The translations under genes were made by a program, and so were the position numbers. From NCBI RefSeq assembly GCF_003575965.1, contig NZ_QWJJ01000009.1, positions 124,001 to 188,000 on the forward strand: a stretch of 64,000 nucleotides of DNA. The letters are read 5' to 3'. This DNA is from Pseudooceanicola sediminis (GTDB taxonomy: Bacteria > Pseudomonadota > Alphaproteobacteria > Rhodobacterales > Rhodobacteraceae). The stretch's first letter is position 1; every line of letters begins with the position of its first letter. Below, in pieces: positions 1 to 64,000 of this stretch. The notes beneath the pieces were generated by a model. The model did not search any database. It had not been told where the DNA came from and worked only from the letters and a program-made list of their open reading frames with translations.

Positions 1-585
1 GCGCACGTCGAACACCATGTCCAGCCCGCGCGGCAGCCCCCGCTTGTAGCTGAACGAATGCAGCGACACCGCCAGGCCATGCCCGCTGACCGGGGCGAAC
101 AGCCGGTCCATCTCGGCGCGCAGATCATGCACCGTCATCTCGGATGTATCGACCAGCACATCCGCGCGCTCCCGCACCGCACCCAGCAGATCGAATTCCC
201 GCGCGATGCCGTCCTCGGGCGTCTCGGCAGGCGCCAGCGGATGCCGGCGCCGGGTTTCCGAATAGCGTCGTGACAGCACGTCCGCACGGCAATCCAGGTA
301 CAACACGTCCAACGCCAGCCCGTCGATCGCGCCCAGCCGCTCAAGCGTCTCCAGCAGGGCCGCGGAGGAGAAATCCCGGTTGCGGACATCGACGCCAAGG
401 GCAAGAGGACGGCGCAGCGGTGGCCCGTCCAGCAGGCGCGGCAGCAGCGACAGCGGCAGATTGTCGATCGCTTCGAACCCCAGGTCCTCAAGCGCGCGGA
501 TGGCCGTCGACCGGCCTGCGCCGGACGGCCCTGTCACAAGGACAAGGCGCGGGGTCAGGCTGGCTGTTTCAGATCCGTTGGGCAT
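1..585 (-). CDS. rapZ: RapZ-type RNase adapter / nucleotide-binding protein, C-terminus cut by window edge
   Basis: The N-terminal 195 codons of a RapZ (YvcJ) family P-loop protein read leftward out of the window. A Walker A motif GPSGAGRST lies at about residues 19-27, followed by the family's conserved DNLP segment. The C-terminal half, with the RNA- and ligand-binding domain and a conserved GLPRGLD stretch, reaches the edge. In enterobacteria RapZ delivers GlmZ sRNA to RNase E; in alphaproteobacteria its role is less clear, and linkage to hprK and PTS genes suggests a nitrogen/carbon PTS connection (inference). The ATG at 585 is preceded by the hprK stop 49 bases away, so it is probably co-transcribed with hprK. 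The family is certain; the function is assigned by homology. Confidence 0.9.
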
Positions 586-634
586 AGGGGCCGTCAGGTT
601 AGGGTTAAGGGCGCGAGGCTCGCGCAATGAGTGT

Positions 635-1114
635 TCATGCGCTGCGTCCCTCCCGCAGATATTGCAGAATCGCCGCAGCAAAAGCTGCAGTACCAGTATT
701 GTGAAGTAGAGGTAAAGAAACCCCCAGCAAAATAGTGCTGCGCTGCGGCGGAAGTCGTTCCAATTCGTCTTTTCCCAGGTCGACGACCATCGAAACCTTG
801 GTTGGCCCGCCATACCGCGCCTTCAAAATGCCGATGCCGCGTGCCTCGATCAGCCCTTCCAGCGGCGGCGGCGACGCGGCGATCAGGGCGTCGGTTTCGC
901 GGGACAGAATTACGCGGTCATCAGCGACCAGCCCCGCCCCGCGCGACAGCATTTCCAGAACCAGCGACGACTTGCCCGCGCCCGACGGCCCCAGCACCAG
1001 CACGCCCCGCCCCGCCACCGCGGCACAGCTGGCGTGAACGATCACCGGGCCCTGCGCCCCGGCGGCGTCCTGGGGGGTGATGGTGCCGTGCACGGGTGTC
1101 GTCTCCTTCTCCAT
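635..1114 (-). CDS. hprK: Short HPr kinase/phosphorylase (C-terminal catalytic domain only)
   Basis: This 159-aa protein has a Walker A motif GPSGAGKSS near residue 42 and then VADDRV, the usual layout of alphaproteobacterial HprK. It is about half the length of the Firmicutes enzyme because the N-terminal domain is absent, which is normal in this class. It phosphorylates or dephosphorylates a serine of HPr and links PTS state to central metabolism. It starts 3 bases after the chvG stop, so it is translationally linked to the ChvGI sensor genes. The ATG at 1114 has a purine stretch touching it. An internal GTG at 1093 sits 9 bases after a GGAG and could be the real start. Confidence 0.9.
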
Positions 1115-1117
1115 CCT

Positions 1118-2830
1118 CTAGACCGGCAGCCCGACGACGAACCGCGCGCCCAAAGGCGTCGCCGCCGGGGCGGTGCCGGTCGTGCGAATGTTCTCGGCCC
1201 AGATCACGCCGCCATGCGCCTCGACGATCTGCTTGCTGATCGCCAGACCGAGGCCCGAATGATTGCCGAACTCGGCCTCCGGGCGATGCGAATAAAACCG
1301 CGCAAAGATCTTTTGCAGCGCCTCGTCTGGAATGCCGGGTCCGGTATCCTCGACCACGACCAGCACCCGGTTGGCACGTCGCCGCACCCAGACGCGGATC
1401 GCGTCCCCCTCCTTGCAGAACGAAACCGCGTTGCTGATCAGGTTGACAAAGACCTGCGCCAGCCGCGGCTCCAGCCCGCGCAGAACAATTTCGCCGTCGG
1501 GAAGGTCGGTGATGAAATCAATGCCCCGCTGCCCCGCCTGTCCGCCAAGATAGGCGGTCAAGCTGCGCAGCAGTGCCAACAGATCAAAGGCCTGTTCCTC
1601 TTCGCGCACAAGCTCGCTGTCCAGCCGCGACGCATCCGAGATGTCGCTGACCAGCCGGTCCAGCCGCCGCACGTCATGTTCGATCACGTCCAGCAATGTT
1701 GCGCGGTGATCTTCGCGCCGTGCCATGCGCAGCGTCCCCACCGCCGCGCGCAGGCTGGCCAGCGGGTTCTTGATTTCATGGGCAACGTCGGCGGCGAATT
1801 GTTCATTCGAATCGATCCGGTCATACAGCGCCGCGACCATGCCGCGCAGCGCGCCGGACAACCTCCCGATCTCGTCAGACCGGGCCGTCATGTCGGGGAT
1901 GCTGACCCGCGCCGGGGCGCGCCGCTGCAAATCGCCCGCGCCGCCTGCCTCTGCCGCCACCGTAAGATCCGACAGCGGCCGCGCGATGGTCGAGGCCAGA
2001 AGCAGGCTCATCACGCTGGACACCAGTGTCGCGATGGCAAAGATCCGCAAGGCCCGTTCCTGTGCGGCGCGTGTCGCGGCCTCGACCTGGCCCAGCGGCG
2101 TGATCAGCGCCACCGCGCCCAACATCCCGCCCGGTCCGGCATCTGCCCCTTGCGGCACGATGGCCGCCAGGGTGGCCAGGTACCGCCCGGATTCGGCCTG
2201 CGCCGATGCGCTCAACGGCTCTTCAGGGTGCAGATCGCCCAGCATGGCCCGCGCTCTGGCTTCGGGTGCGATCAGCTCTGCCGGTGGCGGGTCGGGCAGG
2301 AACAGGCCGGAAAAACCACGCCACGATGCGCCCAGCACATCCAGCATCGGCGTGGGCTGCGCGGTGCCGGCGGCGCGCGTCGGCCCCTCCGCCTGCCCCA
2401 ACAGCGCGCCATCGGGGGCCAGCACCAGCAGGCGCGCCCCTGCCCCCAACCCGAGGCCCTGAAGCCGCGCCGCCACGACCGACCGCGTCAGCACGGGCGC
2501 CACCGGCGGCACCGCAAGGCGACCCGCCATCAACTCGGCCTCAACCTCCCGCCGCTGCCGAAACTGTTGCAGCGGGCTCTCCTCCCCCGAATGCAGATAC
2601 AGCACCCCGGCGACCAGCAGGTTCAAGGCGATCAGGTTGAACACGACGATCTTGCGCGTCAGCGGCGACAGGCCACGCGACCGGGCCGTCACCGGGCCGT
2701 CCGGCACGGTGCGGGCCTCTCCCCGCTCCGCCTCTGCGCCTGTGCTGTGCTCATCGCGCACGATGGTCCTTTCGGTGATCTTCCATGGGCGCTGGCTGGG
2801 GCCGGGACAGGGCCGCACCGCGCGATCCAT
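1118..2830 (-). CDS. chvG: Membrane sensor histidine kinase ChvG
   Basis: A 570-aa histidine kinase of the ChvG/ExoS type. Transmembrane segments lie at about residues 61-79 and 261-282, bracketing a periplasmic sensor domain of roughly 180 residues. A HAMP region follows, then the H-box with phospho-acceptor His351 in VAHEIKNP, the N-box (N467), the G1 box DTGPGI (495-500) and the G2 box SGLGL (525-529). The first 60 residues form a polar cytoplasmic N-terminus. In rhizobia this kinase responds to acidity and envelope state and controls pckA, exopolysaccharide and virulence genes with ChvI. It lies 24 bases downstream of chvI and immediately upstream of hprK. The ribosome site before the ATG is weak, so the exact start is less certain than the identity. 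Confidence 0.93.
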   Translation of the reverse strand: MDRAVRPCPGPSQRPWKITERTIVRDEHSTGAEAERGEARTVPDGPVTARSRGLSPLTRKIVVFNLIALNLLVAGVLYLHSGEESPLQQFRQRREVEAELMAGRLAVPPVAPVLTRSVVAARLQGLGLGAGARLLVLAPDGALLGQAEGPTRAAGTAQPTPMLDVLGASWRGFSGLFLPDPPPAELIAPEARARAMLGDLHPEEPLSASAQAESGRYLATLAAIVPQGADAGPGGMLGAVALITPLGQVEAATRAAQERALRIFAIATLVSSVMSLLLASTIARPLSDLTVAAEAGGAGDLQRRAPARVSIPDMTARSDEIGRLSGALRGMVAALYDRIDSNEQFAADVAHEIKNPLASLRAAVGTLRMARREDHRATLLDVIEHDVRRLDRLVSDISDASRLDSELVREEEQAFDLLALLRSLTAYLGGQAGQRGIDFITDLPDGEIVLRGLEPRLAQVFVNLISNAVSFCKEGDAIRVWVRRRANRVLVVVEDTGPGIPDEALQKIFARFYSHRPEAEFGNHSGLGLAISKQIVEAHGGVIWAENIRTTGTAPAATPLGARFVVGLPV

Positions 2831-2854
2831 CTGCCCGTCCCTGCGCTCTACGCC

Positions 2855-3556
2855 TCAGTCTTCGTTGTACCTGTAACCGATTCCATACAGCGTCTCGATG
2901 GCGCTGAAATCCTCGTCCGCGCTCCGCATCTTCTTGCGTAACCGCTTGATATGGCTGTCGATGGTGCGGTCATCGACATAGACCTGTTCGTCATAGGCCA
3001 CATCCATCAGCTGATCGCGGCTCTTGACGAAACCCGGGTGCTGGGCCAGCGCCTTCAGCAGCAGGAACTCGGTCACCGTCAGGGTCACGCTCTTGCCTTT
3101 CCAGATCACCGAATGGCGCAGCGGGTCCATGCGCAGATCGCCACGCTCGATCACGCGGGTCTCTTCGGTTTCGGGAATCATCTCGCCCGCCACGGCCTGC
3201 TGACGCCGCAGCAAGGCGCGGATGCGGGCCACCAGAAGGCGCTGGCTGAACGGCTTCTTGACATAATCGTCGGCCCCAAGGCGCAGCCCCAGCACCTCGT
3301 CGATCTCGTCATCCTTGGAGGTGAGGAAAATCACCGGCATCTGGGTTTTCTGGCGCAGGCGCTGCAACAGGTCCATGCCGTCCATGCGCGGCATCTTGAT
3401 GTCCAGGACAGCCATGTCCGGCAACCGCCTGTCGAAGGCCTCCAGCGCAGCCTGCCCATCACTATAGGTCTCGACCTCGAATCCCTCGGCCTCCAGCGTG
3501 ATCGCCACGGACGTCAGGATATTCCTGTCATCGTCGACAAGGGCGATTTTCGACAT
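2855..3556 (-). CDS. chvI: Response regulator ChvI (OmpR/PhoB family)
   Basis: A 233-aa regulator with an N-terminal receiver domain and a C-terminal winged-helix OmpR-type DNA-binding domain. The acidic pocket (residues 8-10), phospho-acceptor D52 in LDIKMP, the T/S at 79-80 and K101-P102 are all present, so phosphorylation chemistry should be intact. The DNA-binding half ends in a typical IGYRY motif. It is the first gene of a chvI-chvG-hprK-rapZ operon and is divergent from pckA across a 385-base gap. In Agrobacterium and Sinorhizobium ChvI affects pckA expression, so control across this shared region is likely (inference). Confidence 0.95.
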
Positions 3557-3941
3557 CGGGCCAGTCCCCCTCCTGCGCTGGTGCCTTGATTTTCAGGTCA
3601 GTCTTCACCCTTAGAACCTTTACAAGCAACGCCAAACACGAATCGACCCGGCGCATGAAGACTTTGTGGCGAAAATGTCTTATGATCGCCTGAATTCGCG
3701 GGATATCGCGCGTATCCCTCTGCTGCCCACATCCGCGCAGCTCCGCGATGTGCAACAATCCGCAAGTGGTTGCGCTAAACCGAAATTGGTTGCGCTAACC
3801 TTCCCCAGCGACCTGTTCACAATCGGAACAAGCGTGCTAAGGACCCCTTTATCGAGACGTTTCGCCTCGGTTCCGGGCCCCCACCGCGTCGCCCGGAAAA
3901 GGAGGATCGCCGCAACGGAGCGGCGCTACAGGAGTTTTAAA
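3557..3941. promoter_or_regulatory. Divergent chvI / pckA regulatory region with a direct repeat
   Basis: This 385-base gap separates two outward-facing genes and must hold both promoters. A 12-base direct repeat TGGTTGCGCTAA occurs at 3767-3778 and 3787-3798, spaced exactly 20 bases start to start (about two helical turns). That layout is typical of paired operators, but I cannot assign a regulator. A clear pckA ribosome site GGAG lies at 3931-3934. No gene is visible in the gap. Confidence 0.55.
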
Positions 3942-5540
<1,599 letters not shown>

Positions 5541-5566
5541 GGCTGCCAACCCGCGTCACGGCATTG

Positions 5567-5597
5567 AAACGCCCCGCCCTTCCCGGCGGGGCGTTTT
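5567..5597 (+). terminator. Rho-independent terminator of pckA
   Basis: AAACGCCCCGCC and GGCGGGGCGTTTT form a 10-12 bp GC stem with a short loop and a T-run, starting 26 bases after the pckA stop. Confidence 0.9.
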
Positions 5598-5753
5598 GCC
5601 ATCCAAGGCCCGGATACGCCGCGACGCACGGCTCTGCCCTGCCCCGCAAGCCAACCTGCGCGCGTCCCTTGCGGCCGCCAAGGCTCGGCCATCGCCTCGC
5701 AACCGTTACTGCGGGTCAGCCACCTCGGGACAGCCACCCGAGGCCTCTCACCC

Positions 5754-5994
5754 GCCATTTATTAAGATTTTACTGAAATTCTTGCCCTCAGGCGGACCGA
5801 AAGGGCCCATCTGGCGGCCTCTGCCGGCAGTATCGCTTGACGTGTGGGTAAGTTCCGCCCATGACAAGGGCGGAGAGAGAGAGCCACGCGTTACCGTGGC
5901 CCCCGTCAGACCGTGCGCGTCGGGATGTGGCGACATGGGCACGACAGGCGCTTTGCGCCGCCCAACGGTCAGCGGGAAGGGGAGAGAGACAAAA
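5754..5994 (+). promoter_or_regulatory. AT-rich promoter zone and hairpin-rich leader of the DUF3859 gene
   Basis: An AT-rich block at about 5757-5785 stands out in this GC-rich DNA and is the likeliest promoter. Downstream, two perfect hairpins follow each other: 5854-5860 with 5868-5874 (TCCGCCC/GGGCGGA, 7-nt loop) and 5883-5888 with 5895-5900 (GCCACG/CGTGGC, 6-nt loop). They are separated by a GA-repeat. The gene's ribosome site GGGGAGAGAGA comes later, so the leader is about 150-200 nt. I see no match to a known riboswitch. Confidence 0.4.
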
Positions 5995-6639
5995 ATGACA
6001 CCTGTCGTTGCGGTAAGACTTGCAGTCCTGCTGGCCATGGTTGCATCGGTCACGCTTGCGCCCTCGCACGGTCTCGCGACCGACCGGGGCACGCGGAACG
6101 AACAGATCGGCAACCGCCTGCTGGGAGAGAAGCTGGCCGAAACCAGATCCTCGACCGCCACCGGCCAGGACTTCGTTCGCGCTCCGGTCGAGATGGCCGA
6201 GGCGGGGATCTATTGCCCGTCCGATCACGTCGGCACCGAACCTGCCCCGGAAACCGAAAGCGGCTATATCCTTCTGATGGCCGGCGATCAGCGTGTCGCC
6301 CTGCACAGCCGGACCGTTCCCGCGCACCTGGGCATTTCCTTTGGCGTGCGCATCCGCCTGACACCGGGCAGCGATACCAGAAACTATCGCATGGTCGTCC
6401 AGCATCCCCCCTATGGCGCGTTGGACATCACCCAGGAAATCTGGGACCCGAACCTGCGCGGCGACTGGGGCGTGCGCAGTTTCCAGTTTGAATATGAACG
6501 CGAAATGCAGCCGGGCCTCTGGTCGTTCGAGGTCCATCGCGGCGACGAGGTGCTGATGCGCCAGACGTTCAATGTGGTGCCGATGTCCGAAGCCCCCGAG
6601 GCGATCGACCTCTGCTTTGGCGGCACCTTCCTCTCCTAA
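5995..6639 (+). CDS. Exported DUF3859-domain protein
   Basis: A 214-aa protein with a cleavable-looking signal peptide (hydrophobic residues about 5-25), so it is probably periplasmic. The C-terminal ~120 residues look like a DUF3859 beta-rich domain: FGVRIRL, alternating strands, then WSFEVHRGDEVLMRQTF, a layout shared with proteins that bind at the envelope. The ATG at 5995 follows GGGGAGAGAGA; a longer in-frame reading to 5596 crosses the pckA terminator and is unlikely. Two cysteines (one near residue 63, one near the C-terminus) could form a disulphide. Function is unknown; it stands alone between pckA and a convergent permease gene. Confidence 0.75.
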   Translation: MTPVVAVRLAVLLAMVASVTLAPSHGLATDRGTRNEQIGNRLLGEKLAETRSSTATGQDFVRAPVEMAEAGIYCPSDHVGTEPAPETESGYILLMAGDQRVALHSRTVPAHLGISFGVRIRLTPGSDTRNYRMVVQHPPYGALDITQEIWDPNLRGDWGVRSFQFEYEREMQPGLWSFEVHRGDEVLMRQTFNVVPMSEAPEAIDLCFGGTFLS

Positions 6640-6661
6640 GGCCCCACCCTGTCGTAAGGCC

Positions 6662-7435
6662 CTAAAACCCCAGCCCCTGCCGCAGCAGGTTGCCCCCGGC
6701 GACCAGCAGCACCACCAGCGTCGCGCGCCGGAACATCACCTGGTCGATCCGGTCGTGCACGCGAAACCCGATCCACATACCGACCAGCGCCACAGGCACC
6801 AGCGACAGCGAAAACGGCAGCGTCTGGGCGCGCAGGACGCCCGAGCCGACATGCGCCCCCAACAGCGCGACCGACCCGAGGCCATAGATCACGCCCTGCA
6901 ACTGGATCTGTTCGCGCTTCGGGGTCTCCAGCGCCGTCAGGTAGGCCACCGTCGGTGGCCCCCAGACGCCGGAAAAGCCACCGATCCCGCCTGCCAGCAG
7001 CGCCACGCCCACTTCGACCCGGCGCGGCGGCGGGCTGCCCAGCCGCAGCGGATAGCCCAGCAGCTGGCTCAGCGCGAAGGCCACGATGGGCAGCCCGATC
7101 AGCACCTGCATGACATGGGGCGGCAGCACGCTGACCAGTTGCGCCGACAGGATCAGCATCACGAAGGCCACCGCCAGGAACACCCTGAACCGCACCACCG
7201 CATCCCAGACGCCACGCCACCCGGCACGCATCGCCTGCCAGCCGTTGGTGCACAGCGTCGGCAGGATCAGACCCGCCAACGCCCAGTCCGGCCCGACGAT
7301 GCTGCCCAGCCCGGACACCATGATCATCGGCATCGCGAACCCCACCATGCCTTTCACCACCCCTGCCAGCAGTGCTACGGCAAAGCACCCGAGCAGGGCG
7401 AGCATCGTCAGGGAGTCGGGCAATAACAGATCCAT
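6662..7435 (-). CDS. TauE/SafE (TSUP) family membrane permease
   Basis: A 257-aa integral membrane protein with about eight hydrophobic segments. The two-fold repeat typical of the TSUP family appears as VVKGMVGFAMPMI near residue 27 and GGIGGFSGVWGPPTVAYL in the second half. Members export or import organosulfur and C2 compounds such as sulfite and sulfoacetate; the substrate cannot be read from sequence. A longer reading to 7660 exists, but the extension is arginine-rich, lacks family similarity and would run into the mcd promoter, so the ATG at 7435 is preferred. It converges with the DUF3859 gene and is divergent from mcd. Confidence 0.82.
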   Translation of the reverse strand: MDLLLPDSLTMLALLGCFAVALLAGVVKGMVGFAMPMIMVSGLGSIVGPDWALAGLILPTLCTNGWQAMRAGWRGVWDAVVRFRVFLAVAFVMLILSAQLVSVLPPHVMQVLIGLPIVAFALSQLLGYPLRLGSPPPRRVEVGVALLAGGIGGFSGVWGPPTVAYLTALETPKREQIQLQGVIYGLGSVALLGAHVGSGVLRAQTLPFSLSLVPVALVGMWIGFRVHDRIDQVMFRRATLVVLLVAGGNLLRQGLGF

Positions 7436-7581
7436 GCGCCGACAAGTATCACCGGCGCGTCGTGACACCAGCCCAAAATCCACCACGTAACTTTGCTTCA
7501 GATAGGATCGCATTTTCGCATTTATATTGCGCTGCACCTGCAAAGTGGCTATGCCCCTTCCAAGCGAGAGAGGAGAGTCCC

Positions 7582-9267
7582 ATGCCACACGACGGCCCCC
7601 ATGCCCAGACGACAGACAGCGCGATCCTGCCCGATCTGCTGACCCTGACAGCCGAGGCACTGGCCCCGGCCGAATTCCTGCTCGAAACCGCCCGCCAGAC
7701 GATCCGCTCGCTGGTCGAGGTTGATGGCCGCGTGTCGGCCCGCTCGGTCGAGGCGCACCAGACCGCGACGCACGGCCTCGCCTGGCTCGCCATCTATGTC
7801 GAGGCCCTGCGCCAGATGCAGAAATGGGCCGAAACCCTGTCTTCCCAGGGCAGGTTCACCGACCTGGACGCGCTGCTGCACCAGATCGCCTTTGGCGAAT
7901 ACCTGTCGCAGATGACCGGCGGCATCCAGATGTCGCAGACCGAACTGGTACGCCCGCAGGATCTCGGCCTGACCCGCGACGCCCTGTCGATGATGAACGA
8001 CGCCTCGGTGCAAACCCTGTGTGATCACGGCAATACCCAGGCCGCCCGCACCCGGCTGACCGACCTGATCGTCCAGCAGCAGGGCACCGTCACCTATGGC
8101 ACCACCGGGCTGGACGCCGAGCTTGAGATGATCCGCGACCAGTTTCGCCGCTACGCTGTGGACAAGGTCGAACCCCACGCCCACGGCTGGCACCTCCGCG
8201 ACGAACTGATCCCCATGTCGGTGATCGGCGAACTGGCCGAAATGGGCGTCTTCGGCCTGACCATCCCCGAGGAATACGGCGGCTTCGGCTTTTCCAAGGC
8301 CGCCATGGTCGTGGTTTCCGAGGAACTGTCGCGCGGTTACATCGGCGTCGGCTCGCTCGGCACCCGTTCCGAAATCGCAGCCGAACTGATCCTGTGCGGC
8401 GGTACCGACGCGCAAAAGGATCACTGGCTGCCGAAACTCGCCTCCGGTGAGATCCTGCCCACCGCGGTCTTCACCGAGCCGAACACCGGCTCCGACCTGG
8501 CCGCGCTGCGCACCCGCGCCACCCGCAACGGCGACGATTACGCCCTGACCGGCAACAAGACCTGGATCACGCACGCGGCCCGCACCCATGTCATGACCGT
8601 GCTGGCCCGCACCGACCCCGACAGCACCGATCACCGCGGATTGTCGATGTTCCTGGCGGAAAAGACGCCGGGCACCGACACCGACCCCTTCCCGACGCCC
8701 GGAATGACCGGAGGAGAGATCGAGGTGCTCGGCTATCGCGGCATGAAGGAATACGAACTCGCCTTCGACAATTTCGCGATCAAGGGCGAAAACCTCCTCG
8801 GCGGGACCGAGGGCAAGGGCTTCAAGCAGCTCATGCAGACGTTTGAAAGCGCGCGCATCCAGACCGCCGCCCGCGCCATCGGTGTCGCCCAGGCCGCGCT
8901 GGACACCGGCCTGCAATATGCCCTCGACCGCAAGGCCTTTGGCGGCTCGCTGGTCAATTTCCCGCGCGTTTCCGGCAAGTTGGCGATGATGGCGGTCGAG
9001 ATCATGGTCGCCCGCCAACTGACCTATTTCGCGGCCTGCCAGAAAGATCACGACCGCCGCTGCGATCTTGAGGCTGGCATGGCCAAACTGCTCGGCGCCC
9101 GCGTCGCCTGGTCCTGCGCCGACAACGCGCTGCAAATTCATGGCGGCAACGGCTTTGCGCTTGAATACACCGTCTCACGCCTGCTCTGCGACGCGCGGAT
9201 CCTGTCGATCTTCGAAGGGGCGGCGGAAATCCAGGCCCAGGTCATCGCCCGCCGCCTGCTCGACTGA
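7582..9267 (+). CDS. mcd: Methylsuccinyl-CoA dehydrogenase-type acyl-CoA dehydrogenase
   Basis: A 561-aa flavoprotein. Residues from about 185 to the end form a complete acyl-CoA dehydrogenase fold, with TIPEEYGGFG, FTEPNTGSDL, the RAIGVAQAAL helix and the C-terminal QIHGGNGF...IFEGAAEIQ flavin/substrate region. The extra ~180-residue N-terminal domain (with ALLHQIAFGEYL) is the hallmark of the (2S)-methylsuccinyl-CoA dehydrogenase of the ethylmalonyl-CoA pathway, which oxidises methylsuccinyl-CoA to mesaconyl-CoA during C2 assimilation. That pathway replaces the glyoxylate shunt in many Rhodobacteraceae and needs B12-dependent mutases. The start is set by AGGAGAG 6-8 bases upstream of 7582. 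A generic acyl-CoA dehydrogenase role is the alternative, but the long N-terminus makes Mcd likely. Confidence 0.85.
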   Translation: MPHDGPHAQTTDSAILPDLLTLTAEALAPAEFLLETARQTIRSLVEVDGRVSARSVEAHQTATHGLAWLAIYVEALRQMQKWAETLSSQGRFTDLDALLHQIAFGEYLSQMTGGIQMSQTELVRPQDLGLTRDALSMMNDASVQTLCDHGNTQAARTRLTDLIVQQQGTVTYGTTGLDAELEMIRDQFRRYAVDKVEPHAHGWHLRDELIPMSVIGELAEMGVFGLTIPEEYGGFGFSKAAMVVVSEELSRGYIGVGSLGTRSEIAAELILCGGTDAQKDHWLPKLASGEILPTAVFTEPNTGSDLAALRTRATRNGDDYALTGNKTWITHAARTHVMTVLARTDPDSTDHRGLSMFLAEKTPGTDTDPFPTPGMTGGEIEVLGYRGMKEYELAFDNFAIKGENLLGGTEGKGFKQLMQTFESARIQTAARAIGVAQAALDTGLQYALDRKAFGGSLVNFPRVSGKLAMMAVEIMVARQLTYFAACQKDHDRRCDLEAGMAKLLGARVAWSCADNALQIHGGNGFALEYTVSRLLCDARILSIFEGAAEIQAQVIARRLLD

Positions 9268-10190
9268 CGCAGCGGCGGCTCCCTTGGCGTCGTCACTGCC
9301 CCCCGGACCGCACCCGGTCGCGCCGCCTCGCCGCTAAGGGCGCCACCCGCCCTGCCGCAGGCATGGCGCCAGATCACCCGCGTCGACGCCCTCTCTGCGC
9401 CATCCTGGCGCTCTCCACCCTGCAGAAGGCGTATCTACCCTGCGGACACCGCATTGATCGCTCCGTAAACGGCGCACAAAGGGGCAATAATGCTGCCCCA
9501 TGCCGCCGGCTTGATCACCCGCAGACTGCCACGCACACAACTCGCCTCTTACGTGTGTGTCGGATTGACATTCAATCTGCCTCGGCGTCACGATCAGGTG
9601 TGGCGACTCTCCCCCGCAGCGGTCCTCCCTTCCCCCTGCGTGTCACTCCGCGATCTGTCCCCTCCCGTCCTTCCCTGCGGGAATGGTCGCGACACGACAG
9701 CGCCACACCCTTGCCGGAAACGGCGCAGGCGTCCCCGGTGGCCGAAAGAGCGATCCCGTTCTTTCGGCCCAGCCAGCCGCCCCGATCACCCCGCCGGATC
9801 GCCCGCCCACCTGTGGCAGACACGTGGCAGACACCCGGCGCACCGCCAGCCCCTTCGGACAGGTCGGCCCCGATAGCTGGCCCCTGTGACTGCTCCTGCT
9901 GACTGGCCCCGGTGACTGGCCCCGGTGACTCGCGCAATGAGCTGGCCACACCGAAACCTACGCGCCAGCCCGAACGCCGACCTCAGCCCGAAAAGCCCTC
10001 TTTGCACCTGTCTCCTCCCCTCGTCGTGCCAGCAGCGCCCGCCGATCAAGGGCCGATGCGTCGGCCAAGGCGCGGGGATCAATCCGGGACCCAATCCGGG
10101 CCAATGGCCGCACCACCGCTTTTTCTCAACCGATTGCCGAACTTCGTGCTAGTGTCACTCAGGATTAACCAATGCAAAGCGTCGGTGCCC
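9268..10190. other. 923-base gap without a convincing gene
   Basis: Open frames here are arginine/proline-rich and overlap in several frames, as expected for chance reading of GC-rich DNA. Visible features are a repeated GTGGCAGACAC pair near 9812-9835 and a 13-bp tandem repeat at about 9874-9930. The promoter and any leader of the Hint-domain gene must lie in the right-hand part. Nothing else is recognised. Confidence 0.5.
9874..9930. repeat. 13-bp tandem repeat (TGACTGGCCCCGG units)
   Basis: Two perfect units lie at 9900-9912 and 9913-9925, flanked by degenerate ones at 9887-9899 and just upstream. The core GACTGGCCC is shared with the 18-bp array at 32351-32511. Confidence 0.85.
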
Positions 10191-11270
10191 ATGCCCGTCC
10201 TGTTTCAGGCATTCAAGACAGTCGTCTCCAGCGGGATCGCCAGCAGCGATTCCCAACTCGTGACGATTGCCCTCTACGGCCCCGCCGAAACCATCAATAC
10301 CTCGGACGGTGCCGACCTGCGCATCGTCGACACCGACGGCGACGGCCTGATCAGCCCCAAGGAATTTCGCGATTCCGTCGGTGGCGGCGGCCTGGGGCTG
10401 GATACCGGCGGCGGTCAGCTCCTGTTCGATGGCCAGCCCCCCGCCAGCGCCAACAACGGCACCCTCTACAGCCCCGCCCCGGTCGGCGGCGGCGCCGACG
10501 TGAACAGCTATATCGACACGCTGGAAAAGAATTTCCCCGCCGTCGAACCGACCGAGATCGAAACCAGCAACCCCGATCAGGTGCCCGGCACCGATCCGAC
10601 CGACAGCACCCCCGTCTGCTTTGCCCGTGGCACCCTGATCCAGACCAGCACCGGCGCGCGCCGCGTCGAAACCCTGCGTGTCGGCGATCTTCTGACGACC
10701 CAGGACCATGGCGACCAACCGATCCGCTGGATCGGGGGCTGGGTCCTGCACCCGCAAACCCTGGTCACCCGCCCGCGACTTGCCCCGATCCGCATCGACG
10801 CCGGCGCCCTCGGCAAAGGACTGCCCCGGCGCCCCCTGATCGTCTCGCCGCAACACCGCATGCTGGTCCGCTCGCCCATTGCACGGCGCATGTTCGGCGC
10901 GGCCGAGGTGCTGATCCCCGCGCGCCTGCTGACGGACCTGCCCGGCATCACCCACTGCCTGCCCGGCACGCTGCCCGACCAGGGCACCCGGCCGCTGGAC
11001 TATTTCCACCTCCTGCTCGACCGACACGAGGTGATCTTCGCCGAAGGCGCCCCCAGCGAAACCTTCTATACCGGGCCCTTTGCACTGGAAAACATCGGTC
11101 GCGCCGGGCGCGACACCGTCTCGGCGCTGCTGACCCGCCATACCGGCCACCCCGCGCACCGCGTCTCGGCCCGCCCCCTGGTCAAGGGCCGCCAGGCCCG
11201 CCAGATGATCGCGCGCCATGCCTCAAACGCCAAACCCCTGCTCGGCCTCGCCACACCACAACCCGCCTGA
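10191..11270 (+). CDS. EF-hand and Hint-domain protein (Rhodobacterales Hint type)
   Basis: A 359-aa protein. Residues 47-58 form a canonical EF-hand calcium loop (DTDGDGLISPKE). A low-complexity Gly/Pro/Thr linker follows to about residue 140. The Hint (hedgehog/intein-like) domain starts at Cys143 in CFARGTLIQT and continues with VGDLL and SPQHRML. In intein/hedgehog relatives this Cys is the nucleophile for self-cleavage. Many Roseobacter proteins of this class carry calcium-binding segments and are thought to be exported and autoprocessed (inference). No signal peptide is visible. The start is unsure: ATG 10191 has no clear ribosome site, and in-frame GTG codons at 10185 and 10152 are possible. 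Confidence 0.8.
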   Translation: MPVLFQAFKTVVSSGIASSDSQLVTIALYGPAETINTSDGADLRIVDTDGDGLISPKEFRDSVGGGGLGLDTGGGQLLFDGQPPASANNGTLYSPAPVGGGADVNSYIDTLEKNFPAVEPTEIETSNPDQVPGTDPTDSTPVCFARGTLIQTSTGARRVETLRVGDLLTTQDHGDQPIRWIGGWVLHPQTLVTRPRLAPIRIDAGALGKGLPRRPLIVSPQHRMLVRSPIARRMFGAAEVLIPARLLTDLPGITHCLPGTLPDQGTRPLDYFHLLLDRHEVIFAEGAPSETFYTGPFALENIGRAGRDTVSALLTRHTGHPAHRVSARPLVKGRQARQMIARHASNAKPLLGLATPQPA

Positions 11271-11302
11271 CATCCGCAGGGCCGACACCGAGGGCGCTCC
11301 GC

Positions 11303-11348
11303 AGCCCGACCATCCAGAGTCTGACCCCCAAAGCCCGACCATCCAGAG
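11303..11348. repeat. 17-bp direct repeat between the Hint and fasciclin genes
   Basis: AGCCCGACCATCCAGAG occurs exactly at 11303-11319 and 11332-11348, spaced 29 bases. The copies lie downstream of the Hint gene and just beyond the fasciclin terminator. Confidence 0.8.
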
Positions 11349-11362
11349 CGTGCCCCAAACGC

Positions 11363-11392
11363 AAAAAAGGGGACGTGCCGCGCACGCCCCCT
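11363..11392 (-). terminator. Terminator of the fasciclin gene
   Basis: Read on the minus strand, GGGGGCGTGC and GCACGTCCCC form a long stem with a GCG loop, followed by six T. It lies 27 bases after the fasciclin stop. Confidence 0.85.
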
Positions 11393-11418
11393 TCCCGTCA
11401 CCGATGAAAGATCCTGCC

Positions 11419-11994
11419 TCAGCCAGCCTGGCCTGCGGGCAGCATCACGCGGTCGATCACATGCACCACACCGTTCGACTGGTCGACATCGGCGGTGGTC
11501 ACGGTCGCGATCCGGCCATTCTCATCCTTCAACTTCAGCGCGCCACCCTCCATGTAGGCGTCCAGCTTGCAGCCGCCGACCGTGGGCACCACGTGCATTC
11601 CGCCATCATCCGCGATCATCCCGGCGATATCGGTCGAAAACGCCTCGGCGCCCACCACGTGGCAGGTCAGGATCTGCTGCAACTGCGCCTGGTTCTCGGG
11701 CATCAGCAACTTGTCCAGCGCCGCCTTGTCGATCTTGCCGAAGGCGTCGTTGGTCGGCGCGAATACGGTGTACGGCCCCGCCCCCATCAGGGTCTCCGCC
11801 AGCCCGGCCGCTTTCACGGCGGCCACCAGCGTCGTCAGGTTCGGCGCATTGCCCGCATTCTCGGCAATCGTCATGTCCGCCATCATCGGCGCCCCACCCA
11901 CCGTGGGATTTTCCATCATGCCGTCCGAGGCGGCCAGCGCCATCGAAACGGTTCCGGCCAGGGCAACAGTGGCAAGTGCGGTACGTTTGAACAT
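11419..11994 (-). CDS. Secreted fasciclin-domain protein
   Basis: A 191-aa protein with a signal peptide (MFKRTALATVALAG..., cleavage probably after the ALAA near residue 22) and one fasciclin (FAS1/beta-Ig-H3) domain filling the rest. The family box TVFAPTNDAF and the late VDQSNGVVHVIDRVMLP segment are present. FAS1 domains mediate adhesion and surface interactions; in alphaproteobacteria single-domain versions are common exported proteins of unknown role. A GGAGGA ribosome site touches the ATG at 12000 but lies 6 bases before the ATG at 11994, so 11994 is preferred. It is monocistronic, with its own terminator. Confidence 0.88.
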   Translation of the reverse strand: MFKRTALATVALAGTVSMALAASDGMMENPTVGGAPMMADMTIAENAGNAPNLTTLVAAVKAAGLAETLMGAGPYTVFAPTNDAFGKIDKAALDKLLMPENQAQLQQILTCHVVGAEAFSTDIAGMIADDGGMHVVPTVGGCKLDAYMEGGALKLKDENGRIATVTTADVDQSNGVVHVIDRVMLPAGQAG

Positions 11995-12091
11995 CTTCAT
12001 TCCTCCGGGTTGTTTTGCCGGGACGTTTTGCCCGGCGATGCTCAAAACCACGCGGCCAGCCGACCAAAGGTTTCACCGACCCGCGAAAGTT

Positions 12092-12151
12092 TTCTCATGC
12101 GCCCTCACCCGCGCCGTCACCCGCGCCCTCAACCACGCCGTCACCCCACAC
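12092..12151. repeat. 12-bp tandem repeat (CTCACCCGCGCC units)
   Basis: Units at 12104, 12116, 12128 and 12140 read CTCACCCGCGCC, GTCACCCGCGCC, CTCAACCACGCC and GTCACCCCACAC. A weaker unit precedes them at 12092. Confidence 0.75.
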
Positions 12152-12180
12152 CTGCCGCCCCCCCTCGAACGAACGCCCCA

Positions 12181-12249
12181 GGGCTCTCTCATCTGGCCGA
12201 AAATACCCCCGGGGGACGCGCCCGCGGCGCGGGGGGCAGCGCCCCCCTG
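12181..12249 (-). repeat. Dispersed hairpin element, copy 1
   Basis: On the minus strand it reads a G/C hairpin (7-bp stem GGGGGGC/GCCCCCC with a 3-nt loop), a second GC-rich palindrome, then CCCCCGGGGGTATTTTCGG and CAGATGAGAGAGCC. It lies downstream of the minus-strand TRIC gene in the sense direction. Related copies are near 23.8, 35.6, 42.0 and 60.5 kb. Confidence 0.75.
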
Positions 12250-12360
12250 CCACCTCCGCCATTTGCACCGTCCGCAGATAAAGGCGTGATGTCTCACCTG
12301 GCCGCCGCGTGCCGCGCCGGCGCCACTGCAAACAACGCCCAGGATGCGCCTCCTGCCGCC

Positions 12361-12984
12361 TCACCGCCGGCGCGCACGCGGTACCTGCCAGCCCCGGTAG
12401 ACCCCGACGATCCGCCAGGCGCTGGCCAGCATCGCCCCCACCACGGCAGTTGCCCCCGCCGGCCAGCCGGCCCAATGCCCCAGCACCACCACCAGCGCGC
12501 CCAGCAACGCGGCCAGCGCATAGATCTCCTCGCGCAGAACGCGCGGCACCTCGGCCACCAGCACATCGCGCAGCGCACCGCCGCCACAGGCCGTCAGCAC
12601 CCCGATCCAGACCGCACCCATCGACCCAAGATCATAGGCCAGCGCCTTCTGCGCCCCGGTGACGGCGAACAACCCCAGCCCCAGCGCATCCAGCACCATG
12701 ACCGGCCGCGTCATCCGCTCGATCGGGGCGTGTGCCGCAAACACCACGACCCCGGCCAGCAGGGCCGCCAGAAAATACCGCTGGTCGATCAGAAAGGCCG
12801 CCGGCGTGGCCCCGATCAGCACGTCGCGCACCGCACCTCCCGCGGTCGCGGCCACCAGCGACAGCACCAGGATGCCGAACAGATCCAGGTCGCGTCGCAC
12901 CGCCAGCATCGCCCCGCTCAGACCAAAGACAAACGTCCCCAGCAGATCCATCGCGCCCACAACCCCGGACAATTGCCCCAGCAT
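12361..12984 (-). CDS. TRIC-family (UPF0126) cation channel protein
   Basis: A 207-aa membrane protein with about seven hydrophobic helices arranged as two repeats. Each repeat contains the family's GGxxRDVL motif: GGAVRDVLIG in the first half and GGALRDVLVA in the second. Prokaryotic TRIC proteins form trimeric potassium-permeable channels in the inner membrane. The ATG at 12984 is preceded by AAGGA with about 7 bases of spacing; longer in-frame starts lack such a site. It is divergent from the BKACE gene. Substrate and physiological role are inferred only from the family. Confidence 0.85.
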   Translation of the reverse strand: MLGQLSGVVGAMDLLGTFVFGLSGAMLAVRRDLDLFGILVLSLVAATAGGAVRDVLIGATPAAFLIDQRYFLAALLAGVVVFAAHAPIERMTRPVMVLDALGLGLFAVTGAQKALAYDLGSMGAVWIGVLTACGGGALRDVLVAEVPRVLREEIYALAALLGALVVVLGHWAGWPAGATAVVGAMLASAWRIVGVYRGWQVPRARRR

Positions 12985-13169
12985 CGCCGTATCCTTCCCT
13001 GTCATCCGGCCAACCAACCCACCAACCGGCCTGCCAAAGACAGACACCATGCGGCGCGCCCTGACAACCGGATGCGCAGCAGGCATCGCCGCACAATGGC
13101 GCGCCCCGACGGTCCGCTTTCAGCCCACGTGCCGGTTGACACCGCACCCGCAGCGATCAAACTCGACCC

Positions 13170-14003
13170 ATGACAAAACCCTGCATCATCTGCGTCGCCA
13201 TCACCGGCTCGCTGCCCCGCAAGGCCGATAACCCGGCCGTCCCCATCACCATTGCCGAACAGGTCGAATCGACCCAGGCCGCGTTCGAGGCCGGGGCCAC
13301 CATCTGCCACGCCCATGTGCGCAACGCCGATGAAACCCCCTCCTCCGATCCCGACAGGTTCGCCGCCCTCAAGGAAGGGCTGGAAAAACACTGCCCCGGC
13401 ATGATCATCCAGTTCTCCACCGGCGGGCGCTCCGGGGCGGGGGCGACGCGCGGCGGGATGCTGCCGCTGAAACCCGACATGGCCTCGCTCACCGTGGGGT
13501 CGAACAACTTCCCCACCCGTGTCTATGAAAACCCGCCCGATCTGGTCGACTGGCTGGCCTCCGAGATGAAGACCTATGCCATCCGCCCCGAGATCGAGGC
13601 CTTTGACCTCTCGCACATCCACCAGGCCGCGCTGATGTACCGCGACGGGCGGCTGACCCAGTCGCCCTACGTGCAGTTCGTCATGGGGGTGAAGAATGCC
13701 ATGCCGGTCGACCGCGATGTCTTCGACTACTACCGCGCAACCATGGCCCGGCTTCTGCCCGACAGCGAATTCTGCGCCGCGGGCATCGGCGCGCACCAGC
13801 TGACCCTGAACAAATGGTGCGTCGAAACCGGTGGCCATGCCCGCTGCGGGCTGGAGGATAACATCCGCCTCGACCGCACCACCCTCGCGCCCTCGAACGC
13901 CGCGCTGGTGAAACGCGTCACCGACCTCTGCGAACAGGCCGAACGCCCCGTCGCCACCTGGGCGCAGGCACGCAACATCCTCGACCTGCCAATGCCCGGC
14001 TAA
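13170..14003 (+). CDS. BKACE-family beta-keto acid cleavage enzyme (DUF849)
   Basis: A 277-aa TIM-barrel protein of the BKACE family, related to the 3-keto-5-aminohexanoate cleavage enzyme. It condenses a beta-keto acid with acetyl-CoA and cleaves it to acetoacetate and a new CoA ester. The zinc-binding HxH is H47/H49 in CHAHVR, the segment FSTGGRSG follows near residue 82, and a later glutamate-rich strand completes the site. The family has many substrates (lysine, carnitine and hydroxylated acid breakdown). Next to a ferulate-type cluster it could serve that or an unrelated acid. The ATG has no strong ribosome site, but family similarity begins at once. Confidence 0.88.
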   Translation: MTKPCIICVAITGSLPRKADNPAVPITIAEQVESTQAAFEAGATICHAHVRNADETPSSDPDRFAALKEGLEKHCPGMIIQFSTGGRSGAGATRGGMLPLKPDMASLTVGSNNFPTRVYENPPDLVDWLASEMKTYAIRPEIEAFDLSHIHQAALMYRDGRLTQSPYVQFVMGVKNAMPVDRDVFDYYRATMARLLPDSEFCAAGIGAHQLTLNKWCVETGGHARCGLEDNIRLDRTTLAPSNAALVKRVTDLCEQAERPVATWAQARNILDLPMPG

Positions 14004-14020
14004 GGCGGTGTGTACGCACC

Positions 14021-14060
14021 GTTCAGATACCGCTTCGATACCGTCCAGATACCGACGTTC
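14021..14060. repeat. ATACCG-type intergenic repeat, copy A
   Basis: Three GATACCG words occur in about 35 bases, ending in ATACCGACGTTC. The same ending ATACCGACGTT occurs at 35711-35750 and 63106-63140. It lies just after the BKACE stop. Confidence 0.8.
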
Positions 14061-14150
14061 GAATCTGGCAATATCAACGGCTTAGCAGGTACGTCGGTGC
14101 CGCCCACCGCCCCCCGGTGCAGAACCGCACCGGGGCAACGTATTTCCACC

Positions 14151-15023
14151 TCAGCTCAGCCCCAGCAACCGCGCCGCATTGCCCTTGATGATATCCTCGC
14201 GCAGCTCGTCCTTGATGGCGATCTTCTCGAAATCCGACAACCAGCGTTCCGGCGTGATCATCGGCCAGTCCGACCCGAACAGCACCTTCTTCTTCAGGAT
14301 CGAATTGCAATATTTCACAAGGATTTCAGGAAAGTACTTGGGCGACCAGCCGCTGAGGTCGATATAGACATTCGGCTTGTGCTGCGCCACGGCCAGCGCC
14401 TCTTCCTGCCAGGGAAAGCTGGGGTGGGCCAGGATGATCTTCATCTCCGGAAAATCCACCGCCACATCATCCATGTACATCGGGTTGGAATATTTCAGCC
14501 GCATCCCGTTGCCGCCCGGCATACCCGACCCGACCCCGGTCTGCCCGGTGTGGAACAGGGCAATGCCCCCCTCCTCCGCGATTGCCTCGTATAGGCCATA
14601 AGCCATTCTGTCGTTGGCATAAAATCCCTGCATCGTCGGGTGAAACTTGAACCCCTTGATACCGAAATCGCGCATCAGCCGCTTCGCCTCGCGCACCCCC
14701 ATCTTGCCCTTGTGCGGGTCGATCGAGGCAAACGGGATCAGCACGTCGTCATTCTCTGCCGCCAGCTCCGCCACTTCCTCGTTCCTGTAGCGCCGATACC
14801 CCGTCTCACGCTCGGCATCGACGGGAAAGATCACGGCCGCAATGTTCTGTTCCCTATAGTGTTTTGCCGTTTCCGGCACTGTCGGAGGGTGGTTCCACGG
14901 CGCACGGAAATACTTCGCCATCGTGCTTTGCAGATCGTCATATCCGTCGTCCGAATGACAGCCGCAAGGCTCCTCGGCGTGGGTGTGAATATCGATCGCG
15001 CGAACCTTGTTGATATCAACCAT
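14151..15023 (-). CDS. Amidohydrolase-2 family metal-dependent hydrolase/decarboxylase
   Basis: A 290-aa amidohydrolase-2 (ACMSD-like) TIM-barrel protein. The metal pair H13/H15 is in IDIHTH; later expected ligands are present as a KGFKFHP strand end, LAHPSFPW and the C-terminal FGSDWP aspartate. Relatives hydrolyse lactones or decarboxylate hydroxylated aromatic acids. Last in the operon, 11 bases after feruloyl-CoA synthase, it probably acts on an intermediate of the same aromatic pathway (inference). The start follows AAGGAAGACAA. Substrate is unassigned. Confidence 0.85.
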   Translation of the reverse strand: MVDINKVRAIDIHTHAEEPCGCHSDDGYDDLQSTMAKYFRAPWNHPPTVPETAKHYREQNIAAVIFPVDAERETGYRRYRNEEVAELAAENDDVLIPFASIDPHKGKMGVREAKRLMRDFGIKGFKFHPTMQGFYANDRMAYGLYEAIAEEGGIALFHTGQTGVGSGMPGGNGMRLKYSNPMYMDDVAVDFPEMKIILAHPSFPWQEEALAVAQHKPNVYIDLSGWSPKYFPEILVKYCNSILKKKVLFGSDWPMITPERWLSDFEKIAIKDELREDIIKGNAARLLGLS

Positions 15024-15034
15024 TTGTCTTCCTT

Positions 15035-16825
15035 TCAGACCTCGATCACCGCCGGATCGGCCCCGGCATACAGCCGCTCGACCAGATCCGCACGCCGGGT
15101 CAACAGCTTGCGAATATTGATGTTTCCCTTGGCCGTCATCTCGGCCTGGGTCAGGCTGGGTGGCTCGGCCATGACCAGCGCCCGACCCACGCGGGTCGAA
15201 CTGCCGGTGGATGTGGCCGCGAGGTTAGCCAAACGTTCACGAATTTGCGCCAACATGTCGGGATCACGCACCACCTCACCTTCGCCGCCATTCACAAGCA
15301 CCGCCGGCACCAGCAAGGCACCCAATTCATTCCGGTCATGGCCGGTGATCACGACATCCCCGACCAGACCGTCCAACGCGGTCATGACGCCCGCACGGAT
15401 CGCCGCGACCCGCACCCACGTCCCCGAGGTCAGCTTGAAGTCTTCCGAGATCCGCCCATCGAACGCCAACCCGCGATCGGGATCGTCCCGATCGACAAAC
15501 CGCACCGCGTCCCCGGTGATCAGATACCCTTCGGCATCGAAACTTTCCGCGGTCTTTTCAGGGGCATCCAGGTAACCCGGCATGATGTTCGGTCCCTTGA
15601 CGCGCAACTCATAGCGGTTCTCTTCTTCCCGGATCAGCTTCACCTCGACCTCCGGCACCGGCACCCCGATGATGCCTGAACGGCGCACACGTTCATGCAC
15701 CAGCACCGTGCAGGGCGAGGTTTCGGTCATGCCCCAGGACGAGATGAAATAGGGCGGCTCGCCATTCACCTCGACGCCCATGTCCTCCAACCCCTGCCAG
15801 ACTTCCTGCGGCAAGGACGCACCGGCATAAAACATCAGGTCGAGACCGGAAAAGAACTGCTCTCTCAAGGCCTTATCCGCCTTCAACGCCTCATTCAGCT
15901 TGGCATAGCCCACCGGCACGTTGAAACTCAGCGTGCCGGTCTTCAGCTTCAGGTTCTCGATGGTGCGCGCAAACAGTGTATCCGTCGGCTTGCCGTCGTC
16001 GATGTAGATCGCGCCGCCATGCGCCAGCATCATGTTGAAATTATGCGACCCGCCAAAGACATGGTTCCACGGCAGCCAATCGACAATCGTGTGCACCTTC
16101 TGCGTCAGCAACGGAAAGGCCGCCGCCAGTTGCGCCTGGTTCACGCACATCATCCGATGCGTCGTCATCACCGCCTTGGGCTGAGAGGTCGAGCCGGAGG
16201 TGAACAACACCTTGGCCAGCGTCTCCGGCCCCACGGCATCATGCGCTGCATCGACGCCCTCGGTCCCATGCGCCGCCGCCTCGGCGAACACGGACACATC
16301 GCGCCCCCCGGCATCGCTGGCAAGCACCGGAATGCCCTGCACCACCTCAAGGTCCAGGGCGGCACCGTAACGTGCCGCGTCATCTACATAAATCAGCGCG
16401 GGCCTGGCGGTTTCCACGACATGCGCCAGCCGCTCATGCGCGCCGGGGATCAGGCTGTATTGCTCTGCCACCGATGTCGAGGCGAGGCCGATGTACTGCG
16501 CCGCCAGCACCAGCAGCCCGTGATCGACGCCATTGGCCGACAGGCAGGCGACGATCTGACCGCGCTGAAATCCCTGCGCCAACAGCCAGCCTGCCAGCCC
16601 GCGCACCTGATCGCGGGCCTGCGCATAGGTCACCTCGCGCCAACCATCCCCTTGGCGTTCCGCGATAAAAACCCTATCCGGCGCGGTCTCGGCCCAATGA
16701 TCCAGCCACGCGCCCGTCGTCTCGGCATAGGGCGACAGCCGGGTGTTGGACCGCATCAGGATGGCACCATCCGCGCGCGTCTCCAGCTCCACCGAATGCG
16801 GTGCAAATCTAGTCAGATCTCTCAT
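15035..16825 (-). CDS. fcs: Feruloyl-CoA synthetase (hydroxycinnamate:CoA ligase)
   Basis: A 596-aa ANL-superfamily acyl/aryl-CoA ligase. The AMP-binding loop LFTSGSTSQPKAVM lies near residue 215, SSWGMTE near 365, and the ITGD/DGRISEDFKLTSG hinge near 435-460. This C-terminal ending matches feruloyl-CoA synthases, which activate ferulate, p-coumarate and caffeate with ATP and CoA. The ATG at 16825 follows GGAGGAAACCGG and overlaps the end of the upstream MarR gene by 17 bases. Grouping with an enoyl-CoA hydratase, an SDR and a TRAP system supports a hydroxycinnamate role; a related aromatic acid is the alternative. Confidence 0.88.
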   Translation of the reverse strand: MRDLTRFAPHSVELETRADGAILMRSNTRLSPYAETTGAWLDHWAETAPDRVFIAERQGDGWREVTYAQARDQVRGLAGWLLAQGFQRGQIVACLSANGVDHGLLVLAAQYIGLASTSVAEQYSLIPGAHERLAHVVETARPALIYVDDAARYGAALDLEVVQGIPVLASDAGGRDVSVFAEAAAHGTEGVDAAHDAVGPETLAKVLFTSGSTSQPKAVMTTHRMMCVNQAQLAAAFPLLTQKVHTIVDWLPWNHVFGGSHNFNMMLAHGGAIYIDDGKPTDTLFARTIENLKLKTGTLSFNVPVGYAKLNEALKADKALREQFFSGLDLMFYAGASLPQEVWQGLEDMGVEVNGEPPYFISSWGMTETSPCTVLVHERVRRSGIIGVPVPEVEVKLIREEENRYELRVKGPNIMPGYLDAPEKTAESFDAEGYLITGDAVRFVDRDDPDRGLAFDGRISEDFKLTSGTWVRVAAIRAGVMTALDGLVGDVVITGHDRNELGALLVPAVLVNGGEGEVVRDPDMLAQIRERLANLAATSTGSSTRVGRALVMAEPPSLTQAEMTAKGNINIRKLLTRRADLVERLYAGADPAVIEV

Positions 16826-17345
16826 TCCGGTTTCCTCCCTCCGGATCGTCCTCAGACCCCGTGCGGCGCGACGGGGCCGAACCATCAATCCGCCGCAGCA
16901 GGGCGATCATTGTCCGGCGTTCGTCGTCGCTCAGGGGTGTCAGGATCCTGTCTTCGTGCGCCGCCAGCACACGCGTCGCCTCTTCGTTCATGCGCCGCCC
17001 CTCCGGCGTCGCCCGCAGCGCATAGGAACGCCGGTCCGTCGGCACCCTGTGTCGCGCGATCAGGCCAGCCTTTTCCAGCGCATCGATGATCACAACCGTG
17101 TTCGACCGCTCGATACTCAGGATCTCGGCAAGCTGGCTCTGACGCAGGTCCGCGTTGTCGCAGATCACCGCCAGCGCCGAATAGGTCGAAATGCGCAGGC
17201 CCAGCGGTTCCAGCACCCGCATCGCGTCGGACTGGATCAGGTGGTAGGCGCGCTTGAGGCTATAGCCGACAAAGCCACGCAGCCGCTGATCCCCGCGCGT
17301 CGGGGTCGCAATCTGATCCGGCTCTTTCGACGCGCCCAACGGCAT
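16809..17345 (-). CDS. MarR-family transcriptional regulator
   Basis: A 178-aa MarR-type winged-helix protein. The recognition region is seen as LRQSQLAEIL...SNTVVIIDALEKAGLI and the wing as RVPTDRRSYALRATPEG. MarR proteins in hydroxycinnamate clusters (FerC/HcaR type) repress the operon until the aryl-CoA appears; that role is likely here but inferred. It sits inside the operon, its start sharing one base with the stop of the hydratase gene and its end overlapping fcs by 17 bases, so it is autoregulated if it controls the upstream promoter. The tail (PSRRTGSEDDPEGG) is polar. Confidence 0.88.
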   Translation of the reverse strand: MPLGASKEPDQIATPTRGDQRLRGFVGYSLKRAYHLIQSDAMRVLEPLGLRISTYSALAVICDNADLRQSQLAEILSIERSNTVVIIDALEKAGLIARHRVPTDRRSYALRATPEGRRMNEEATRVLAAHEDRILTPLSDDERRTMIALLRRIDGSAPSRRTGSEDDPEGGNRNERSD

Positions 17346-18109
17346 CAGCGGAACTCCGGTGCGCGTTTCTCAAGAAAAGCACGCAGGCCTTCCTTTGCGT
17401 CCTCGCTGGTCTGGGCAATCGCGGCCGAAAGGCTCTCGGTAAAGAACCCGTCGCCACGCGCCATGTCGTTGATACGCGAAATGGCGTTGATCATGATATA
17501 GTTGGAAAGGCTGGCATTTTTCGCGATCTTGCCCGCCAGTTCCATCGCAAGGTCCAGCGCCTCGCCCTCGCCCACGGCATAATGGCACAGGCCCAGACGC
17601 AGACCCTCTTCGGCCCCGTACTTGCGGCCGGTCAGCATCATTTCCGTCATTCGGTCGGCGCCCAGAATGCGGCCCACACGCACCGTTGCCCCGCCCCCGA
17701 CAAAGATCCCCCGCCGGCCCTCGGGCAGCTGAAAGATCACCGAAGGTTCTGCAATGCGCACATGGGTCGAGGTCGCCAGCTCCAGCCCGCCCCCGATCAC
17801 CGCGCCGAACATGGCCGAGACCACGGGCAGCCCGGAAAACTGGATCTTGTCCATCACCCCATGCCAGCCGCGCGAATGTTTCAACGTGCCTTCCGCGTTC
17901 CGCGCCACATGTTCGGACAGGTCCAGACCCGAACAGTAATGCCCCGCCGTACCGACCAGCACGACAACCTTGGCGCCTTCGGGCGGGGCGGAAAAGAACG
18001 CATCCAGCGCCGCCAGCAGCGTATCGTTCATCGCGTTGCGCTTGTCTGGGCGGGTCATCGTCAGCACCGCAATCGGGCCCTGAAGGTCAACGGACAGGAC
18101 ATCACTCAT
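17345..18109 (-). CDS. Enoyl-CoA hydratase/isomerase family, probable hydroxycinnamoyl-CoA hydratase-lyase
   Basis: A 254-aa crotonase-fold enzyme. The oxyanion-hole segment HYCSGLDLSEH and a second one, GAVIGGGLELAT, are present. Glutamates corresponding to both general acid/base positions are kept (E in GGGLELA and E in LPEGRRG). In this setting it could hydrate feruloyl-CoA and release vanillin and acetyl-CoA (Ech) or work in a beta-oxidative variant with the SDR next door. It lies 12 bases downstream of the SDR gene and shares a base with marR. The exact reaction is not decided by sequence. Confidence 0.85.
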   Translation of the reverse strand: MSDVLSVDLQGPIAVLTMTRPDKRNAMNDTLLAALDAFFSAPPEGAKVVVLVGTAGHYCSGLDLSEHVARNAEGTLKHSRGWHGVMDKIQFSGLPVVSAMFGAVIGGGLELATSTHVRIAEPSVIFQLPEGRRGIFVGGGATVRVGRILGADRMTEMMLTGRKYGAEEGLRLGLCHYAVGEGEALDLAMELAGKIAKNASLSNYIMINAISRINDMARGDGFFTESLSAAIAQTSEDAKEGLRAFLEKRAPEFR

Positions 18110-18121
18110 GACAGGTCTTCC

Positions 18122-18889
18122 TTATTTCGGCGGCAACCGCACCGCGCCGTCCAGGCGGATGACGGTGCCGTTCAGCATCGTGTTTCGAATGATCTGTTCC
18201 GCCAGCGAGGCGTAATCCGACGGGCTGCCGAACCGAGGCGGAAAGGGAATCGTCGCGGCGATGCTGCGCTGCGTTTCCTCGGGCAATCCGTCGACCATGG
18301 CCGTCTGGAACATGCCCGGCGCGATCCCCATCACCCGGATGCCGGAACGCGCCAGTTCCCGTGCGACAGGCAGCGTCAGCGAGGCGATGCCGCCCTTTGA
18401 GGCCGCATAGGCCGCCTGCCCGATCTGGCCGTCCTGATAGGCGACCGAGGCGGTGTTGATGATCACGCCGCGTTCGTTGTCCGGCCCGACAGGCTCCAGC
18501 TCGGCCATGGCGCGGGCGGCGTAGGACAGGGTGATGTAGCTGCCGATCAGGTTCACATCCAGCGTGCGACGGAACGCATCGATGGACAGCTTGCCCTCGC
18601 GGTTCACCACGCGCCCCGCCGTACCGATCCCGGCGCAATTCACCAGCACGCGCGGCGCGGCCCCGTTCCAGGCGATGAAATCCTCGAAGGCGCTCGCGAC
18701 CTGCGCCTCGTCCGACACGTTCACCGGACAGGCCAGGCCGCCGATTTCCTCCGCGACACTCCGCGCCCCGGCTTCATTGAAATCGAAGACGCCGACCTTT
18801 GCGCCCAGGCCGGCCAGATGGCGCGCCGTCGCTGCCCCCAGCCCGCTTCCAGCGCCCGTGACGATGGCGCCGATCCCCTTGATTTCCAT
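18122..18889 (-). CDS. Short-chain dehydrogenase, probable 3-hydroxyacyl-CoA dehydrogenase
   Basis: A 255-aa classical SDR with the NAD-binding TGAGSGLG at residues 11-18, an NCAG motif and the catalytic YAASK with its upstream serine (NTASVAYQ). It resembles type-2 3-hydroxyacyl-CoA dehydrogenases (HSD10-like), which oxidise the 3-hydroxyacyl-CoA made by a hydratase. That would fit a CoA-dependent beta-oxidative shortening of the hydroxycinnamate side chain. It is the first gene of the SDR-ECH-marR-fcs-amidohydrolase operon. ATG 18889 follows AGGAGG by 5 bases. Confidence 0.86.
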   Translation of the reverse strand: MEIKGIGAIVTGAGSGLGAATARHLAGLGAKVGVFDFNEAGARSVAEEIGGLACPVNVSDEAQVASAFEDFIAWNGAAPRVLVNCAGIGTAGRVVNREGKLSIDAFRRTLDVNLIGSYITLSYAARAMAELEPVGPDNERGVIINTASVAYQDGQIGQAAYAASKGGIASLTLPVARELARSGIRVMGIAPGMFQTAMVDGLPEETQRSIAATIPFPPRFGSPSDYASLAEQIIRNTMLNGTVIRLDGAVRLPPK

Positions 18890-18984
18890 AGTGTCCTCCT
18901 CCCGTTCAGTAGTCATTCAGACGAATAGCTATAATGCATAACCAGGCCAGGCACAGATTGCCCCGGCCGCACCCCGTCCTCACC
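18890..18984 (-). promoter_or_regulatory. Probable promoter/operator of the hydroxycinnamate operon
   Basis: A short AT-rich patch between dctM and the SDR gene holds two adjacent palindromes, ATAGCTAT (18925-18932) and ATGCAT (18934-18939). MarR repressors bind such inverted repeats, so this is the likeliest operator for the operon's own MarR. Assignment is inferred from position. Confidence 0.45.
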
Positions 18985-20307
18985 TCAGTTAAAAATTCGC
19001 AGCAGAAACAGCGTGATCCCCGGAAAGATCACCAGCAGGGCGACCCGCACGATATCGGAGGCGACAAAGTACATCACGGCCGAATAGGTCTTGGCGATCG
19101 GCGTGTCGCGGTCCATCGAATTGATCACGAACAGGTTCATCCCCACCGGCGGCGTGATCAGTCCCACTTCGACCACGATCAGGATGATGATGCCGAACCA
19201 GATTGCCAGCTCTTCGGGTGTCAGGCCGAAATCCAGGACCGAAATGATCGGGAAAAAGATCGGCACCGTCAGCAGGATCATCGACAGCGAATCCATCAGG
19301 CAGCCCATCACAAGGTACAGCAACAGGATGATGACCAGCACGGTCCAGGCGCCGAAGCCCTGGTTGACCACCCATTCCGACAGCTCCTGCGGCACCCGCG
19401 TTTGCGCCAGGAACCCGTTGTAGAACCCCGCACCCAGCACGATGAAAAAGATCATCGCGGTGGATTTCGCCGTCGCGTAAAAGCTCTGCGCCCAGGCTTT
19501 GCCGCGCAGTCCGCCGTTGACCCATGCAATCAACCCGGTGCCGAACGCACCGACTGCCGCGCCTTCGGTCGGGGTGAAAAAGCCCAGGTAGATGCCGCCG
19601 ACGACGGCAAGAAAGACCAGCATGACAGGCCACACGTCGACAAGCGCCCGAAACCGCTGGGCCATCGGCATCGGCTCTCGTGTGCCCGCGCTGTCCGGGT
19701 GCAGGCGCACGTAGATCGATATCGTGATGATGTACCCGACGGCCGCCAGAATGCCCGGCACAAAGGCCGCCATGAACAGCTTCGCAATGTTCTGCTCGGT
19801 CAGGATGGCATAGATCACCAGGATGACAGACGGCGGGATCAGGATACCCAGGGTTCCGCCAGCGGCCAGCGTGGCCGTGGCAAAGCCGCCGGAATAGCCA
19901 TAGCGGCGCAATTCCGGCAGGGCGACCTGGCTCATCGTGGCTGCCGTCGCCAGGGACGACCCGCAAATCGCGCCAAACCCCGCACAGGCCCCGATGGCCG
20001 CCATGGCAACCCCGCCCCTGCGATGCCCGAGAAAGCTCTCGGCGGCCCTGAACAATGACTGGCTCATCCCGCCCAGCGTCGCGAAATGGCCCATCAACAG
20101 GAACATCGGCACGATGGACAGCGAATAGCTGGAAAAGGTCGAATAGGTCTCGGACTTCAGCTTGGACAGCGCCACCAGCATCCCGCCGGTCACCATGTCC
20201 AACCCGACAAAGCCGACGGCGAACATCGCCAGCCCAATCGGCATACGCAAGAAGATAAGGACCAGCAGAACCGGGAACGAATACAGCCCAACTTCGAAAT
20301 CGGTCAA
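18985..20307 (-). CDS. dctM: TRAP transporter large permease (DctM type)
   Basis: A 440-aa membrane protein with about 12 hydrophobic segments and the DctM-family stretches GSSLATAATMS and GILIPPSVILVIYA. It forms the sodium-coupled channel of a tripartite transporter. A TTG at 20307 overlaps the dctQ stop in TTGA and follows AGGACA, so it is preferred over a longer upstream reading whose extra residues are Cys/Gly-rich and unlike the family. The substrate is probably an aromatic or hydroxycinnamic acid, as for TarPQM systems of other alphaproteobacteria (inference from neighbours). Confidence 0.9.
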   Translation of the reverse strand: MTDFEVGLYSFPVLLVLIFLRMPIGLAMFAVGFVGLDMVTGGMLVALSKLKSETYSTFSSYSLSIVPMFLLMGHFATLGGMSQSLFRAAESFLGHRRGGVAMAAIGACAGFGAICGSSLATAATMSQVALPELRRYGYSGGFATATLAAGGTLGILIPPSVILVIYAILTEQNIAKLFMAAFVPGILAAVGYIITISIYVRLHPDSAGTREPMPMAQRFRALVDVWPVMLVFLAVVGGIYLGFFTPTEGAAVGAFGTGLIAWVNGGLRGKAWAQSFYATAKSTAMIFFIVLGAGFYNGFLAQTRVPQELSEWVVNQGFGAWTVLVIILLLYLVMGCLMDSLSMILLTVPIFFPIISVLDFGLTPEELAIWFGIIILIVVEVGLITPPVGMNLFVINSMDRDTPIAKTYSAVMYFVASDIVRVALLVIFPGITLFLLRIFN

Positions 20308-20894
20308 TGTCCTGCCCCCCCGTGGTCCGGCAGGATGGCGCGATCGCGAACCAGCTCGATCAGGCGCACCAGCGCCGTGTAGACCGTGACAACCGCCGCC
20401 ACCACAGCAGCACCGAACGAGGCCGCGTAGGCCCACCAGACAGGAAACTGCAACAGGAAAGTCGTTTCGTTATAGCGCATCTTGCCCAGCATCCCGTCGT
20501 AAAGTCGCCAGGCGATGATCACCATCGCGATGGCAAAGATCACCTCCCAAAAGGCGATCAGAACCCTGTTCGCCGTTACCGGCAGGATCGCCGTGAAAAC
20601 GTCGACCGTGGCATGAGATGCCGTGATCTGGGTCAATGGCAGAAAGGCAAAGATGGTAAAGGCGATCCCGGCCTCGACCAGCTCGAAATCCCCTAGAACG
20701 GGGCCGACGCCCAAATCCAGCAGCGCCTTCGTCCCGCCCGGCGCAATCGCTTCCAGCCACTCCCAATGCAGGATGCCGTTCAATGTGCGGCCAAAGACGG
20801 ACACCACCGTCAGCAGGATCAGCACCGTCAGGACCAGCCCCCCGAGGATGGCCATGATCCGCGCCAGCGCCATGAAAACCGAGTGTATGCGCAC
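20304..20894 (-). CDS. dctQ: TRAP transporter small permease (DctQ type)
   Basis: A 196-aa protein with four transmembrane helices, of the DctQ family that bridges the binding protein and the large permease. It is somewhat longer than average because of a ~25-residue insertion between helices 1 and 2. It overlaps dctM by 4 bases and lies 135 bases downstream of the binding-protein gene, the standard P-Q-M order. Confidence 0.87.
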   Translation of the reverse strand: MRIHSVFMALARIMAILGGLVLTVLILLTVVSVFGRTLNGILHWEWLEAIAPGGTKALLDLGVGPVLGDFELVEAGIAFTIFAFLPLTQITASHATVDVFTAILPVTANRVLIAFWEVIFAIAMVIIAWRLYDGMLGKMRYNETTFLLQFPVWWAYAASFGAAVVAAVVTVYTALVRLIELVRDRAILPDHGGAGH

Positions 20895-21029
20895 CTGTCT
20901 CTCCCCTCAGAGGCATGTCGTCCAGCCCTTCGCCACGGCGCGCTTCGCGCCCCGGCTGCAAACCGTCGTACCGCTTGCGGCACCGCCGACCCTGCGCAAC
21001 GGAGCATGCCATCGCGCAGGATCTGGTTG

Positions 21030-22064
21030 TTACTTGGTGTACTTGGCGATCAGATCGCGGGCTTCCTGCACCATGGCGGCGCCATCCATGCCCTTGCCAT
21101 CCATCTCGGCGATCCAGTTTTCCTCGACCGGGGCACCGGCGGCTTTCCACGTCTCGATCTGCTCCGGGGTCAGCTCGACAAAGTTGTTGCCGTGATCCAT
21201 CGCGATCTTGCGACCGATTTCGTCACCCTGCGCCATGACGTCGCCGGCAAAGGCCGAAAATGCCAGGCCAGAGTTGTCGTCGATCACCTTCTTAAGATCA
21301 TCCGGCAGCGACTCGTACTTGGCCTCGTTCATCGCAAAGATCATCGTCGCGACATACAGCGTCGCATCGGGGAATTCCGTGTGGTTGTTCACCAACTCCG
21401 AAATCTTGAGAGAGGTCGTGACCTCCCACGGCAGAACCGTCGCGTCGATGACGCCTTTCGACAGCGCTTCGGGCACGGCCGGAACCGGCATCCCGATCGG
21501 GGTCGCGCCCAGCTCACCGAAGTATTCGTTGGTGACGCGGGTCGGCGCGCGCAGCTTGACGCCATTCAGGTCTTCGATGCTGGTGATCGGTTCCTTCGAA
21601 TGGATCACGCCCGGCCCATGCACCCAGGCGGCCAGCAGATGCATGCCCGCCAGCTCGGTATCCAGCATGTTCTTCTCGGCGTATTCATAGAATGCCTGCG
21701 ATGTCGCCTCGGGATCCGTCGCGATGAACGGCAGCTCGAACACCTCGGTCGACGGGAAACGCCCCGGGGTATAGCCCGGCAGGGTCCAGATGATATCGGC
21801 GACACCATCGACAACCTGTTCGGCCAGTTCGGGCGGGGTCCCCCCCAGCTGCATCGATGGGAAATGCTGGATCTTGATCCGGCCGTCGCTGTCGGCCTCG
21901 ACCTTGTCCGACCAGACCTTCAGCGCCATTTTCGGCACGATGGCTTGCTCGGGCAGGAAATAATGCATCTTCAGCGTCACGTCCTGCGCATGGCCTGCGA
22001 TGGTCGTGCCCGCCAGGATCGCGCTAGCGGCGAGCCCGCGGAGAGCGGTCTTGAGTAGTGTCAT
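21030..22064 (-). CDS. dctP: TRAP transporter periplasmic binding protein (DctP type)
   Basis: A 344-aa solute-binding protein with a clear signal peptide (MTLLKTALRGLAASAILAG... ending AHA) and a DctP fold. The ligand-carboxylate arginine is expected in LRAPTRVTNEYF near residue 170, a position conserved for acid substrates. The start at 22064 is set by GGGAGGAACCAC; the longer in-frame reading to 22205 is rejected because it would bury the signal peptide. It is first in a PQM operon that precedes the hydroxycinnamate genes on the same strand. Confidence 0.92.
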   Translation of the reverse strand: MTLLKTALRGLAASAILAGTTIAGHAQDVTLKMHYFLPEQAIVPKMALKVWSDKVEADSDGRIKIQHFPSMQLGGTPPELAEQVVDGVADIIWTLPGYTPGRFPSTEVFELPFIATDPEATSQAFYEYAEKNMLDTELAGMHLLAAWVHGPGVIHSKEPITSIEDLNGVKLRAPTRVTNEYFGELGATPIGMPVPAVPEALSKGVIDATVLPWEVTTSLKISELVNNHTEFPDATLYVATMIFAMNEAKYESLPDDLKKVIDDNSGLAFSAFAGDVMAQGDEIGRKIAMDHGNNFVELTPEQIETWKAAGAPVEENWIAEMDGKGMDGAAMVQEARDLIAKYTK

Positions 22065-22456
22065 GTGGTTCCTCCCTACATGCGACATCTGCCCCGTCGG
22101 TCTTTGTCGGCATTCGGGCCCGCGATCCGAAATCGATATCGGTGCGGCTCCTCCCCGAAGGTCTGCCCTGAACAGACCGTGCCTTTCGCCGTCCTGGGGC
22201 GTCACGCAGATGCAGGATGCAACGGCCCAAACATCTTGTCAAATATTGTTATGCCAAATAGCAAACTATCTGGCGCCGCACCAAAACGGAAACCGCAGCA
22301 ATAACGACAAGCAATTTCAGAGCCTTGTGAAAATTCACGAGACACAGTGACCCCGCAGGCGCACTGCCACCCCATACCATGGGCCAGCCTTGCCCAAAGA
22401 CCGCGGCGCGCGCCGCCGCCCTAGGCGCAAAGCCAAGCCAGTCGTGACGGAAATCC
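22065..22456 (-). promoter_or_regulatory. Upstream region of the TRAP operon
   Basis: A 392-base gap between the DctP gene and the next minus-strand gene. An AT-rich core at 22236-22270 carries a direct repeat TGTCAAATA / TGCCAAATA at 22237-22245 and 22252-22260 (15 bases apart), a plausible regulator site near the promoter. Nothing coding was seen. Confidence 0.4.
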
Positions 22457-22807
22457 TCAGCTCTTGCCCAACAAGGCAAAAGGGGCATCCTCGTCCTGCT
22501 GAAAATCCAGCGGCGCATGATCGCGCGCCGCGGTCGAGCGCTTGAATTCATATTGCATCTCGCCCTCTTCCTCGGCGGACGCGATGATCAGGCAGGACGC
22601 GATAAAGGTTGCACCGTCGAACAGTTCCACCAGGCCGCGCAGGTGCGGCGCATCGGCGGCATCGACGGAAAACCCGTTCTCCCAACGGCGCAGCACCTTG
22701 TGGCTGCTACCATCGGCTTCGACACGCAGACGCGACGCCTTGCGCAACGCCATCTTGCGCGCCGCAACCAGACCGTCCGTGATGTCCTTTGGCAGATAGG
22801 TCGTCAT
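22457..22807 (-). CDS. Conserved hypothetical small protein
   Basis: A 116-aa acidic protein without signal peptide or membrane segment. I do not recognise a domain. It has an amphipathic N-terminal helix rich in Lys/Arg (VAARKMALRKASRLRV) and a C-terminal half with EEEGEMQYEFKRST. A G-rich ribosome-site-like stretch precedes the ATG at 22807; an upstream ATG at 22825 is possible. The regular codon pattern suggests a real gene. It is not obviously linked to the corrin or TRAP genes. Confidence 0.6.
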   Translation of the reverse strand: MTTYLPKDITDGLVAARKMALRKASRLRVEADGSSHKVLRRWENGFSVDAADAPHLRGLVELFDGATFIASCLIIASAEEEGEMQYEFKRSTAARDHAPLDFQQDEDAPFALLGKS

Positions 22808-22990
22808 GTCGTCCCCCACATTCACCCGGCGCGAACAGCGCAGCAGGCGCGCGACTCACCCCCACGGGATCGTCCACTCCCAACAGGATGAACCGCCAGA
22901 CATTTACGTCAAGTTAAGCCTCGCATTTGCGATATCTGCACGACAGCCGTGTTTCATCAACGCGACACTTGCGTGAAAACACCCGCGCCC

Positions 22991-23782
22991 CTAATCTTCC
23001 TCGCCTTGGCCACGCTCCCCCTGAACCCGGGGACGCAAGACATGTGGCATCGCCGCGTCGTACAGGGCCGAGTCACGGAAATCGCGCACCTCTCCCAGCA
23101 CCGGCCCCACCAGGATCAGCGCGGTGCGCGTGATCTTCTGCGCGCGCACCCTGGCATGAATATCCGCCAGCGTGCCACGGATGAACATCTGGTCCGGCCA
23201 GCCGACACGATAGGCCACGACCACCGGACAATCCGCCCCGTAATACGGGCTCAGCTGCCGTTCGATCTCGCGCAGGTTGCGCACCCCCAGATGGATCGCC
23301 AGGGTGGCCCGGCTGCGGGCAAAGGTCTCCAGCGTTTCGTGTTCCGGCATCGAGGTGCTTTTCATGCTGACCCGTGTCAGCACGATGCTCTGCGCCACCT
23401 CCGGCACCGTCAATTCCTGCCCCAGGGCGGCAGCCGCCGCGGCATAGGCCGGGACCCCCGGGATGATCTCGTAGTCGACCCCATCGGCGCGCAGCCGCCG
23501 CACCTGCTCGGCAATCGCCCCGTACAGCGACGGATCCCCGGAATGCACCCGCGCCACATCCTCGCCGCGCGCCCGCGCCGCCAGGATCTCGCCGTGGGTC
23601 TGCGCCAGGGTCATCGGCGCCGTATCCAGCACCCGCGCGCCCGCCGGCGCCCCGGCCACGACCTCGGCAGGAACCAGCGATCCGGCATAGAGACAGACCG
23701 GACAGGCCGCGATCAGCCGCTGCGCCTTCAGCGTCAGCAATTCCGGATCGCCCGGCCCTGCGCCGATGAAATAAACCTTCAT
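22991..23782 (-). CDS. cobM: Precorrin-4 C11-methyltransferase
   Basis: A 263-aa SAM-dependent tetrapyrrole methylase. It opens with the family motif VYFIGAGPGDPELLTL, then has VHSGDPSLYGA near residue 84 and an IPGVPAYAAAAA segment, all typical of CobM/CbiF. It methylates C11 of precorrin-4. It is the last gene of the minus-strand corrin cluster. The ATG at 23782 follows CAGGA. Between it and cobJ lies a copy of the dispersed hairpin element, so it may be transcribed at a different level (inference). Confidence 0.93.
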   Translation of the reverse strand: MKVYFIGAGPGDPELLTLKAQRLIAACPVCLYAGSLVPAEVVAGAPAGARVLDTAPMTLAQTHGEILAARARGEDVARVHSGDPSLYGAIAEQVRRLRADGVDYEIIPGVPAYAAAAAALGQELTVPEVAQSIVLTRVSMKSTSMPEHETLETFARSRATLAIHLGVRNLREIERQLSPYYGADCPVVVAYRVGWPDQMFIRGTLADIHARVRAQKITRTALILVGPVLGEVRDFRDSALYDAAMPHVLRPRVQGERGQGEED

Positions 23783-23821
23783 ACCGTCCTGTCCCGGCAG
23801 ATCTCCCTGCCTGTTTCCCTG

Positions 23822-23872
23822 TTTCAAAATATCCCCGGGGGGCCGCGCCAGCGGCGGGGGCAGCGCCCCCTA
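23822..23872 (-). repeat. Dispersed hairpin element, copy 2
   Basis: Read on the minus strand it begins at the stop codon of the cbiG-cobJ fusion: GGGGGCGCTGCCCCC hairpin, GCCGCTGGCGCGGC palindrome, then CCCCCCGGGGATATTTTG. Same orientation relative to the preceding gene as copies 1, 3 and 5. Confidence 0.75.
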
Positions 23873-25669
23873 CCCGGTCTCCGACAGGTCCCCGTCGATC
23901 CGGCGCGCGTAACCGCGCGGCGTGTACATCCTTGGCCCCTCGCCCAGCATCGCCAGGGACGAGTTGCTGGACCCGACCAGCACCACCGTCAGCATGTCGA
24001 CCTCGTCCACCTTCAGGGCATCCAGCCTGCGGTACCGCACCAGCTCATCCACCCTGCCAAGATTGCTCGCCAACATCACCGGCGTATCGGCCGGGCGATG
24101 CTGCAACAGGATCTCCCGCGCCTCCGCCAGCAGTGTCCGCCGTGTCCGGCTCACCGGATTATAAAAGGCGATCACGAAATCTCCCTCCGCCGCCGCCTTC
24201 AGCCGGCGCAGGATATCCTCGCGCGGGGTCAACAGATCGCTCAGCGATATCGCGCAAAAGTCATGCCCCAGGGGGGCACCGGCCCGTGCGGCCGCCCCCT
24301 GCAACGCCGACACCCCGGGCGAACAGATGACTTCGACCCGACGCGCCGCCGCACTCACCCCCTTGTCCGCCGCACCCCGGTCCATCAGCTCGAAGACGAG
24401 CGCGCCCATGGCATAGATGCCCGCATCCCCGGAACACACCAGGGCCACGTTGCGCCCCTGCCCCGCCCGCTCCAGGGCATGACGGCAACGCGCCTCCTCT
24501 CCGCCCAGCGGAAAATCACTGCGCCGCTTGCCCAGGGCCAGCGACCCCAGAAGATCGAGATACAGCCCGTACCCCACCAATTCCTCGGCCTCCGACACCA
24601 GCCGCGACACCTCCGGTGTGCGCCAGCTCGCCTGCCCCGGACCGATGCCGACAATGGACAACCGCCCGCGTGGCCGCCCGCGCAGCTGCGTGATGACTTC
24701 TGCGGTTTCGGCCAGCGCGCAGGTCGCCATGGCACTCTTGCGCTTGGGGCGTCGCAACGCGCCATCGCCCGCGCCCGCCAGCGCCGCGCCCTCCGACACG
24801 CCGTGGCAGCCGACCTCGGCAAAGACCACCTCAGACGGCGTTACCAGCCGCCCCGCCTGCGCCTCCAGCTCCTCGGCCGAGAAGACCCGTAACGGCAGAT
24901 CCCAGCGGGCCGCCAGCGCCAGCACCGCAGGTTCGTCCGCCTTGACGTCCAGCGTGAACACCCCCGCCAGCGCGTACGGCGAAACACCGGCATCGGCCAG
25001 CATTCCCGACACCAGCGCCTCCAGCTCCTCCGGTGGACAGCCCCGCGAACATCCGACGCCAAGCGCAAACCGCTGCGGATGAAACGTCAGCACGCCGGCC
25101 TCGGCGGGCGCGACCCCGGCCACGATCCGCATCTCTCCCGCCGGCAACCCCGCCAGCCAGTCCGCCGCGCCCTCGACCCGCGCACCCTCGCCCCCCAGCA
25201 ATCGCGCCATCGCATCCTGCGCCAACTCCGGCGTGCCAAGACGCCATCCCGCAGGCGGCTCATCCAGGGCCAGCCCCAGCGTCACGTCCCCCGCCGTCGT
25301 CACCGCCGCCACGGCCTCCAGCGCGCCGGCGATCTCGCGCGCCAGGCGGTTTGCGCCGCGATGACCGCCCAGCAGCGGCACCACCACGGCTCCGTCGTCC
25401 GACACCGATACCACCGGCGGCTCGTTGCGCTTGTCCCCCAGCATTGGCGCCACGGCCCGGATCAGGATGCCGCTTGCACAGACCCCGATGACCGGCCGCC
25501 CGGCGGCAAACATCGCGCGCGCAAATTCCAGCGCATTGTCAAAGACCGCGTCCGCGCCCCGCACACGCCCCGCGCGCCCGTGCAGCGGCACGCCAAGCGC
25601 CTCTGCCACCCGCCGCGCCACGGTCTCGCCCGCGCCCGAGACGCACATCACCACCGGAGTTACAGCCAC
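23870..25669 (-). CDS. cobJ: CbiG-CobJ fusion: cobalamin protein CbiG plus precorrin-3B C17-methyltransferase
   Basis: A 599-aa two-domain protein. Residues 1 to about 320 form a CbiG-like module, with an N-terminal domain (ASGILIRAVAPML) and a CbiG C-terminal/CobE-like domain opening GVGCSRGCPPEELEALV near residue 203. CbiG opens the ring lactone in the early-cobalt pathway. Residues from about 337 (LSIVGIGPGQ...TPEV) to the end form CobJ/CbiH, with VCSGDAGIYAMG, CSPGVSALQGAAARAG and FYNPVSRTRR. CobJ contracts the ring and methylates C17. The natural fusion places consecutive ring-contraction functions in one chain. It overlaps cobI by 10 bases. Confidence 0.92.
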   Translation of the reverse strand: MAVTPVVMCVSGAGETVARRVAEALGVPLHGRAGRVRGADAVFDNALEFARAMFAAGRPVIGVCASGILIRAVAPMLGDKRNEPPVVSVSDDGAVVVPLLGGHRGANRLAREIAGALEAVAAVTTAGDVTLGLALDEPPAGWRLGTPELAQDAMARLLGGEGARVEGAADWLAGLPAGEMRIVAGVAPAEAGVLTFHPQRFALGVGCSRGCPPEELEALVSGMLADAGVSPYALAGVFTLDVKADEPAVLALAARWDLPLRVFSAEELEAQAGRLVTPSEVVFAEVGCHGVSEGAALAGAGDGALRRPKRKSAMATCALAETAEVITQLRGRPRGRLSIVGIGPGQASWRTPEVSRLVSEAEELVGYGLYLDLLGSLALGKRRSDFPLGGEEARCRHALERAGQGRNVALVCSGDAGIYAMGALVFELMDRGAADKGVSAAARRVEVICSPGVSALQGAAARAGAPLGHDFCAISLSDLLTPREDILRRLKAAAEGDFVIAFYNPVSRTRRTLLAEAREILLQHRPADTPVMLASNLGRVDELVRYRRLDALKVDEVDMLTVVLVGSSNSSLAMLGEGPRMYTPRGYARRIDGDLSETG

Positions 25670-26364
25670 GGATCAGTTCCCTTCGTCACCAGAATCATCG
25701 AAAAATACGGCGCCACCTCCGGCGCCTCTGCCAGCGGAACGATCACCTCTTCCGCCAGGCCTGCGCGCTCGACATAGACCGCCCGGTGCTCCAGCCCCAG
25801 GGCCGCAATCACCCGCCTTATCTTGCCCAGATGCCGCCCGACCTTCATGATCGCGACGCTCTCGGCGCGTGCGATCCCCGCGCTCAGCTCCTCTTCGGGC
25901 AAGGGCCCCGGCAGAACGGCAAAGCGGTCGTTGCGCGCCACCAGCGCAACCCCGGCGCGCGCGGCGCAGGCCGATACCGATGTCACACCAGGCACGACCT
26001 CCAGCGCAAACCGCCCCGACAGCCGCGCGAACAGGTACATGAACGACCCATAGAACAGCGGGTCCCCCTCGCAGAGGCAGACAACGTCGCGCCCCTGCTG
26101 CAAATGCCCGGCAATCCGCGCCGCACCGGCGTCATAAACGGCCTGCGCAGGCGCCCGCTCCAGGGCCATCGGCACCTCCATCACGATCTCCTGCGCCGCG
26201 GGCCCGATCAGATCCGCCGCGATGGATCGGGCAAAGCTCGCCCCGCCGGCCAATGCCGGATAGGCCACGACCCCCGCCGCCGCGATCAGCCGCGCCGCCT
26301 TGAGAGTGATCAGCTCCGGATCGCCCGGCCCCAGCCCGACACCGTATAGCGTTCCCGTTCTCAC
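25660..26364 (-). CDS. cobI: Precorrin-2 C20-methyltransferase
   Basis: A 234-aa tetrapyrrole methylase that adds a methyl group at C20 of precorrin-2. It shows YGVGLGPGDPELITLKA at the N-terminus, a CEGDPLFYGSFMYLF segment and VVPGVTSVSACAA, the last specific for CobI/CbiL. It lies 67 bases after cobL and overlaps the start of the cbiG-cobJ fusion, so the genes are co-translated. Confidence 0.94.
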   Translation of the reverse strand: MRTGTLYGVGLGPGDPELITLKAARLIAAAGVVAYPALAGGASFARSIAADLIGPAAQEIVMEVPMALERAPAQAVYDAGAARIAGHLQQGRDVVCLCEGDPLFYGSFMYLFARLSGRFALEVVPGVTSVSACAARAGVALVARNDRFAVLPGPLPEEELSAGIARAESVAIMKVGRHLGKIRRVIAALGLEHRAVYVERAGLAEEVIVPLAEAPEVAPYFSMILVTKGTDPWL

Positions 26365-26431
26365 GCGCGGCCTCCCGTCATCCGGCCGACGATACCTGCG
26401 AAAAAGGGGCTCCCTGCCGCCACGACCCCGG

Positions 26432-27634
26432 TCATCGCTTGACCAGCGACCATTGCGTCACCGGCATCAGCGGCCGCCATCCCGTGCGCGTCCCGACGGG
26501 CGCGGCGCGGTTCACCGACACTTTCACCAACTCTCCACCGTGGCGCTTGTGCAGGGCAACCAGCACCGCCTCGCTCTCCAACGTCACGCAATTGGCCACC
26601 AATCGCCCCAGCGGCTTCAGTGCCGCCCATGCCACATCGAACACAGCCTCGCTCAACCCGCCGCCGATGAACACCGCGTCGGGGCGCGCCAGACCGTCCA
26701 GTGCCGCAGGCACCACCCCGTCCACCAGCTCCAGCCGCGGCGTGCCAAGCGCCAGCGCGTTCGCCGCCGCCAGCACCCGCCGGTCGGCGCGCGGCTCGAT
26801 TCCGATCGCGCGCGCATACCGTGCCGCGCGCATCCACTCGACCGCGACCGACCCGCAGCCCGTGCCGATGTCCCACAGCAACGCCCCGCGCATCGGCATC
26901 AGCTTGGCCAGCGTTACCGCGCGCACCTCGCGCTTGGTCATCGTGCCGTCATGTTGAAACAGATCGTCCGGCAGCCCCGGCACACGCGGCAACAGCGCCG
27001 CGCCGGGCGCCGCGATGCACTCGACCGCCAATGTGTTGAAGGCGGGCACGACGTGATCCCAGCTCTCTGCGGTACCGTCAAAGCGCGCCTCGTCCGCGCC
27101 CCCCATGTTGGCCAGCACGGTCATGGCCGACGCCCCGAAACCGCGTTCGCACAGGAAACGCGCGATCCGGCCCGGCGTGTCCGCACCGGTCGTCAGGATC
27201 AGCAGGCGCGCATCAGGCTGGATAAAGGCAATCATCTGCTCGACCGGCCGGCCATGTACGGTCAGCGTTTCCAGATCGGCCATCGACCACCCCATCCGCG
27301 CGCTTGCCAGCTGAAATGCCGAAAGCTGCGGATGATAAACGATCTCCGGGGCCGGCACCGCCCGCCCGATCCGGGCGCCAACGGAATACCAAAGCGGGTC
27401 GCCGGTCGCCAGAACGACAACACGCCTGCCCCGCAGCGCCAGCAGCTGATCGATCAGCGCGTCGAACGGCGATGGCCAGGCCAGGCGCTCTGCCTTGATG
27501 CTGTCGGACAGGGCGTGGTGACGCTCACCCCCGATGATGACCTCGGCCGCTTCGACCACGGCGCGTGTGGCAGGCAACAGGCCCGCCATGCCGTCCTCGC
27601 CAATGCCGACGATGTGCAGCCAGGGGTCGTTCAT
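26432..27634 (-). CDS. cobL: Precorrin-6Y C5,15-methyltransferase (decarboxylating)
   Basis: A 400-aa fusion of CbiE (residues 1 to about 200, starting LHIVGIGEDG) and CbiT (from about 215). The CbiT half carries a class-I SAM motif, WDIGTGCGSVAVEWMRAA. The enzyme methylates C5 and C15 and decarboxylates the C12 acetate side chain. It overlaps cobH by four bases (ATGA). Confidence 0.94.
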   Translation of the reverse strand: MNDPWLHIVGIGEDGMAGLLPATRAVVEAAEVIIGGERHHALSDSIKAERLAWPSPFDALIDQLLALRGRRVVVLATGDPLWYSVGARIGRAVPAPEIVYHPQLSAFQLASARMGWSMADLETLTVHGRPVEQMIAFIQPDARLLILTTGADTPGRIARFLCERGFGASAMTVLANMGGADEARFDGTAESWDHVVPAFNTLAVECIAAPGAALLPRVPGLPDDLFQHDGTMTKREVRAVTLAKLMPMRGALLWDIGTGCGSVAVEWMRAARYARAIGIEPRADRRVLAAANALALGTPRLELVDGVVPAALDGLARPDAVFIGGGLSEAVFDVAWAALKPLGRLVANCVTLESEAVLVALHKRHGGELVKVSVNRAAPVGTRTGWRPLMPVTQWSLVKR

Positions 27635-28269
27635 GCCTGATCCTCCGGCAAACCGGCAGCCAGCGCATTGACCGCCGCAGACGCCATGGCAGACCCGCCC
27701 CGGCGCCCCCGCAGGGTAACGAAATCACATCCACGCGGATTTGCCGCCAGCTCGGCCTTGCTTTCGGCCGCGCCGACAAATCCGACGGGAAATCCCAGGA
27801 TCACCGCGGGTTTCGGGGCGCCCCCCTCCAACATCTCCAGCAGATGAAACAGGGCCGTCGGCGCGTTGCCGATGGCCACGACAGCGCCTGCCAGATGGTC
27901 GCGCCACAGTTCGACCGCCGCCGCCGACCGCGTTGTGCCCAGCTCGGCGGCCAGCGCAGGTGTACGGGCATCGTTCAGCGTGACGCGCACCTGGTTGTCG
28001 CGCGGCAGGTATCGCCGGATCACTCCGGCGCCGGCCATTTCGCAGTCACACAGGATCGGCGCGCCCGCCTGCAACGCGGCCCGCCCCGCCGCGACCGCGC
28101 CCGGCGAACAGGCAAGCCGGTCCGCGATCTCGACCATGCCGCAGGCGTGGATCAACCGCACCGCCATCTGTTGCAGGTCGGCGGAAAAACGATCGAGCCG
28201 GGCTTCGCGCCGGACCGTTGCAAAGCTTTCAGCGTAGATGGCGGCAGGGTCCTTGAGGTAGGGGCGCAT
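27631..28269 (-). CDS. cobH: Precorrin-8X methylmutase
   Basis: A 212-aa CobH/CbiC family protein that moves the methyl group from C11 to C12 to give hydrogenobyrinic acid. The catalytic histidine is H41 in RLIHACGMVE, and the family's CDCEMAGAG and GFPVGFVGAAESK segments are present. It is first of the cobH-cobL-cobI-cbiG/J-cobM set and lies 78 bases downstream of cbiX. Confidence 0.95.
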   Translation of the reverse strand: MRPYLKDPAAIYAESFATVRREARLDRFSADLQQMAVRLIHACGMVEIADRLACSPGAVAAGRAALQAGAPILCDCEMAGAGVIRRYLPRDNQVRVTLNDARTPALAAELGTTRSAAAVELWRDHLAGAVVAIGNAPTALFHLLEMLEGGAPKPAVILGFPVGFVGAAESKAELAANPRGCDFVTLRGRRGGSAMASAAVNALAAGLPEDQA

Positions 28270-28347
28270 GGGTCAGACCTTGGGTGTTGCGAAGACTTCG
28301 GCAAGGCTCCGACAAAGGGGGCCTTGCGGCAGGATCGGAAAGCGTCG

Positions 28348-29532
28348 TCAGGCCTTGTGCTTACGCGCACTTTCGGGGCCGTTGGGGTGCTTTGCATGGG
28401 GATAGACCGGATGGGCGTGGTCGTGGTCATGATCATGCGCGTGGGCGTGCCCGTGGCCATGACTATGCCCGTGACTGTGCCCATGTTCATCGCCATGGTC
28501 ATGCCCGTGTGCATGGTCATGGGTACCATGGACATGATCGTGATGATGATGCGCGTGGCCGTGATCGTGGTCATGCACGGCCTCCAGACGGCATTCGCCG
28601 GTGCAGAACGTCGCGCAAAGCTGGCAATCCTCGACATTCGAACCAGGGGCATTCGCGCCCTGCCCTTCGACATGGTGATGGTGGCTTTCCTGCACTGCAC
28701 CGACCTCGGCCTCGAACCCCAGCACCTGAACGCGGTACTTGCAGGTGGCGCAGTTCGGCGGCGGGATTTCCCCGATCTGTTCAGTGACCCGTTCGGCAAA
28801 GGTGGCCAGCACCTCGTCATGATCGTTCAGATACCCCGCCTTGACGAACTGGATGTCGGGATGGTGCGCCGCAACCTGATCGGTAAAGCCGTAGATGCGG
28901 TCGATCAGGATGCCGGTGAACAGGAAATACGGGAACACCAGGATGCGTTTGTATCCCAGGCGCGTGGCGTGGGTCAGGCAGGGTTCGACCAGCGGAAAGG
29001 TCACACCGGAATAGCCGACCTCCATCCAGCCAAAGCCCAGCCCCTCCTGCAGCATCCGCGCGATCTTGGACACGTTGCCGTTGGCGTCCGGGTCCGACGC
29101 CCCGCGGCCGATGACGACAAGGCAGGTCTCCTCGTAGGGCACCGTCCCGTGTTCGGCATCCGCCGTGGCCATGGCATCGCGCACCCGCGCCCCGGCGGCG
29201 GCGATCATCTTGGGGTCGACCCCCAGTTCGCGACCATAGGAAATCTCGATCCCGTGTTTCGCCGCGTAGGTGTTGAGAACCGTGGGAATGTCGTTCTTGG
29301 CGTGCATCGCCGCGAACAGCATGCCCGGCACCGCCAGGATCCGCTCGCATCCCGCATGACGCAGACGGTCCAGGCCGTCGCGGATCACCGGATTGGCAAA
29401 CTCCAGATAGCCGTAATCGACCATCCAGTCAGATGGCAGCAGGGCGGGCAGCTTTTGCGCAAGCACCGCGAATTCGTCAACAGCCGCCTGGCTGCGAGAG
29501 CCATGGCCGCAGATCATCACACCGGTTTTCAT
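28348..29532 (-). CDS. cbiX: CbiX-type sirohydrochlorin cobaltochelatase with Cys cluster and His-rich tail
   Basis: A 394-aa two-repeat chelatase. The N-terminal catalytic half has metal ligands H10 (CGHGSRS) and H77 (FAAMHAKND). The second half (from about residue 132) is a degenerate copy, as in long CbiX. Cysteines cluster at C261, C264, C303, C306, C310 and C314, similar to the Fe-S-binding ending of Bacillus megaterium CbiX. Residues 320-375 are a His/Asp-rich tail with more than 20 histidines, likely a cobalt store or sensor. CbiX inserts cobalt into sirohydrochlorin, the early-insertion route. It is preceded by a small membrane gene 5 bases upstream. Confidence 0.93.
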   Translation of the reverse strand: MKTGVMICGHGSRSQAAVDEFAVLAQKLPALLPSDWMVDYGYLEFANPVIRDGLDRLRHAGCERILAVPGMLFAAMHAKNDIPTVLNTYAAKHGIEISYGRELGVDPKMIAAAGARVRDAMATADAEHGTVPYEETCLVVIGRGASDPDANGNVSKIARMLQEGLGFGWMEVGYSGVTFPLVEPCLTHATRLGYKRILVFPYFLFTGILIDRIYGFTDQVAAHHPDIQFVKAGYLNDHDEVLATFAERVTEQIGEIPPPNCATCKYRVQVLGFEAEVGAVQESHHHHVEGQGANAPGSNVEDCQLCATFCTGECRLEAVHDHDHGHAHHHHDHVHGTHDHAHGHDHGDEHGHSHGHSHGHGHAHAHDHDHDHAHPVYPHAKHPNGPESARKHKA

Positions 29533-29537
29533 CTTGA

Positions 29538-29789
29538 TCAGGCCTCTTGAAGCTCTTCAGCTTCGGTTTCAGCGTCCGCGTCCTCGTCCCGGTCCTTGCG
29601 GTCCGCATAGGCCTTCCACAGCCCGATGGCGATGGCCGCCCCCAGGGCCGCGGCCCCCAGCCAGTGACCATGACCTGCGACATCGGCAAGATGTCCGGGG
29701 TGGGCCGCAGCCGGCATCGGGGCGACAAGGGCCGCTCCCAGGGCCGCTGCCGCGGCAAGGGGTCGGGCAGAGGGGCGCAATATCAGCAT
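29538..29789 (-). CDS. Small His-containing membrane protein upstream of cbiX
   Basis: An 83-aa protein with a signal-like hydrophobic segment (about residues 10-28, ending AAA), then HPGHLADVAGHGHW, a second transmembrane helix (about residues 45-60) and an acidic tail (DRDEDADAETEAEEL). The His-rich stretch would face the periplasm and could bind metal. It lies 5 bases from cbiX on the same strand, so a role in cobalt supply is suggested but unproven. It may belong to a small Rhodobacterales family (DUF6732-like), from memory only. Confidence 0.7.
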   Translation of the reverse strand: MLILRPSARPLAAAAALGAALVAPMPAAAHPGHLADVAGHGHWLGAAALGAAIAIGLWKAYADRKDRDEDADAETEAEELQEA

Positions 29790-30151
29790 GATCTACGTGT
29801 CCTTTCCTATCGGGCCTTGCCCGGCACGCCAGCAGGAAAGGGCGCCCCTGCCACGGGTGTCAAACCGCAGGCGGCGCTTTCAGACGATACGTCACTGGCC
29901 CCCTGACTGGGTCGGCCGATGCGGCGCACTCCTTTCCGGCCCGTGTCGGGCTCGTCTCCCCCCGTGCATAGCCGAGGCCCCCCCATGACGCAATCCGGCA
30001 AAGCCCCGATACGCGCGCTCAGGCCGATCGCGCGACGACGATGTGCGGAGTTGCACGAATGCTGCGCGTCTGTCGGGATTGGTTCATTGCGGGTTCCGCC
30101 TTACCTCTTCGTCAACACACACGAATGGAAATCAAGACGGAGGAGCGCGAC
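29790..30151. other. Divergent gap between the cbiX operon and the glutathionyl reductase gene
   Basis: About 360 bases. No cobalamin-riboswitch core (B12 box) is visible on the cbiX side. The stretch 29882-29957 is bounded by AGACGA / TCGTCT and encloses two hairpins: GCCG/CGGC (29915-29925) and GCCCG/CGGGC (29939-29951). Promoters for both sides should be here. Confidence 0.4.
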
Positions 30152-31156
30152 ATGGGACTTCTGGTTGACGGCGAATGGCAGGACAAATGGTACGACACCA
30201 AGGAAAACGGCGGCAAATTCGTCCGCTCTGAATCACAGTTTCGCAATTGGATCACGCCAGATGGCAGCGCCGGACCCTCCGGGACGGGCGGCTTTGCGGC
30301 AGAAAGCGGGCGCTATCATCTCTATGTCTCCTATGCCTGCCCCTGGGCCCACCGGGCGCTGATCTTCCGCGCGCTGAAAGGGCTTGAGGATCACATCACC
30401 GTCTCCGTCGTTCACCCAGAAATGCTGGGCGAGGGCTGGGAATTCCGCGACGATTTCGACGGTGCGACCGGCGATACCCTGATGGGCCTGCGCTACCTGC
30501 GCGAGGTCTATACCAAGGCCCAGCCGGATGCCTCGACGCGCGTCACGGTGCCCGTCCTGTGGGACACCCGCACCAAAACCATCGTCTCGAACGAAAGTTC
30601 GGAAATCATCCGCATGTTCAACTCGGCCTTCGACGGGCTGACCGGCAACAGCGATGACTACTGGCCCGAACCGCTGCGGGACGAGATCGAGCAGATCAAC
30701 ACCCGCGTCTATGACACCATCAACAACGGCGTCTACAAGGCCGGGTTCGCCACATCGCAACAGGCCTATGACGACGCCGTGCGCCCGCTGTTCGACAGCC
30801 TGGACTGGGTCGAGGCGATGCTGAGCGAAAACCGCTACCTGGCTGGGGACCGTGTGACCGAGGCCGACTGGCGCCTGTTCACGACGCTGATCCGCTTTGA
30901 CAAGGTGTATCACACGCACTTCAAGTGCAACTTCAAGCGGATCGTGGATTATCCGAATATCTGGGACTACGTCCGGGAATTGTATCAGTGGCCCGGGGTC
31001 GCCGCGACGGTGAATTTCGATCACATCATCCGGCACTATTACTACAGCCACGACACGATCAATCCCTACCGCATCCTGCCGATCACCCCCGACCTCGACC
31101 TCTGGGCGCCGCATGGCCGCGAACGTCCGTCGCTCAAGGCGCTGTCGGGCAGCTGA
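30152..31156 (+). CDS. Glutathionyl-hydroquinone reductase (omega/xi-class GST)
   Basis: A 334-aa cytosolic protein of the ECM4/YqjG family that reduces glutathionyl-hydroquinones with glutathione. The catalytic cysteine is in SYACPWAHRAL near residue 63. A conserved VPVLWDTRTKTIVSNESSEI follows, as does the C-terminal helical domain with FDKVYHTHFKCN. Length is normal for the family. The start at 30152 follows GGAGGAGCGCGAC; an upstream in-frame ATG at 30125 is less well placed. A quinone-linked role with the aromatic degradation genes is possible but not shown by operon structure. Confidence 0.92.
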   Translation: MGLLVDGEWQDKWYDTKENGGKFVRSESQFRNWITPDGSAGPSGTGGFAAESGRYHLYVSYACPWAHRALIFRALKGLEDHITVSVVHPEMLGEGWEFRDDFDGATGDTLMGLRYLREVYTKAQPDASTRVTVPVLWDTRTKTIVSNESSEIIRMFNSAFDGLTGNSDDYWPEPLRDEIEQINTRVYDTINNGVYKAGFATSQQAYDDAVRPLFDSLDWVEAMLSENRYLAGDRVTEADWRLFTTLIRFDKVYHTHFKCNFKRIVDYPNIWDYVRELYQWPGVAATVNFDHIIRHYYYSHDTINPYRILPITPDLDLWAPHGRERPSLKALSGS

Positions 31157-31249
31157 CCCGGTCTGCCGGTCTGCGCGCCACGGGGCGCGCGGATCGGCAC
31201 GCTTTGCTGGCCCCCACGGCAGTCAACTGTGGCTGCCAACCGTGGCCGG

Positions 31250-31732
31250 CTAACAGCGCTGGCCGGGGTGGCCGCCCAGATGTTCCACCATCGCGGCAAG
31301 GTCGGATGGCGGCGCGCCGGAATTCATCATGGCGCAGGCATTTGTGGCGTGCTGGAAAATGGACCCGTCGGAAAAGAAACAGGTGTTGGTGACAAAGATC
31401 ACCTTTGCATCCGGCTGGCGATAGTTGGCGAAATCGGCGATGGCCAGGGCCGATCCATGTGTCAGCACCAGATCCAGCACGATCACCTGGAAATCGTCCG
31501 TGCGCAGACACTCGATCGCGGCATCCTGCCCATGCACCAGGCTGGTATGGCATCCCTGCCGATCAAGATGGCGTTTCCACACCCATCCCAACCGTGGTTC
31601 GCTCTCCACAACCAGAACGCGCGTGCGACCATCGCCGCCCAGCAGATCGCCCTCCAGCGAAACGGTCCCGGTTCTGTCCTTGATATCACCCAATGCACCA
31701 CCCTTCCAAAATGATCCTGTCGGGACACGCAC
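31250..31732 (-). CDS. Stand-alone response-regulator receiver protein with altered active site
   Basis: A 160-aa single-domain protein from GTG 31732. The receiver fold begins at RVLVVESEP (about residue 38) and includes phospho-acceptor D87 in VLDLVL and T115. The usual acidic pair is replaced by E43/E45, and no lysine is present where the conserved K-P pair should be (about residue 137). The domain may therefore signal without normal phosphorylation. There is no output domain. A TTG at 31693 behind GGAAGG may be the true start. It is divergent from the DUF1636 gene. Partner unknown. Confidence 0.72.
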   Translation of the reverse strand: MRVPTGSFWKGGALGDIKDRTGTVSLEGDLLGGDGRTRVLVVESEPRLGWVWKRHLDRQGCHTSLVHGQDAAIECLRTDDFQVIVLDLVLTHGSALAIADFANYRQPDAKVIFVTNTCFFSDGSIFQHATNACAMMNSGAPPSDLAAMVEHLGGHPGQRC

Positions 31733-31739
31733 ATATTTG

Positions 31740-31944
31740 ATTAGTGTTTCTTAACATGACTATCAGACTCAATTGATAACAAATCCTTAACAAAGGATTG
31801 CCACACCCGTCGCGAGGTTAACGAATTGCAATTTTCCGCCGATTGCGGTGAAAGCGGCGACAGCGTCGCGTTCGCAGGTCGTTTCGGCCCGACACGCGCA
31901 CAGCGACCGACGCAGACACTGGCACGCAAGGGCACGGACACACG
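31740..31944. promoter_or_regulatory. Divergent AT-rich promoter region with an 18-base palindrome
   Basis: An AT-rich stretch unusual for this window lies between the receiver gene and the DUF1636 gene. It contains the perfect inverted repeat AATCCTT-AACA-AAGGATT at 31782-31799, either an operator or a short hairpin. Confidence 0.5.
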
Positions 31945-32319
31945 ATGACAACCTGGATCACGATCTGCGACACCTGCAAACACGAAGGCTGGGATGCCGC
32001 CACCGCCGAACGGACGGATGGCGAAGCGCTGGCAGCGCGGATCGAACCGCTGGCCGCGGCCCGGGGTATCGCGACACGCCGCGTCTCCTGCCTGATGGGC
32101 TGCACGCATGGGTGCAACGTCGCGATCCAGGCGGCGGGAAAGCTCTGCTATACCCTGGGCCGGTTTCAGGGCGACGAGGACGATGCCGCCGCGATTGCCG
32201 ATTATGCCGCCCTGCACCGCGACAGCCCCAATGGCCAGGTGCCCTATCGCCAGTGGCCGCAGGGGGTAAAGGGGCATTTCATCACCCGTCATCCGCCCCT
32301 GCCAGACAGCACCGAATGA
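31945..32319 (+). CDS. DUF1636 protein, predicted metal/Fe-S binding
   Basis: A 124-aa protein with cysteines at 8 and 11 (CDTC) and at 49, 53 and 57 (CLMGCTHGC), the pattern of the DUF1636 family, which resembles thioredoxin-like [2Fe-2S] ferredoxins. Members often lie in cobalamin and cobalt-transport clusters, as here directly before cobC and cobD. A redox or metal-delivery role in B12 synthesis is inferred. No ribosome site is obvious, but the first residues match the family. Confidence 0.8.
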   Translation: MTTWITICDTCKHEGWDAATAERTDGEALAARIEPLAAARGIATRRVSCLMGCTHGCNVAIQAAGKLCYTLGRFQGDEDDAAAIADYAALHRDSPNGQVPYRQWPQGVKGHFITRHPPLPDSTE

Positions 32320-32350
32320 TCAGCCCCCTCGATATGCCTGCCCCCATCGG

Positions 32351-32511
32351 CAGAACCGGCCTGCGCGACAGAACTGGCCCGTCCATATGACTGGCCCTCT
32401 CGACAAGACTGGCCCTGCTGACAAGACTGGCCCTGCTGACAAGACTGGCCCTGCTGACAAGACTGGCCCTCTCGACAAGACTGGCCCTCTCGATCCAACC
32501 GCCCTGCGCGA
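32351..32511. repeat. 18-bp tandem repeat that runs into the cobC coding sequence
   Basis: Nine units: three exact CAAGACTGGCCCTGCTGA (32404-32457), two CAAGACTGGCCCTCTCGA (32458-32493), and degenerate units before (32351, 32369, 32387) and after (32494). The 18-bp length keeps the reading frame, adding six residues per unit to the protein. Confidence 0.92.
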
Positions 32512-33436
32512 TCACGGCGGCAATCTGGACGCCGCGATCCGCACCTTTGGCGGCACCCACGGCGACTGGGTGGACCTGTCGACCGGCATCAATCCCGTGC
32601 CCTACCCGTTGCCCGACCTGCCAAACCACGCCTGGACGCGCCTGCCTGACCAGGGCGCCGTCGATGCGCTCTGCGACGCGGCCCGCGCCTTCTGGGGCGT
32701 GCCGCCGCAACGGGCGATCCTGGCCGTGCCCGGCGCGTCCTCTGCCATCGCCCATGTCCCGGCACTGGCGGCGCCGGGCCGCGTCCATATCCCCGGCCCG
32801 ACCTACAACGAACACGCAGCCGCCTTTGCGCGCCTCGGATGGCAGGTCGACACCGACGCCGCCCCCGGCCAGGCGGCCCGCGTGCTGGTCCATCCCAACA
32901 ATCCCACCGGCGCGTTTCACGACGCGCCCGCCACGGCCCCCCTCACCGTGATCGACGAAAGCTTTTGCGACATCGCCCCGGCGCGGTCGCATGTGACCAC
33001 GGCGTGCGACGACACGTTGATCCTGAAAAGCTTCGGCAAGTTCTGGGGTCTGGCCGGTCTGCGCCTCGGCGTGGTCATCGGAACGCCGGATCGCATCGGC
33101 GCGCTGTCGGACATGCTCGGCCCCTGGCCGGTCTCAGGCCCCGCGCTGCACGTCGGCACGCAGGCCCTGCGCGATACGCCCTGGGCGGACGCGACCCGCG
33201 CGCGCCTCACGGCCGATGCCGCGCGGCTCGACACGCTGATGACGGGCGCCGGGGCCACCCTGGCCGGCGGCACGCCCCTGTTCCGCCTCTATGCGGTTCC
33301 CGACGCCGCCGCCGTGCAAACCCGCCTTGCCCGGCACCATGTCTGGAGCCGCATCTTTCCCTATTCTCCGCACTGGATCCGCCTCGGCCTGCCCGCCCCG
33401 GATCACTGGGACCGCGTCGCGGGGGCCTTGGCATGA
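32387..33436 (+). CDS. cobC: Threonine-phosphate decarboxylase / CobC-type aminotransferase fold, with repetitive N-terminus
   Basis: A 349-aa PLP enzyme of the CobC/CobD class that makes the aminopropanol-phosphate arm of cobalamin. Key residues are Y140, N171 in NNPTG, D190 and the PLP lysine K218 in SFGK. Residues 5-34 are the peptide repeat (A/L)DKTGP, encoded by the tandem DNA array; conserved sequence begins near residue 42 (DHGGNL). No in-frame ATG, GTG or TTG lies between the repeat and the conserved part, so the repeat is probably translated, unless a CTG is used. No good ribosome site precedes ATG 32387. It overlaps cobD by ATGA. Confidence 0.88.
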
Positions 33437-34341
33437 GCCACGCGGCCATTCTCACCCTCGCCCTGCTGCTCGATGCGCTGCTGGGCGAACCCCGCTGGAT
33501 CTGGTCGCGCCTGCCCCACCCCGCCGTGCTGATGGGCAGGCTGATCGGCTGGGCCGACCGGCAAATGAACCACGGCACGCAGCGTCGCCTGCGCGGCCTT
33601 GCCCTGACCGCCCTGCTGGTGGTGATCGGCTGGTTCCTCGGCACGGCAATCGCCGCCCTCGGCTGGCTGCCGCAACTGCTGGTCGCCGCCATCCTGCTGG
33701 CCCAGCGCAGCCTGGTCCAGCACGTCGCCGCCGTCGCCCGCGCCCTGCGCATCTCGCTGCCCGAAGGGCGGCGCAGCGTCGCCATGATCGTGGGGCGCGA
33801 CACCGCCGGGATGGATGGCCCCGCCGTCGCCCGCGCCGCCATTGAAAGCGCCGCCGAAAACGCCTCCGATGGCGTGATCGCACCCGCGTTCTGGTTCCTC
33901 GTTGCGGGCCTTCCCGGCCTGCTGATCTACAAGCTGATCAATACCGCCGATTCCATGATCGGCTATCGCACGCCCCGATACGAACGCTTCGGCTGGGCCG
34001 CGGCGCGCACCGATGATCTGCTCAACCTGATCCCGGCGCGCCTGTCTGCGCTTGCCCTGGCTGCGCTGTCCGGGCACCTGGGTCAATGGCGTGCCATCGT
34101 GGCCGAGGCGAACCGCCACCGCTCGCCCAATGCCGGCTGGCCAGAGGCGGCGATGGCCCGTGCCCTCGATGTCGCCCTCTCCGGCCCGCGCGCCTACGAC
34201 GGACAGATGCGCGATTATCCCTTCGTCCACCCGACAGGTCGTCGCCATGCCGGCGCCGCCGACATCGAAGCGGCCTGTACCCGCCTCTGGCAGCTATGGG
34301 CCTGCCTGCTGGGCGTTTGCCTGCTGATCTGGGTCCTTTGA
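33433..34341 (+). CDS. cobD: Adenosylcobinamide-phosphate synthase (CobD/CbiB)
   Basis: A 302-aa membrane protein with about five hydrophobic segments. It carries CbiB motifs near the start ([25 protein letters not shown]), [46 protein letters not shown] and DGQMRDYP. It attaches (R)-1-amino-2-propanol-phosphate to adenosylcobyric acid. It starts inside the stop of cobC (ATGA), and product and next-step enzyme are coupled. Confidence 0.94.
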
Positions 34342-34429
34342 CCGGGCGTCATTGCCGTTTCGCGCAGCCCTGCTAGGTTTCGGGCATCGCCCCGGCCATG
34401 GATTGGCCCCGCTGCAAGGATCCCCCCGC

Positions 34430-35605
34430 ATGACACTCCGCGCCCTGTTGACCTCTTTCGCCCTGCTGGCCCCCCTCCCGGCCCTGGCGCAATCCTGCGG
34501 CGGACCCTTCGGAAGCTTCGTGCAGGGCCTCGCACGGGAGGCCATCGCCAAAGGCCATGACCCGGCACAGGTATCGCGGTTCTTCGCCGCCGCCAGCCGG
34601 ACCCAGGCCGTCATCGATGCCGATCGCAAGCAGGGGGTCTTTCAACTCGACTTTACCAGCTTTGCCCGGCGACTGATCTCGCAGAACCGCATCGACAATG
34701 GTCAGAAGAATGCCGCGCGCCATGCTGATACCTTCGCCCGCATCCAGCGCGACTATGGCGTGCCCCCCGGCATCCTGCTGGCCTTCTGGGCGTTCGAAAC
34801 CGATTACGGGGGCTACCAGGGGGATTTCAACACGCTGAACGCGCTGATCACCCTGGCCCATGATTGCCGACGGCCGGAGCTGTTCCGCCCACAGGTCTTT
34901 GCCGCCCTCAGCCTGTTCGAACAAGGCGATTTCTCGCCCACAAGCACCACCGGCGCCTGGGCCGGTGAAATCGGCATGGTGCAGATGCTGCCCGGGGACA
35001 TCCTGGAAAACGGCGTCGATGGCGACGGCGACGGGCATGTCCGGCTCAAGACCTCGGCCCCCGATGCGCTGATGTCGGGCGGACGGATGCTGCGCAGTCT
35101 CGGCTGGGCCCCCAATCAACCCTGGTTGCAGGAAATCACCCTGCCCGCAGAGATGGACTGGTCGCAGACGGGGCTGCGCACCACCCTCAGCGCGGCCCGG
35201 TGGCAATCGCTCGGCGTTCGGCCCCGTTCGGGCAGCTGGCAAAGCACCAGCCTGCCGGCATCGGTCATCCTGCCGCAGGGCCGACATGGTCCGGCCTTCC
35301 TCGCCTACCCCAACTTCTCGGTTCTGTTCGAATGGAACCAGAGCTTCACCTATGTCCTGACCGCCGCCTACTTCGCCACGCGCCTGTCCGGCGCGCCGGT
35401 CTTCGCGCCGGGCAATCCCGATCCCGGTCTTTCCGGGCCGGAACTGAAAGCCCTGCAGCAGGAGTTGCAGCGCAGAGGGTATGACGTGGGTGGGGTCGAC
35501 GGCATTCTGGGCGAAAAGAGCCGCGAGGCCGTGCAGGCGGTGCAGAAGCAACTTGGCCTGCCCGCGGACGCCTGGCCGACACGCGCGCTGCTGGAACGGC
35601 TGTGA
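34430..35605 (+). CDS. MltB-type lytic murein transglycosylase with peptidoglycan-binding domain
   Basis: A 391-aa periplasmic enzyme. A signal peptide covers residues 1-20 (ALLAPLPALA). The MltB-like catalytic domain has its catalytic glutamate E123 in FWAFETDYG and the EIGMVQMLPGD motif. A C-terminal PG_binding_1 domain (about residues 330-391) contains LQRRGYDVGGVDGILGEKSR. It cleaves peptidoglycan to anhydromuropeptides. ATG 34430 follows AAGGA by 9 bases. A dispersed hairpin element follows the stop directly. Confidence 0.92.
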   Translation: MTLRALLTSFALLAPLPALAQSCGGPFGSFVQGLAREAIAKGHDPAQVSRFFAAASRTQAVIDADRKQGVFQLDFTSFARRLISQNRIDNGQKNAARHADTFARIQRDYGVPPGILLAFWAFETDYGGYQGDFNTLNALITLAHDCRRPELFRPQVFAALSLFEQGDFSPTSTTGAWAGEIGMVQMLPGDILENGVDGDGDGHVRLKTSAPDALMSGGRMLRSLGWAPNQPWLQEITLPAEMDWSQTGLRTTLSAARWQSLGVRPRSGSWQSTSLPASVILPQGRHGPAFLAYPNFSVLFEWNQSFTYVLTAAYFATRLSGAPVFAPGNPDPGLSGPELKALQQELQRRGYDVGGVDGILGEKSREAVQAVQKQLGLPADAWPTRALLERL

Positions 35606-35608
35606 CGC

Positions 35609-35660
35609 GGAGGGGCGCTGCCCCTCCCGGGCCTGCGGCCCTCCCTCCCCGGGATAGTTC
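35609..35660 (+). repeat. Dispersed hairpin element, copy 3
   Basis: AGGGGCGCTGCCCCT hairpin, GGGCCTGCGGCCC palindrome and CTCCCCGGGATAGTT occur in the same order as the other copies, starting 4 bases after the lytic transglycosylase stop. Confidence 0.75.
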
Positions 35661-35710
35661 CAACAGGGAAACATGACAGGATCCGAAGCCGGCCAGGTGT
35701 CTGCGAGACC

Positions 35711-35750
35711 GTTCGGATGCCGTCAGGTTACCGACAGGATACCGACGTTG
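35711..35750. repeat. ATACCG-type intergenic repeat, copy B
   Basis: Ends CCGACAGGATACCGACGTTG; the last 16 bases match copy C at 63.1 kb. It lies between the lytic transglycosylase and smc stops (convergent genes). A further ATACCGACGT occurs at about 35793. Confidence 0.8.
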
Positions 35751-35801
35751 AAAATGCAGTGAATCAGGGACTTGGCCCGGACCTGGTGCGAAATACCGAC
35801 G

Positions 35802-38800
35802 TCACGCCACCATCTGTTCGGCTTTCTTGAGATCCACCGATACCAGCTGGCTGACGCCCTGTTCCTGCATCGTCACACCGAAGAGGCGGTCCATCCGCGC
35901 CATGGTCACAGCGTGGTGAGTGATGATCAGGAACCGGGTATCGGTGCGGCGGCACATCTCGTCCAGAAGGTCGCAGAAGCGGGTGACGTTGGCATCGTCC
36001 AGCGGCGCGTCGACCTCGTCCAGCACGCAGATCGGTGCGGGGTTGGCCAGGAAGACGGCGAAGATCAGGGCCATGGCCGTCAGTGTCTGCTCACCGCCCG
36101 ACAGAAGGCTCAGCGTCGAGAGTTTCTTGCCCGGTGGCTGACACATGATCTCAAGCCCGGCATCCAGCGGGTCTTCGCTCTCGACCAAGACGAGGTTGGC
36201 TTCGCCGCCGTTGAACAAGTGCCTGAAAAGAAGGGAGAAGTTGCTATTCACCTGCTCAAACGCGGTCAGCAGACGTTCGCGCCCCTCGCGGTTCAGCCCG
36301 GAAATACCGTTGCGCAGAGCGCGGATCGCCTCTTCTAGATCGGCCTTTTCGGACACCAGCGTGTCGTGCTCTTGGCGGACCTCGCTGGCGTCTTCCTCGG
36401 CACGCAGGTTGACCGCGCCCAATGCCTCGCGCTGGCGTTTCAGTCGGTTCACATCGGCTTCGATCTGGTCCGACGGGGGCATCTTTTCCGGTTCGACATC
36501 AAGGTTTTCGAGCAATTGCTTCGGCGTCATTTCCTGCGCCTCGGCAATCCGTTCGGCGGCGTAGGACACCGCCTCGGAGGCCGCATCGCCCCGCGCCTCG
36601 GCGCGGGCCCGCGCTTCGCGCGCCTCGCTTGCCGTGCGTTCGCTGTCGCGTTCGCTGGCCACCGCCTCGCGCAGCTGCGCTTCGGCCTCGGCAAGCACGT
36701 CGGACGCGCGGGCACGGCGCCCCTCGGCGTCTTCGATGGCCTCGTTCAGTTCTTCGCGCTTGGCTTCCAGTTCTTCCGGCTCGGCCATGGCTTCGGCCAG
36801 CTGGTCCTCGGCTTCGTCGCGGCGGGCATCAAGTTCGGCCATACGGCGATCGGCGCTTTCAAGGCGGTGGCGCCAACCGCTTGTTTCCTTGGTAATTTCC
36901 TGGGATCTGCGTGTGCGGGCCTCGCCCTCGCGGCGGATCTCGTCATGGCTGGCGCGGCGCGACATCATGGCCATGCGCGCAGCTTCGACCGCCATGCGGA
37001 TCTGCTCGATACCGGCGCGGGCGTCGTCCAGATCGGCAAGGTCGGCGATGGCGGCTTCGGCTTCCTTGAGCTGGGTGCGCCCGGCCATCGCATCCTCTTC
37101 GTGGCGCGTGACGGCAAGGCCCAACGTCTCCAGCTTGCTGCCAGCCATGTTGCGCTCGGCATCGGCGCGGCTCATCCGGCGCGCGGCCTCGGCCAGCAGC
37201 CGGTCGGCATCGACGCGGGCCTGACGCGCCGCCTTGTCCGCAGTGGACAGGGCCGCAAGCCGCTCGCTCAGCGCCTCGTGTGCATCGCGCGCCACCTCGG
37301 CCCGGCCCTCGGCCTGCTCCAGCTCGGCGCGCAGTTCTGCCAGTCGGTTCAGCTGTTGCAACCGCAACGCGGCGGCGGAAGGTGCATCTTCGGCCCAGGC
37401 GCGAAAGCCGTCCCACCGCCACAGGTCGCCGGCCACCGTTACCAGCCGCTGCCCCGGTTTCAGCCCCGGTTGCAAGTTCGCTGCCTGGGACGCATCGACC
37501 AGACCGACCTGGGCAATCCGGCGGTGCAGGGCCGGGGGGACCGCGACGAAATCCGACAGGGGTCGCGCACCATCCGGCAATGCCTGTGTCACATCGTAAT
37601 CGGCCAGTGCCACCCATCCCGAGGGACCATCGCCCGCCACGACCGGCGCGCGCAAATCGTCGGCCAGCGCCGCGCCAAGGGCCTTTTCGTATCCTGTCGT
37701 GACCTTGAGGACATCCAGCACCTGCCCGCCGTCGGTTGCGTCGCGTTGCACCAGCTTGGACAGCCCACGCACCTCGGCATCCAGGGCATTGACCTCACCC
37801 TCGGCCGAGGACCGCGCCGCGCGCGCGTCGGATTCCTGTGCCTGCGCCTCGGCCCGTGCCGTCTCGGCCTCGGCCAGGGTCTCCTCTGCGGTTTCGACGG
37901 TGGCGCGCGCGATTTCCTCGGCCTCCACGGCGCCGTCGAACTCTTCATCGGCACGTTCGGCAATCGCGCGGGCCTCGGTCACCGCCGCCCGGGCCTTGTC
38001 GGCTTCGGCCTCGCTGCGGGCCAATGTCTTGCAGCTGTCCTCCAGCAGGCGATGCGCCGATTGGTGACGGGCCGCCAAACGCGCAACATCTTCTGTCAGT
38101 TGGGAAAGATCCGCTTCTCGATCAGTCAGGACCAAGGCCGCCTCCTGCGACAATTCTGCCGCCTCGGCCAGGCGATCGGCGTGGCCATCGTGGGCCTTGG
38201 CAATTTCGCGGGCTTCCCACTCCAGCCGTTCGATGGTTTCATTCGCATCACGGTTCAGCCCAGCCTCGCGCTCGCGGTCCTTGCCAAGCTGCTCGATGCG
38301 GTTTTTCAGTGTCACGATGGCCTGCATGGCACGGGTCTGCTGATCGGCCAAGGCATCGCGCTGAACGACAAGACGTTGCAGAACTGCGGCGGCAATCGCC
38401 TCCTCCTCGCGCCGGGGCGGAAGCGCCTCTTCCAGCTCGGCCCGCAGACGTGCCGCATCGCGGGCGCCCCGCTCGGCCTGCGATGCCATCGTCGCACGTT
38501 CCCGCAGATCGGCCAAGGCCACGTTGCGGGCCTCGTCCGCCTCGCGCCAGCGCCGGTACAACAGCAACCCCTCGGCCTGGCGCAGCTCTCCGCCAATCGC
38601 GCGATAGCGGGCGGCCTGCCGCGCCTGACGCTCCAGTGCCGCCAGTTGCTGTCCCAACTGCTCGATCACGTCATCGACGCGGGTCAGGTTCTGCTCGGCG
38701 CCCTTCAGCTTCAGCTCAGCCTCGTGGCGGCGCTGATAGAGGCCCGAAATCCCGGCGGCTTCTTCCAGGATGCGACGGCGGCTCTTGGGCTTGGCGTTGA

Positions 38801-39257
38801 TCAGCTCTGAAATCTGCCCCTGCCGCACAAGCGCAGGCGAATGCGCACCGGTCGAGGCATCGGCAAACAGCATCTGCACATCGCGCGCCCGCACATCCCG
38901 GGCATTGGCCTTGTAGGCACTGCCGACGTCGCGGGTGATGCGGCGCACGATCTCGACCTGATCCTCGTCGTTGAACCCCGGCGGGGCCAGGCGATCATGA
39001 TTGTCGATATGCAGGCAGACCTCGGCAAAGTTGCGCGCCGGCCGGGTCGACGCCCCGGCAAAGATCACATCCTCCATCCCGCCGCCCCGCATCGCGGTGG
39101 GGCGGTTTTCCCCCATGACCCAGCGAAGCGCCTCAAGCAGGTTCGACTTGCCACACCCGTTCGGGCCGACGACTCCGGTCAGACCCTCGTTGATGATCAG
39201 GTCGGTCGGGTCGACGAAGCTCTTGAAGCCTGTCAGCCGTAGTCTGGAAAAGCGCAT
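35802..39257 (-). CDS. smc: Chromosome segregation protein SMC
   Basis: A 1151-aa SMC ATPase. The Walker A GPNGCGKSNL lies at residues 31-40. Two long Ala/Glu/Arg-rich coiled coils flank a hinge domain around residues 510-640. The C-terminal head carries the signature LSGGEQ and the Walker B CVLDEVDAPLDDAN. With ScpAB it compacts and resolves newly replicated chromosomes. The ATG at 39257 matches the conserved N-terminus MRFSRLRLTGFKSF; the longer reading to 39377 adds unrelated sequence. It is monocistronic in this window. Confidence 0.96.
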   Translation of the reverse strand: MRFSRLRLTGFKSFVDPTDLIINEGLTGVVGPNGCGKSNLLEALRWVMGENRPTAMRGGGMEDVIFAGASTRPARNFAEVCLHIDNHDRLAPPGFNDEDQVEIVRRITRDVGSAYKANARDVRARDVQMLFADASTGAHSPALVRQGQISELINAKPKSRRRILEEAAGISGLYQRRHEAELKLKGAEQNLTRVDDVIEQLGQQLAALERQARQAARYRAIGGELRQAEGLLLYRRWREADEARNVALADLRERATMASQAERGARDAARLRAELEEALPPRREEEAIAAAVLQRLVVQRDALADQQTRAMQAIVTLKNRIEQLGKDREREAGLNRDANETIERLEWEAREIAKAHDGHADRLAEAAELSQEAALVLTDREADLSQLTEDVARLAARHQSAHRLLEDSCKTLARSEAEADKARAAVTEARAIAERADEEFDGAVEAEEIARATVETAEETLAEAETARAEAQAQESDARAARSSAEGEVNALDAEVRGLSKLVQRDATDGGQVLDVLKVTTGYEKALGAALADDLRAPVVAGDGPSGWVALADYDVTQALPDGARPLSDFVAVPPALHRRIAQVGLVDASQAANLQPGLKPGQRLVTVAGDLWRWDGFRAWAEDAPSAAALRLQQLNRLAELRAELEQAEGRAEVARDAHEALSERLAALSTADKAARQARVDADRLLAEAARRMSRADAERNMAGSKLETLGLAVTRHEEDAMAGRTQLKEAEAAIADLADLDDARAGIEQIRMAVEAARMAMMSRRASHDEIRREGEARTRRSQEITKETSGWRHRLESADRRMAELDARRDEAEDQLAEAMAEPEELEAKREELNEAIEDAEGRRARASDVLAEAEAQLREAVASERDSERTASEAREARARAEARGDAASEAVSYAAERIAEAQEMTPKQLLENLDVEPEKMPPSDQIEADVNRLKRQREALGAVNLRAEEDASEVRQEHDTLVSEKADLEEAIRALRNGISGLNREGRERLLTAFEQVNSNFSLLFRHLFNGGEANLVLVESEDPLDAGLEIMCQPPGKKLSTLSLLSGGEQTLTAMALIFAVFLANPAPICVLDEVDAPLDDANVTRFCDLLDEMCRRTDTRFLIITHHAVTMARMDRLFGVTMQEQGVSQLVSVDLKKAEQMVA

Positions 39258-39490
39258 TGCCTGTGCCTTTCGGGGCGAAGGGGTGATTCCGGGTGTTGCC
39301 AAAAGACTGCGGGCCATGGGCATCGCTGTCAACGATAACGCCGCAGGATATGGGACGCGTTCTGAGGTTTTCCACAAGATATTGCGACGTCAGTGGCGGA
39401 TTCAGGCCACTGCCGGGCGAAATTCGCCGGAACGACGGGTGCAATCGCGCTTGACGGCACCGGCACATCCACGGCACTCATGGGGCTGTA

Positions 39491-39679
39491 CGGTTCCCCC
39501 GCACCGGCGCAAAGCGCCAAGGGGGTGAAACGGGAATGCGGAAACGGGTGACCCACACAGGGGCCCTGAAGCCGCAGCCGCCCCCGCGACTGTGACGCGG
39601 CAAGCAGCGCCTGAGATGCCACTGGGAGAGCCCGGGAAGGTCAGGACTGCGCCAGAGCCGCCAGCCAGGAGACCGGCCG
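39491..39679 (+). promoter_or_regulatory. Cobalamin riboswitch upstream of the cobalt/cobalamin operon
   Basis: The classic AdoCbl-riboswitch order is visible: a GGGAATGCGG / GGGTGACCC region near 39532-39553, CCCCCGCGACTGTGACGCGG at 39581-39600, GCCACTGGGAGA...CCGGGAAGG at 39618-39640, and the B12 box AGCCAGGAGACCGGCC at 39663-39678. A GGCCGTC/GACGGCC hairpin (39701-39720) touches the ribosome site AAGGAGA at 39721. It can be masked or freed depending on ligand binding, which suggests translational control. It should turn the operon off when B12 is plentiful. Confidence 0.93.
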
Positions 39680-39733
39680 TGCAGGAACGTAACCCCATCG
39701 GGCCGTCGGGTGTGACGGCCAAGGAGACCTGAA

Positions 39734-40411
39734 ATGCATATCGAACCAGGCTTGCTGGATCCGGCCAAAATGGTCCTGTCCTACGCCACCGCCGCAGGTG
39801 CCGCCGCCTATACCGTGAAACTGGGGGCCAGCGCCCTGCGCGAAAAGGGCCTCGGCTCGCTTCTGGCGCGCATCGGTGTCGGTGCCGGCGCGGTGTTTAC
39901 CTTCTTCCAACTGCTGCCGCACTTCCAGGTCGGCATCTCCGAGGTACACTTCATCCTCGGCTCGACGCTGTTCCTCTTGCTGGGTGCGGCCCCTGCCGCC
40001 GTGGCCCTTGCCCTGGGTCTGCTGCTGCAAGGCATCTTCTTCGCGCCCTTCGATCTGCCGCAATACGGCGCCAACGTCACCACCTTGCTGGTGCCGCTGT
40101 TTGCCGTCAGCGCGCTGGCGAACAAACTGATTTCCCGCGACACGCCCTATGTTGATATCAAGTACCGTGACGCACTCGCCCTCTCGACCGCCTACCAGGG
40201 CGGCGTCGTGGCCTGGGTCGCGTTCTGGGCCTTCTACGGTCAGGGCTTCACCGCAGCGACGACCACCTCGGTCTTCACCTTCGGTGGCGCCTACATGATG
40301 GTCGTCCTGATCGAGCCGCTGGCAGATCTCGCCGTGCTGGCCGCCGCAAAGTCGCTGCGCGGGCTGTCCAAATCCGGCCTGACCACGCCGCGTCTGTTCA
40401 ACCGCGCCTGA
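39734..40411 (+). CDS. cbiM: CbiM-like cobalt transporter permease (ECF type)
   Basis: A 225-aa membrane protein with about six hydrophobic helices. Its N-terminus MHIEPGLLDPAK recalls the CbiM start, where His2 and the amino group bind cobalt or nickel. The stretch SEVHFILGSTLFLLLGAAPA followed by ALALGLLLQGIFF resembles the CbiM core. Its position directly after a cobalamin riboswitch supports cobalt uptake. Partner subunits (CbiN, CbiQ, CbiO) are not adjacent, so it may act alone or with distant partners. A strong ribosome site AAGGAGA lies 7 bases before the ATG. Confidence 0.82.
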   Translation: MHIEPGLLDPAKMVLSYATAAGAAAYTVKLGASALREKGLGSLLARIGVGAGAVFTFFQLLPHFQVGISEVHFILGSTLFLLLGAAPAAVALALGLLLQGIFFAPFDLPQYGANVTTLLVPLFAVSALANKLISRDTPYVDIKYRDALALSTAYQGGVVAWVAFWAFYGQGFTAATTTSVFTFGGAYMMVVLIEPLADLAVLAAAKSLRGLSKSGLTTPRLFNRA

Positions 40412-40495
40412 ACCGGACGTCCTTGCATCGACGCGCGCCGGGGGGCCTCCCTCCGGCGCCGCTCTGCATTCCAGCCATTCCGCAGGAGCCTGCCC

Positions 40496-41563
40496 ATGCC
40501 CGCTAAAATCCCAGCAACCGTCATCACCGGCTTCCTCGGTGCCGGCAAGACCACCCTGATCCGCCACATGCTGACCCACGCCCAAGGCAAGCGGATCGCC
40601 CTGATCATCAACGAATTCGGCGATCTCGGCGTCGACGGCGATATCCTCAAGGGCTGCGGCGACAGCGCCTGCCGGGACGAGGATATCATGGAGCTGTCGA
40701 ACGGCTGCATATGCTGCACCGTCGCCGAAGACTTCATCCCGACGATGGAAGCCCTGCTGGCCCGCCCCGACAAACCCGATCACATCGTCATCGAAACCTC
40801 CGGCCTCGCCCTGCCGCAGCCGCTGATCCGCGCCTTCAACTGGCCCGCGATCTCTACACAGGTCACCGTCGATGGCGTCGTCACCGTGGTCGATGGCCAC
40901 GCCGTGGCAGAAGGACGCTTTGCCCATGACGAGGCCGCCGTCTCCGCCGCACGCGCGGCCGACGACAGCATCGACCATGAAACGCCACTGTCGGACCTTT
41001 TCGAAGACCAGCTCGCCTGCGCCGACATGATCGTCGTCAACAAGGCCGACCTGCTGTCCTCGACCGAGCTCGCCCTGACGATGGACGCCCTGAAAACCGG
41101 CGCGCGCCCCTCGGTCCAGCTGGTCTCCTCTGCCATGGGCGTGCTGCCCGTCGACGTCCTGCTCGGCATGGGGATCGGCGCCGAGACAGATATGGAAGCG
41201 CGCCATGAGGTGCACCATCACCACCACCATGACGACGATGACCACGAAGACGAACAGGATGATCACCACCACCACGACCATGATGAATTCGAGAGCTTCG
41301 TGGTGACCCTTCCCGAGATAACCGACCCAAAAGCCTTTTCGGCCAAGGTTTCCGCCATCATCGCCGCACACGACATCCTGCGCCTCAAGGGCTTCGCCGC
41401 GGTCACCGGCAAACCCATGCGCCTGACGATCCAGGCCGTCGGCCCCCGCATCGACAGCTACTTCGACCAGCCCTTCGGCACAGGCGCGCGCGAAACCCGC
41501 CTTGTCGTCATCGGTCAGACCGGCCTCGACCGTGCCGCGATCGAAAGCGCACTGGCCGCATGA
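40496..41563 (+). CDS. cobW: CobW GTPase, cobalt chaperone for cobalamin synthesis
   Basis: A 355-aa G3E-family GTPase. The P-loop is GFLGAGKTT (residues 12-20), the metal site CxCC is C71/C73/C74 in GCICC, and NKAD (182-185) is the guanine motif. A His/Asp-rich insert spans residues 237-263, and the C-terminal CobW_C domain follows. CobW is thought to deliver Co(II) to the CobNST chelatase; GTP sets metal affinity. cobN follows with one GNAT gene between. It overlaps that GNAT gene by ATGA. Confidence 0.95.
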   Translation: MPAKIPATVITGFLGAGKTTLIRHMLTHAQGKRIALIINEFGDLGVDGDILKGCGDSACRDEDIMELSNGCICCTVAEDFIPTMEALLARPDKPDHIVIETSGLALPQPLIRAFNWPAISTQVTVDGVVTVVDGHAVAEGRFAHDEAAVSAARAADDSIDHETPLSDLFEDQLACADMIVVNKADLLSSTELALTMDALKTGARPSVQLVSSAMGVLPVDVLLGMGIGAETDMEARHEVHHHHHHDDDDHEDEQDDHHHHDHDEFESFVVTLPEITDPKAFSAKVSAIIAAHDILRLKGFAAVTGKPMRLTIQAVGPRIDSYFDQPFGTGARETRLVVIGQTGLDRAAIESALAA

Positions 41564-42036
41564 TCATCGTCGAACCCTCCGCCCCGACCACACCCGAGGC
41601 CACCCGCCTGCTGGACGCCTCGCAGGCCCTGATGCGCCGCCTCTACAAGCCCGAGGAAAACAACTTCCTCACCCATGACGCGCTTCAGGCCGAAAATATC
41701 GACTTCTTCGTCGCCCGCATCGGCGACGAGGTGCTGGGCTGTGCCGCCCTCATGATCAAACCCGACTACGGCGAAGTCAAAAGCTTCTACACGGACGAAG
41801 CCGCCCGCGGTCGCGGCATAGGCGCCGCCCTGCTGCGCCAACTCGAAGACCACGCCCGCTCCCGCGGCCTGTCGCTCTTGCGCCTGGAAACCGGCGATGC
41901 GCTTGCCGCAGCCTGCCGCCTCTACGAACGTCACGGCTACACCCGTTGCGGCGTCTTTGGCGACTATGCCGACAACGGCGTCTCCGTCTTCATGGAAAAA
42001 CCATTGCCGCAGGCCGACCACGCCGCAAAGGCCTGA
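41560..42036 (+). CDS. GNAT-family N-acetyltransferase inside the cobalamin operon
   Basis: A 158-aa GNAT protein with the acetyl-CoA-binding motif A RGRGIGAALLRQLEDHA near residues 85-102 and the family's beta-bulge VKSFYTDEAARG before it. It starts four bases before the end of cobW, so it is translated with it. Substrate is unknown. Placement between cobW and cobN is not explained by known B12 chemistry. Confidence 0.85.
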   Translation: MIIVEPSAPTTPEATRLLDASQALMRRLYKPEENNFLTHDALQAENIDFFVARIGDEVLGCAALMIKPDYGEVKSFYTDEAARGRGIGAALLRQLEDHARSRGLSLLRLETGDALAAACRLYERHGYTRCGVFGDYADNGVSVFMEKPLPQADHAAKA

Positions 42037-42101
42037 CGGCTCTCTCATCTGGCCCGAAATACCCCCGCCGGAGGCATCTGCCCGCGCAGCGCTCCGGCGG
42101 C
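42037..42101 (-). repeat. Dispersed hairpin element, copy 4
   Basis: TCTCTCATCTGGCCCGAAAT followed by ACCCCCGCCGGAGG and a GC palindrome (GCCGGAGG / CCGGCGG region) in the gap between the GNAT and cobN. It is in the opposite orientation to copies 3 and 5 and antisense to both neighbouring genes. Confidence 0.7.
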
Positions 42102-42117
42102 TCACAACTGAGGTCCC

Positions 42118-45100
42118 ATGCACCTTCTCGCCGCCACCCCCGGACGCATCGATGACGGCGTCGAACCCGTGGACCTCGGCCAGACCCCGGCCGATGTCGT
42201 GCTGATATCCGCCGCCGATACCGAACTTGCCGCCCTGTCGCAGGCACGGGCCGCCATGCCCGGCGCCCCCTCGCTGCGCCTCGCGCAACTCTCCAACCTG
42301 ACACACCCGATGTCGGTCGACCTGCACCTTGACGATTGCGCCACGAAATCCCGCCTCGTCATTGCCCGCGTCCTCGGCGGCACCGGGTACTGGCGTTACG
42401 GCATCGAACAGTTCTCGGCCCGCCTGCACGCCGCCGGTGTCCCCTTCCTCGCCCTGCCCGGCGATGACAAACCCGACCCCGAACTTCGTGCCTTCTCCAC
42501 CCTGCCCGACGCCGATTACGACGCCCTCTGGGCCTACCTTGTCGAGGGCGGCCCGGCCAACGCCACTGGCTTCCTGCACTATTGCCGGGCCCTGCTCGAT
42601 GATACCGAAAAACCCCACCCTGCCGCGCCGTTGCTGCGCGCCGGTCTCTACTGGCCCGGCACCTCGAAACCCACGCTGGACACCCTTCAGACCCACTGGA
42701 CCAAGGACGCGGCCACAGTCCCCATCGTCTTCTACCGCGCGCTGGTGCAGGGTGCCGGACTTGCCCCCATCGACGGCCTGATCCGCGCGCTTCAGGCCGA
42801 AGGCCTCAACCCGCTCCCCGTCTTCGTCGCCTCGCTGAAAGATCCGGTCTCGGCCGCCACCCTCGATCACCTGTTCGCCCAGACCCACCCCGAGGCGATC
42901 CTGAACTGCACCGCCTTCGCCACCGGCTCTCCGCACGGCGAGACAGGCGACCACAACCCCTTCGCCGCCGCCTCGGCCAACAACGCACCGGTGTTCCAGG
43001 TCGTCCTCGCCGCTTCGTCCGAGGCCGCGTGGGTCGACGGCCTTTCCGGTCTCTCGGCCCGCGACATCGCAATGAACGTCGCCCTGCCGGAAATCGATGG
43101 CCGCATCCTGTCCCGTGCGATCAGCTTCAAGGGTCAAAGCCACTTCGACGCCGCCACAGAATGCCCCATTGCGGTCTACCAGGCCCGTCCCGACCGCATC
43201 GCCTTCACCGCAAGACTTGCCGCCAACTGGATCCGCCTGCGCCGTGCCCCCGCCCCCGATCGCCGCGTTGCCCTGATCCTGGCCAACTACCCCAACAAGG
43301 ACGGTCGCCTCGCCAATGGCGTTGGCCTCGACACGCCCGCCGCCACCGTCCACGCACTCAACCTGCTGGCGCGCAACAGCTACAGCGTCGAAAACATCCC
43401 CACCGACAGCGACACGCTGATGCAGGCGATCCTCGCTGGCCCCACCAACTGGCTGACCGACCGCGCCGCGACCACCGGCGGCGTCACCCTCGCCCTCGCC
43501 ACCTACCTGCACCACTTCAATGCCTTGCCCGGCGACATCCGCCAAAAGATCACCGATCGCTGGGGCTCCCCTGAGGACGATCCCTTTTTCCTGCGCGAAA
43601 TACACACCCCGAACGGTTCCGCGACCACCAGCGCCCCCGCAGGCTTCAAGCTCTCCGTCCTGCAACATGGCAACGTGGTCATCGGCATCCAGCCCGCGCG
43701 CGGCTACAACATCGACCCGACCGAGACCTACCACGCGCCCGACCTCGCCCCACCGCACAACTACCTCGCCTTCTACATCTGGCTGCGCGCCGAGTTCGGC
43801 GCCCACGCGCTGGTGCACATGGGCAAGCACGGCAACCTCGAATGGCTGCCCGGCAAGGCCGTGGCCCTGTCCGAATCCTGCTTCCCCGAGGCCGTGTTTG
43901 GCCCGATGCCCCATATCTACCCCTTCATCGTCAACGACCCGGGCGAGGGCACGCAGGCCAAGCGCCGCACGCAGGCCGTCATCGTCGACCACCTGACCCC
44001 GCCCCTGACCCGCGCCGAAAGCTACGGCCCCCTGCGTGACCTCGAAGCGCTGGTCGATGAATACTACGAGGCCGCAGGCGTCGATCCACGCCGCATCGCG
44101 CACCTGTCCCGAGAGATCCTGTCACTGACCTCGGTCACCGGCGTCGACAAGGATGCAGGCTTCACCGGCGACGCCGACGGCGACCTCGCCAAGCTCGACG
44201 CCTGGCTGTGCGAGCTGAAAGAGGCGCAGATCCGCGACGGCCTGCACGTCTTTGGCCAGTCGCCCGAGGGGAGGCTGGCCCGCGACCTGCTTCTCGCCCT
44301 CACCCGCATCCCGCGCGGCGCGGGCAAGGGCAAGGACGCCTCGCTGCCCCGGGCCCTCGCCGCCGATTTCGCCATGGCCTTCGACCCGCTGGATTGCGAC
44401 ATGGCCGCCCCGTGGGCAGGTCCCCGCCCCGAAGCACTGGCCCAGCTCGACACCGACCGCTGGCGCAGCAACGGCGATACCGTCGAACGGCTGGAACTGT
44501 TTGCCGCCGCCCTGCTCGACGGTAGGGCACAGGCCCCCGGCGACGCCTCGCGCGCGGTGCTGGACGAGATCACCCAGACCATCGCCCCCATGCTTTCTGC
44601 CTGCGGCCCCGACGAAGGGGCGGGCCTCCTCACCGCCCTTGCAGGGCACTTCCTTGCCCCGGCGCCCTCCGGCGCGCCCACCCGCGGCCGTCTCGACACG
44701 CTGCCGACGGGGCGCAATTTCTACTCGGTCGACAGCCGCGCCGTGCCGACCCCCACGGCATGGGCCCTTGGATGGAAATCGGCAAACCTGCTGATCGAGC
44801 GTCACTTGCAGGATCAGGGCGACTGGCCCCGCACGCTGCTGCTGACCGCCTGGGGCACGGCCAACATGCGCACCGGGGGCGACGACATCGCCCAGGCCCT
44901 CGCCCTGATGGGGGTCAAGCCGCAATGGGACGCTGCAAACCGGCGCGTCACCGGCTTTGAAATCCTGCCCCTGACCACCCTGGACCGTCCCCGCGTCGAC
45001 GTCACCCTGCGCATCTCGGGCTTTTTCCGCGACGCGTTCCCGCAACTGATCGCCCTGGTCGACAGCGCCGCCCGCGCGGTTCAGGCGCTGGATGAACCCG

Positions 45101-45837
45101 ACGACATGAACCCCGCTGCCGCGCGTGCCCGCGCAGGCCAAGCGCAATCGCGCGTTTACGGATCAAAACCCGGCGCTTACGGCGCGGGCCTGCAAGCGAT
45201 GATCGACGAACGCCTCTGGAATGACCGGTCAGATCTTGCCGAAGCCTATCTGGAATGGGGCAGCTACTCCTACGGCGCCAGCGACGAGGGCACCCGCGAC
45301 GCAGCCGGCCTGCGCGCCCGCCTGACCCAGACCGATGGCATCGTGCAAAACCAGGACAACCGCGAACACGACCTGCTGGACAGCGATGATTACTACCAGT
45401 TCGAAGGCGGCGCGGCTGCCGCCGTCGCCGCGCTGCGCGGCGCGGATGTCCCTCTCTATCACAACGACCACTCGCGCCCCGAACGCCCCGTGATCCGCAC
45501 GCTGGACGAGGAACTCTCCCGTGTCATCCGCTCCCGTGTGGTCAATCCCAAGTGGATCGACGGCATCAAGCGCCACGGCTACAAGGGCGCCTTCGAAATA
45601 GCGGCCACCGTCGATTACCTCTTCGCCTTTGCTGCCACGACCAATGCCGTCAAGAACCACCACTTCGATCTGCTCGAAGCCGCGTTTCTGGAGGACGACG
45701 CGACACGCCAGTTCATCGCCGACCACAATGCCCCCGCCCTGGCGGAAATCGCCCAGCGTCTGCAGGAGGCGATCGAGCGCGGCCTCTGGACGCCCCGCTC
45801 GAACTCCGCGCGTGCCCGGATCGAGGCGCTGATCTGA
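42118..45837 (+). CDS. cobN: Cobaltochelatase subunit CobN
   Basis: A 1239-aa magnesium-chelatase-H-like protein, the tetrapyrrole-binding subunit of the late, ATP-dependent cobaltochelatase CobNST. Family stretches seen are NYPNKDGRLANGVGLDTPA, HMGKHGNLEWLPGKA, VNDPGEGTQAKRR, LLTAWGTANMRTGGDD and VYGSKPGAYGAGLQ. It inserts cobalt into hydrogenobyrinic acid a,c-diamide. The partner subunits CobS and CobT are not in the window. The ATG at 42118 lies 81 bases after the GNAT stop; the ribosome site GAGGTCCC is moderate. Confidence 0.96.
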   Translation: MHLLAATPGRIDDGVEPVDLGQTPADVVLISAADTELAALSQARAAMPGAPSLRLAQLSNLTHPMSVDLHLDDCATKSRLVIARVLGGTGYWRYGIEQFSARLHAAGVPFLALPGDDKPDPELRAFSTLPDADYDALWAYLVEGGPANATGFLHYCRALLDDTEKPHPAAPLLRAGLYWPGTSKPTLDTLQTHWTKDAATVPIVFYRALVQGAGLAPIDGLIRALQAEGLNPLPVFVASLKDPVSAATLDHLFAQTHPEAILNCTAFATGSPHGETGDHNPFAAASANNAPVFQVVLAASSEAAWVDGLSGLSARDIAMNVALPEIDGRILSRAISFKGQSHFDAATECPIAVYQARPDRIAFTARLAANWIRLRRAPAPDRRVALILANYPNKDGRLANGVGLDTPAATVHALNLLARNSYSVENIPTDSDTLMQAILAGPTNWLTDRAATTGGVTLALATYLHHFNALPGDIRQKITDRWGSPEDDPFFLREIHTPNGSATTSAPAGFKLSVLQHGNVVIGIQPARGYNIDPTETYHAPDLAPPHNYLAFYIWLRAEFGAHALVHMGKHGNLEWLPGKAVALSESCFPEAVFGPMPHIYPFIVNDPGEGTQAKRRTQAVIVDHLTPPLTRAESYGPLRDLEALVDEYYEAAGVDPRRIAHLSREILSLTSVTGVDKDAGFTGDADGDLAKLDAWLCELKEAQIRDGLHVFGQSPEGRLARDLLLALTRIPRGAGKGKDASLPRALAADFAMAFDPLDCDMAAPWAGPRPEALAQLDTDRWRSNGDTVERLELFAAALLDGRAQAPGDASRAVLDEITQTIAPMLSACGPDEGAGLLTALAGHFLAPAPSGAPTRGRLDTLPTGRNFYSVDSRAVPTPTAWALGWKSANLLIERHLQDQGDWPRTLLLTAWGTANMRTGGDDIAQALALMGVKPQWDAANRRVTGFEILPLTTLDRPRVDVTLRISGFFRDAFPQLIALVDSAARAVQALDEPDDMNPAAARARAGQAQSRVYGSKPGAYGAGLQAMIDERLWNDRSDLAEAYLEWGSYSYGASDEGTRDAAGLRARLTQTDGIVQNQDNREHDLLDSDDYYQFEGGAAAAVAALRGADVPLYHNDHSRPERPVIRTLDEELSRVIRSRVVNPKWIDGIKRHGYKGAFEIAATVDYLFAFAATTNAVKNHHFDLLEAAFLEDDATRQFIADHNAPALAEIAQRLQEAIERGLWTPRSNSARARIEALI

Positions 45838-46322
45838 TGCCCCTGACACGCCTCGCCCCCGTCGATGATTTCACAGACCTGCACCACCTGCTGGTCACCG
45901 CCTTCGCCTACATGGATTCCCGGATCGACCCGCCGTCGTCGCTGCACCGCATGACCCCGCAAACGCTGGCCGCTGAGGCGACGACAGCCGAAGTCTGGGC
46001 GCTGACAGAGGGCGACACCCTCCTCGCCTGCATGATCCTGACGCCGAAGCCGGATCACCTCTACCTCGGCAAGCTGGCGACCGCGCCGGATCATCGCGGC
46101 CGCGGCCTCGCCCGCCGGATGATCACCCACGCCGAGGCCCGCGCACGCGCGCTCCACCTGCCGGCACTCCAGCTGCAAACCCGCATCGAGCTGACCGAGA
46201 ATCACGCCACCTTCCATCGCCTCGGCTTTCACGAAATCGCGCGTACCGCCCATCCGGGCTATGATCGCCCCACTTCGCTGACCTTCGCCAAGCCCCTCAC
46301 GCCTCAAGGAGACCTCCCATGA
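45837..46322 (+). CDS. GNAT-family N-acetyltransferase between cobN and cobO
   Basis: A 161-aa GNAT protein. Motif A HRGRGLARRMITHAEARAR is near residues 85-105, and the C-terminal FHRLGFHEIARTAHPGYD is typical. It shares one base with the cobN stop (TGATG) and overlaps cobO by four bases. Such tight coupling means equal expression with B12 genes. It is weakly like the GNAT after cobW only in the family core. Substrate unknown. Confidence 0.85.
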   Translation: MPLTRLAPVDDFTDLHHLLVTAFAYMDSRIDPPSSLHRMTPQTLAAEATTAEVWALTEGDTLLACMILTPKPDHLYLGKLATAPDHRGRGLARRMITHAEARARALHLPALQLQTRIELTENHATFHRLGFHEIARTAHPGYDRPTSLTFAKPLTPQGDLP

Positions 46323-46927
46323 CCGACGACAGTGCCCGCCACGCGGTGAAAATGGCCAAGAAAAAGGTCGCCCGTGACAAGATCATGGCCACCAAGACCG
46401 ACCAGAAAGGCCTGGTCATCGTGCACACAGGCAAGGGCAAGGGTAAAAGCTCGGCCGCCTTCGGGATGATCTTCCGGTGCATCGCGCATGACATGCAATG
46501 CGCCGTCGTCCAGTTCATCAAGGGCGGGATGAGCACGGGCGAACGTGACCTGATCCTGTCGCATTTCACCGACACATGCGCGTTTCACACCATGGGCGAA
46601 GGCTTTACCTGGGAAACCCAGGATCGTGACCGCGACACCGAAATGGCCCAGGCCGCCTGGGAAAAGGCCAAGGACCTGATCCGCGACCCCGCCAACCACA
46701 TGGTCCTCCTCGATGAAATCAACATCGCGCTGCGCTACGACTACATCGACATCAACGACGTCGTGACCTTTCTGACCACGGAAAAGCCCGAAATGACCCA
46801 TGTCGTCCTGACCGGGCGCAATGCCAAGGACGAGCTGATCGAAATCGCTGATCTGGTCACGGAAATGGAGCTGATCAAGCATCCCTTCCGCTCCGGCATC
46901 AAGGCGCAGATCGGCGTCGAATACTGA
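46319..46927 (+). CDS. cobO: Cob(I)yrinic acid a,c-diamide adenosyltransferase (CobO/BtuR type)
   Basis: A 202-aa corrinoid adenosyltransferase with the P-loop-like HTGKGKGKSSAAFG near residue 38 and the later LDEINIALRYDYID and VLTGRNAKDELIE typical of CobO. It transfers adenosine from ATP to Co(I). Last gene of the riboswitch operon. A GGGCCGC/GCGGCCC hairpin at about 46935-46952 lies just after the stop but has no T-run. Confidence 0.95.
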   Translation: MTDDSARHAVKMAKKKVARDKIMATKTDQKGLVIVHTGKGKGKSSAAFGMIFRCIAHDMQCAVVQFIKGGMSTGERDLILSHFTDTCAFHTMGEGFTWETQDRDRDTEMAQAAWEKAKDLIRDPANHMVLLDEINIALRYDYIDINDVVTFLTTEKPEMTHVVLTGRNAKDELIEIADLVTEMELIKHPFRSGIKAQIGVEY

Positions 46928-47011
46928 CACGGCAGGGCCGCCTGCGCGGCCCATCTTGCCCCCGGCGCGCCCCGGTCATAAAATCTGACCAAACAGCACA
47001 GGCGGCGTTCC

Positions 47012-47782
47012 ATGCCCTTTCAGCCGATCCAGCCCGAAAAACGCGCCGACGCGGTGATCCGTCAGATCGAGTTGCTGATCCTGCGCGGCATCCTGCGCCC
47101 CGGTGAACGCCTGCCGGCCGAGCGTGACCTGGCCGAACGCATGGCCGTCTCCCGCCCCTCTCTGCGCGATGCCCTCGCTGCGCTGCAGGACCGCGGGCTG
47201 CTGGAACCACGCGCCGGATCGGGTGTCTACGTTGCAGATGTCCTGGGCGATGCCTTTTCGCCCGCCCTGGTCGCCCTATTCCAGCGCCACGAAGAAGCAG
47301 TCTTCGACTATCTGTCGTTTCGCCGTGACCTGGAAGGTCAGGCGGCCGAACGCGCCGCGCGTGATGGCCTCCCCGCCGACCTGGCCCTGGTAAACACGAT
47401 CATGCAAAAGATGCAGCGCGCCCATGACGACGAAGACCCTGCCGAAGAGGCACGTCTGGACGCCGAGTTTCACATGGCCATCCTCGAAGCGAGTCACAAC
47501 ACCGTGCTGCTGCACATGATGCGCTCGATGTTCGCCTTGCTGCGGCAGGGCGTTTTCGACAACCGCGCGATCCTGTTCGCGCATTCGGCCACGCGTGAAT
47601 CCCTGCTGGCACAACACGCCGCGATCAACACGGCCCTGCAAGAACGCGCCCCTGCGCAGGCCCGCGCCGCCGTCGAGGATCACCTCGACTTCGTGCGCGC
47701 CGCCTACCAGGCCCACCTTGCCGCCGAACGCCACGCCGAAATCGCCCGGATGCGCCTGCACCAGGAACAGCAGCGCGGCTGA
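47012..47782 (+). CDS. GntR/FadR-family transcriptional regulator (FCD domain)
   Basis: A 256-aa protein with an N-terminal GntR winged-helix (LRPGERLPAERDLAERMAVSRPSLRDALAALQDRGLL, residues about 29-66) and a C-terminal FCD ligand domain with metal ligands expected in EARLDAEFHMAILEASHN. PdhR/LldR/GlcC-like regulators of this class respond to organic acids such as pyruvate, lactate and glycolate. The target cannot be told from the neighbours (cobO and the ATP synthase genes). Confidence 0.88.
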   Translation: MPFQPIQPEKRADAVIRQIELLILRGILRPGERLPAERDLAERMAVSRPSLRDALAALQDRGLLEPRAGSGVYVADVLGDAFSPALVALFQRHEEAVFDYLSFRRDLEGQAAERAARDGLPADLALVNTIMQKMQRAHDDEDPAEEARLDAEFHMAILEASHNTVLLHMMRSMFALLRQGVFDNRAILFAHSATRESLLAQHAAINTALQERAPAQARAAVEDHLDFVRAAYQAHLAAERHAEIARMRLHQEQQRG

Positions 47783-47821
47783 TCCTTTGCCGCGTTCCAG
47801 GAGAGGCGCATCGCCAAAACG

Positions 47822-47851
47822 AAAAAACCCGGCCAGTGGCCGGGTTCTTCG
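47822..47851 (-). terminator. Terminator of the atp F0 operon
   Basis: AACCCGGCCACTGGCCGGGTT forms a perfect stem; on the minus strand a run of six T follows. The hairpin also follows the convergent gntR gene. Confidence 0.88.
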
Positions 47852-47873
47852 TACCTGCGGTGCGTGCGTGCCC

Positions 47874-48458
47874 TCAGTTGAGCCGCGCCTTGACCGTGTC
47901 GATCGAGCTGTCGATCAGGCCATTGGCCTGTTCCTTGGTCAGCTGCTTGGCAATCACGTCACGGGCGGCGGCAACGGCCACCACGATGGCGCGATCGCGC
48001 ACTTCCTTGACGGCGGCCTTTTCGGCGGACTCGATCTGTTCCTCGGCGGCCTTCAGACGGCGCGCAATCGAGACCTTCAGATCGTCTTTCGCCTGATCTG
48101 CGGCGGCATTGGCATCGGCACGGGCCGATTCGACGATGCGATCCGCCTGGGCCTGAACCTCTTTCTGCTTGCGCTCGTACGAGGCCAGCAGGCTCTGGGC
48201 TTCGTCACGCAGCGCACGGGCTTCATCCAGCTCGGACTTGATGCCGGCGGACCGCTTGTCCAGCAGCCCTGCAATCAGACCGGGAACCTTGAAATAGACA
48301 AGGATCGCGATGAACAGGATAAAGGCCAGCAGCACGATGAAGTTCGTGTTGTGCAGCGAAAAGAACGGGCCTGTCGCAGCCGCGGCCGGGCTGGCCAGCA
48401 ACGCCAGACCAGCGGTTGCCGGGGCGAGGGTCATTGCAGATTTGCGCATAACACTCAT
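47874..48458 (-). CDS. atpF: ATP synthase F0 subunit b
   Basis: A 194-aa subunit with a hydrophobic N-terminal segment resembling a signal peptide (residues 8-28), then the membrane anchor [18 protein letters not shown], a cytoplasmic coiled coil rich in Ala/Glu/Lys/Arg to the end, and the last residues that clamp the F1 delta subunit. One of two b-type subunits (b and b') that form the stator as a heterodimer, as in photosynthetic and marine alphaproteobacteria. It overlaps atpF' by ATGA. Confidence 0.92.
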
Positions 48459-49000
48459 CCTTTCAGCTTTTCGGTGACGGCACTGTCGATGGCGTCGGGC
48501 GCAGCGGTGAACCCGAAGGCGGCGACGATCTCGGCAGCGGTGTCCTTGGCCACGGTCTCGGCGGCTTCCAGAGCACCCGCGCGGATCTCCGCGATGGCTT
48601 TTTCGCCTTCGGCAACCTTGGCCGAAATCTCGGCATCGGCGCGTACCGTGGCCTCGGCCAGATCCGCCTGGATCTCGGCCTTGGTGGCGGCGACGATGTT
48701 CGCGGCTTCGGTGCGGGCATCGGCAAGGGCCTTGTCGTAGGCGGCTTCCGCCTCCTTGGCCTTTTGCTTCAGGTCTTCCGCCGCAGCAATATCGTTGGCG
48801 ATCGCACCCGCCCGATCCGCCAGCACCGATCCGACGCGCGGCAGGGCCACGCGCGACAGTACAAGGTAGATCACGACGAGCGTGACGATCAGCCAGAAAA
48901 TCTGGTTGCCCCAGGTCGAGAAATCGAGCTGCGGCATGCCGGGGGCGGCGGCTGCGGCGTCGGCAGCGTGACCAGCGGCTTCGTGCGTTTCGGTCGCCAT
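48455..49000 (-). CDS. atpG: ATP synthase F0 subunit b'
   Basis: A 181-aa second b-type stator subunit. The polar, Ala-rich N-terminus is followed by the helix [18 protein letters not shown] near residues 36-53 and a long coiled coil ([18 protein letters not shown]...). This paralog is usual in Rhodobacteraceae. It lies 92 bases downstream of atpE. The symbol atpG here means b', not the gamma subunit; atpF2 is also used. Confidence 0.92.
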
Positions 49001-49092
49001 CTTGACGTCTCCCGGGAACTTGATCTGGTATTCAGATTACCACGGGCAGGCCCAAAAGGCCCACCCGCGCGTAAGGATCTGTTCCGAAAGTC

Positions 49093-49329
49093 TTAGACGG
49101 CGAACATCAGCAGCAGAGCGACGAGGAACGAAAAGATCCCCAGGGCTTCTGCGAAGGCCATGCCGATGAACAGCGTGGCGGTTTGCGATGCGGCGGCCGA
49201 GGGGTTGCGCAGTGCGCCGGACAGGAAGTTGCCTGCCACGTTGCCCACACCCATTGCAGCGCCGCCCATGCCGATGGCAGTCAGACCCACACCGATGTAC
49301 TTGCCGAGTTCTGCGATATCGCCTTCCAT
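49093..49329 (-). CDS. atpE: ATP synthase F0 subunit c
   Basis: A 78-aa two-helix proteolipid that forms the rotor ring. The proton-carrying carboxylate is the glutamate in FAEALGIF in helix 2, and the loop motif RNPSA is intact. A ribosome site AGGAGA lies before the ATG. The long intergenic spacing from atpB (about 76 bases) may help give the high c-subunit dose (inference). Confidence 0.95.
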
Positions 49330-49405
49330 GAGTATTCTCCTTACGTTGGAATTGGCTTGATAGGACCGTTGGATGCACGATTGCCGCGCACCTGACGTTT
49401 GGTGA

Positions 49406-50167
49406 TTAGTGTGCCGGATGCAGCGCGTCCTTGAGGTACACGCAGGTCAGGATCGTGAAGACGTAGGCCTGGATGAAGGCCACCAGCAGTTCGAGGCCGT
49501 ACATCCCGGCGATCGCGATGATCGAGATCGGGCTGACGGCGGCAATCGCGGCAAAGCCTGCGAACACCTTGATCACGGCGTGACCGGCCATCATGTTGCC
49601 GGCCAGACGAATGGAGTGGCTGACCGGGCGCACGAAGTAGGAAATGACCTCGATCAGCGCCAGCAGCGGGCGCACGGCCAGCGGGGCAGAGCTGACCCAG
49701 AACAGGCCCAGGAATTGCCCGCCGTGCAGCACGAAGCCAAGGATCGTCACCGACAGGAACACCGCCAGGGCCAACAGGATGGTGGCCGCGAAATGCGACG
49801 TGACCGTAAAGGCCGTCGGCACAAGGCCCAGCAGGTTGGCGGTCACGATGAACATGAACAGGGTAAAGATGTAGGGGAAATACCGGATGGCGTCCTTGCC
49901 AGCCACGTCTTCCACCATCTTGTAGATGAAACCATAGGCCATTTCGGCGACCGACTGCATCCGCGACGGGATGCGGTTGCGGCCCGAGGTGCCCAGCACC
50001 ATCAGCGCCACGATGGCCAGAACAGTCAGCGCCATCCACAGCGTCGCGTTGGTGATCGTGTACCAATGCACGCCGTCGCCGCCGAACAGCGGCTTGACGA
50101 TGAATTGATCCATCGGGTGGAAAACCAGACCACCGTCTTCGCCGCCGTGCGCTGCTTCAGTCGCCAT
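49406..50167 (-). CDS. atpB: ATP synthase F0 subunit a
   Basis: A 253-aa membrane subunit with about five to six helices. The essential arginine is in [24 protein letters not shown] and the ending [15 protein letters not shown] are conserved. It forms the proton half-channels beside the c-ring. The start at 50167 is set by GAGGGATAGAG; it overlaps the end of atpI by 11 bases. The longer reading to 50218 is less likely. Confidence 0.94.
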
Positions 50168-50498
50168 CTCTATCCCTCGTCTCATCTCCGGCGTCATGGC
50201 CGGATGTGCCGTTCTCAATTTCCTTGGCGGACCGTATCATCGCCTTGATACCCGCCACGAAGCCAAGGAGGGTGAAGAGGATCATCATTGCCGGGGCGAT
50301 CCCCAGCAGCCAATCCAGCCCGTATCCTATGGCAAACCCGATCAGCAGACCGGCCACCAGTTCCGTCACCATGCGCCAGCCTACCTGGGCCGCCGAATAA
50401 TGGTCTTGTCCGTGCGAGGCCGCCTTGTCCGTACCCTTGGCAGCCGCGATCCGGGCTTCCAGAGCGGCCATTCTGTCCCGGTGGTCCGGTTCATCCAT
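50157..50498 (-). CDS. atpI: ATP synthase assembly protein AtpI
   Basis: A 113-aa protein with a charged N-terminus, two transmembrane helices ([20 protein letters not shown] and [14 protein letters not shown]) and a polar C-terminal tail. AtpI helps c-ring assembly and may handle magnesium. It is first in the F0 operon and overlaps atpB, so its start region carries the operon promoter upstream of 50498. Confidence 0.9.
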
Positions 50499-50805
50499 GG
50501 CAAAGACATCCCCGCATTGGTTAAGGCGTTGCTAAGGTCAGCGGGGGTGCGAGTCAAGGTGCATGAACACAGCCCGGTGATCACACCAAGCACTTGTTTT
50601 CACGACGAAAAAATGGTGCAAGATCCCTGCAAATTCATCCATCCCGCGCCCGAGGACGCCGCATTCGCGCCAAATTGCATCTTCAACCTTTTGGTTGAGT
50701 ATGAAAATCCGAGCCCCACCAGCCCCCTGTCAAAAGCCAGAAACTCAACCACCCGGTTTAGCGTCCCTGTTGACCTGCGCCATGCCGCGCGCCTATCTGG
50801 CAGCT
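50499..50805. promoter_or_regulatory. Divergent atp / arsR upstream region with a palindromic operator candidate
   Basis: About 307 bases between the divergent atpI and ArsR genes. A perfect 16-base inverted repeat TCAACC-TTTT-GGTTGA lies at 50683-50698, and an ACTCAACC matches one arm in reverse at about 50745. Such TCAACC/GGTTGA sites suit ArsR-type repressors, so autoregulation is likely. No gene was seen in the gap. Confidence 0.5.
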
Positions 50806-51162
50806 ATGAAAGCCTCCCTCGACACCGTCTTTGCCGCCCTTGGCGATCCGACCCGGCGCGCGATCCTGTCGATGCTGCTGGAGGATGACATGGCCGTCAC
50901 CGACGTGGCCGACCCCTTCGACATGTCGCTTGCCGCCATCTCCAAGCACCTCGTCATCCTGGCCAACGCAGGCCTGATCACGCAGGAAAAGCGCGGCCGC
51001 GTCAAATGGTGCAAACTGGAGCCTGACGCCCTGAAACAGGCCAGCGTCTGGATGCAGGGCTTCGGTCAGTTCGAACCGGTAAACCTGGATGATTTCGAAC
51101 GCTTCCTTGCCGCCGAGCTGGGCGAGAACGACGATGACGACGCCGGGGGCGACGACGGCTAA
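50806..51162 (+). CDS. ArsR-family winged-helix regulator
   Basis: A 118-aa protein. The helix-turn-helix DPTRRAILSMLLEDDMAVTDVADPFDMSLAAISKHLVIL is that of ArsR repressors of the type often linked to SRPBCC (AHSA1) genes; no metal-binding cysteine pair is present, so a metal sensor is unlikely. The C-terminus is very acidic (ENDDDDAGGDDG). An ATG at 50782 (8 codons earlier) is an alternative start, since neither start has a strong ribosome site. It converges with the EamA gene. Confidence 0.8.
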   Translation: MKASLDTVFAALGDPTRRAILSMLLEDDMAVTDVADPFDMSLAAISKHLVILANAGLITQEKRGRVKWCKLEPDALKQASVWMQGFGQFEPVNLDDFERFLAAELGENDDDDAGGDDG

Positions 51163-51170
51163 CGCGCCCC

Positions 51171-52121
51171 CTAGTCCTTCAGCAGGATCACCAGCGCAAG
51201 AATGGTCAGCGCCACGCCACCCAGAATCATCACTGGCGGAAAGCCCCGCCCCAGGGCCGCCTGCCACAGGATCACCCAGCTTGGCGTCAGATAGGTATAG
51301 GCCATCACCTTGGCCGACGGCAGCCGCATCGCCGCGTATTGCAACAACACGAACGTCATCGCCGACGCGCAGATCGTCGTATAGGCCAGCGTGATCCAGA
51401 CGATCGCCGGCAATTGCGCCCAATCCGTCGCCAGGATCTGCGGCATCCCCCACGTGCCCAGCACCACTGCGCCCGCCACCAGCATCCCGAAGGTGAACAC
51501 GACCGGCGGTTCGCCCCGGTTCAGCTTGGGCACCAGCGGCGCATAGATCGCATGGGCAATGCAGCCGATGAAATAGATCCGCTCTCCCGGGCCGATCTGA
51601 AACTGCATCAGCGCGCCGACGTCAGCGCGAAAGATCACCCACAATGCACCCGCGGCGCCAATGGCCAGCGCCAGCGCCATGCGCGGCGTCGTGACCTGCC
51701 GCAGCAGAACCCAGCCGACAACGGCCGCCATCAGCGGCACCAGCGTGAACATGGACGACGCCGAGACCGGGTCGGCCGTCTTCAGCCCCTCGAACATCAT
51801 CACGAAATAGATCGCGAAGATCCCGCCCAGCAGCAGATAGCGCCATGGCGCGCGGAAATACCCCCGTTGCAATCCCGGCCCCGCCAGCGCCGCCGCCCCC
51901 ACCAGCGCCGCCGCCAACAGGAATCGCAACGCATTCAGCGCGGCGGGCGACACGAAAGGCACCGCCATCGCAGCCAGCGGAAACGACCCCGCCACCAGCG
52001 CCGAAAACGCCAGCATCGCCAGATGCCCCTTCGCCGCCTCGCTCAGCCTGCCCTGGCCCCTGTCCGCCCCGTCCCGGGCTCCGGCTTCTGCGTCATGCCC
52101 GGCGCGCGGTGCAGCGCTCAA
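51171..52121 (-). CDS. EamA/DMT-superfamily transporter
   Basis: A 316-aa inner-membrane protein with about ten hydrophobic helices in two EamA repeats, of the drug/metabolite transporter superfamily. Substrate unknown; relatives export amino acids or other metabolites. A TTG at 52121 overlaps the stop of the LysR gene (TTGA) and follows AAGGA at 9 bases, so this start is preferred; an ATG at 52016 lies at the first helix. Co-transcription with the LysR regulator implies joint control. Confidence 0.82.
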   Translation of the reverse strand: MSAAPRAGHDAEAGARDGADRGQGRLSEAAKGHLAMLAFSALVAGSFPLAAMAVPFVSPAALNALRFLLAAALVGAAALAGPGLQRGYFRAPWRYLLLGGIFAIYFVMMFEGLKTADPVSASSMFTLVPLMAAVVGWVLLRQVTTPRMALALAIGAAGALWVIFRADVGALMQFQIGPGERIYFIGCIAHAIYAPLVPKLNRGEPPVVFTFGMLVAGAVVLGTWGMPQILATDWAQLPAIVWITLAYTTICASAMTFVLLQYAAMRLPSAKVMAYTYLTPSWVILWQAALGRGFPPVMILGGVALTILALVILLKD

Positions 52122-53005
52122 GCCGTGCCATCCTTGAAATCGGCCGTGTGATCCTTGAGAAAGTTCAGGAACGCCTGCACCTTGGTGGTGCGATGCAGAT
52201 CCATGTGGGTCACCAGCCACAACCGGCTGTCCCATTCCTCCAGCGGCGGATGCACCTCGATCAGGTCGTCGCGGGCGTCACATTCATAGGTCCCCAGAAA
52301 GCCCAGGCCGACCCCCGCCAACACCGCCTGCCGGACCGCGCGCATGTCGCCCGACCGGAACACGACCTGGTGCGCCGGGATCGTTTCGCGCATCCACTGC
52401 GCAAAGGGGGCCTTGCTCGACGGGTCGTCGATCCCGACAAAGCGGTGCCCCGCCATGCGGCCCGGAATCTTGGGCATCCCGTGGCGCTCGATATAGGCCT
52501 TGCTGCCGTAGATCGCGCTGCGCAGTCGCAGAAAGGGCTGCACGACGTTGTCGGGCTGCTGCGGCGGGCTGCCCGCGCGGATCGCGACATGGGCCTCGCC
52601 GTATTCCAGGCGGAACAGACGCGCGCTGGTCAGATAACTCAGCGCGACATCGGGATATTGCTCCTGGAACTCTGCCAGCAAAGGCACCATCAGCTGGCTC
52701 AGCCCGCCGATGGTCGTGACAACCAGCTCGCCCGAAACCTCGTTGCCGCGTCCCTTGATGCGCGCCGACAACTGGCTGAACTGATCATCCGTCGCCTGCG
52801 CCACGCGCAGCAGGTCCTGCCCGGCCTCGGTCGCCGTGTACCCGCGCGTGTGCCGCTGAAACAGCTTTACGCCCATCCGACGCTCCAGCGCATCGATATG
52901 GCGGATCACGGTGGCGTGGTGCACGCCCAGCACGTCTGCCGCACCCGAAACGGTGCCCAGGCGCGCAACCTGGTATGCTGTGCGGATTTCATCCCAATTG
53001 TCCAT
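52118..53005 (-). CDS. LysR-family transcriptional regulator
   Basis: A 295-aa LysR regulator with an N-terminal HTH (GTVSGAADVLGVHHATVIRHIDALERRMG, residues about 17-45) and a periplasmic-binding-like effector domain. It is followed without gap by the EamA transporter, which it may regulate (inference). The ATG at 53005 is the natural family start; the ribosome site is weak. Ligand unknown. Confidence 0.88.
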   Translation of the reverse strand: MDNWDEIRTAYQVARLGTVSGAADVLGVHHATVIRHIDALERRMGVKLFQRHTRGYTATEAGQDLLRVAQATDDQFSQLSARIKGRGNEVSGELVVTTIGGLSQLMVPLLAEFQEQYPDVALSYLTSARLFRLEYGEAHVAIRAGSPPQQPDNVVQPFLRLRSAIYGSKAYIERHGMPKIPGRMAGHRFVGIDDPSSKAPFAQWMRETIPAHQVVFRSGDMRAVRQAVLAGVGLGFLGTYECDARDDLIEVHPPLEEWDSRLWLVTHMDLHRTTKVQAFLNFLKDHTADFKDGTA

Positions 53006-53212
53006 CTGGCACCTGTGCGCTGAAAAACTACCACGGCCACTCAATGCCCTTCGGGTGCGCGGATGCAAGGGTAAAGCGAATTTTGGCCATCGGGGCTGGC
53101 GAAAATGCGACGTGACACAAGGTGCCATTGCCTTCTGCCGAAGAAACCCCAAATCTGAGAGTGAGTCGCGCACTGATCCACTTCCAAGAACCGCGACTGA
53201 AAGGAGAGTTCA

Positions 53213-53359
53213 ATGCTCGCATTCCACCCCGCATTTGCAGCCGTCCTTGGCGCGGCGTCCCTGGCCGCCGTCTGGTTCGCCTCGGTTCAGATGACCGCTG
53301 CCGCCGCCACCGCCAAGGCTGCACAGCGCCGCGACGCTCTGTCCCGCCGCCGCCGCTAA
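53213..53359 (+). CDS. 48-aa single-helix membrane protein
   Basis: An unrecognised small protein of 48 residues. A hydrophobic segment (residues about 8-25, AAVLGAASLAAVWFASVQ) is followed by an Ala-rich stretch and a basic end (QRRDALSRRRR), so the C-terminus should stay in the cytoplasm. A strong ribosome site AAGGAGAG lies 6-7 bases before the ATG, which is the main reason to call it a gene. It lies in the gap between the divergent LysR gene and ffh. Confidence 0.6.
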   Translation: MLAFHPAFAAVLGAASLAAVWFASVQMTAAAATAKAAQRRDALSRRRR

Positions 53360-53723
53360 GGTGAACGGCTCCGCACCGGGCCGTTGGCCAGGTGCGCTCT
53401 GACCCGAAGTGCCCGGCCTTGCCGCCGGGCCACGCGGTCACCTCATGCCCCGGCCCACCCGTGCCCCAGGTTCAGCGCCCTCGCGTGCGCGCAACCTGAC
53501 AAACTTGACTTTACCCACCCAGCCACCTAAACGCTGCGCACCTATCCCGGAATCTGTGATGATTCCGGTCCCATCGCTTTTGCGGGGATCGCCACCAGTC
53601 AGCGCGTTGCGCCCACTGGTGCCGTTGGCCTTTGCGCCGGTCCCGCCAAAGCTTGAGGTTTGAGCCGCCCCCACCCAAATGGGGGTCAATGCAACAGTCA
53701 GGTGGCCTGAGGAGGGCCGGGGC
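53360..53723 (+). promoter_or_regulatory. ffh promoter and structured leader
   Basis: A -35-like TTGACT (53505-53510) and a weak -10-like TAAACG (53528-53533) with a 17-base spacer suggest a start near 53540, giving a ~185-nt leader. The leader holds three clean hairpins: CCGGAATC/GATTCCGG (53547-53568, 8 bp), CACCAGT/ACTGGTG (53593-53621) enclosing GCGC/GCGC, and CCCCCA/TGGGGG (53668-53685). It is not the 4.5S SRP RNA: the conserved GGAAGC/AGCAG tip is absent. Confidence 0.45.
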
Positions 53724-55241
53724 ATGTTTGAAAATCTATCCGAACGCCTCTCCGGCGTCTTCGACCGACTGACCAAGCAGGGCGCGCTCTCTGACGAGGA
53801 TGTCAAAACCGCCCTGCGCGAAGTCCGCGTGGCATTGCTTGAGGCCGACGTCTCGCTGCCCGTGGCGCGTGATTTCGTCAAGGCCGTGCAGGACAAGGCA
53901 ACCGGCCAGTCGGTGACGAAATCCGTCACCCCCGGCCAACAGGTCGTCAAGATCGTGCACGACGAACTGGTGCACGTCCTGGCGGGCGAAGGCGAGCCGG
54001 GCAAGCTCAAGATCGACAACGCCCCCGCGCCGATCCTGATGGTCGGCCTTCAGGGCTCGGGTAAAACCACAACCACCGCCAAGCTGGCCAAACGCCTGAA
54101 GGAACGTGAGGGCAAGAAGGTCCTGATGGCCTCGCTCGACGTCAATCGCCCGGCGGCGATGGAACAGCTTCAGATCCTCGGCGTGCAGATCGGCGTCGAC
54201 ACCCTGCCCATCGTCAAGGGTGAACAGCCCGTCGCCATCGCCAAACGCGCCAAGATGCAGGCCGCCATGGGCGGCTATGACGTCTACATGCTCGACACCG
54301 CCGGTCGCCTGTCGATCGACGAAGAGCTGATGCAACAGGTCGAGGCGGTGCGCGATGTCGCCAACCCGCGCGAAACCCTGCTGGTCGTCGATGGCCTGAC
54401 CGGTCAGGATGCCGTGCACACGGCGGAAAATTTCGATGCCCGCATCGGTATTTCCGGTGTCGTCCTGACCCGGATGGATGGCGACGGTCGCGGTGGCGCG
54501 GCCCTGTCCATGCGCGCCGTGACCGGCAAACCTATCAAGTTCGTCGGTCTGGGCGAAAAGATGGATGCGCTCGAGACGTTCGAACCTGAACGCGTCGCGG
54601 GTCGCATCCTGGGCATGGGCGACATCGTTGCCCTGGTCGAACGTGCCCAGGAAACCATCGAGGCCGAGCAGGCCGAACGCATGATGAAGCGCTTCCAGAA
54701 GGGTCAGTTCAACATGAACGACCTCAAGATGCAGCTTGAACAGATGCAGAAGATGGGCGGCATGGAAAGCGTGATGGGCATGATGCCCGGCATGGGCAAG
54801 ATGTCGAAACAGGTCAAGGACGCCGGCTTTGATGACAAGATCATCGCCCGCCAGATCGCCCTCGTCCAGTCGATGACGAAAAAGGAACGCGCCAACCCTG
54901 CCCTGTTGCAAGCCTCGCGCAAGAAACGGATCGCGGCAGGCGCCGGCCTGGAAGTGTCCGAACTGAACAAGCTCATCAAGATGCACCGCCAGATGGCGGA
55001 CATGATGAAGAAGATGGGCAAGATGGGCAAAGGCGGCATGTTGAAACAGGCCATGAAGGGCATGTTCGGCAAGGGCGGCGGGATGCCCGCCGGCATGGAC
55101 CCCTCCCAGATGGACCCCAAAGCACTGGAAGAGGCGGCAAAGGCCATGGGTGGCGGCAAGGGCGGAATGCCCCCCGGCTTTCCCGGCATGGGCGGCGGCG
55201 CCCTGCCCCCCGGCCTGTCCGGCTTCGGCAAGAAAAAGTAA
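53724..55241 (+). CDS. ffh: Signal recognition particle protein Ffh
   Basis: A 505-aa SRP54 GTPase. N domain residues 1 to about 90; G domain with P-loop GLQGSGKTTTTAK (108-120), DTAGR and TRMDGDGRGGAAL; and a Met-rich M domain from about 300 with methionine-studded helices (MQKMGGMESVMGMMPGMGKM) that bind signal peptides and 4.5S RNA. The Gly/Met-rich C-terminal tail is longer than in E. coli. It targets membrane and secreted proteins with FtsY. ATG 53724 follows GAGGAGGG. Confidence 0.96.
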   Translation: MFENLSERLSGVFDRLTKQGALSDEDVKTALREVRVALLEADVSLPVARDFVKAVQDKATGQSVTKSVTPGQQVVKIVHDELVHVLAGEGEPGKLKIDNAPAPILMVGLQGSGKTTTTAKLAKRLKEREGKKVLMASLDVNRPAAMEQLQILGVQIGVDTLPIVKGEQPVAIAKRAKMQAAMGGYDVYMLDTAGRLSIDEELMQQVEAVRDVANPRETLLVVDGLTGQDAVHTAENFDARIGISGVVLTRMDGDGRGGAALSMRAVTGKPIKFVGLGEKMDALETFEPERVAGRILGMGDIVALVERAQETIEAEQAERMMKRFQKGQFNMNDLKMQLEQMQKMGGMESVMGMMPGMGKMSKQVKDAGFDDKIIARQIALVQSMTKKERANPALLQASRKKRIAAGAGLEVSELNKLIKMHRQMADMMKKMGKMGKGGMLKQAMKGMFGKGGGMPAGMDPSQMDPKALEEAAKAMGGGKGGMPPGFPGMGGGALPPGLSGFGKKK

Positions 55242-55291
55242 CGCGTCAATTCCCTCATCCACCCTGACCAGACGAAAGCCCCACCGCACAG

Positions 55292-55846
55292 ATGATCGCC
55301 AAAAGCCCCACCCATCCGGTCCTTGAGACCGCGCGTCTGCGCCTGGTGTCCCCCGCGGCACCGGGGTTTGACGCGGTGGGCGCGTATCTGATGCCCGGCG
55401 CGCGACGCTTCGTCGATCAGCACCCCGATGAAGAGGCCGCCTGGTGGTCCATCGCCACCATCATCGGCCATTGGCACCTGCGCGGCTACGGCCACTTCGC
55501 CGTGATCGAAAAGGAAACCGGCCTGAACTGCGGCCTCGTCGGCCCCTGGTTTCCGCGCGGCTGGCCCGAACCCGAACTGTCGTGGCAGCTGCTTGACGGG
55601 GCCGAGGGCAAGGGCATCGCCACCGAAGCCGCGCGCTGCGTCCTCGACTGGCTGTTCCAGGACAAGGGGTGGGCCTCCTGTGTCTCGCTCGTCGATCCGG
55701 AAAATGACCGCTCGACCGCCATGGTGGAACGCCTCGGCGCGCGCCCCGAGGGCATGTTCAGCCATCAGATGACCGGCGATCTGCGCATCTGGCGGCATGT
55801 CCCGAAAACCGCGCCCGGCCGCAAACTGCTTGAGGGGCTGGCATGA
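55292..55846 (+). CDS. GNAT N-acetyltransferase, first of three in tandem
   Basis: A 184-aa RimJ/RimL-type GNAT (Acetyltransf_3 family). The start HPVLETARLRLVSP is typical, with acetyl-CoA-binding AEGKGIATEAARCVLDW near residues 108-124. It overlaps the next GNAT by ATGA. It could acetylate ribosomal or small-molecule amines; substrate is unknown. It lies 50 bases after ffh. Confidence 0.85.
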   Translation: MIAKSPTHPVLETARLRLVSPAAPGFDAVGAYLMPGARRFVDQHPDEEAAWWSIATIIGHWHLRGYGHFAVIEKETGLNCGLVGPWFPRGWPEPELSWQLLDGAEGKGIATEAARCVLDWLFQDKGWASCVSLVDPENDRSTAMVERLGARPEGMFSHQMTGDLRIWRHVPKTAPGRKLLEGLA

Positions 55847-56388
55847 CCGTTCAGATCCCCACCCTGACAAGCGAACGCCTGACCCTGCGCGGTCCCGACG
55901 CCCGCGACATCGACGCGCTGTCGGCGTTCTACGCGTCCGACAGGTCGCGCTTTGTCGGCGGCCCGATGAACCGCGAACAGACCTGGCGCCAGCTTGCCAC
56001 CGAAATCGGCCACTGGACCCTGCGCGGCTATGGCCGCTGGATGGTCGACCTGACCGCCACCGGTGCGACCGTCGGCATGGTCGGCCTGTGGAACCCCGAA
56101 GGCTGGCCCGAACCCGAAATCGGCTGGGACCTGATGAACGGCCATGAGGGGCACGGCTACGCCACCGAAGCCGCCCTGACCGCGCGCGCCTATGCCTACG
56201 ACGTGCTGGGCTGGTCCACCGCGATCAGCCTGGTCAAGCCGGGCAACGACGGTTCGGCCCATGTCGCGCTGCGGCTTGGTGCGCGGATGGACGGCGAATA
56301 CAGCCATGTCCGCTTCGGCCACCTCGACATCTATCGCCACCCGGCCCCGGCCGATCTGGTGAACGGCGGAGCGGAGGCCTACGCATGA
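55843..56388 (+). CDS. GNAT N-acetyltransferase, second of three
   Basis: A 181-aa Acetyltransf_3 protein with the same plan: LTSERLTLRGPDARD at the start, then GHWTLRGYGRWMV, NPEGWPEPEIGWDL and HEGHGYATEAALTARAYA. It is clearly paralogous to the third protein (for example RSRFVGGPMNREQTW against RSRFMGGPLNPYETW). It starts inside the stop of the first gene and ends inside the start of the third. Confidence 0.87.
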   Translation: MTVQIPTLTSERLTLRGPDARDIDALSAFYASDRSRFVGGPMNREQTWRQLATEIGHWTLRGYGRWMVDLTATGATVGMVGLWNPEGWPEPEIGWDLMNGHEGHGYATEAALTARAYAYDVLGWSTAISLVKPGNDGSAHVALRLGARMDGEYSHVRFGHLDIYRHPAPADLVNGGAEAYA

Positions 56389-56999
56389 CCGCATTCACCG
56401 CCCGCGACATCCCCGTGCTGGAAACGGAACGCCTGATCCTGCGCGGCCCGCAGCCGCAGGATTACCCCGATTTCCGCGCCACGTTCAGCTCCTACCGCTC
56501 GCGCTTCATGGGCGGGCCGCTGAATCCCTATGAAACCTGGATGCTCTATGCGGCCGAAATCGGTCATTGGCAGATCCGGGGCTACGGTATGTGGATGATG
56601 CACGACAAGGCGAGCAACAAGCCCCTGGGAATGGCAGGCGGCTGGAACCCCGCCAGCTGGCCCGAAGCGGAACTGGCCTGGATCATCTGGCCTGAAACCG
56701 CCGGCAAGGGCTATGCCCTCGAAGGCACCAACGCCGCGCGCGATTATTTCTACGATCAGCTTGGCTGGGACGGGGTGGTCAGCTACCTCGACCCCAAGAA
56801 CCTCGCCTCGATCCGCCTGGCCGAACGCCTCGGCGCGCAAAAGGACACCCAGGCGCAAACCGTCGACGGCAACGATGTCTGCTATCGTCACCCCAGCCGG
56901 TCCGACCTGAAAGACAGCCAGATTGCCGACGGGATCGCGATGGAGCTGCGCTCCTATCAAGACCCTCTGTTCCAGCCGAAAGGATATGCCCTTGACTGA
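56385..56999 (+). CDS. GNAT N-acetyltransferase, third of three
   Basis: A 204-aa Acetyltransf_3 protein. The conserved core is LETERLILRGPQPQD, GHWQIRGYGMWMM, NPASWPEAELAWIIW and GKGYALEGTNAARDYFYDQ. The extra C-terminus (about residues 165-204) is not shared with the second protein. Its last codons overlap the chorismate mutase start region by eight bases. Confidence 0.87.
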   Translation: MTAFTARDIPVLETERLILRGPQPQDYPDFRATFSSYRSRFMGGPLNPYETWMLYAAEIGHWQIRGYGMWMMHDKASNKPLGMAGGWNPASWPEAELAWIIWPETAGKGYALEGTNAARDYFYDQLGWDGVVSYLDPKNLASIRLAERLGAQKDTQAQTVDGNDVCYRHPSRSDLKDSQIADGIAMELRSYQDPLFQPKGYALD

Positions 57000-57330
57000 T
57001 AAGGTCACACCCCTTGCGCCAGATGCCGATGCGGCAAACGATCCGGTCACCCGCGCCGCGGAGCTGCTGAAAGAGCACCGCTCCAGCATCGACCGGCTGG
57101 ACGCCATCCTCGTCTACACGCTGGGCGAGCGGTTCAAGCACACGCAATCCGTTGGAAAGCTGAAGGCCGAACATGACCTTCCCGCCTCCGACCCCGACCG
57201 CGAGGCGATCCAGATCGCCCGCCTCGAAGAGCTTGCGAAAGAGGCGGACCTCGACCCCGCTTTCGCCAGGAAATTCCTGAATTTCATCATTCAGGAGGTG
57301 ATCCGGCATCACCGGCAACACCAATCCTGA
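56992..57330 (+). CDS. AroQ-type chorismate mutase
   Basis: A 112-aa all-helical protein with the AroQ pattern: RSSIDRLDAILVYTLGERFKHTQSVGKLK, an arginine/lysine set that binds chorismate, then EAIQIARLEELAKEADLD and a final helix. It isomerises chorismate to prephenate for Phe and Tyr synthesis. The ATG at 56986 is one base from the AAAGGA site and cannot use it, whereas the TTG at 56992 is 7 bases away; TTG is therefore preferred. It overlaps the upstream GNAT. Confidence 0.85.
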   Translation: MTDKVTPLAPDADAANDPVTRAAELLKEHRSSIDRLDAILVYTLGERFKHTQSVGKLKAEHDLPASDPDREAIQIARLEELAKEADLDPAFARKFLNFIIQEVIRHHRQHQS

Positions 57331-57411
57331 GGGCCGCTAGGACGCGATCCTCACCACGACTGAACGGCGGCAAAGCCCGTCAAACCAACGCCATCTAAAG
57401 GAGATACCCCC

Positions 57412-57786
57412 ATGGCCATGAAAATTCGTCTCGCCCGCGGCGGCTCGAAAAAACGCCCCTTCTACCGGATCGTCGCAACGGATTCCCGTATGCCCCGTGA
57501 TGGCCGCTTCATCGAAAAACTGGGCACCTACAACCCGCTGCTGGCAAAAGACAGCGAAGAGCGGATCAAGATGGACGTCGAACGCGTGCAATACTGGCTG
57601 GCCCAAGGCGCCCAGCCGACCGACCGCGTTGCCCGCTTCCTCGAAGCTGCCGGCCTGACCGAGAAGAAAAACCGCAGCAACCCGAAAAAAGGCACCCCCG
57701 GCAAAGCCGCAGCCGAGCGCGCTGAATCCAAGGCCGCCAAGGCTGCCGAAGCCTCCGCCGCGACCGAAGAAGCTGCCGCAGAATAA
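57412..57786 (+). CDS. rpsP: 30S ribosomal protein S16
   Basis: A 124-aa S16 protein. The conserved start [20 protein letters not shown] is followed by GTYNPL and [14 protein letters not shown]. The last ~40 residues are an Ala/Lys/Glu-rich tail beyond the E. coli length (82 aa), a common alphaproteobacterial extension. AAAGGAGATACCCCC gives a strong ribosome site. It heads the rpsP-rimM-trmD-rplS set. Confidence 0.97.
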
Positions 57787-57860
57787 TGCAGCAGCCATAT
57801 CCCGCCATGCCTGCGGTGCCCTGCGCATCGCCTCGGCGTGGCGGGATGTGACCCCCGCCC

Positions 57861-58001
57861 ATGCCCTTTCTGTTTCGTCCCGTCCGTCTGGTCCTGCTGC
57901 TTGGCGCCGCTTTCGTGGCCGGCATGTTGTACGAACACGACCGACAGGCGCAAAACTGTCTGGAAAAGGCGGACCTTCTGGCAGATGTTATCTGTCACTA
58001 G
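57861..58001 (+). CDS. 46-aa small membrane protein between rpsP and rimM
   Basis: A short reading frame with a hydrophobic helix (residues about 8-22, VRLVLLLGAAFVAGMLY), an EHDRQAQNC stretch and a C-terminal ADVICH; two cysteines. Amino-acid composition is protein-like rather than random, and it fits tightly in the operon. The ribosome site is weak, so it is called with moderate confidence. Its stop codon touches a 17-bp tandem repeat. Confidence 0.5.
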   Translation: MPFLFRPVRLVLLLGAAFVAGMLYEHDRQAQNCLEKADLLADVICH

Positions 58002-58002
58002 G

Positions 58003-58053
58003 CTGGATCTGACGCTAGACCGGATCTGACACTGGGCCGGATCTGACACTGGG
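58003..58053. repeat. 17-bp tandem repeat (CCGGATCTGACACTGGG units)
   Basis: Three units at 58003, 58020 and 58037; the second and third are identical and the first differs at five positions. The array lies between the small membrane gene and rimM. Confidence 0.88.
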
Positions 58054-58147
58054 CGACGCCAATCGCCCGCCAGCGTCGGCACGCGCCGGCCAGCCCGCCC
58101 TGACCCGCAGGGGCCCGGCGGGACCACGAACACGGAAAGGCGCCAAG

Positions 58148-58669
58148 GTGAGCGACACGACCCGCGAAAACGAACTCGTCTGCGTCGGTGCAATTGCCGG
58201 GGCCTTTGGCGTGCGCGGAGAGGTGCGGCTGAAAAGCTTTTGCGCCGATCCGGCCGCGATCATCGACTATGCCCCCCTCAGCACCGAAGACGGCAGCCGC
58301 ACCTTCTCGGTTGACCTGACCCGCAGCATCACCAACGGTTTCGCGGCCATCCTCTCCGGGGTCGACACCAAGGAACAGGCTGATGCGCTCAAGGGTCTGC
58401 GCCTCTATGCCCCGCGCGACCGCCTCCCGGCGCTGCCGGAGGACGAATATTATCATGCCGACCTGATTGGTCTGCTGGTGGTGGATACCGGCGGCACCGA
58501 ACTGGGGCGCGTCAAGGCCGTGATGGATCACGGCGCGGGCGACCTGCTGGAAATCACCGGCGCTGGCATCACCGGTTCCATCCTGTTGCCTTTCACGATG
58601 GACGCCGTCCCGACGGTCGATATCGAGGCCGGCCGCATCGTCGCCGACCCGCCCGAAGGTCTGTTCTGA
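58148..58669 (+). CDS. rimM: Ribosome maturation factor RimM
   Basis: A 173-aa protein: N-terminal RimM domain ([19 protein letters not shown]) and a PRC-barrel C-terminal half ([41 protein letters not shown]). It binds S19 and assists 30S head assembly. It lies in the usual position after rpsP and ends one base before the next start. Confidence 0.95.
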
Positions 58670-58670
58670 C

Positions 58671-59495
58671 ATGCCGCCCCGCCTGATCGTCCACGCGGGG
58701 TTTCACAAGACCGGAACCTCTTCGGTGCAGCAGATGCTGCGCGACGGTCAGGCCGCGCTGCGCCCGGCGCTGCGCATCCTGACGAAACGCGACATGCCCG
58801 CCATGTGTGAAGCCGCCCGCGCCTATGCCCAGGCGCCCGGCGATGTAGAGCTGGCATTTTTCGGCTATGAGACAGCCCGGATCCTCGAAACCCTGGATGT
58901 GGACGACCCCCGCTGCATCTTGATGTCGAGCGAGGATCTCTCAGGTCATATTCCCGGTCGGCGCGGGCGTGTCGGCTATCCGGCGGCGCCGCGCCTGATG
59001 GCGCGATTGCTGGACACTGTCCGTGCCCTCTGGGGCGCGGCACCCGAGGTGGTATTCTATTTTTCGACCCGCGGGGCGCACGACTGGATGCGCAGTTGTC
59101 ACACCCAGCACCTGCGCGCCACGCGAATGCGCGATGACCTTGCCAGCTACTGCGCCTGGCAGGCGCCCCATGCGAACCTCGACGCGGCTGTTGCCGCCGT
59201 CGCCGGCGCCGTGCCCGGCACCCGCGTCGCGCATCGCGCCCTGGAACAGACGCGCGACATGCCGCAGGGGCCGCTGACGCCGCTCCTCGACCTGGCCGAC
59301 GTGCCGCAGCCCCTGCGGGCCGCTCTGCCGCCGCCCGCCGTGGCAAACGCGTCGCTGCCCGAACCGCTGCGCGCACAGCTGCGCCTGCTCAACCGCGAGA
59401 TCGAGGACGACACCGAGCTGCGCCGCCGCAAACGGGCGTTGATTGCCGCCGCGCATCACGGCAGAAGCAGCCGGGACACCCCCGGCACGCAGTGA
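58671..59495 (+). CDS. Sulfotransferase-like P-loop protein
   Basis: A 274-aa protein. The N-terminal GFHKTGTSS (residues 10-18) matches the PAPS 5'-phosphosulfate loop of sulfotransferases and related GHxKTGT proteins, and the middle EVVFYFSTRGAHDWMRS resembles the 3'-phosphate-binding strand and Ser/Arg. The C-terminal third is Arg/Leu-rich and lacks recognised features. The acceptor is unknown. It sits between rimM and trmD with a 1-base gap (TGAcATG), an unusual insertion in a conserved ribosomal operon. Confidence 0.65.
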   Translation: MPPRLIVHAGFHKTGTSSVQQMLRDGQAALRPALRILTKRDMPAMCEAARAYAQAPGDVELAFFGYETARILETLDVDDPRCILMSSEDLSGHIPGRRGRVGYPAAPRLMARLLDTVRALWGAAPEVVFYFSTRGAHDWMRSCHTQHLRATRMRDDLASYCAWQAPHANLDAAVAAVAGAVPGTRVAHRALEQTRDMPQGPLTPLLDLADVPQPLRAALPPPAVANASLPEPLRAQLRLLNREIEDDTELRRRKRALIAAAHHGRSSRDTPGTQ

Positions 59496-59550
59496 CCCCC
59501 CGTCCGCTGTTGACCCGGCCCCGCCCTCCGGACAGGAAAAGGAACCGCCC

Positions 59551-60519
59551 ATGGCCCTGAAATCGCACGGACGCAAGAGTATCACCGTCAGCGCCAAACC
59601 GCGCGACCTGATGGAGGAACAGCACCTCTCCGGGGTGTGGTCGGCGCAGGTGATCACCCTGCTGCCGCAGGCCTTTCCTGGAATTCTGGGGGAAAGCCTG
59701 ACCGGCAAGGCGCTGCGCGACGGGCTGTGGCAATTGTCGACCATCAATCTGCGCGACTATGGCCTGGGCAAGCACCTGAATGTCGATGACACGCCCGCAG
59801 GGGGCGGCGCCGGCATGGTGCTGCGCCCCGACGTCATGGGCAGCGCGATCGACCAGGCCATCGCCCAGTCGCGCGGGCGCACGCCGTTGATCTATCTCAG
59901 CCCGCGCGGCCGACGGTTCGATCAGCAGATGGCGCGCAACCTGTCGCGCGCGGATGGCATGACGCTGATCTGCGGCCGTTTCGAGGGGCTGGATGAACGG
60001 GTGCTGGAGCACTACGGCGTCATGGAGGTCTCGCTCGGCGATTTCGTCATGACCGGCGGAGAGCTGGCCGCCCAGGCGATGATCGACGCCACCGTGCGGT
60101 TGCTGCCGGGTGTACTGGGCAATGCCGAATCGGCCGTCGAGGAGAGTTTTTCCAACGGCCTGCTGGAGCATCCCCAATACACCAAGCCCGCCGAATGGCG
60201 CGACCGGGCCATTCCCGATGTGCTGATGTCGGGCCACCACGGCGAAATCGCCAAGTGGCGCCAGATGATGAGCGAAGCGGTCACCCGCGCCCGCCGCCCC
60301 GACCTGTGGTCGGCCGCCCGCGCGGGGTTGCTGGACGATGCCGTGGCCGGGGTGCACGACGCCGCCAGTCTGAGCGCCTTCCTGAAACGCCACGGTGCGG
60401 ACGAGGCCACCGGACCGGCGCTGCTGGCCCTGCTCGAGACACGGGGCGGCGACATCGCGCTGCCCAACAACCCCTGGCAGGCGGCGGCGCAATTGTTCTG
60501 GCTGGCGATGCGGCCCTAA
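59551..60519 (+). CDS. trmD: tRNA (guanine37-N1)-methyltransferase TrmD with C-terminal extension
   Basis: A 322-aa SPOUT enzyme. Knot motifs YLSPRGRRFDQQ, LICGRFEGLDER and SLGDFVMTGGELAA are all present, and the family's LEHPQYTKPAEWRD and GHHGEIAKWR follow. It methylates G37 of tRNAs to prevent frameshifting. Bacterial TrmD is usually about 240-255 aa; here about 60 residues follow after RRPDLWSAARAGLLDDAVAG..., a helix-rich tail. The N-terminus is also ~25 residues longer than E. coli. Start from AAAAGGAACCGCCC. Confidence 0.94.
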   Translation: MALKSHGRKSITVSAKPRDLMEEQHLSGVWSAQVITLLPQAFPGILGESLTGKALRDGLWQLSTINLRDYGLGKHLNVDDTPAGGGAGMVLRPDVMGSAIDQAIAQSRGRTPLIYLSPRGRRFDQQMARNLSRADGMTLICGRFEGLDERVLEHYGVMEVSLGDFVMTGGELAAQAMIDATVRLLPGVLGNAESAVEESFSNGLLEHPQYTKPAEWRDRAIPDVLMSGHHGEIAKWRQMMSEAVTRARRPDLWSAARAGLLDDAVAGVHDAASLSAFLKRHGADEATGPALLALLETRGGDIALPNNPWQAAAQLFWLAMRP

Positions 60520-60530
60520 CGGCGCGGGAC

Positions 60531-60600
60531 GACGGGGGCGTCTGCCCCCTCTGGGCCATCCGGCCCATTCACCCCCGAGGGTATTTCGGGCCAGATGAGC
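60531..60600 (+). repeat. Dispersed hairpin element, copy 5
   Basis: GGGGGCGTCTGCCCCC hairpin, TGGGCCATCCGGCCC palindrome and CCCCCGAGGGTATTTCGGGCC, then AGATGAGCGAGCC, starting 12 bases after the trmD stop in the sense direction. Confidence 0.75.
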
Positions 60601-60622
60601 GAGCCGGACGTCAAAGGCGCAC

Positions 60623-60677
60623 AACGCGGGCTCCGAGGGCCCGTGCGGGCCAACGCGGGCCAGTGCGGGCTTGTGGG
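60623..60677. repeat. Degenerate ~10-bp repeat (GCGGGC words)
   Basis: GCGGGCT/C words repeat at ~10-base steps (AACGCGGGCT, GTGCGGGCCA, ACGCGGGCCA, GTGCGGGCTT). Confidence 0.6.
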
Positions 60678-60928
60678 ATTGGGAAAAATGCCGTAAGAGC
60701 GGCGCGTCCGGGGCCGGAATCGGCCAACCGGACCTGTTCGCCGTGACCATGCGTGAGAGCTTCTTCGCCTCGTGCGGTCGGGAGGGCAGCCAGACAAGAG
60801 AATGTTGACCTGTACCTCCGGCGGGCTGCCCCATGACCCTGTTCATGCAGGCGGGACCCGATGAAGACGCGGAGCTCTGAGGCGCAAATGACCTTCGCGG
60901 ACCAACCGTGAGCATATAGGAGAACGCG

Positions 60929-61306
60929 ATGAACCTGATCGCACAGCTGGAAGCGGAGCAGATTGCTGCGCTTGGGAAGACCATTCCCGATTTCAAAGCC
61001 GGTGACACCATCCGTGTCGGCTTCAAAGTGACCGAAGGCACCCGTTCGCGCGTGCAGAACTATGAAGGCGTCTGCATCAGCCGCAAGAATGGTGCTGGCA
61101 TTGCCGGGTCCTTTACCGTTCGCAAGATTTCCTTTGGTGAAGGCGTGGAACGCGTGTTCCCGCTGCACTCGACCAACATCGAGTCCATCGAAGTCGTGCG
61201 CCGTGGCCGCGTTCGTCGCGCCAAGCTGTACTACCTGCGTTCGCGTCGCGGCAAATCCGCACGTATCGCAGAGGTCACCAACTACAAACCCAAAGCCCAG
61301 GCATAA
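60929..61306 (+). CDS. rplS: 50S ribosomal protein L19
   Basis: A 125-aa L19 with [28 protein letters not shown] and [32 protein letters not shown], the family core. Located at the 30S-50S interface. AGGAGAA ribosome site. rpmE follows 11 bases later, an unusual but Rhodobacterales-common pairing. Confidence 0.97.
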
Positions 61307-61317
61307 GGAGAGACGTC

Positions 61318-61539
61318 ATGAAAGCGGATACCCATCCCGAATACCACATGATCGACGTCAAGATGACCGATGGCACGATCATCAAGATGCGCTCCACCTG
61401 GGGCAAGGAAGGCGACGTGCTGTCGCTGGATATCGACCCGACCGTGCACCCGGCATGGACCGGTGGCTCCTCGCGCCTGATGGACGCGGGCGGCCGCGTG
61501 TCGAAGTTCAAGAACAAATACGCCGGCCTGGGTTTCTGA
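61318..61539 (+). CDS. rpmE: 50S ribosomal protein L31
   Basis: A 73-aa L31 ([40 protein letters not shown]). It lacks the zinc-binding CxxC set of the type-A protein, so it is the zinc-free type. AAGGAGAGACGTC ribosome site; followed by a strong terminator. Confidence 0.95.
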
Positions 61540-61565
61540 GACCCCACCCCCCCGGAAGATCATCG

Positions 61566-61595
61566 AACGCCGCGCCCCCCGGGTGCGGCGTTTTT
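61566..61595 (+). terminator. Terminator after rplS-rpmE
   Basis: ACGCCGC and GCGGCGT pair around a CCCCCCGGGT-type loop and are followed by TTTTT, 27 bases after the rpmE stop. Confidence 0.88.
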
Positions 61596-61761
61596 CGTTG
61601 GCCGCGAGGGCCGGGAGGGATCTGCCCCCGGATGAAGCCGATCCTGCGGATTTGAGCCCTTGCCGCGTTGCCAAAGCCCGCCCGAAGGCGCACACAGGCC
61701 GCCTCGGGAACCCGAGTGAAACTTACCGCGTTGATCACGAAGCGCTTTTTCCGGGACCTAC

Positions 61762-62964
61762 ATGACGTCAACCGCCACTGCCTCCCCGCTCATTGCTTCC
61801 ATTCTGGTTCTTGTCGCCACGGTCATCGCCGGGGGTGCGCTGGCCCTGCCGCAGTTGCGCCTTTGGAAGGTCTGGCGCGCCATGGTGACGCCCCTGGCCT
61901 CGATCATCGGGTCGGGCTTTCTTGTCCTGGGGCCGATCCTGGCCGAAGGCTATGGCGCCTATGCCCCGCTGGTCATGGTGCTGCTCTGCCTTGGGGCCTG
62001 GGCCTTCGGCTCGGCCATTCGCGCCAACATCAAGCGTATCGGGGACGACAACGATGACCGATCCGGGTACGAGATGGTCGCCTCGGCCACGCTGGCGCTG
62101 GCCTATGTCATTTCCGTTGCCTACTACCTGAACCTGTTCGGAGCCTTCGCGGTGCAGGTCTCTCCCTGGCAAAGCCAGTTCGCCGCCCGCATCGTCACCA
62201 CCGTGATGTTCCTGATCGTCCTGTTCCTGGGCTACGGGCGTGGCTTTACCATGCTGGAGCGCGCCGAGTACCTGACCGTGACGATCAAGCTGGCGATCAT
62301 CGCCGGACTGGTCGCAGGGCTGGCCTGGTTCTTTTACGGGGCGGCCAGCGACGGCGACCTGTTCATCCCCCCGCTGCACACCGGCGGCTGGCCCGCGATC
62401 ACCCTGGCCTTTGGCCTGCTGGTCACCGTGCAGGGGTTCGAGACGTCGCGCTATCTGGGCAAGAGCTATGACGCCAGGACGCGCATTGCCTCGATGCGGC
62501 TGGCGCAGATCGTCGCGACGGTGATCTATGTCGTCTACGTGATCCTGCTGGTGTTTGCCCATCACGTCCCCGAAGGCGAGCTGAGCGAGACCGCCATCAT
62601 CGACATGATGAAGGACGTCTCGCCCATCCTGGCGGCCATGCTGATCCTGGCGGCCCTGGCCGCGCAGTTCAGCGCCGCCGTTGCCGACACCGGCGGTTCG
62701 GGCGGGCTGCTGGTCGAACTGTCCAAAGGGCGGTTGAGCGCGAAGCAAGGCTACGCCGTGCTCTGCCTGATCGGGATTGCCCTGACATGGACCGCGAACG
62801 TTTTCGAAATCATCTCCTATGCCTCGCGCGCGTTCGCGCTGTATTACGCGGCGCAGGCCGGCATCGCCGCACGGCACGCGACGGGCGCGCGGCGCTATGC
62901 CTGGGCCGCGCTTGCCGCCCTTGGCCTGGTCATCGCGATTTTCGGACAATCGATCGAGGGCTGA
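61762..62964 (+). CDS. APC-superfamily-like membrane transporter
   Basis: A 400-aa protein with about 11 hydrophobic helices. It has an amino-acid-permease-like plan: ASIIGSGFLVLGPILAEGYGAYAPLV near the start (helix 1 with a broken GSGF motif) and VQGFETSRYLGKSYDARTRI in the middle. It is shorter than typical APC permeases (12 TM, 450+ aa). Substrate unknown; amino acid or amine uptake is a guess from fold only. It stands alone, with its own start at 61762 and weak ribosome site. Confidence 0.7.
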   Translation: MTSTATASPLIASILVLVATVIAGGALALPQLRLWKVWRAMVTPLASIIGSGFLVLGPILAEGYGAYAPLVMVLLCLGAWAFGSAIRANIKRIGDDNDDRSGYEMVASATLALAYVISVAYYLNLFGAFAVQVSPWQSQFAARIVTTVMFLIVLFLGYGRGFTMLERAEYLTVTIKLAIIAGLVAGLAWFFYGAASDGDLFIPPLHTGGWPAITLAFGLLVTVQGFETSRYLGKSYDARTRIASMRLAQIVATVIYVVYVILLVFAHHVPEGELSETAIIDMMKDVSPILAAMLILAALAAQFSAAVADTGGSGGLLVELSKGRLSAKQGYAVLCLIGIALTWTANVFEIISYASRAFALYYAAQAGIAARHATGARRYAWAALAALGLVIAIFGQSIEG

Positions 62965-63287
62965 CTGGCAGAGGCAAGTCGTGAGAGGGGCCCGCGCCCC
63001 CCTCCCCCTTTGCCCGTCCACGTGGCCCCGATCCCCTTTGCGATGCGCCCCAGGTCTGGTCGCGTCTTGCCATGGGCGCTGTGGACACCGCGCCTGCACC
63101 GCCTTGTTCCCGTCCAGATACCGTCAGGATACCGACGTTGCGTTTGACGGTTTTCGGATGGATGCGTCACCTTGCGGACACAGAAATCGGCTGACATCCG
63201 CGCGGCGCTTTTCCTATGATCAACCCCAACATATAGTGGTGCCAAACTGGGCGCGACAAAGCTCATTAGATCCTTTGGAGAGCACAC
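62965..63287. promoter_or_regulatory. Gap before mipZ with ATACCG repeat
   Basis: Holds repeat copy C at 63106-63140 and an AT-richer block at about 63215-63240 (CCTATGATCAACCCC, AACATATAGTGG) that is the probable mipZ promoter. No gene was seen. Confidence 0.45.
63106..63140. repeat. ATACCG-type intergenic repeat, copy C
   Basis: Contains CAGATACCGTC and AGGATACCGACGTTG. The ending is shared with copies A (14.0 kb) and B (35.7 kb). Confidence 0.85.
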
Positions 63288-64000
63288 GTGGCGCATATCA
63301 TCGTCGTCGGAAACGAAAAGGGCGGGGCCGGAAAATCTACGGTTTCGATGCACGTCGCAACCGGTCTGGCCCGCATGGGGCACCGTGTCGCGTGCCTTGA
63401 TCTCGACCTGCGACAGCGCACGTTTGCGCGCTATGTCAGCAATCGCTTTGCGACCATGCAGCACGAAAACCTCAACCTTCCCTCGCCCAGCTTTCATGAG
63501 CTGCCCGAGGTCGAGGCCGACCAGCTGGCGCCGGGCGAAAACATCATGGATCGCCGCCTGGCCGAGGCCCGCGCCCAACTGGAACCGATCGCGGATTTCA
63601 TCCTGATCGATTGCCCCGGCTCGCACACGCGGCTTAGCCAGGTGGCGCATTCCATGGCCGATACGCTGATCACGCCGCTGAATGACAGCTTCATCGATTT
63701 TGACCTGCTGGCCCGGATTGATGGCGAAGGCGAAAAGATCCTCGGCCCGTCGGTCTATTCCGAAATGGTATGGTCCGCCCGTCAGTTGCGCGCGCGCGCC
63801 GGTCTCAGCCCGATCGACTGGGTCGTCCTGCGCAACCGCCTCGGCGCGCAGGCCATGGTCAACAAGCGCAAGATGGAAACCGCCATCGAAACACTGGCCC
63901 GCCGTATCGGGTTTCGCGTCGCTCCCGGCTTCAACGAACGGGTGATCTTTCGCGAACTCTTTCCACGTGGCCTGACCCTGCTCGACCTCAAGGATACCGG
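63288..64000 (+). CDS. mipZ: Division-plane positioning ATPase MipZ, C-terminus cut by window edge
   Basis: At least 237 residues of a ParA-like deviant-Walker ATPase. NEKGGAGKST covers residues 9-18, with signature lysine K11 and catalytic K16. Motifs CLDLDLRQRTFARYV, ILIDCPGSHT and TPLNDSFIDFDLLARID match MipZ, which blocks FtsZ polymerisation near the poles and interacts with ParB in Caulobacter and other alphaproteobacteria. A GTG start at 63288 follows TTTGGAG with 9 bases spacing. Confidence 0.93.
   Translation, partial: MAHIIVVGNEKGGAGKSTVSMHVATGLARMGHRVACLDLDLRQRTFARYVSNRFATMQHENLNLPSPSFHELPEVEADQLAPGENIMDRRLAEARAQLEPIADFILIDCPGSHTRLSQVAHSMADTLITPLNDSFIDFDLLARIDGEGEKILGPSVYSEMVWSARQLRARAGLSPIDWVVLRNRLGAQAMVNKRKMETAIETLARRIGFRVAPGFNERVIFRELFPRGLTLLDLKDT

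Follow-up and report, generated by a model that had tools for sequence, protein, structure and literature searches.

The only ordinary start codon of cobC in Pseudooceanicola sediminis lies in an 18-bp tandem repeat and overlaps the stop of a short leader frame

In P. sediminis, the predicted N-terminus of CobC and the only ordinary start codon of its gene (ATG, 32387) are provided by an 18-bp tandem repeat, and this ATG overlaps the stop of a 24-codon reading frame that itself begins in an overlap with the stop of the preceding gene. Positions are those of the window, i.e. the whole 64-kb stretch of DNA that was analysed. According to the account that we favour, and to which we assign a probability of roughly two in three, the repeat grew in frame within cobC, the loss of 1 bp split the frame, an AAG to ATG change in one unit supplied both a stop and a start, and CobC would now be produced by coupled reinitiation with a disordered tail at its N-terminus.

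The repeat and the reading frames that cross it

The array was detected by TRF at 32389-32488 (period 18, 5.6 copies, 95% matches) with a score of 168, the highest in the window, where the runner-up scores 88; the best score among 60 dinucleotide-preserving shuffles of the window was 66. Elsewhere on this contig (137,624 bases outside the window), no score exceeds 140, that of a 21/42-bp tandem repeat (L123:6754-6889). Five exact units on the forward strand (32402-32491; starts at 32402, 32420, 32438, 32456 and 32474), three of them of the form GACAAGACTGGCCCTGCT and two of the form GACAAGACTGGCCCTCTC, are read in the cobC frame as DKTGPA or DKTGPL. They are preceded by the degenerate unit CATATGACTGGCCCTCTC (32384-32401, +), in which the AAG of the other units is replaced by the present ATG start, and, further upstream, by three degenerate units of 18, 18 and 17 bp (32331-32383, +; starts at 32331, 32349 and 32367), the last of which (32367-32383, +) shifts the frame. 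The three in-phase 18-mers from 32331, each compared with whichever of the two unit forms it resembles more, show 18 mismatches in sum, a value matched by none of the 63,721 other window positions, for which the minimum is 22. At the downstream edge, the stretch GATCCAACCGCCCTGCGC (32492-32509, +; DPTALR) bears a weak likeness to the unit, which it fits poorly (9 mismatches), and it shares 15 of 20 bases with 32349-32368, as do equally well five window positions when this one is included; the possibility that it is an eroded unit is, from its sequence, only suggestive. The array is present at one place only in its own genome: a mobile or dispersed repeat was rejected, since the second genome match overlaps the array and the units upstream of it. 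A 17-bp tandem repeat (ATCTGACACTAGGCCGG, 3.8 copies) was also found at 57990-58054, between the ORFs at 57412-57786 and 58148-58669 and, unlike the cobC array, outside both of them.

The gene directly upstream of cobC encodes a DUF1636 protein (31945-32319, +; Pfam PF07845, E 8.3e-28), and its stop forms a first ATGA (32316-32319, +) with what appears to be the ancestral cobC start, P. spongiae having a matching overlap. From this ATG a leader frame runs for 24 codons to a TGA at 32388-32390 (32316-32390, +), which forms the second ATGA (32387-32390, +) with the start of cobC; no other ATGA is present within 32302-32520. As translated from the repeat, cobC (32387-33436, +) encodes 349 residues, with the conserved part (RDHGG) from 32507, and is joined by an ATGA at 33433-33436 to cobD/cbiB (33433-34341, +; Pfam PF03186, E 2.3e-93). 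P. spongiae shares the cobC/cobD overlap, and pairing to the anti-Shine-Dalgarno (anti-SD) is strong ahead of the cobD start (−8.6 kcal/mol).

No stop codon interrupts the cobC frame from 32387 across the whole array and through the conserved core. Counted from the stop upstream to the enzyme, this frame contains a single ATG, GTG or TTG, 40 codons ahead of the R in RDHGG. The leader units, read as GRTGLR and DRTGPS, share their codon phase with the array as read in cobC, the continuity being interrupted by the 17-bp unit. When A was substituted for T at 32388 in silico, the leader frame lost its stop across the 80 codons read and the cobC frame lost its only ATG/GTG/TTG, so that a single substitution accounts for both stop and start. 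Since a change of AAG ACT to ATG ACT always generates ATGA, the overlap alone is not an independent sign of selection, and the matching leader frame is the only one. The first-pass annotation had recognized the in-frame units encoding (A/L)DKTGP, the degenerate units 5' of the ATG, the absence of an ordinary start between array and enzyme and the fact that gain or loss of whole 18-bp units would preserve the frame, all of which are borne out by these data, and had overlooked the second short reading frame (32316-32390) with its ATGA overlap at each end.

The enzyme, its relatives and the former start

The predicted fold of CobC matches that of CobC in 9jfb (E 5.5e-31; TM-score by query, 0.80). 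With TIGR01140, the curated CobD/CobC model for L-threonine-O-3-phosphate decarboxylase, the protein scores 282.8 bits against a cut-off of 290.55, as do, also below it, the three relatives scanned (279.3, 280.1 and 287.7). The core is full-length and maintains the invariant columns of 30 aligned sequences. These include D42, H43, G44 and G45, so that the extension directly precedes the conserved HGG arm, which is found at residues 43-45 here as opposed to residue 7-8 of the chain in solved relatives. The pLDDT value is below 50 at residues 1-4 and 7-41, and at least 90 for 279 of the 349 residues. Low values are expected where no relative aligns, and the N-terminal extension of approximately 40 residues is, from the model, probably disordered. 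By comparison with P. spongiae, the cobC core yields dN 0.154 and dS 0.668 (dN/dS, 0.23) and is conserved at the sequence level; for the DUF1636 gene the values are 0.085 and 0.677 (0.13), and the higher ratio of cobC may reflect some relaxation.

P. spongiae is the closest relative found, with a CobC 75% identical over residues 25-349. Its cobC starts in the equivalent ATGA overlap, only 4 codons before RDHGG, to give a protein beginning with MSDQRDHGG. The comparison was extended to 101 distinct loci, the window included, as obtained from 110 by leaving out one cut at a contig end (L027) and 8 duplicates. The nearest in-frame start is 1-14 codons before RDHGG in the other 100 and 40 codons before it in the window, and none of the 100 has a similar N-terminus. 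By taking into account only the 35 loci with a DUF1636 match in the fetched flank (thus excluding 66 of the 101), the distance from the DUF1636 stop to RDHGG was found to be 2-26 nt in 34 loci and 187 nt in the window. In all these 34 relatives a possible cobC start is found between −11 and +6 nt relative to the stop of DUF1636, so that almost no intergenic region existed at the outset; a 4-nt overlap is possible in 19 of the 34, a count to be read knowing that, among several possible starts, the one nearest to −4 was chosen, a rule that favours the 4-nt class. In the window itself, the ATG at 32316, in 4-nt overlap with DUF1636, is kept 5' of the whole repeat. The earlier proposal that an intergenic minisatellite had captured the start of the gene should therefore give way to in-frame growth, a frame split and a new start within the repeat: as far as the sequences indicate, the repeat would lie inside the former coding frame and the start would have moved from 32316 to 32387.

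Two adjacent exact units are absent from all 22 other genomes of the genus searched, and the array DNA has no match in 294 other genomes of the family, which are an even draw from a larger group and include about two of the genus, the comparison set having one genome per species. Other tandem arrays at the site (TRF score of at least 45 within 250 bp before RDHGG) are limited to one of the 100 distinct related loci, L007, where a weak 15-bp repeat (2.3 copies, score 49) is found at the equivalent place.

Proposed origin and translation of the split N-terminus

In the proposed series of events, a coding minisatellite would have grown among the first codons of cobC, 3' of the ancestral ATG at 32316, the outer upstream units having decayed with age and the inner ones being fresh copies. 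The loss of one base in one unit would have thrown the old start out of the enzyme frame; in the next unit AAG would have become ATG and, as ACT follows, the resulting ATGA would both terminate the leader and offer a new start in frame with cobC. We infer this order of deletion and substitution, as well as a seed native to cobC, the origin of which is not proven because the downstream edge at 32492-32509 is only weakly akin to the unit. The codons of the array are rare in this host (ACT, 2.6%, GCT, 3.3%, and CCT, 7% of their synonymous sets), with a CAI-like value of 0.29 compared with 0.76 for the cobC core, the reference being 38 ORFs picked by length and GC3. Such values fit recent copying of a seed unshaped by codon selection, and they equally fit an untranslated stretch.

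With respect to translation, ribosomes that end DUF1636 at the first ATGA would reinitiate on the 24-codon leader and, after terminating at the second ATGA, initiate once more on cobC. From the arrangement of the frames, CobC is thus probably made by termination-reinitiation from the leader, and would carry its tail of approximately 40, probably disordered, residues ahead of the conserved HGG arm. In E. coli, Huber et al. reported that a distance of 38 nt decreased reinitiation by 80-90% in two gene pairs and abolished it in a third (PMC10666635). The DUF1636 stop and the ATG at 32387 are separated by 67 nt, which makes direct coupling between DUF1636 and cobC unlikely, so that coupling would need a leader ending on the start codon. 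The calculated anti-SD pairing is weak before both 32387 (−1.5 kcal/mol) and 32316 (+0.4 kcal/mol), the median over the 101 loci, window included, being −5.0 kcal/mol and the P. spongiae value −3.2 kcal/mol. The weak pairing before 32387 would speak for coupling over de novo initiation, and it is also compatible with low output, i.e. plain poor expression. A Shine-Dalgarno sequence (SD) ahead of the downstream start, which is common but not universal in ATGA pairs, is found before neither 32387 nor 32316, and removal of the SD decreased reinitiation in four of five E. coli gene pairs (PMC6728339). In the experiments described in PMC10666635, 15 nt of the upstream gene sufficed, but they were fused behind a long reporter, so that the sufficiency of a 24-codon cistron is not established by them.

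Synthesis of CobC by −1 frameshifting from leader to cobC on the RNA was set aside because no slippery run was seen, by eye, at ATA TGA. No RNA structure beyond chance was detected in 32280-32530 (z −0.37), no promoter or terminator was found in 31600-32600, and no riboswitch is present at cobC, the only cobalamin riboswitch of the window being at 39474-39695.

The alternative that survives best, and which we consider unlikely, is that the leader is irrelevant and that ribosomes initiate independently at 32387. An ATG in an open frame could in principle serve as a de novo start, but the weakness of the anti-SD pairing and the ATGA junctions that flank the gene at either end argue against it. 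Less likely again is an error of sequencing or assembly. A single base missing from the assembly, somewhere in 32367-32386, would mimic the frame split; cobC would then start at 32316 as in P. spongiae, and its product would carry an unbroken extension of approximately 63 residues formed by degenerate and fresh units. The codon phase common to leader and array and the intact ancestral start are as such an error would leave them, but there is no homopolymer run at the spot, which coincides with the unit bearing precisely the ATG that would rescue a true frame break.

The array would be placed outside the enzyme if CobC started at the in-frame CTG immediately ahead of RDHGG (32504-32506, +; M-RDHGG), leaving the repeat untranslated or merely grazed by the leader. 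Two related loci (L028 and L029) start as MRDHGG at the equivalent point, so that an enzyme of this length works, and the unusual codons of the array, which would suit an untranslated stretch, are the reason why this explanation was retained. However, CTG starts are rare, the anti-SD pairing before 32504 is +0.3 kcal/mol, neither the leader frame nor that of DUF1636 has a stop nearby, the entire array is free of stops in the cobC frame, and odd codons are expected of any freshly copied unit; by taking these points together, we regard a start at the CTG as improbable. As improbable, in our opinion, is that this lineage is beginning to lose cobC, with the repeat and the frame split as the first step and little enzyme being made: initiation signals are weak, codons are rare, and the gene can be lost or replaced, as CobC is matched strongly in 19 of the 22 other genomes of the genus and weakly only in three (G005, G008 and G019), but the core is full-length with its invariant columns kept, dN is far below dS, and cobW, cobN and cobD are intact in the vicinity, as is a cobalamin riboswitch.

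Within the favoured account of in-frame growth and a new start, a more general possibility may be raised, although we would bet against it. Each unit would carry its own rescue, in that a change of AAG to ATG creates an enzyme-frame start together with an overlapping stop in the frame left by an upstream 1-bp loss, thus converting a broken N-terminus into a coupled leader cistron. A break of the frame within the array would then not necessarily inactivate the gene, and the start might shift from unit to unit, altering both the amount of CobC and the length of its N-terminus.

Relation to known systems and to neighbouring loci

Tandem units within a coding frame are a feature shared with the intragenic minisatellites of bacteria surveyed in Legionella pneumophila (PMC2639597), and, according to a review (PMC3899988), the N-terminus is a favoured site of coding repeats, especially among pathogenic bacteria. 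The cobC array differs from these in that the host gene encodes an enzyme of cofactor synthesis, the start codon itself is part of the repeat, and a break of the frame is spanned by a stop/start overlap. The three junctions DUF1636/leader, leader/cobC and cobC/cobD are all ATGA, as in the gene pairs used to study termination-reinitiation (PMC6728339, PMC10666635); the middle one is peculiar because it lies within a repeat and joins parts of what was probably one N-terminus rather than two genes. As in the phase-variable modA, a repeat is found near the start along with two possible starts, but in modA the units are of 4 bp and switch the frame (PMC3899988). The 18-bp units of cobC leave it unchanged, for which reason an on/off phase switch was rejected and is not to be expected.

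In the bicistronic design (BCD) leaders of synthetic biology, the leader stop overlaps the gene start. The cobC region resembles them in its short leader cistron followed by the gene (PMC5995908), and differs in that its leader occurs naturally, derives from a repeat, is in turn joined to a preceding gene and lacks a strong SD. Thus, coding repeats and ATGA coupling are each known, and what is new is their combination at the start of a B12 gene; no comparable case was recognized in the literature, as covered by open-licence papers.

The locus offers a readable case in which a start codon would have been moved inside a gene with the stop/start coupling of the operon kept, the putative steps (repeat growth, one-base loss and a start that doubles as a stop) being still visible in one short stretch. 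It is also a warning for annotation, as the program-called start at 32387 is real in form and apparently not ancestral, and the 24-codon leader would escape notice. Should strains prove to differ in unit number, they would provide a natural series for the effects of N-terminal length and leader coupling on the enzyme.

Other features of the window were noted. After the cobalamin riboswitch (39474-39695, +; RF00174, 90.7 bits) come cobW (40496-41563), which contains a stretch rich in His and Asp, and cobN (42118-45837). A CbiX-type protein whose long C-terminal part is His-rich is encoded at 28348-29532 (−), and 30-bp tandem repeats (28412-28482) are found within its DNA. Finally, a match to the ffh sRNA family (RF01793, 61.9 bits) is present at 53578-53629 (+).
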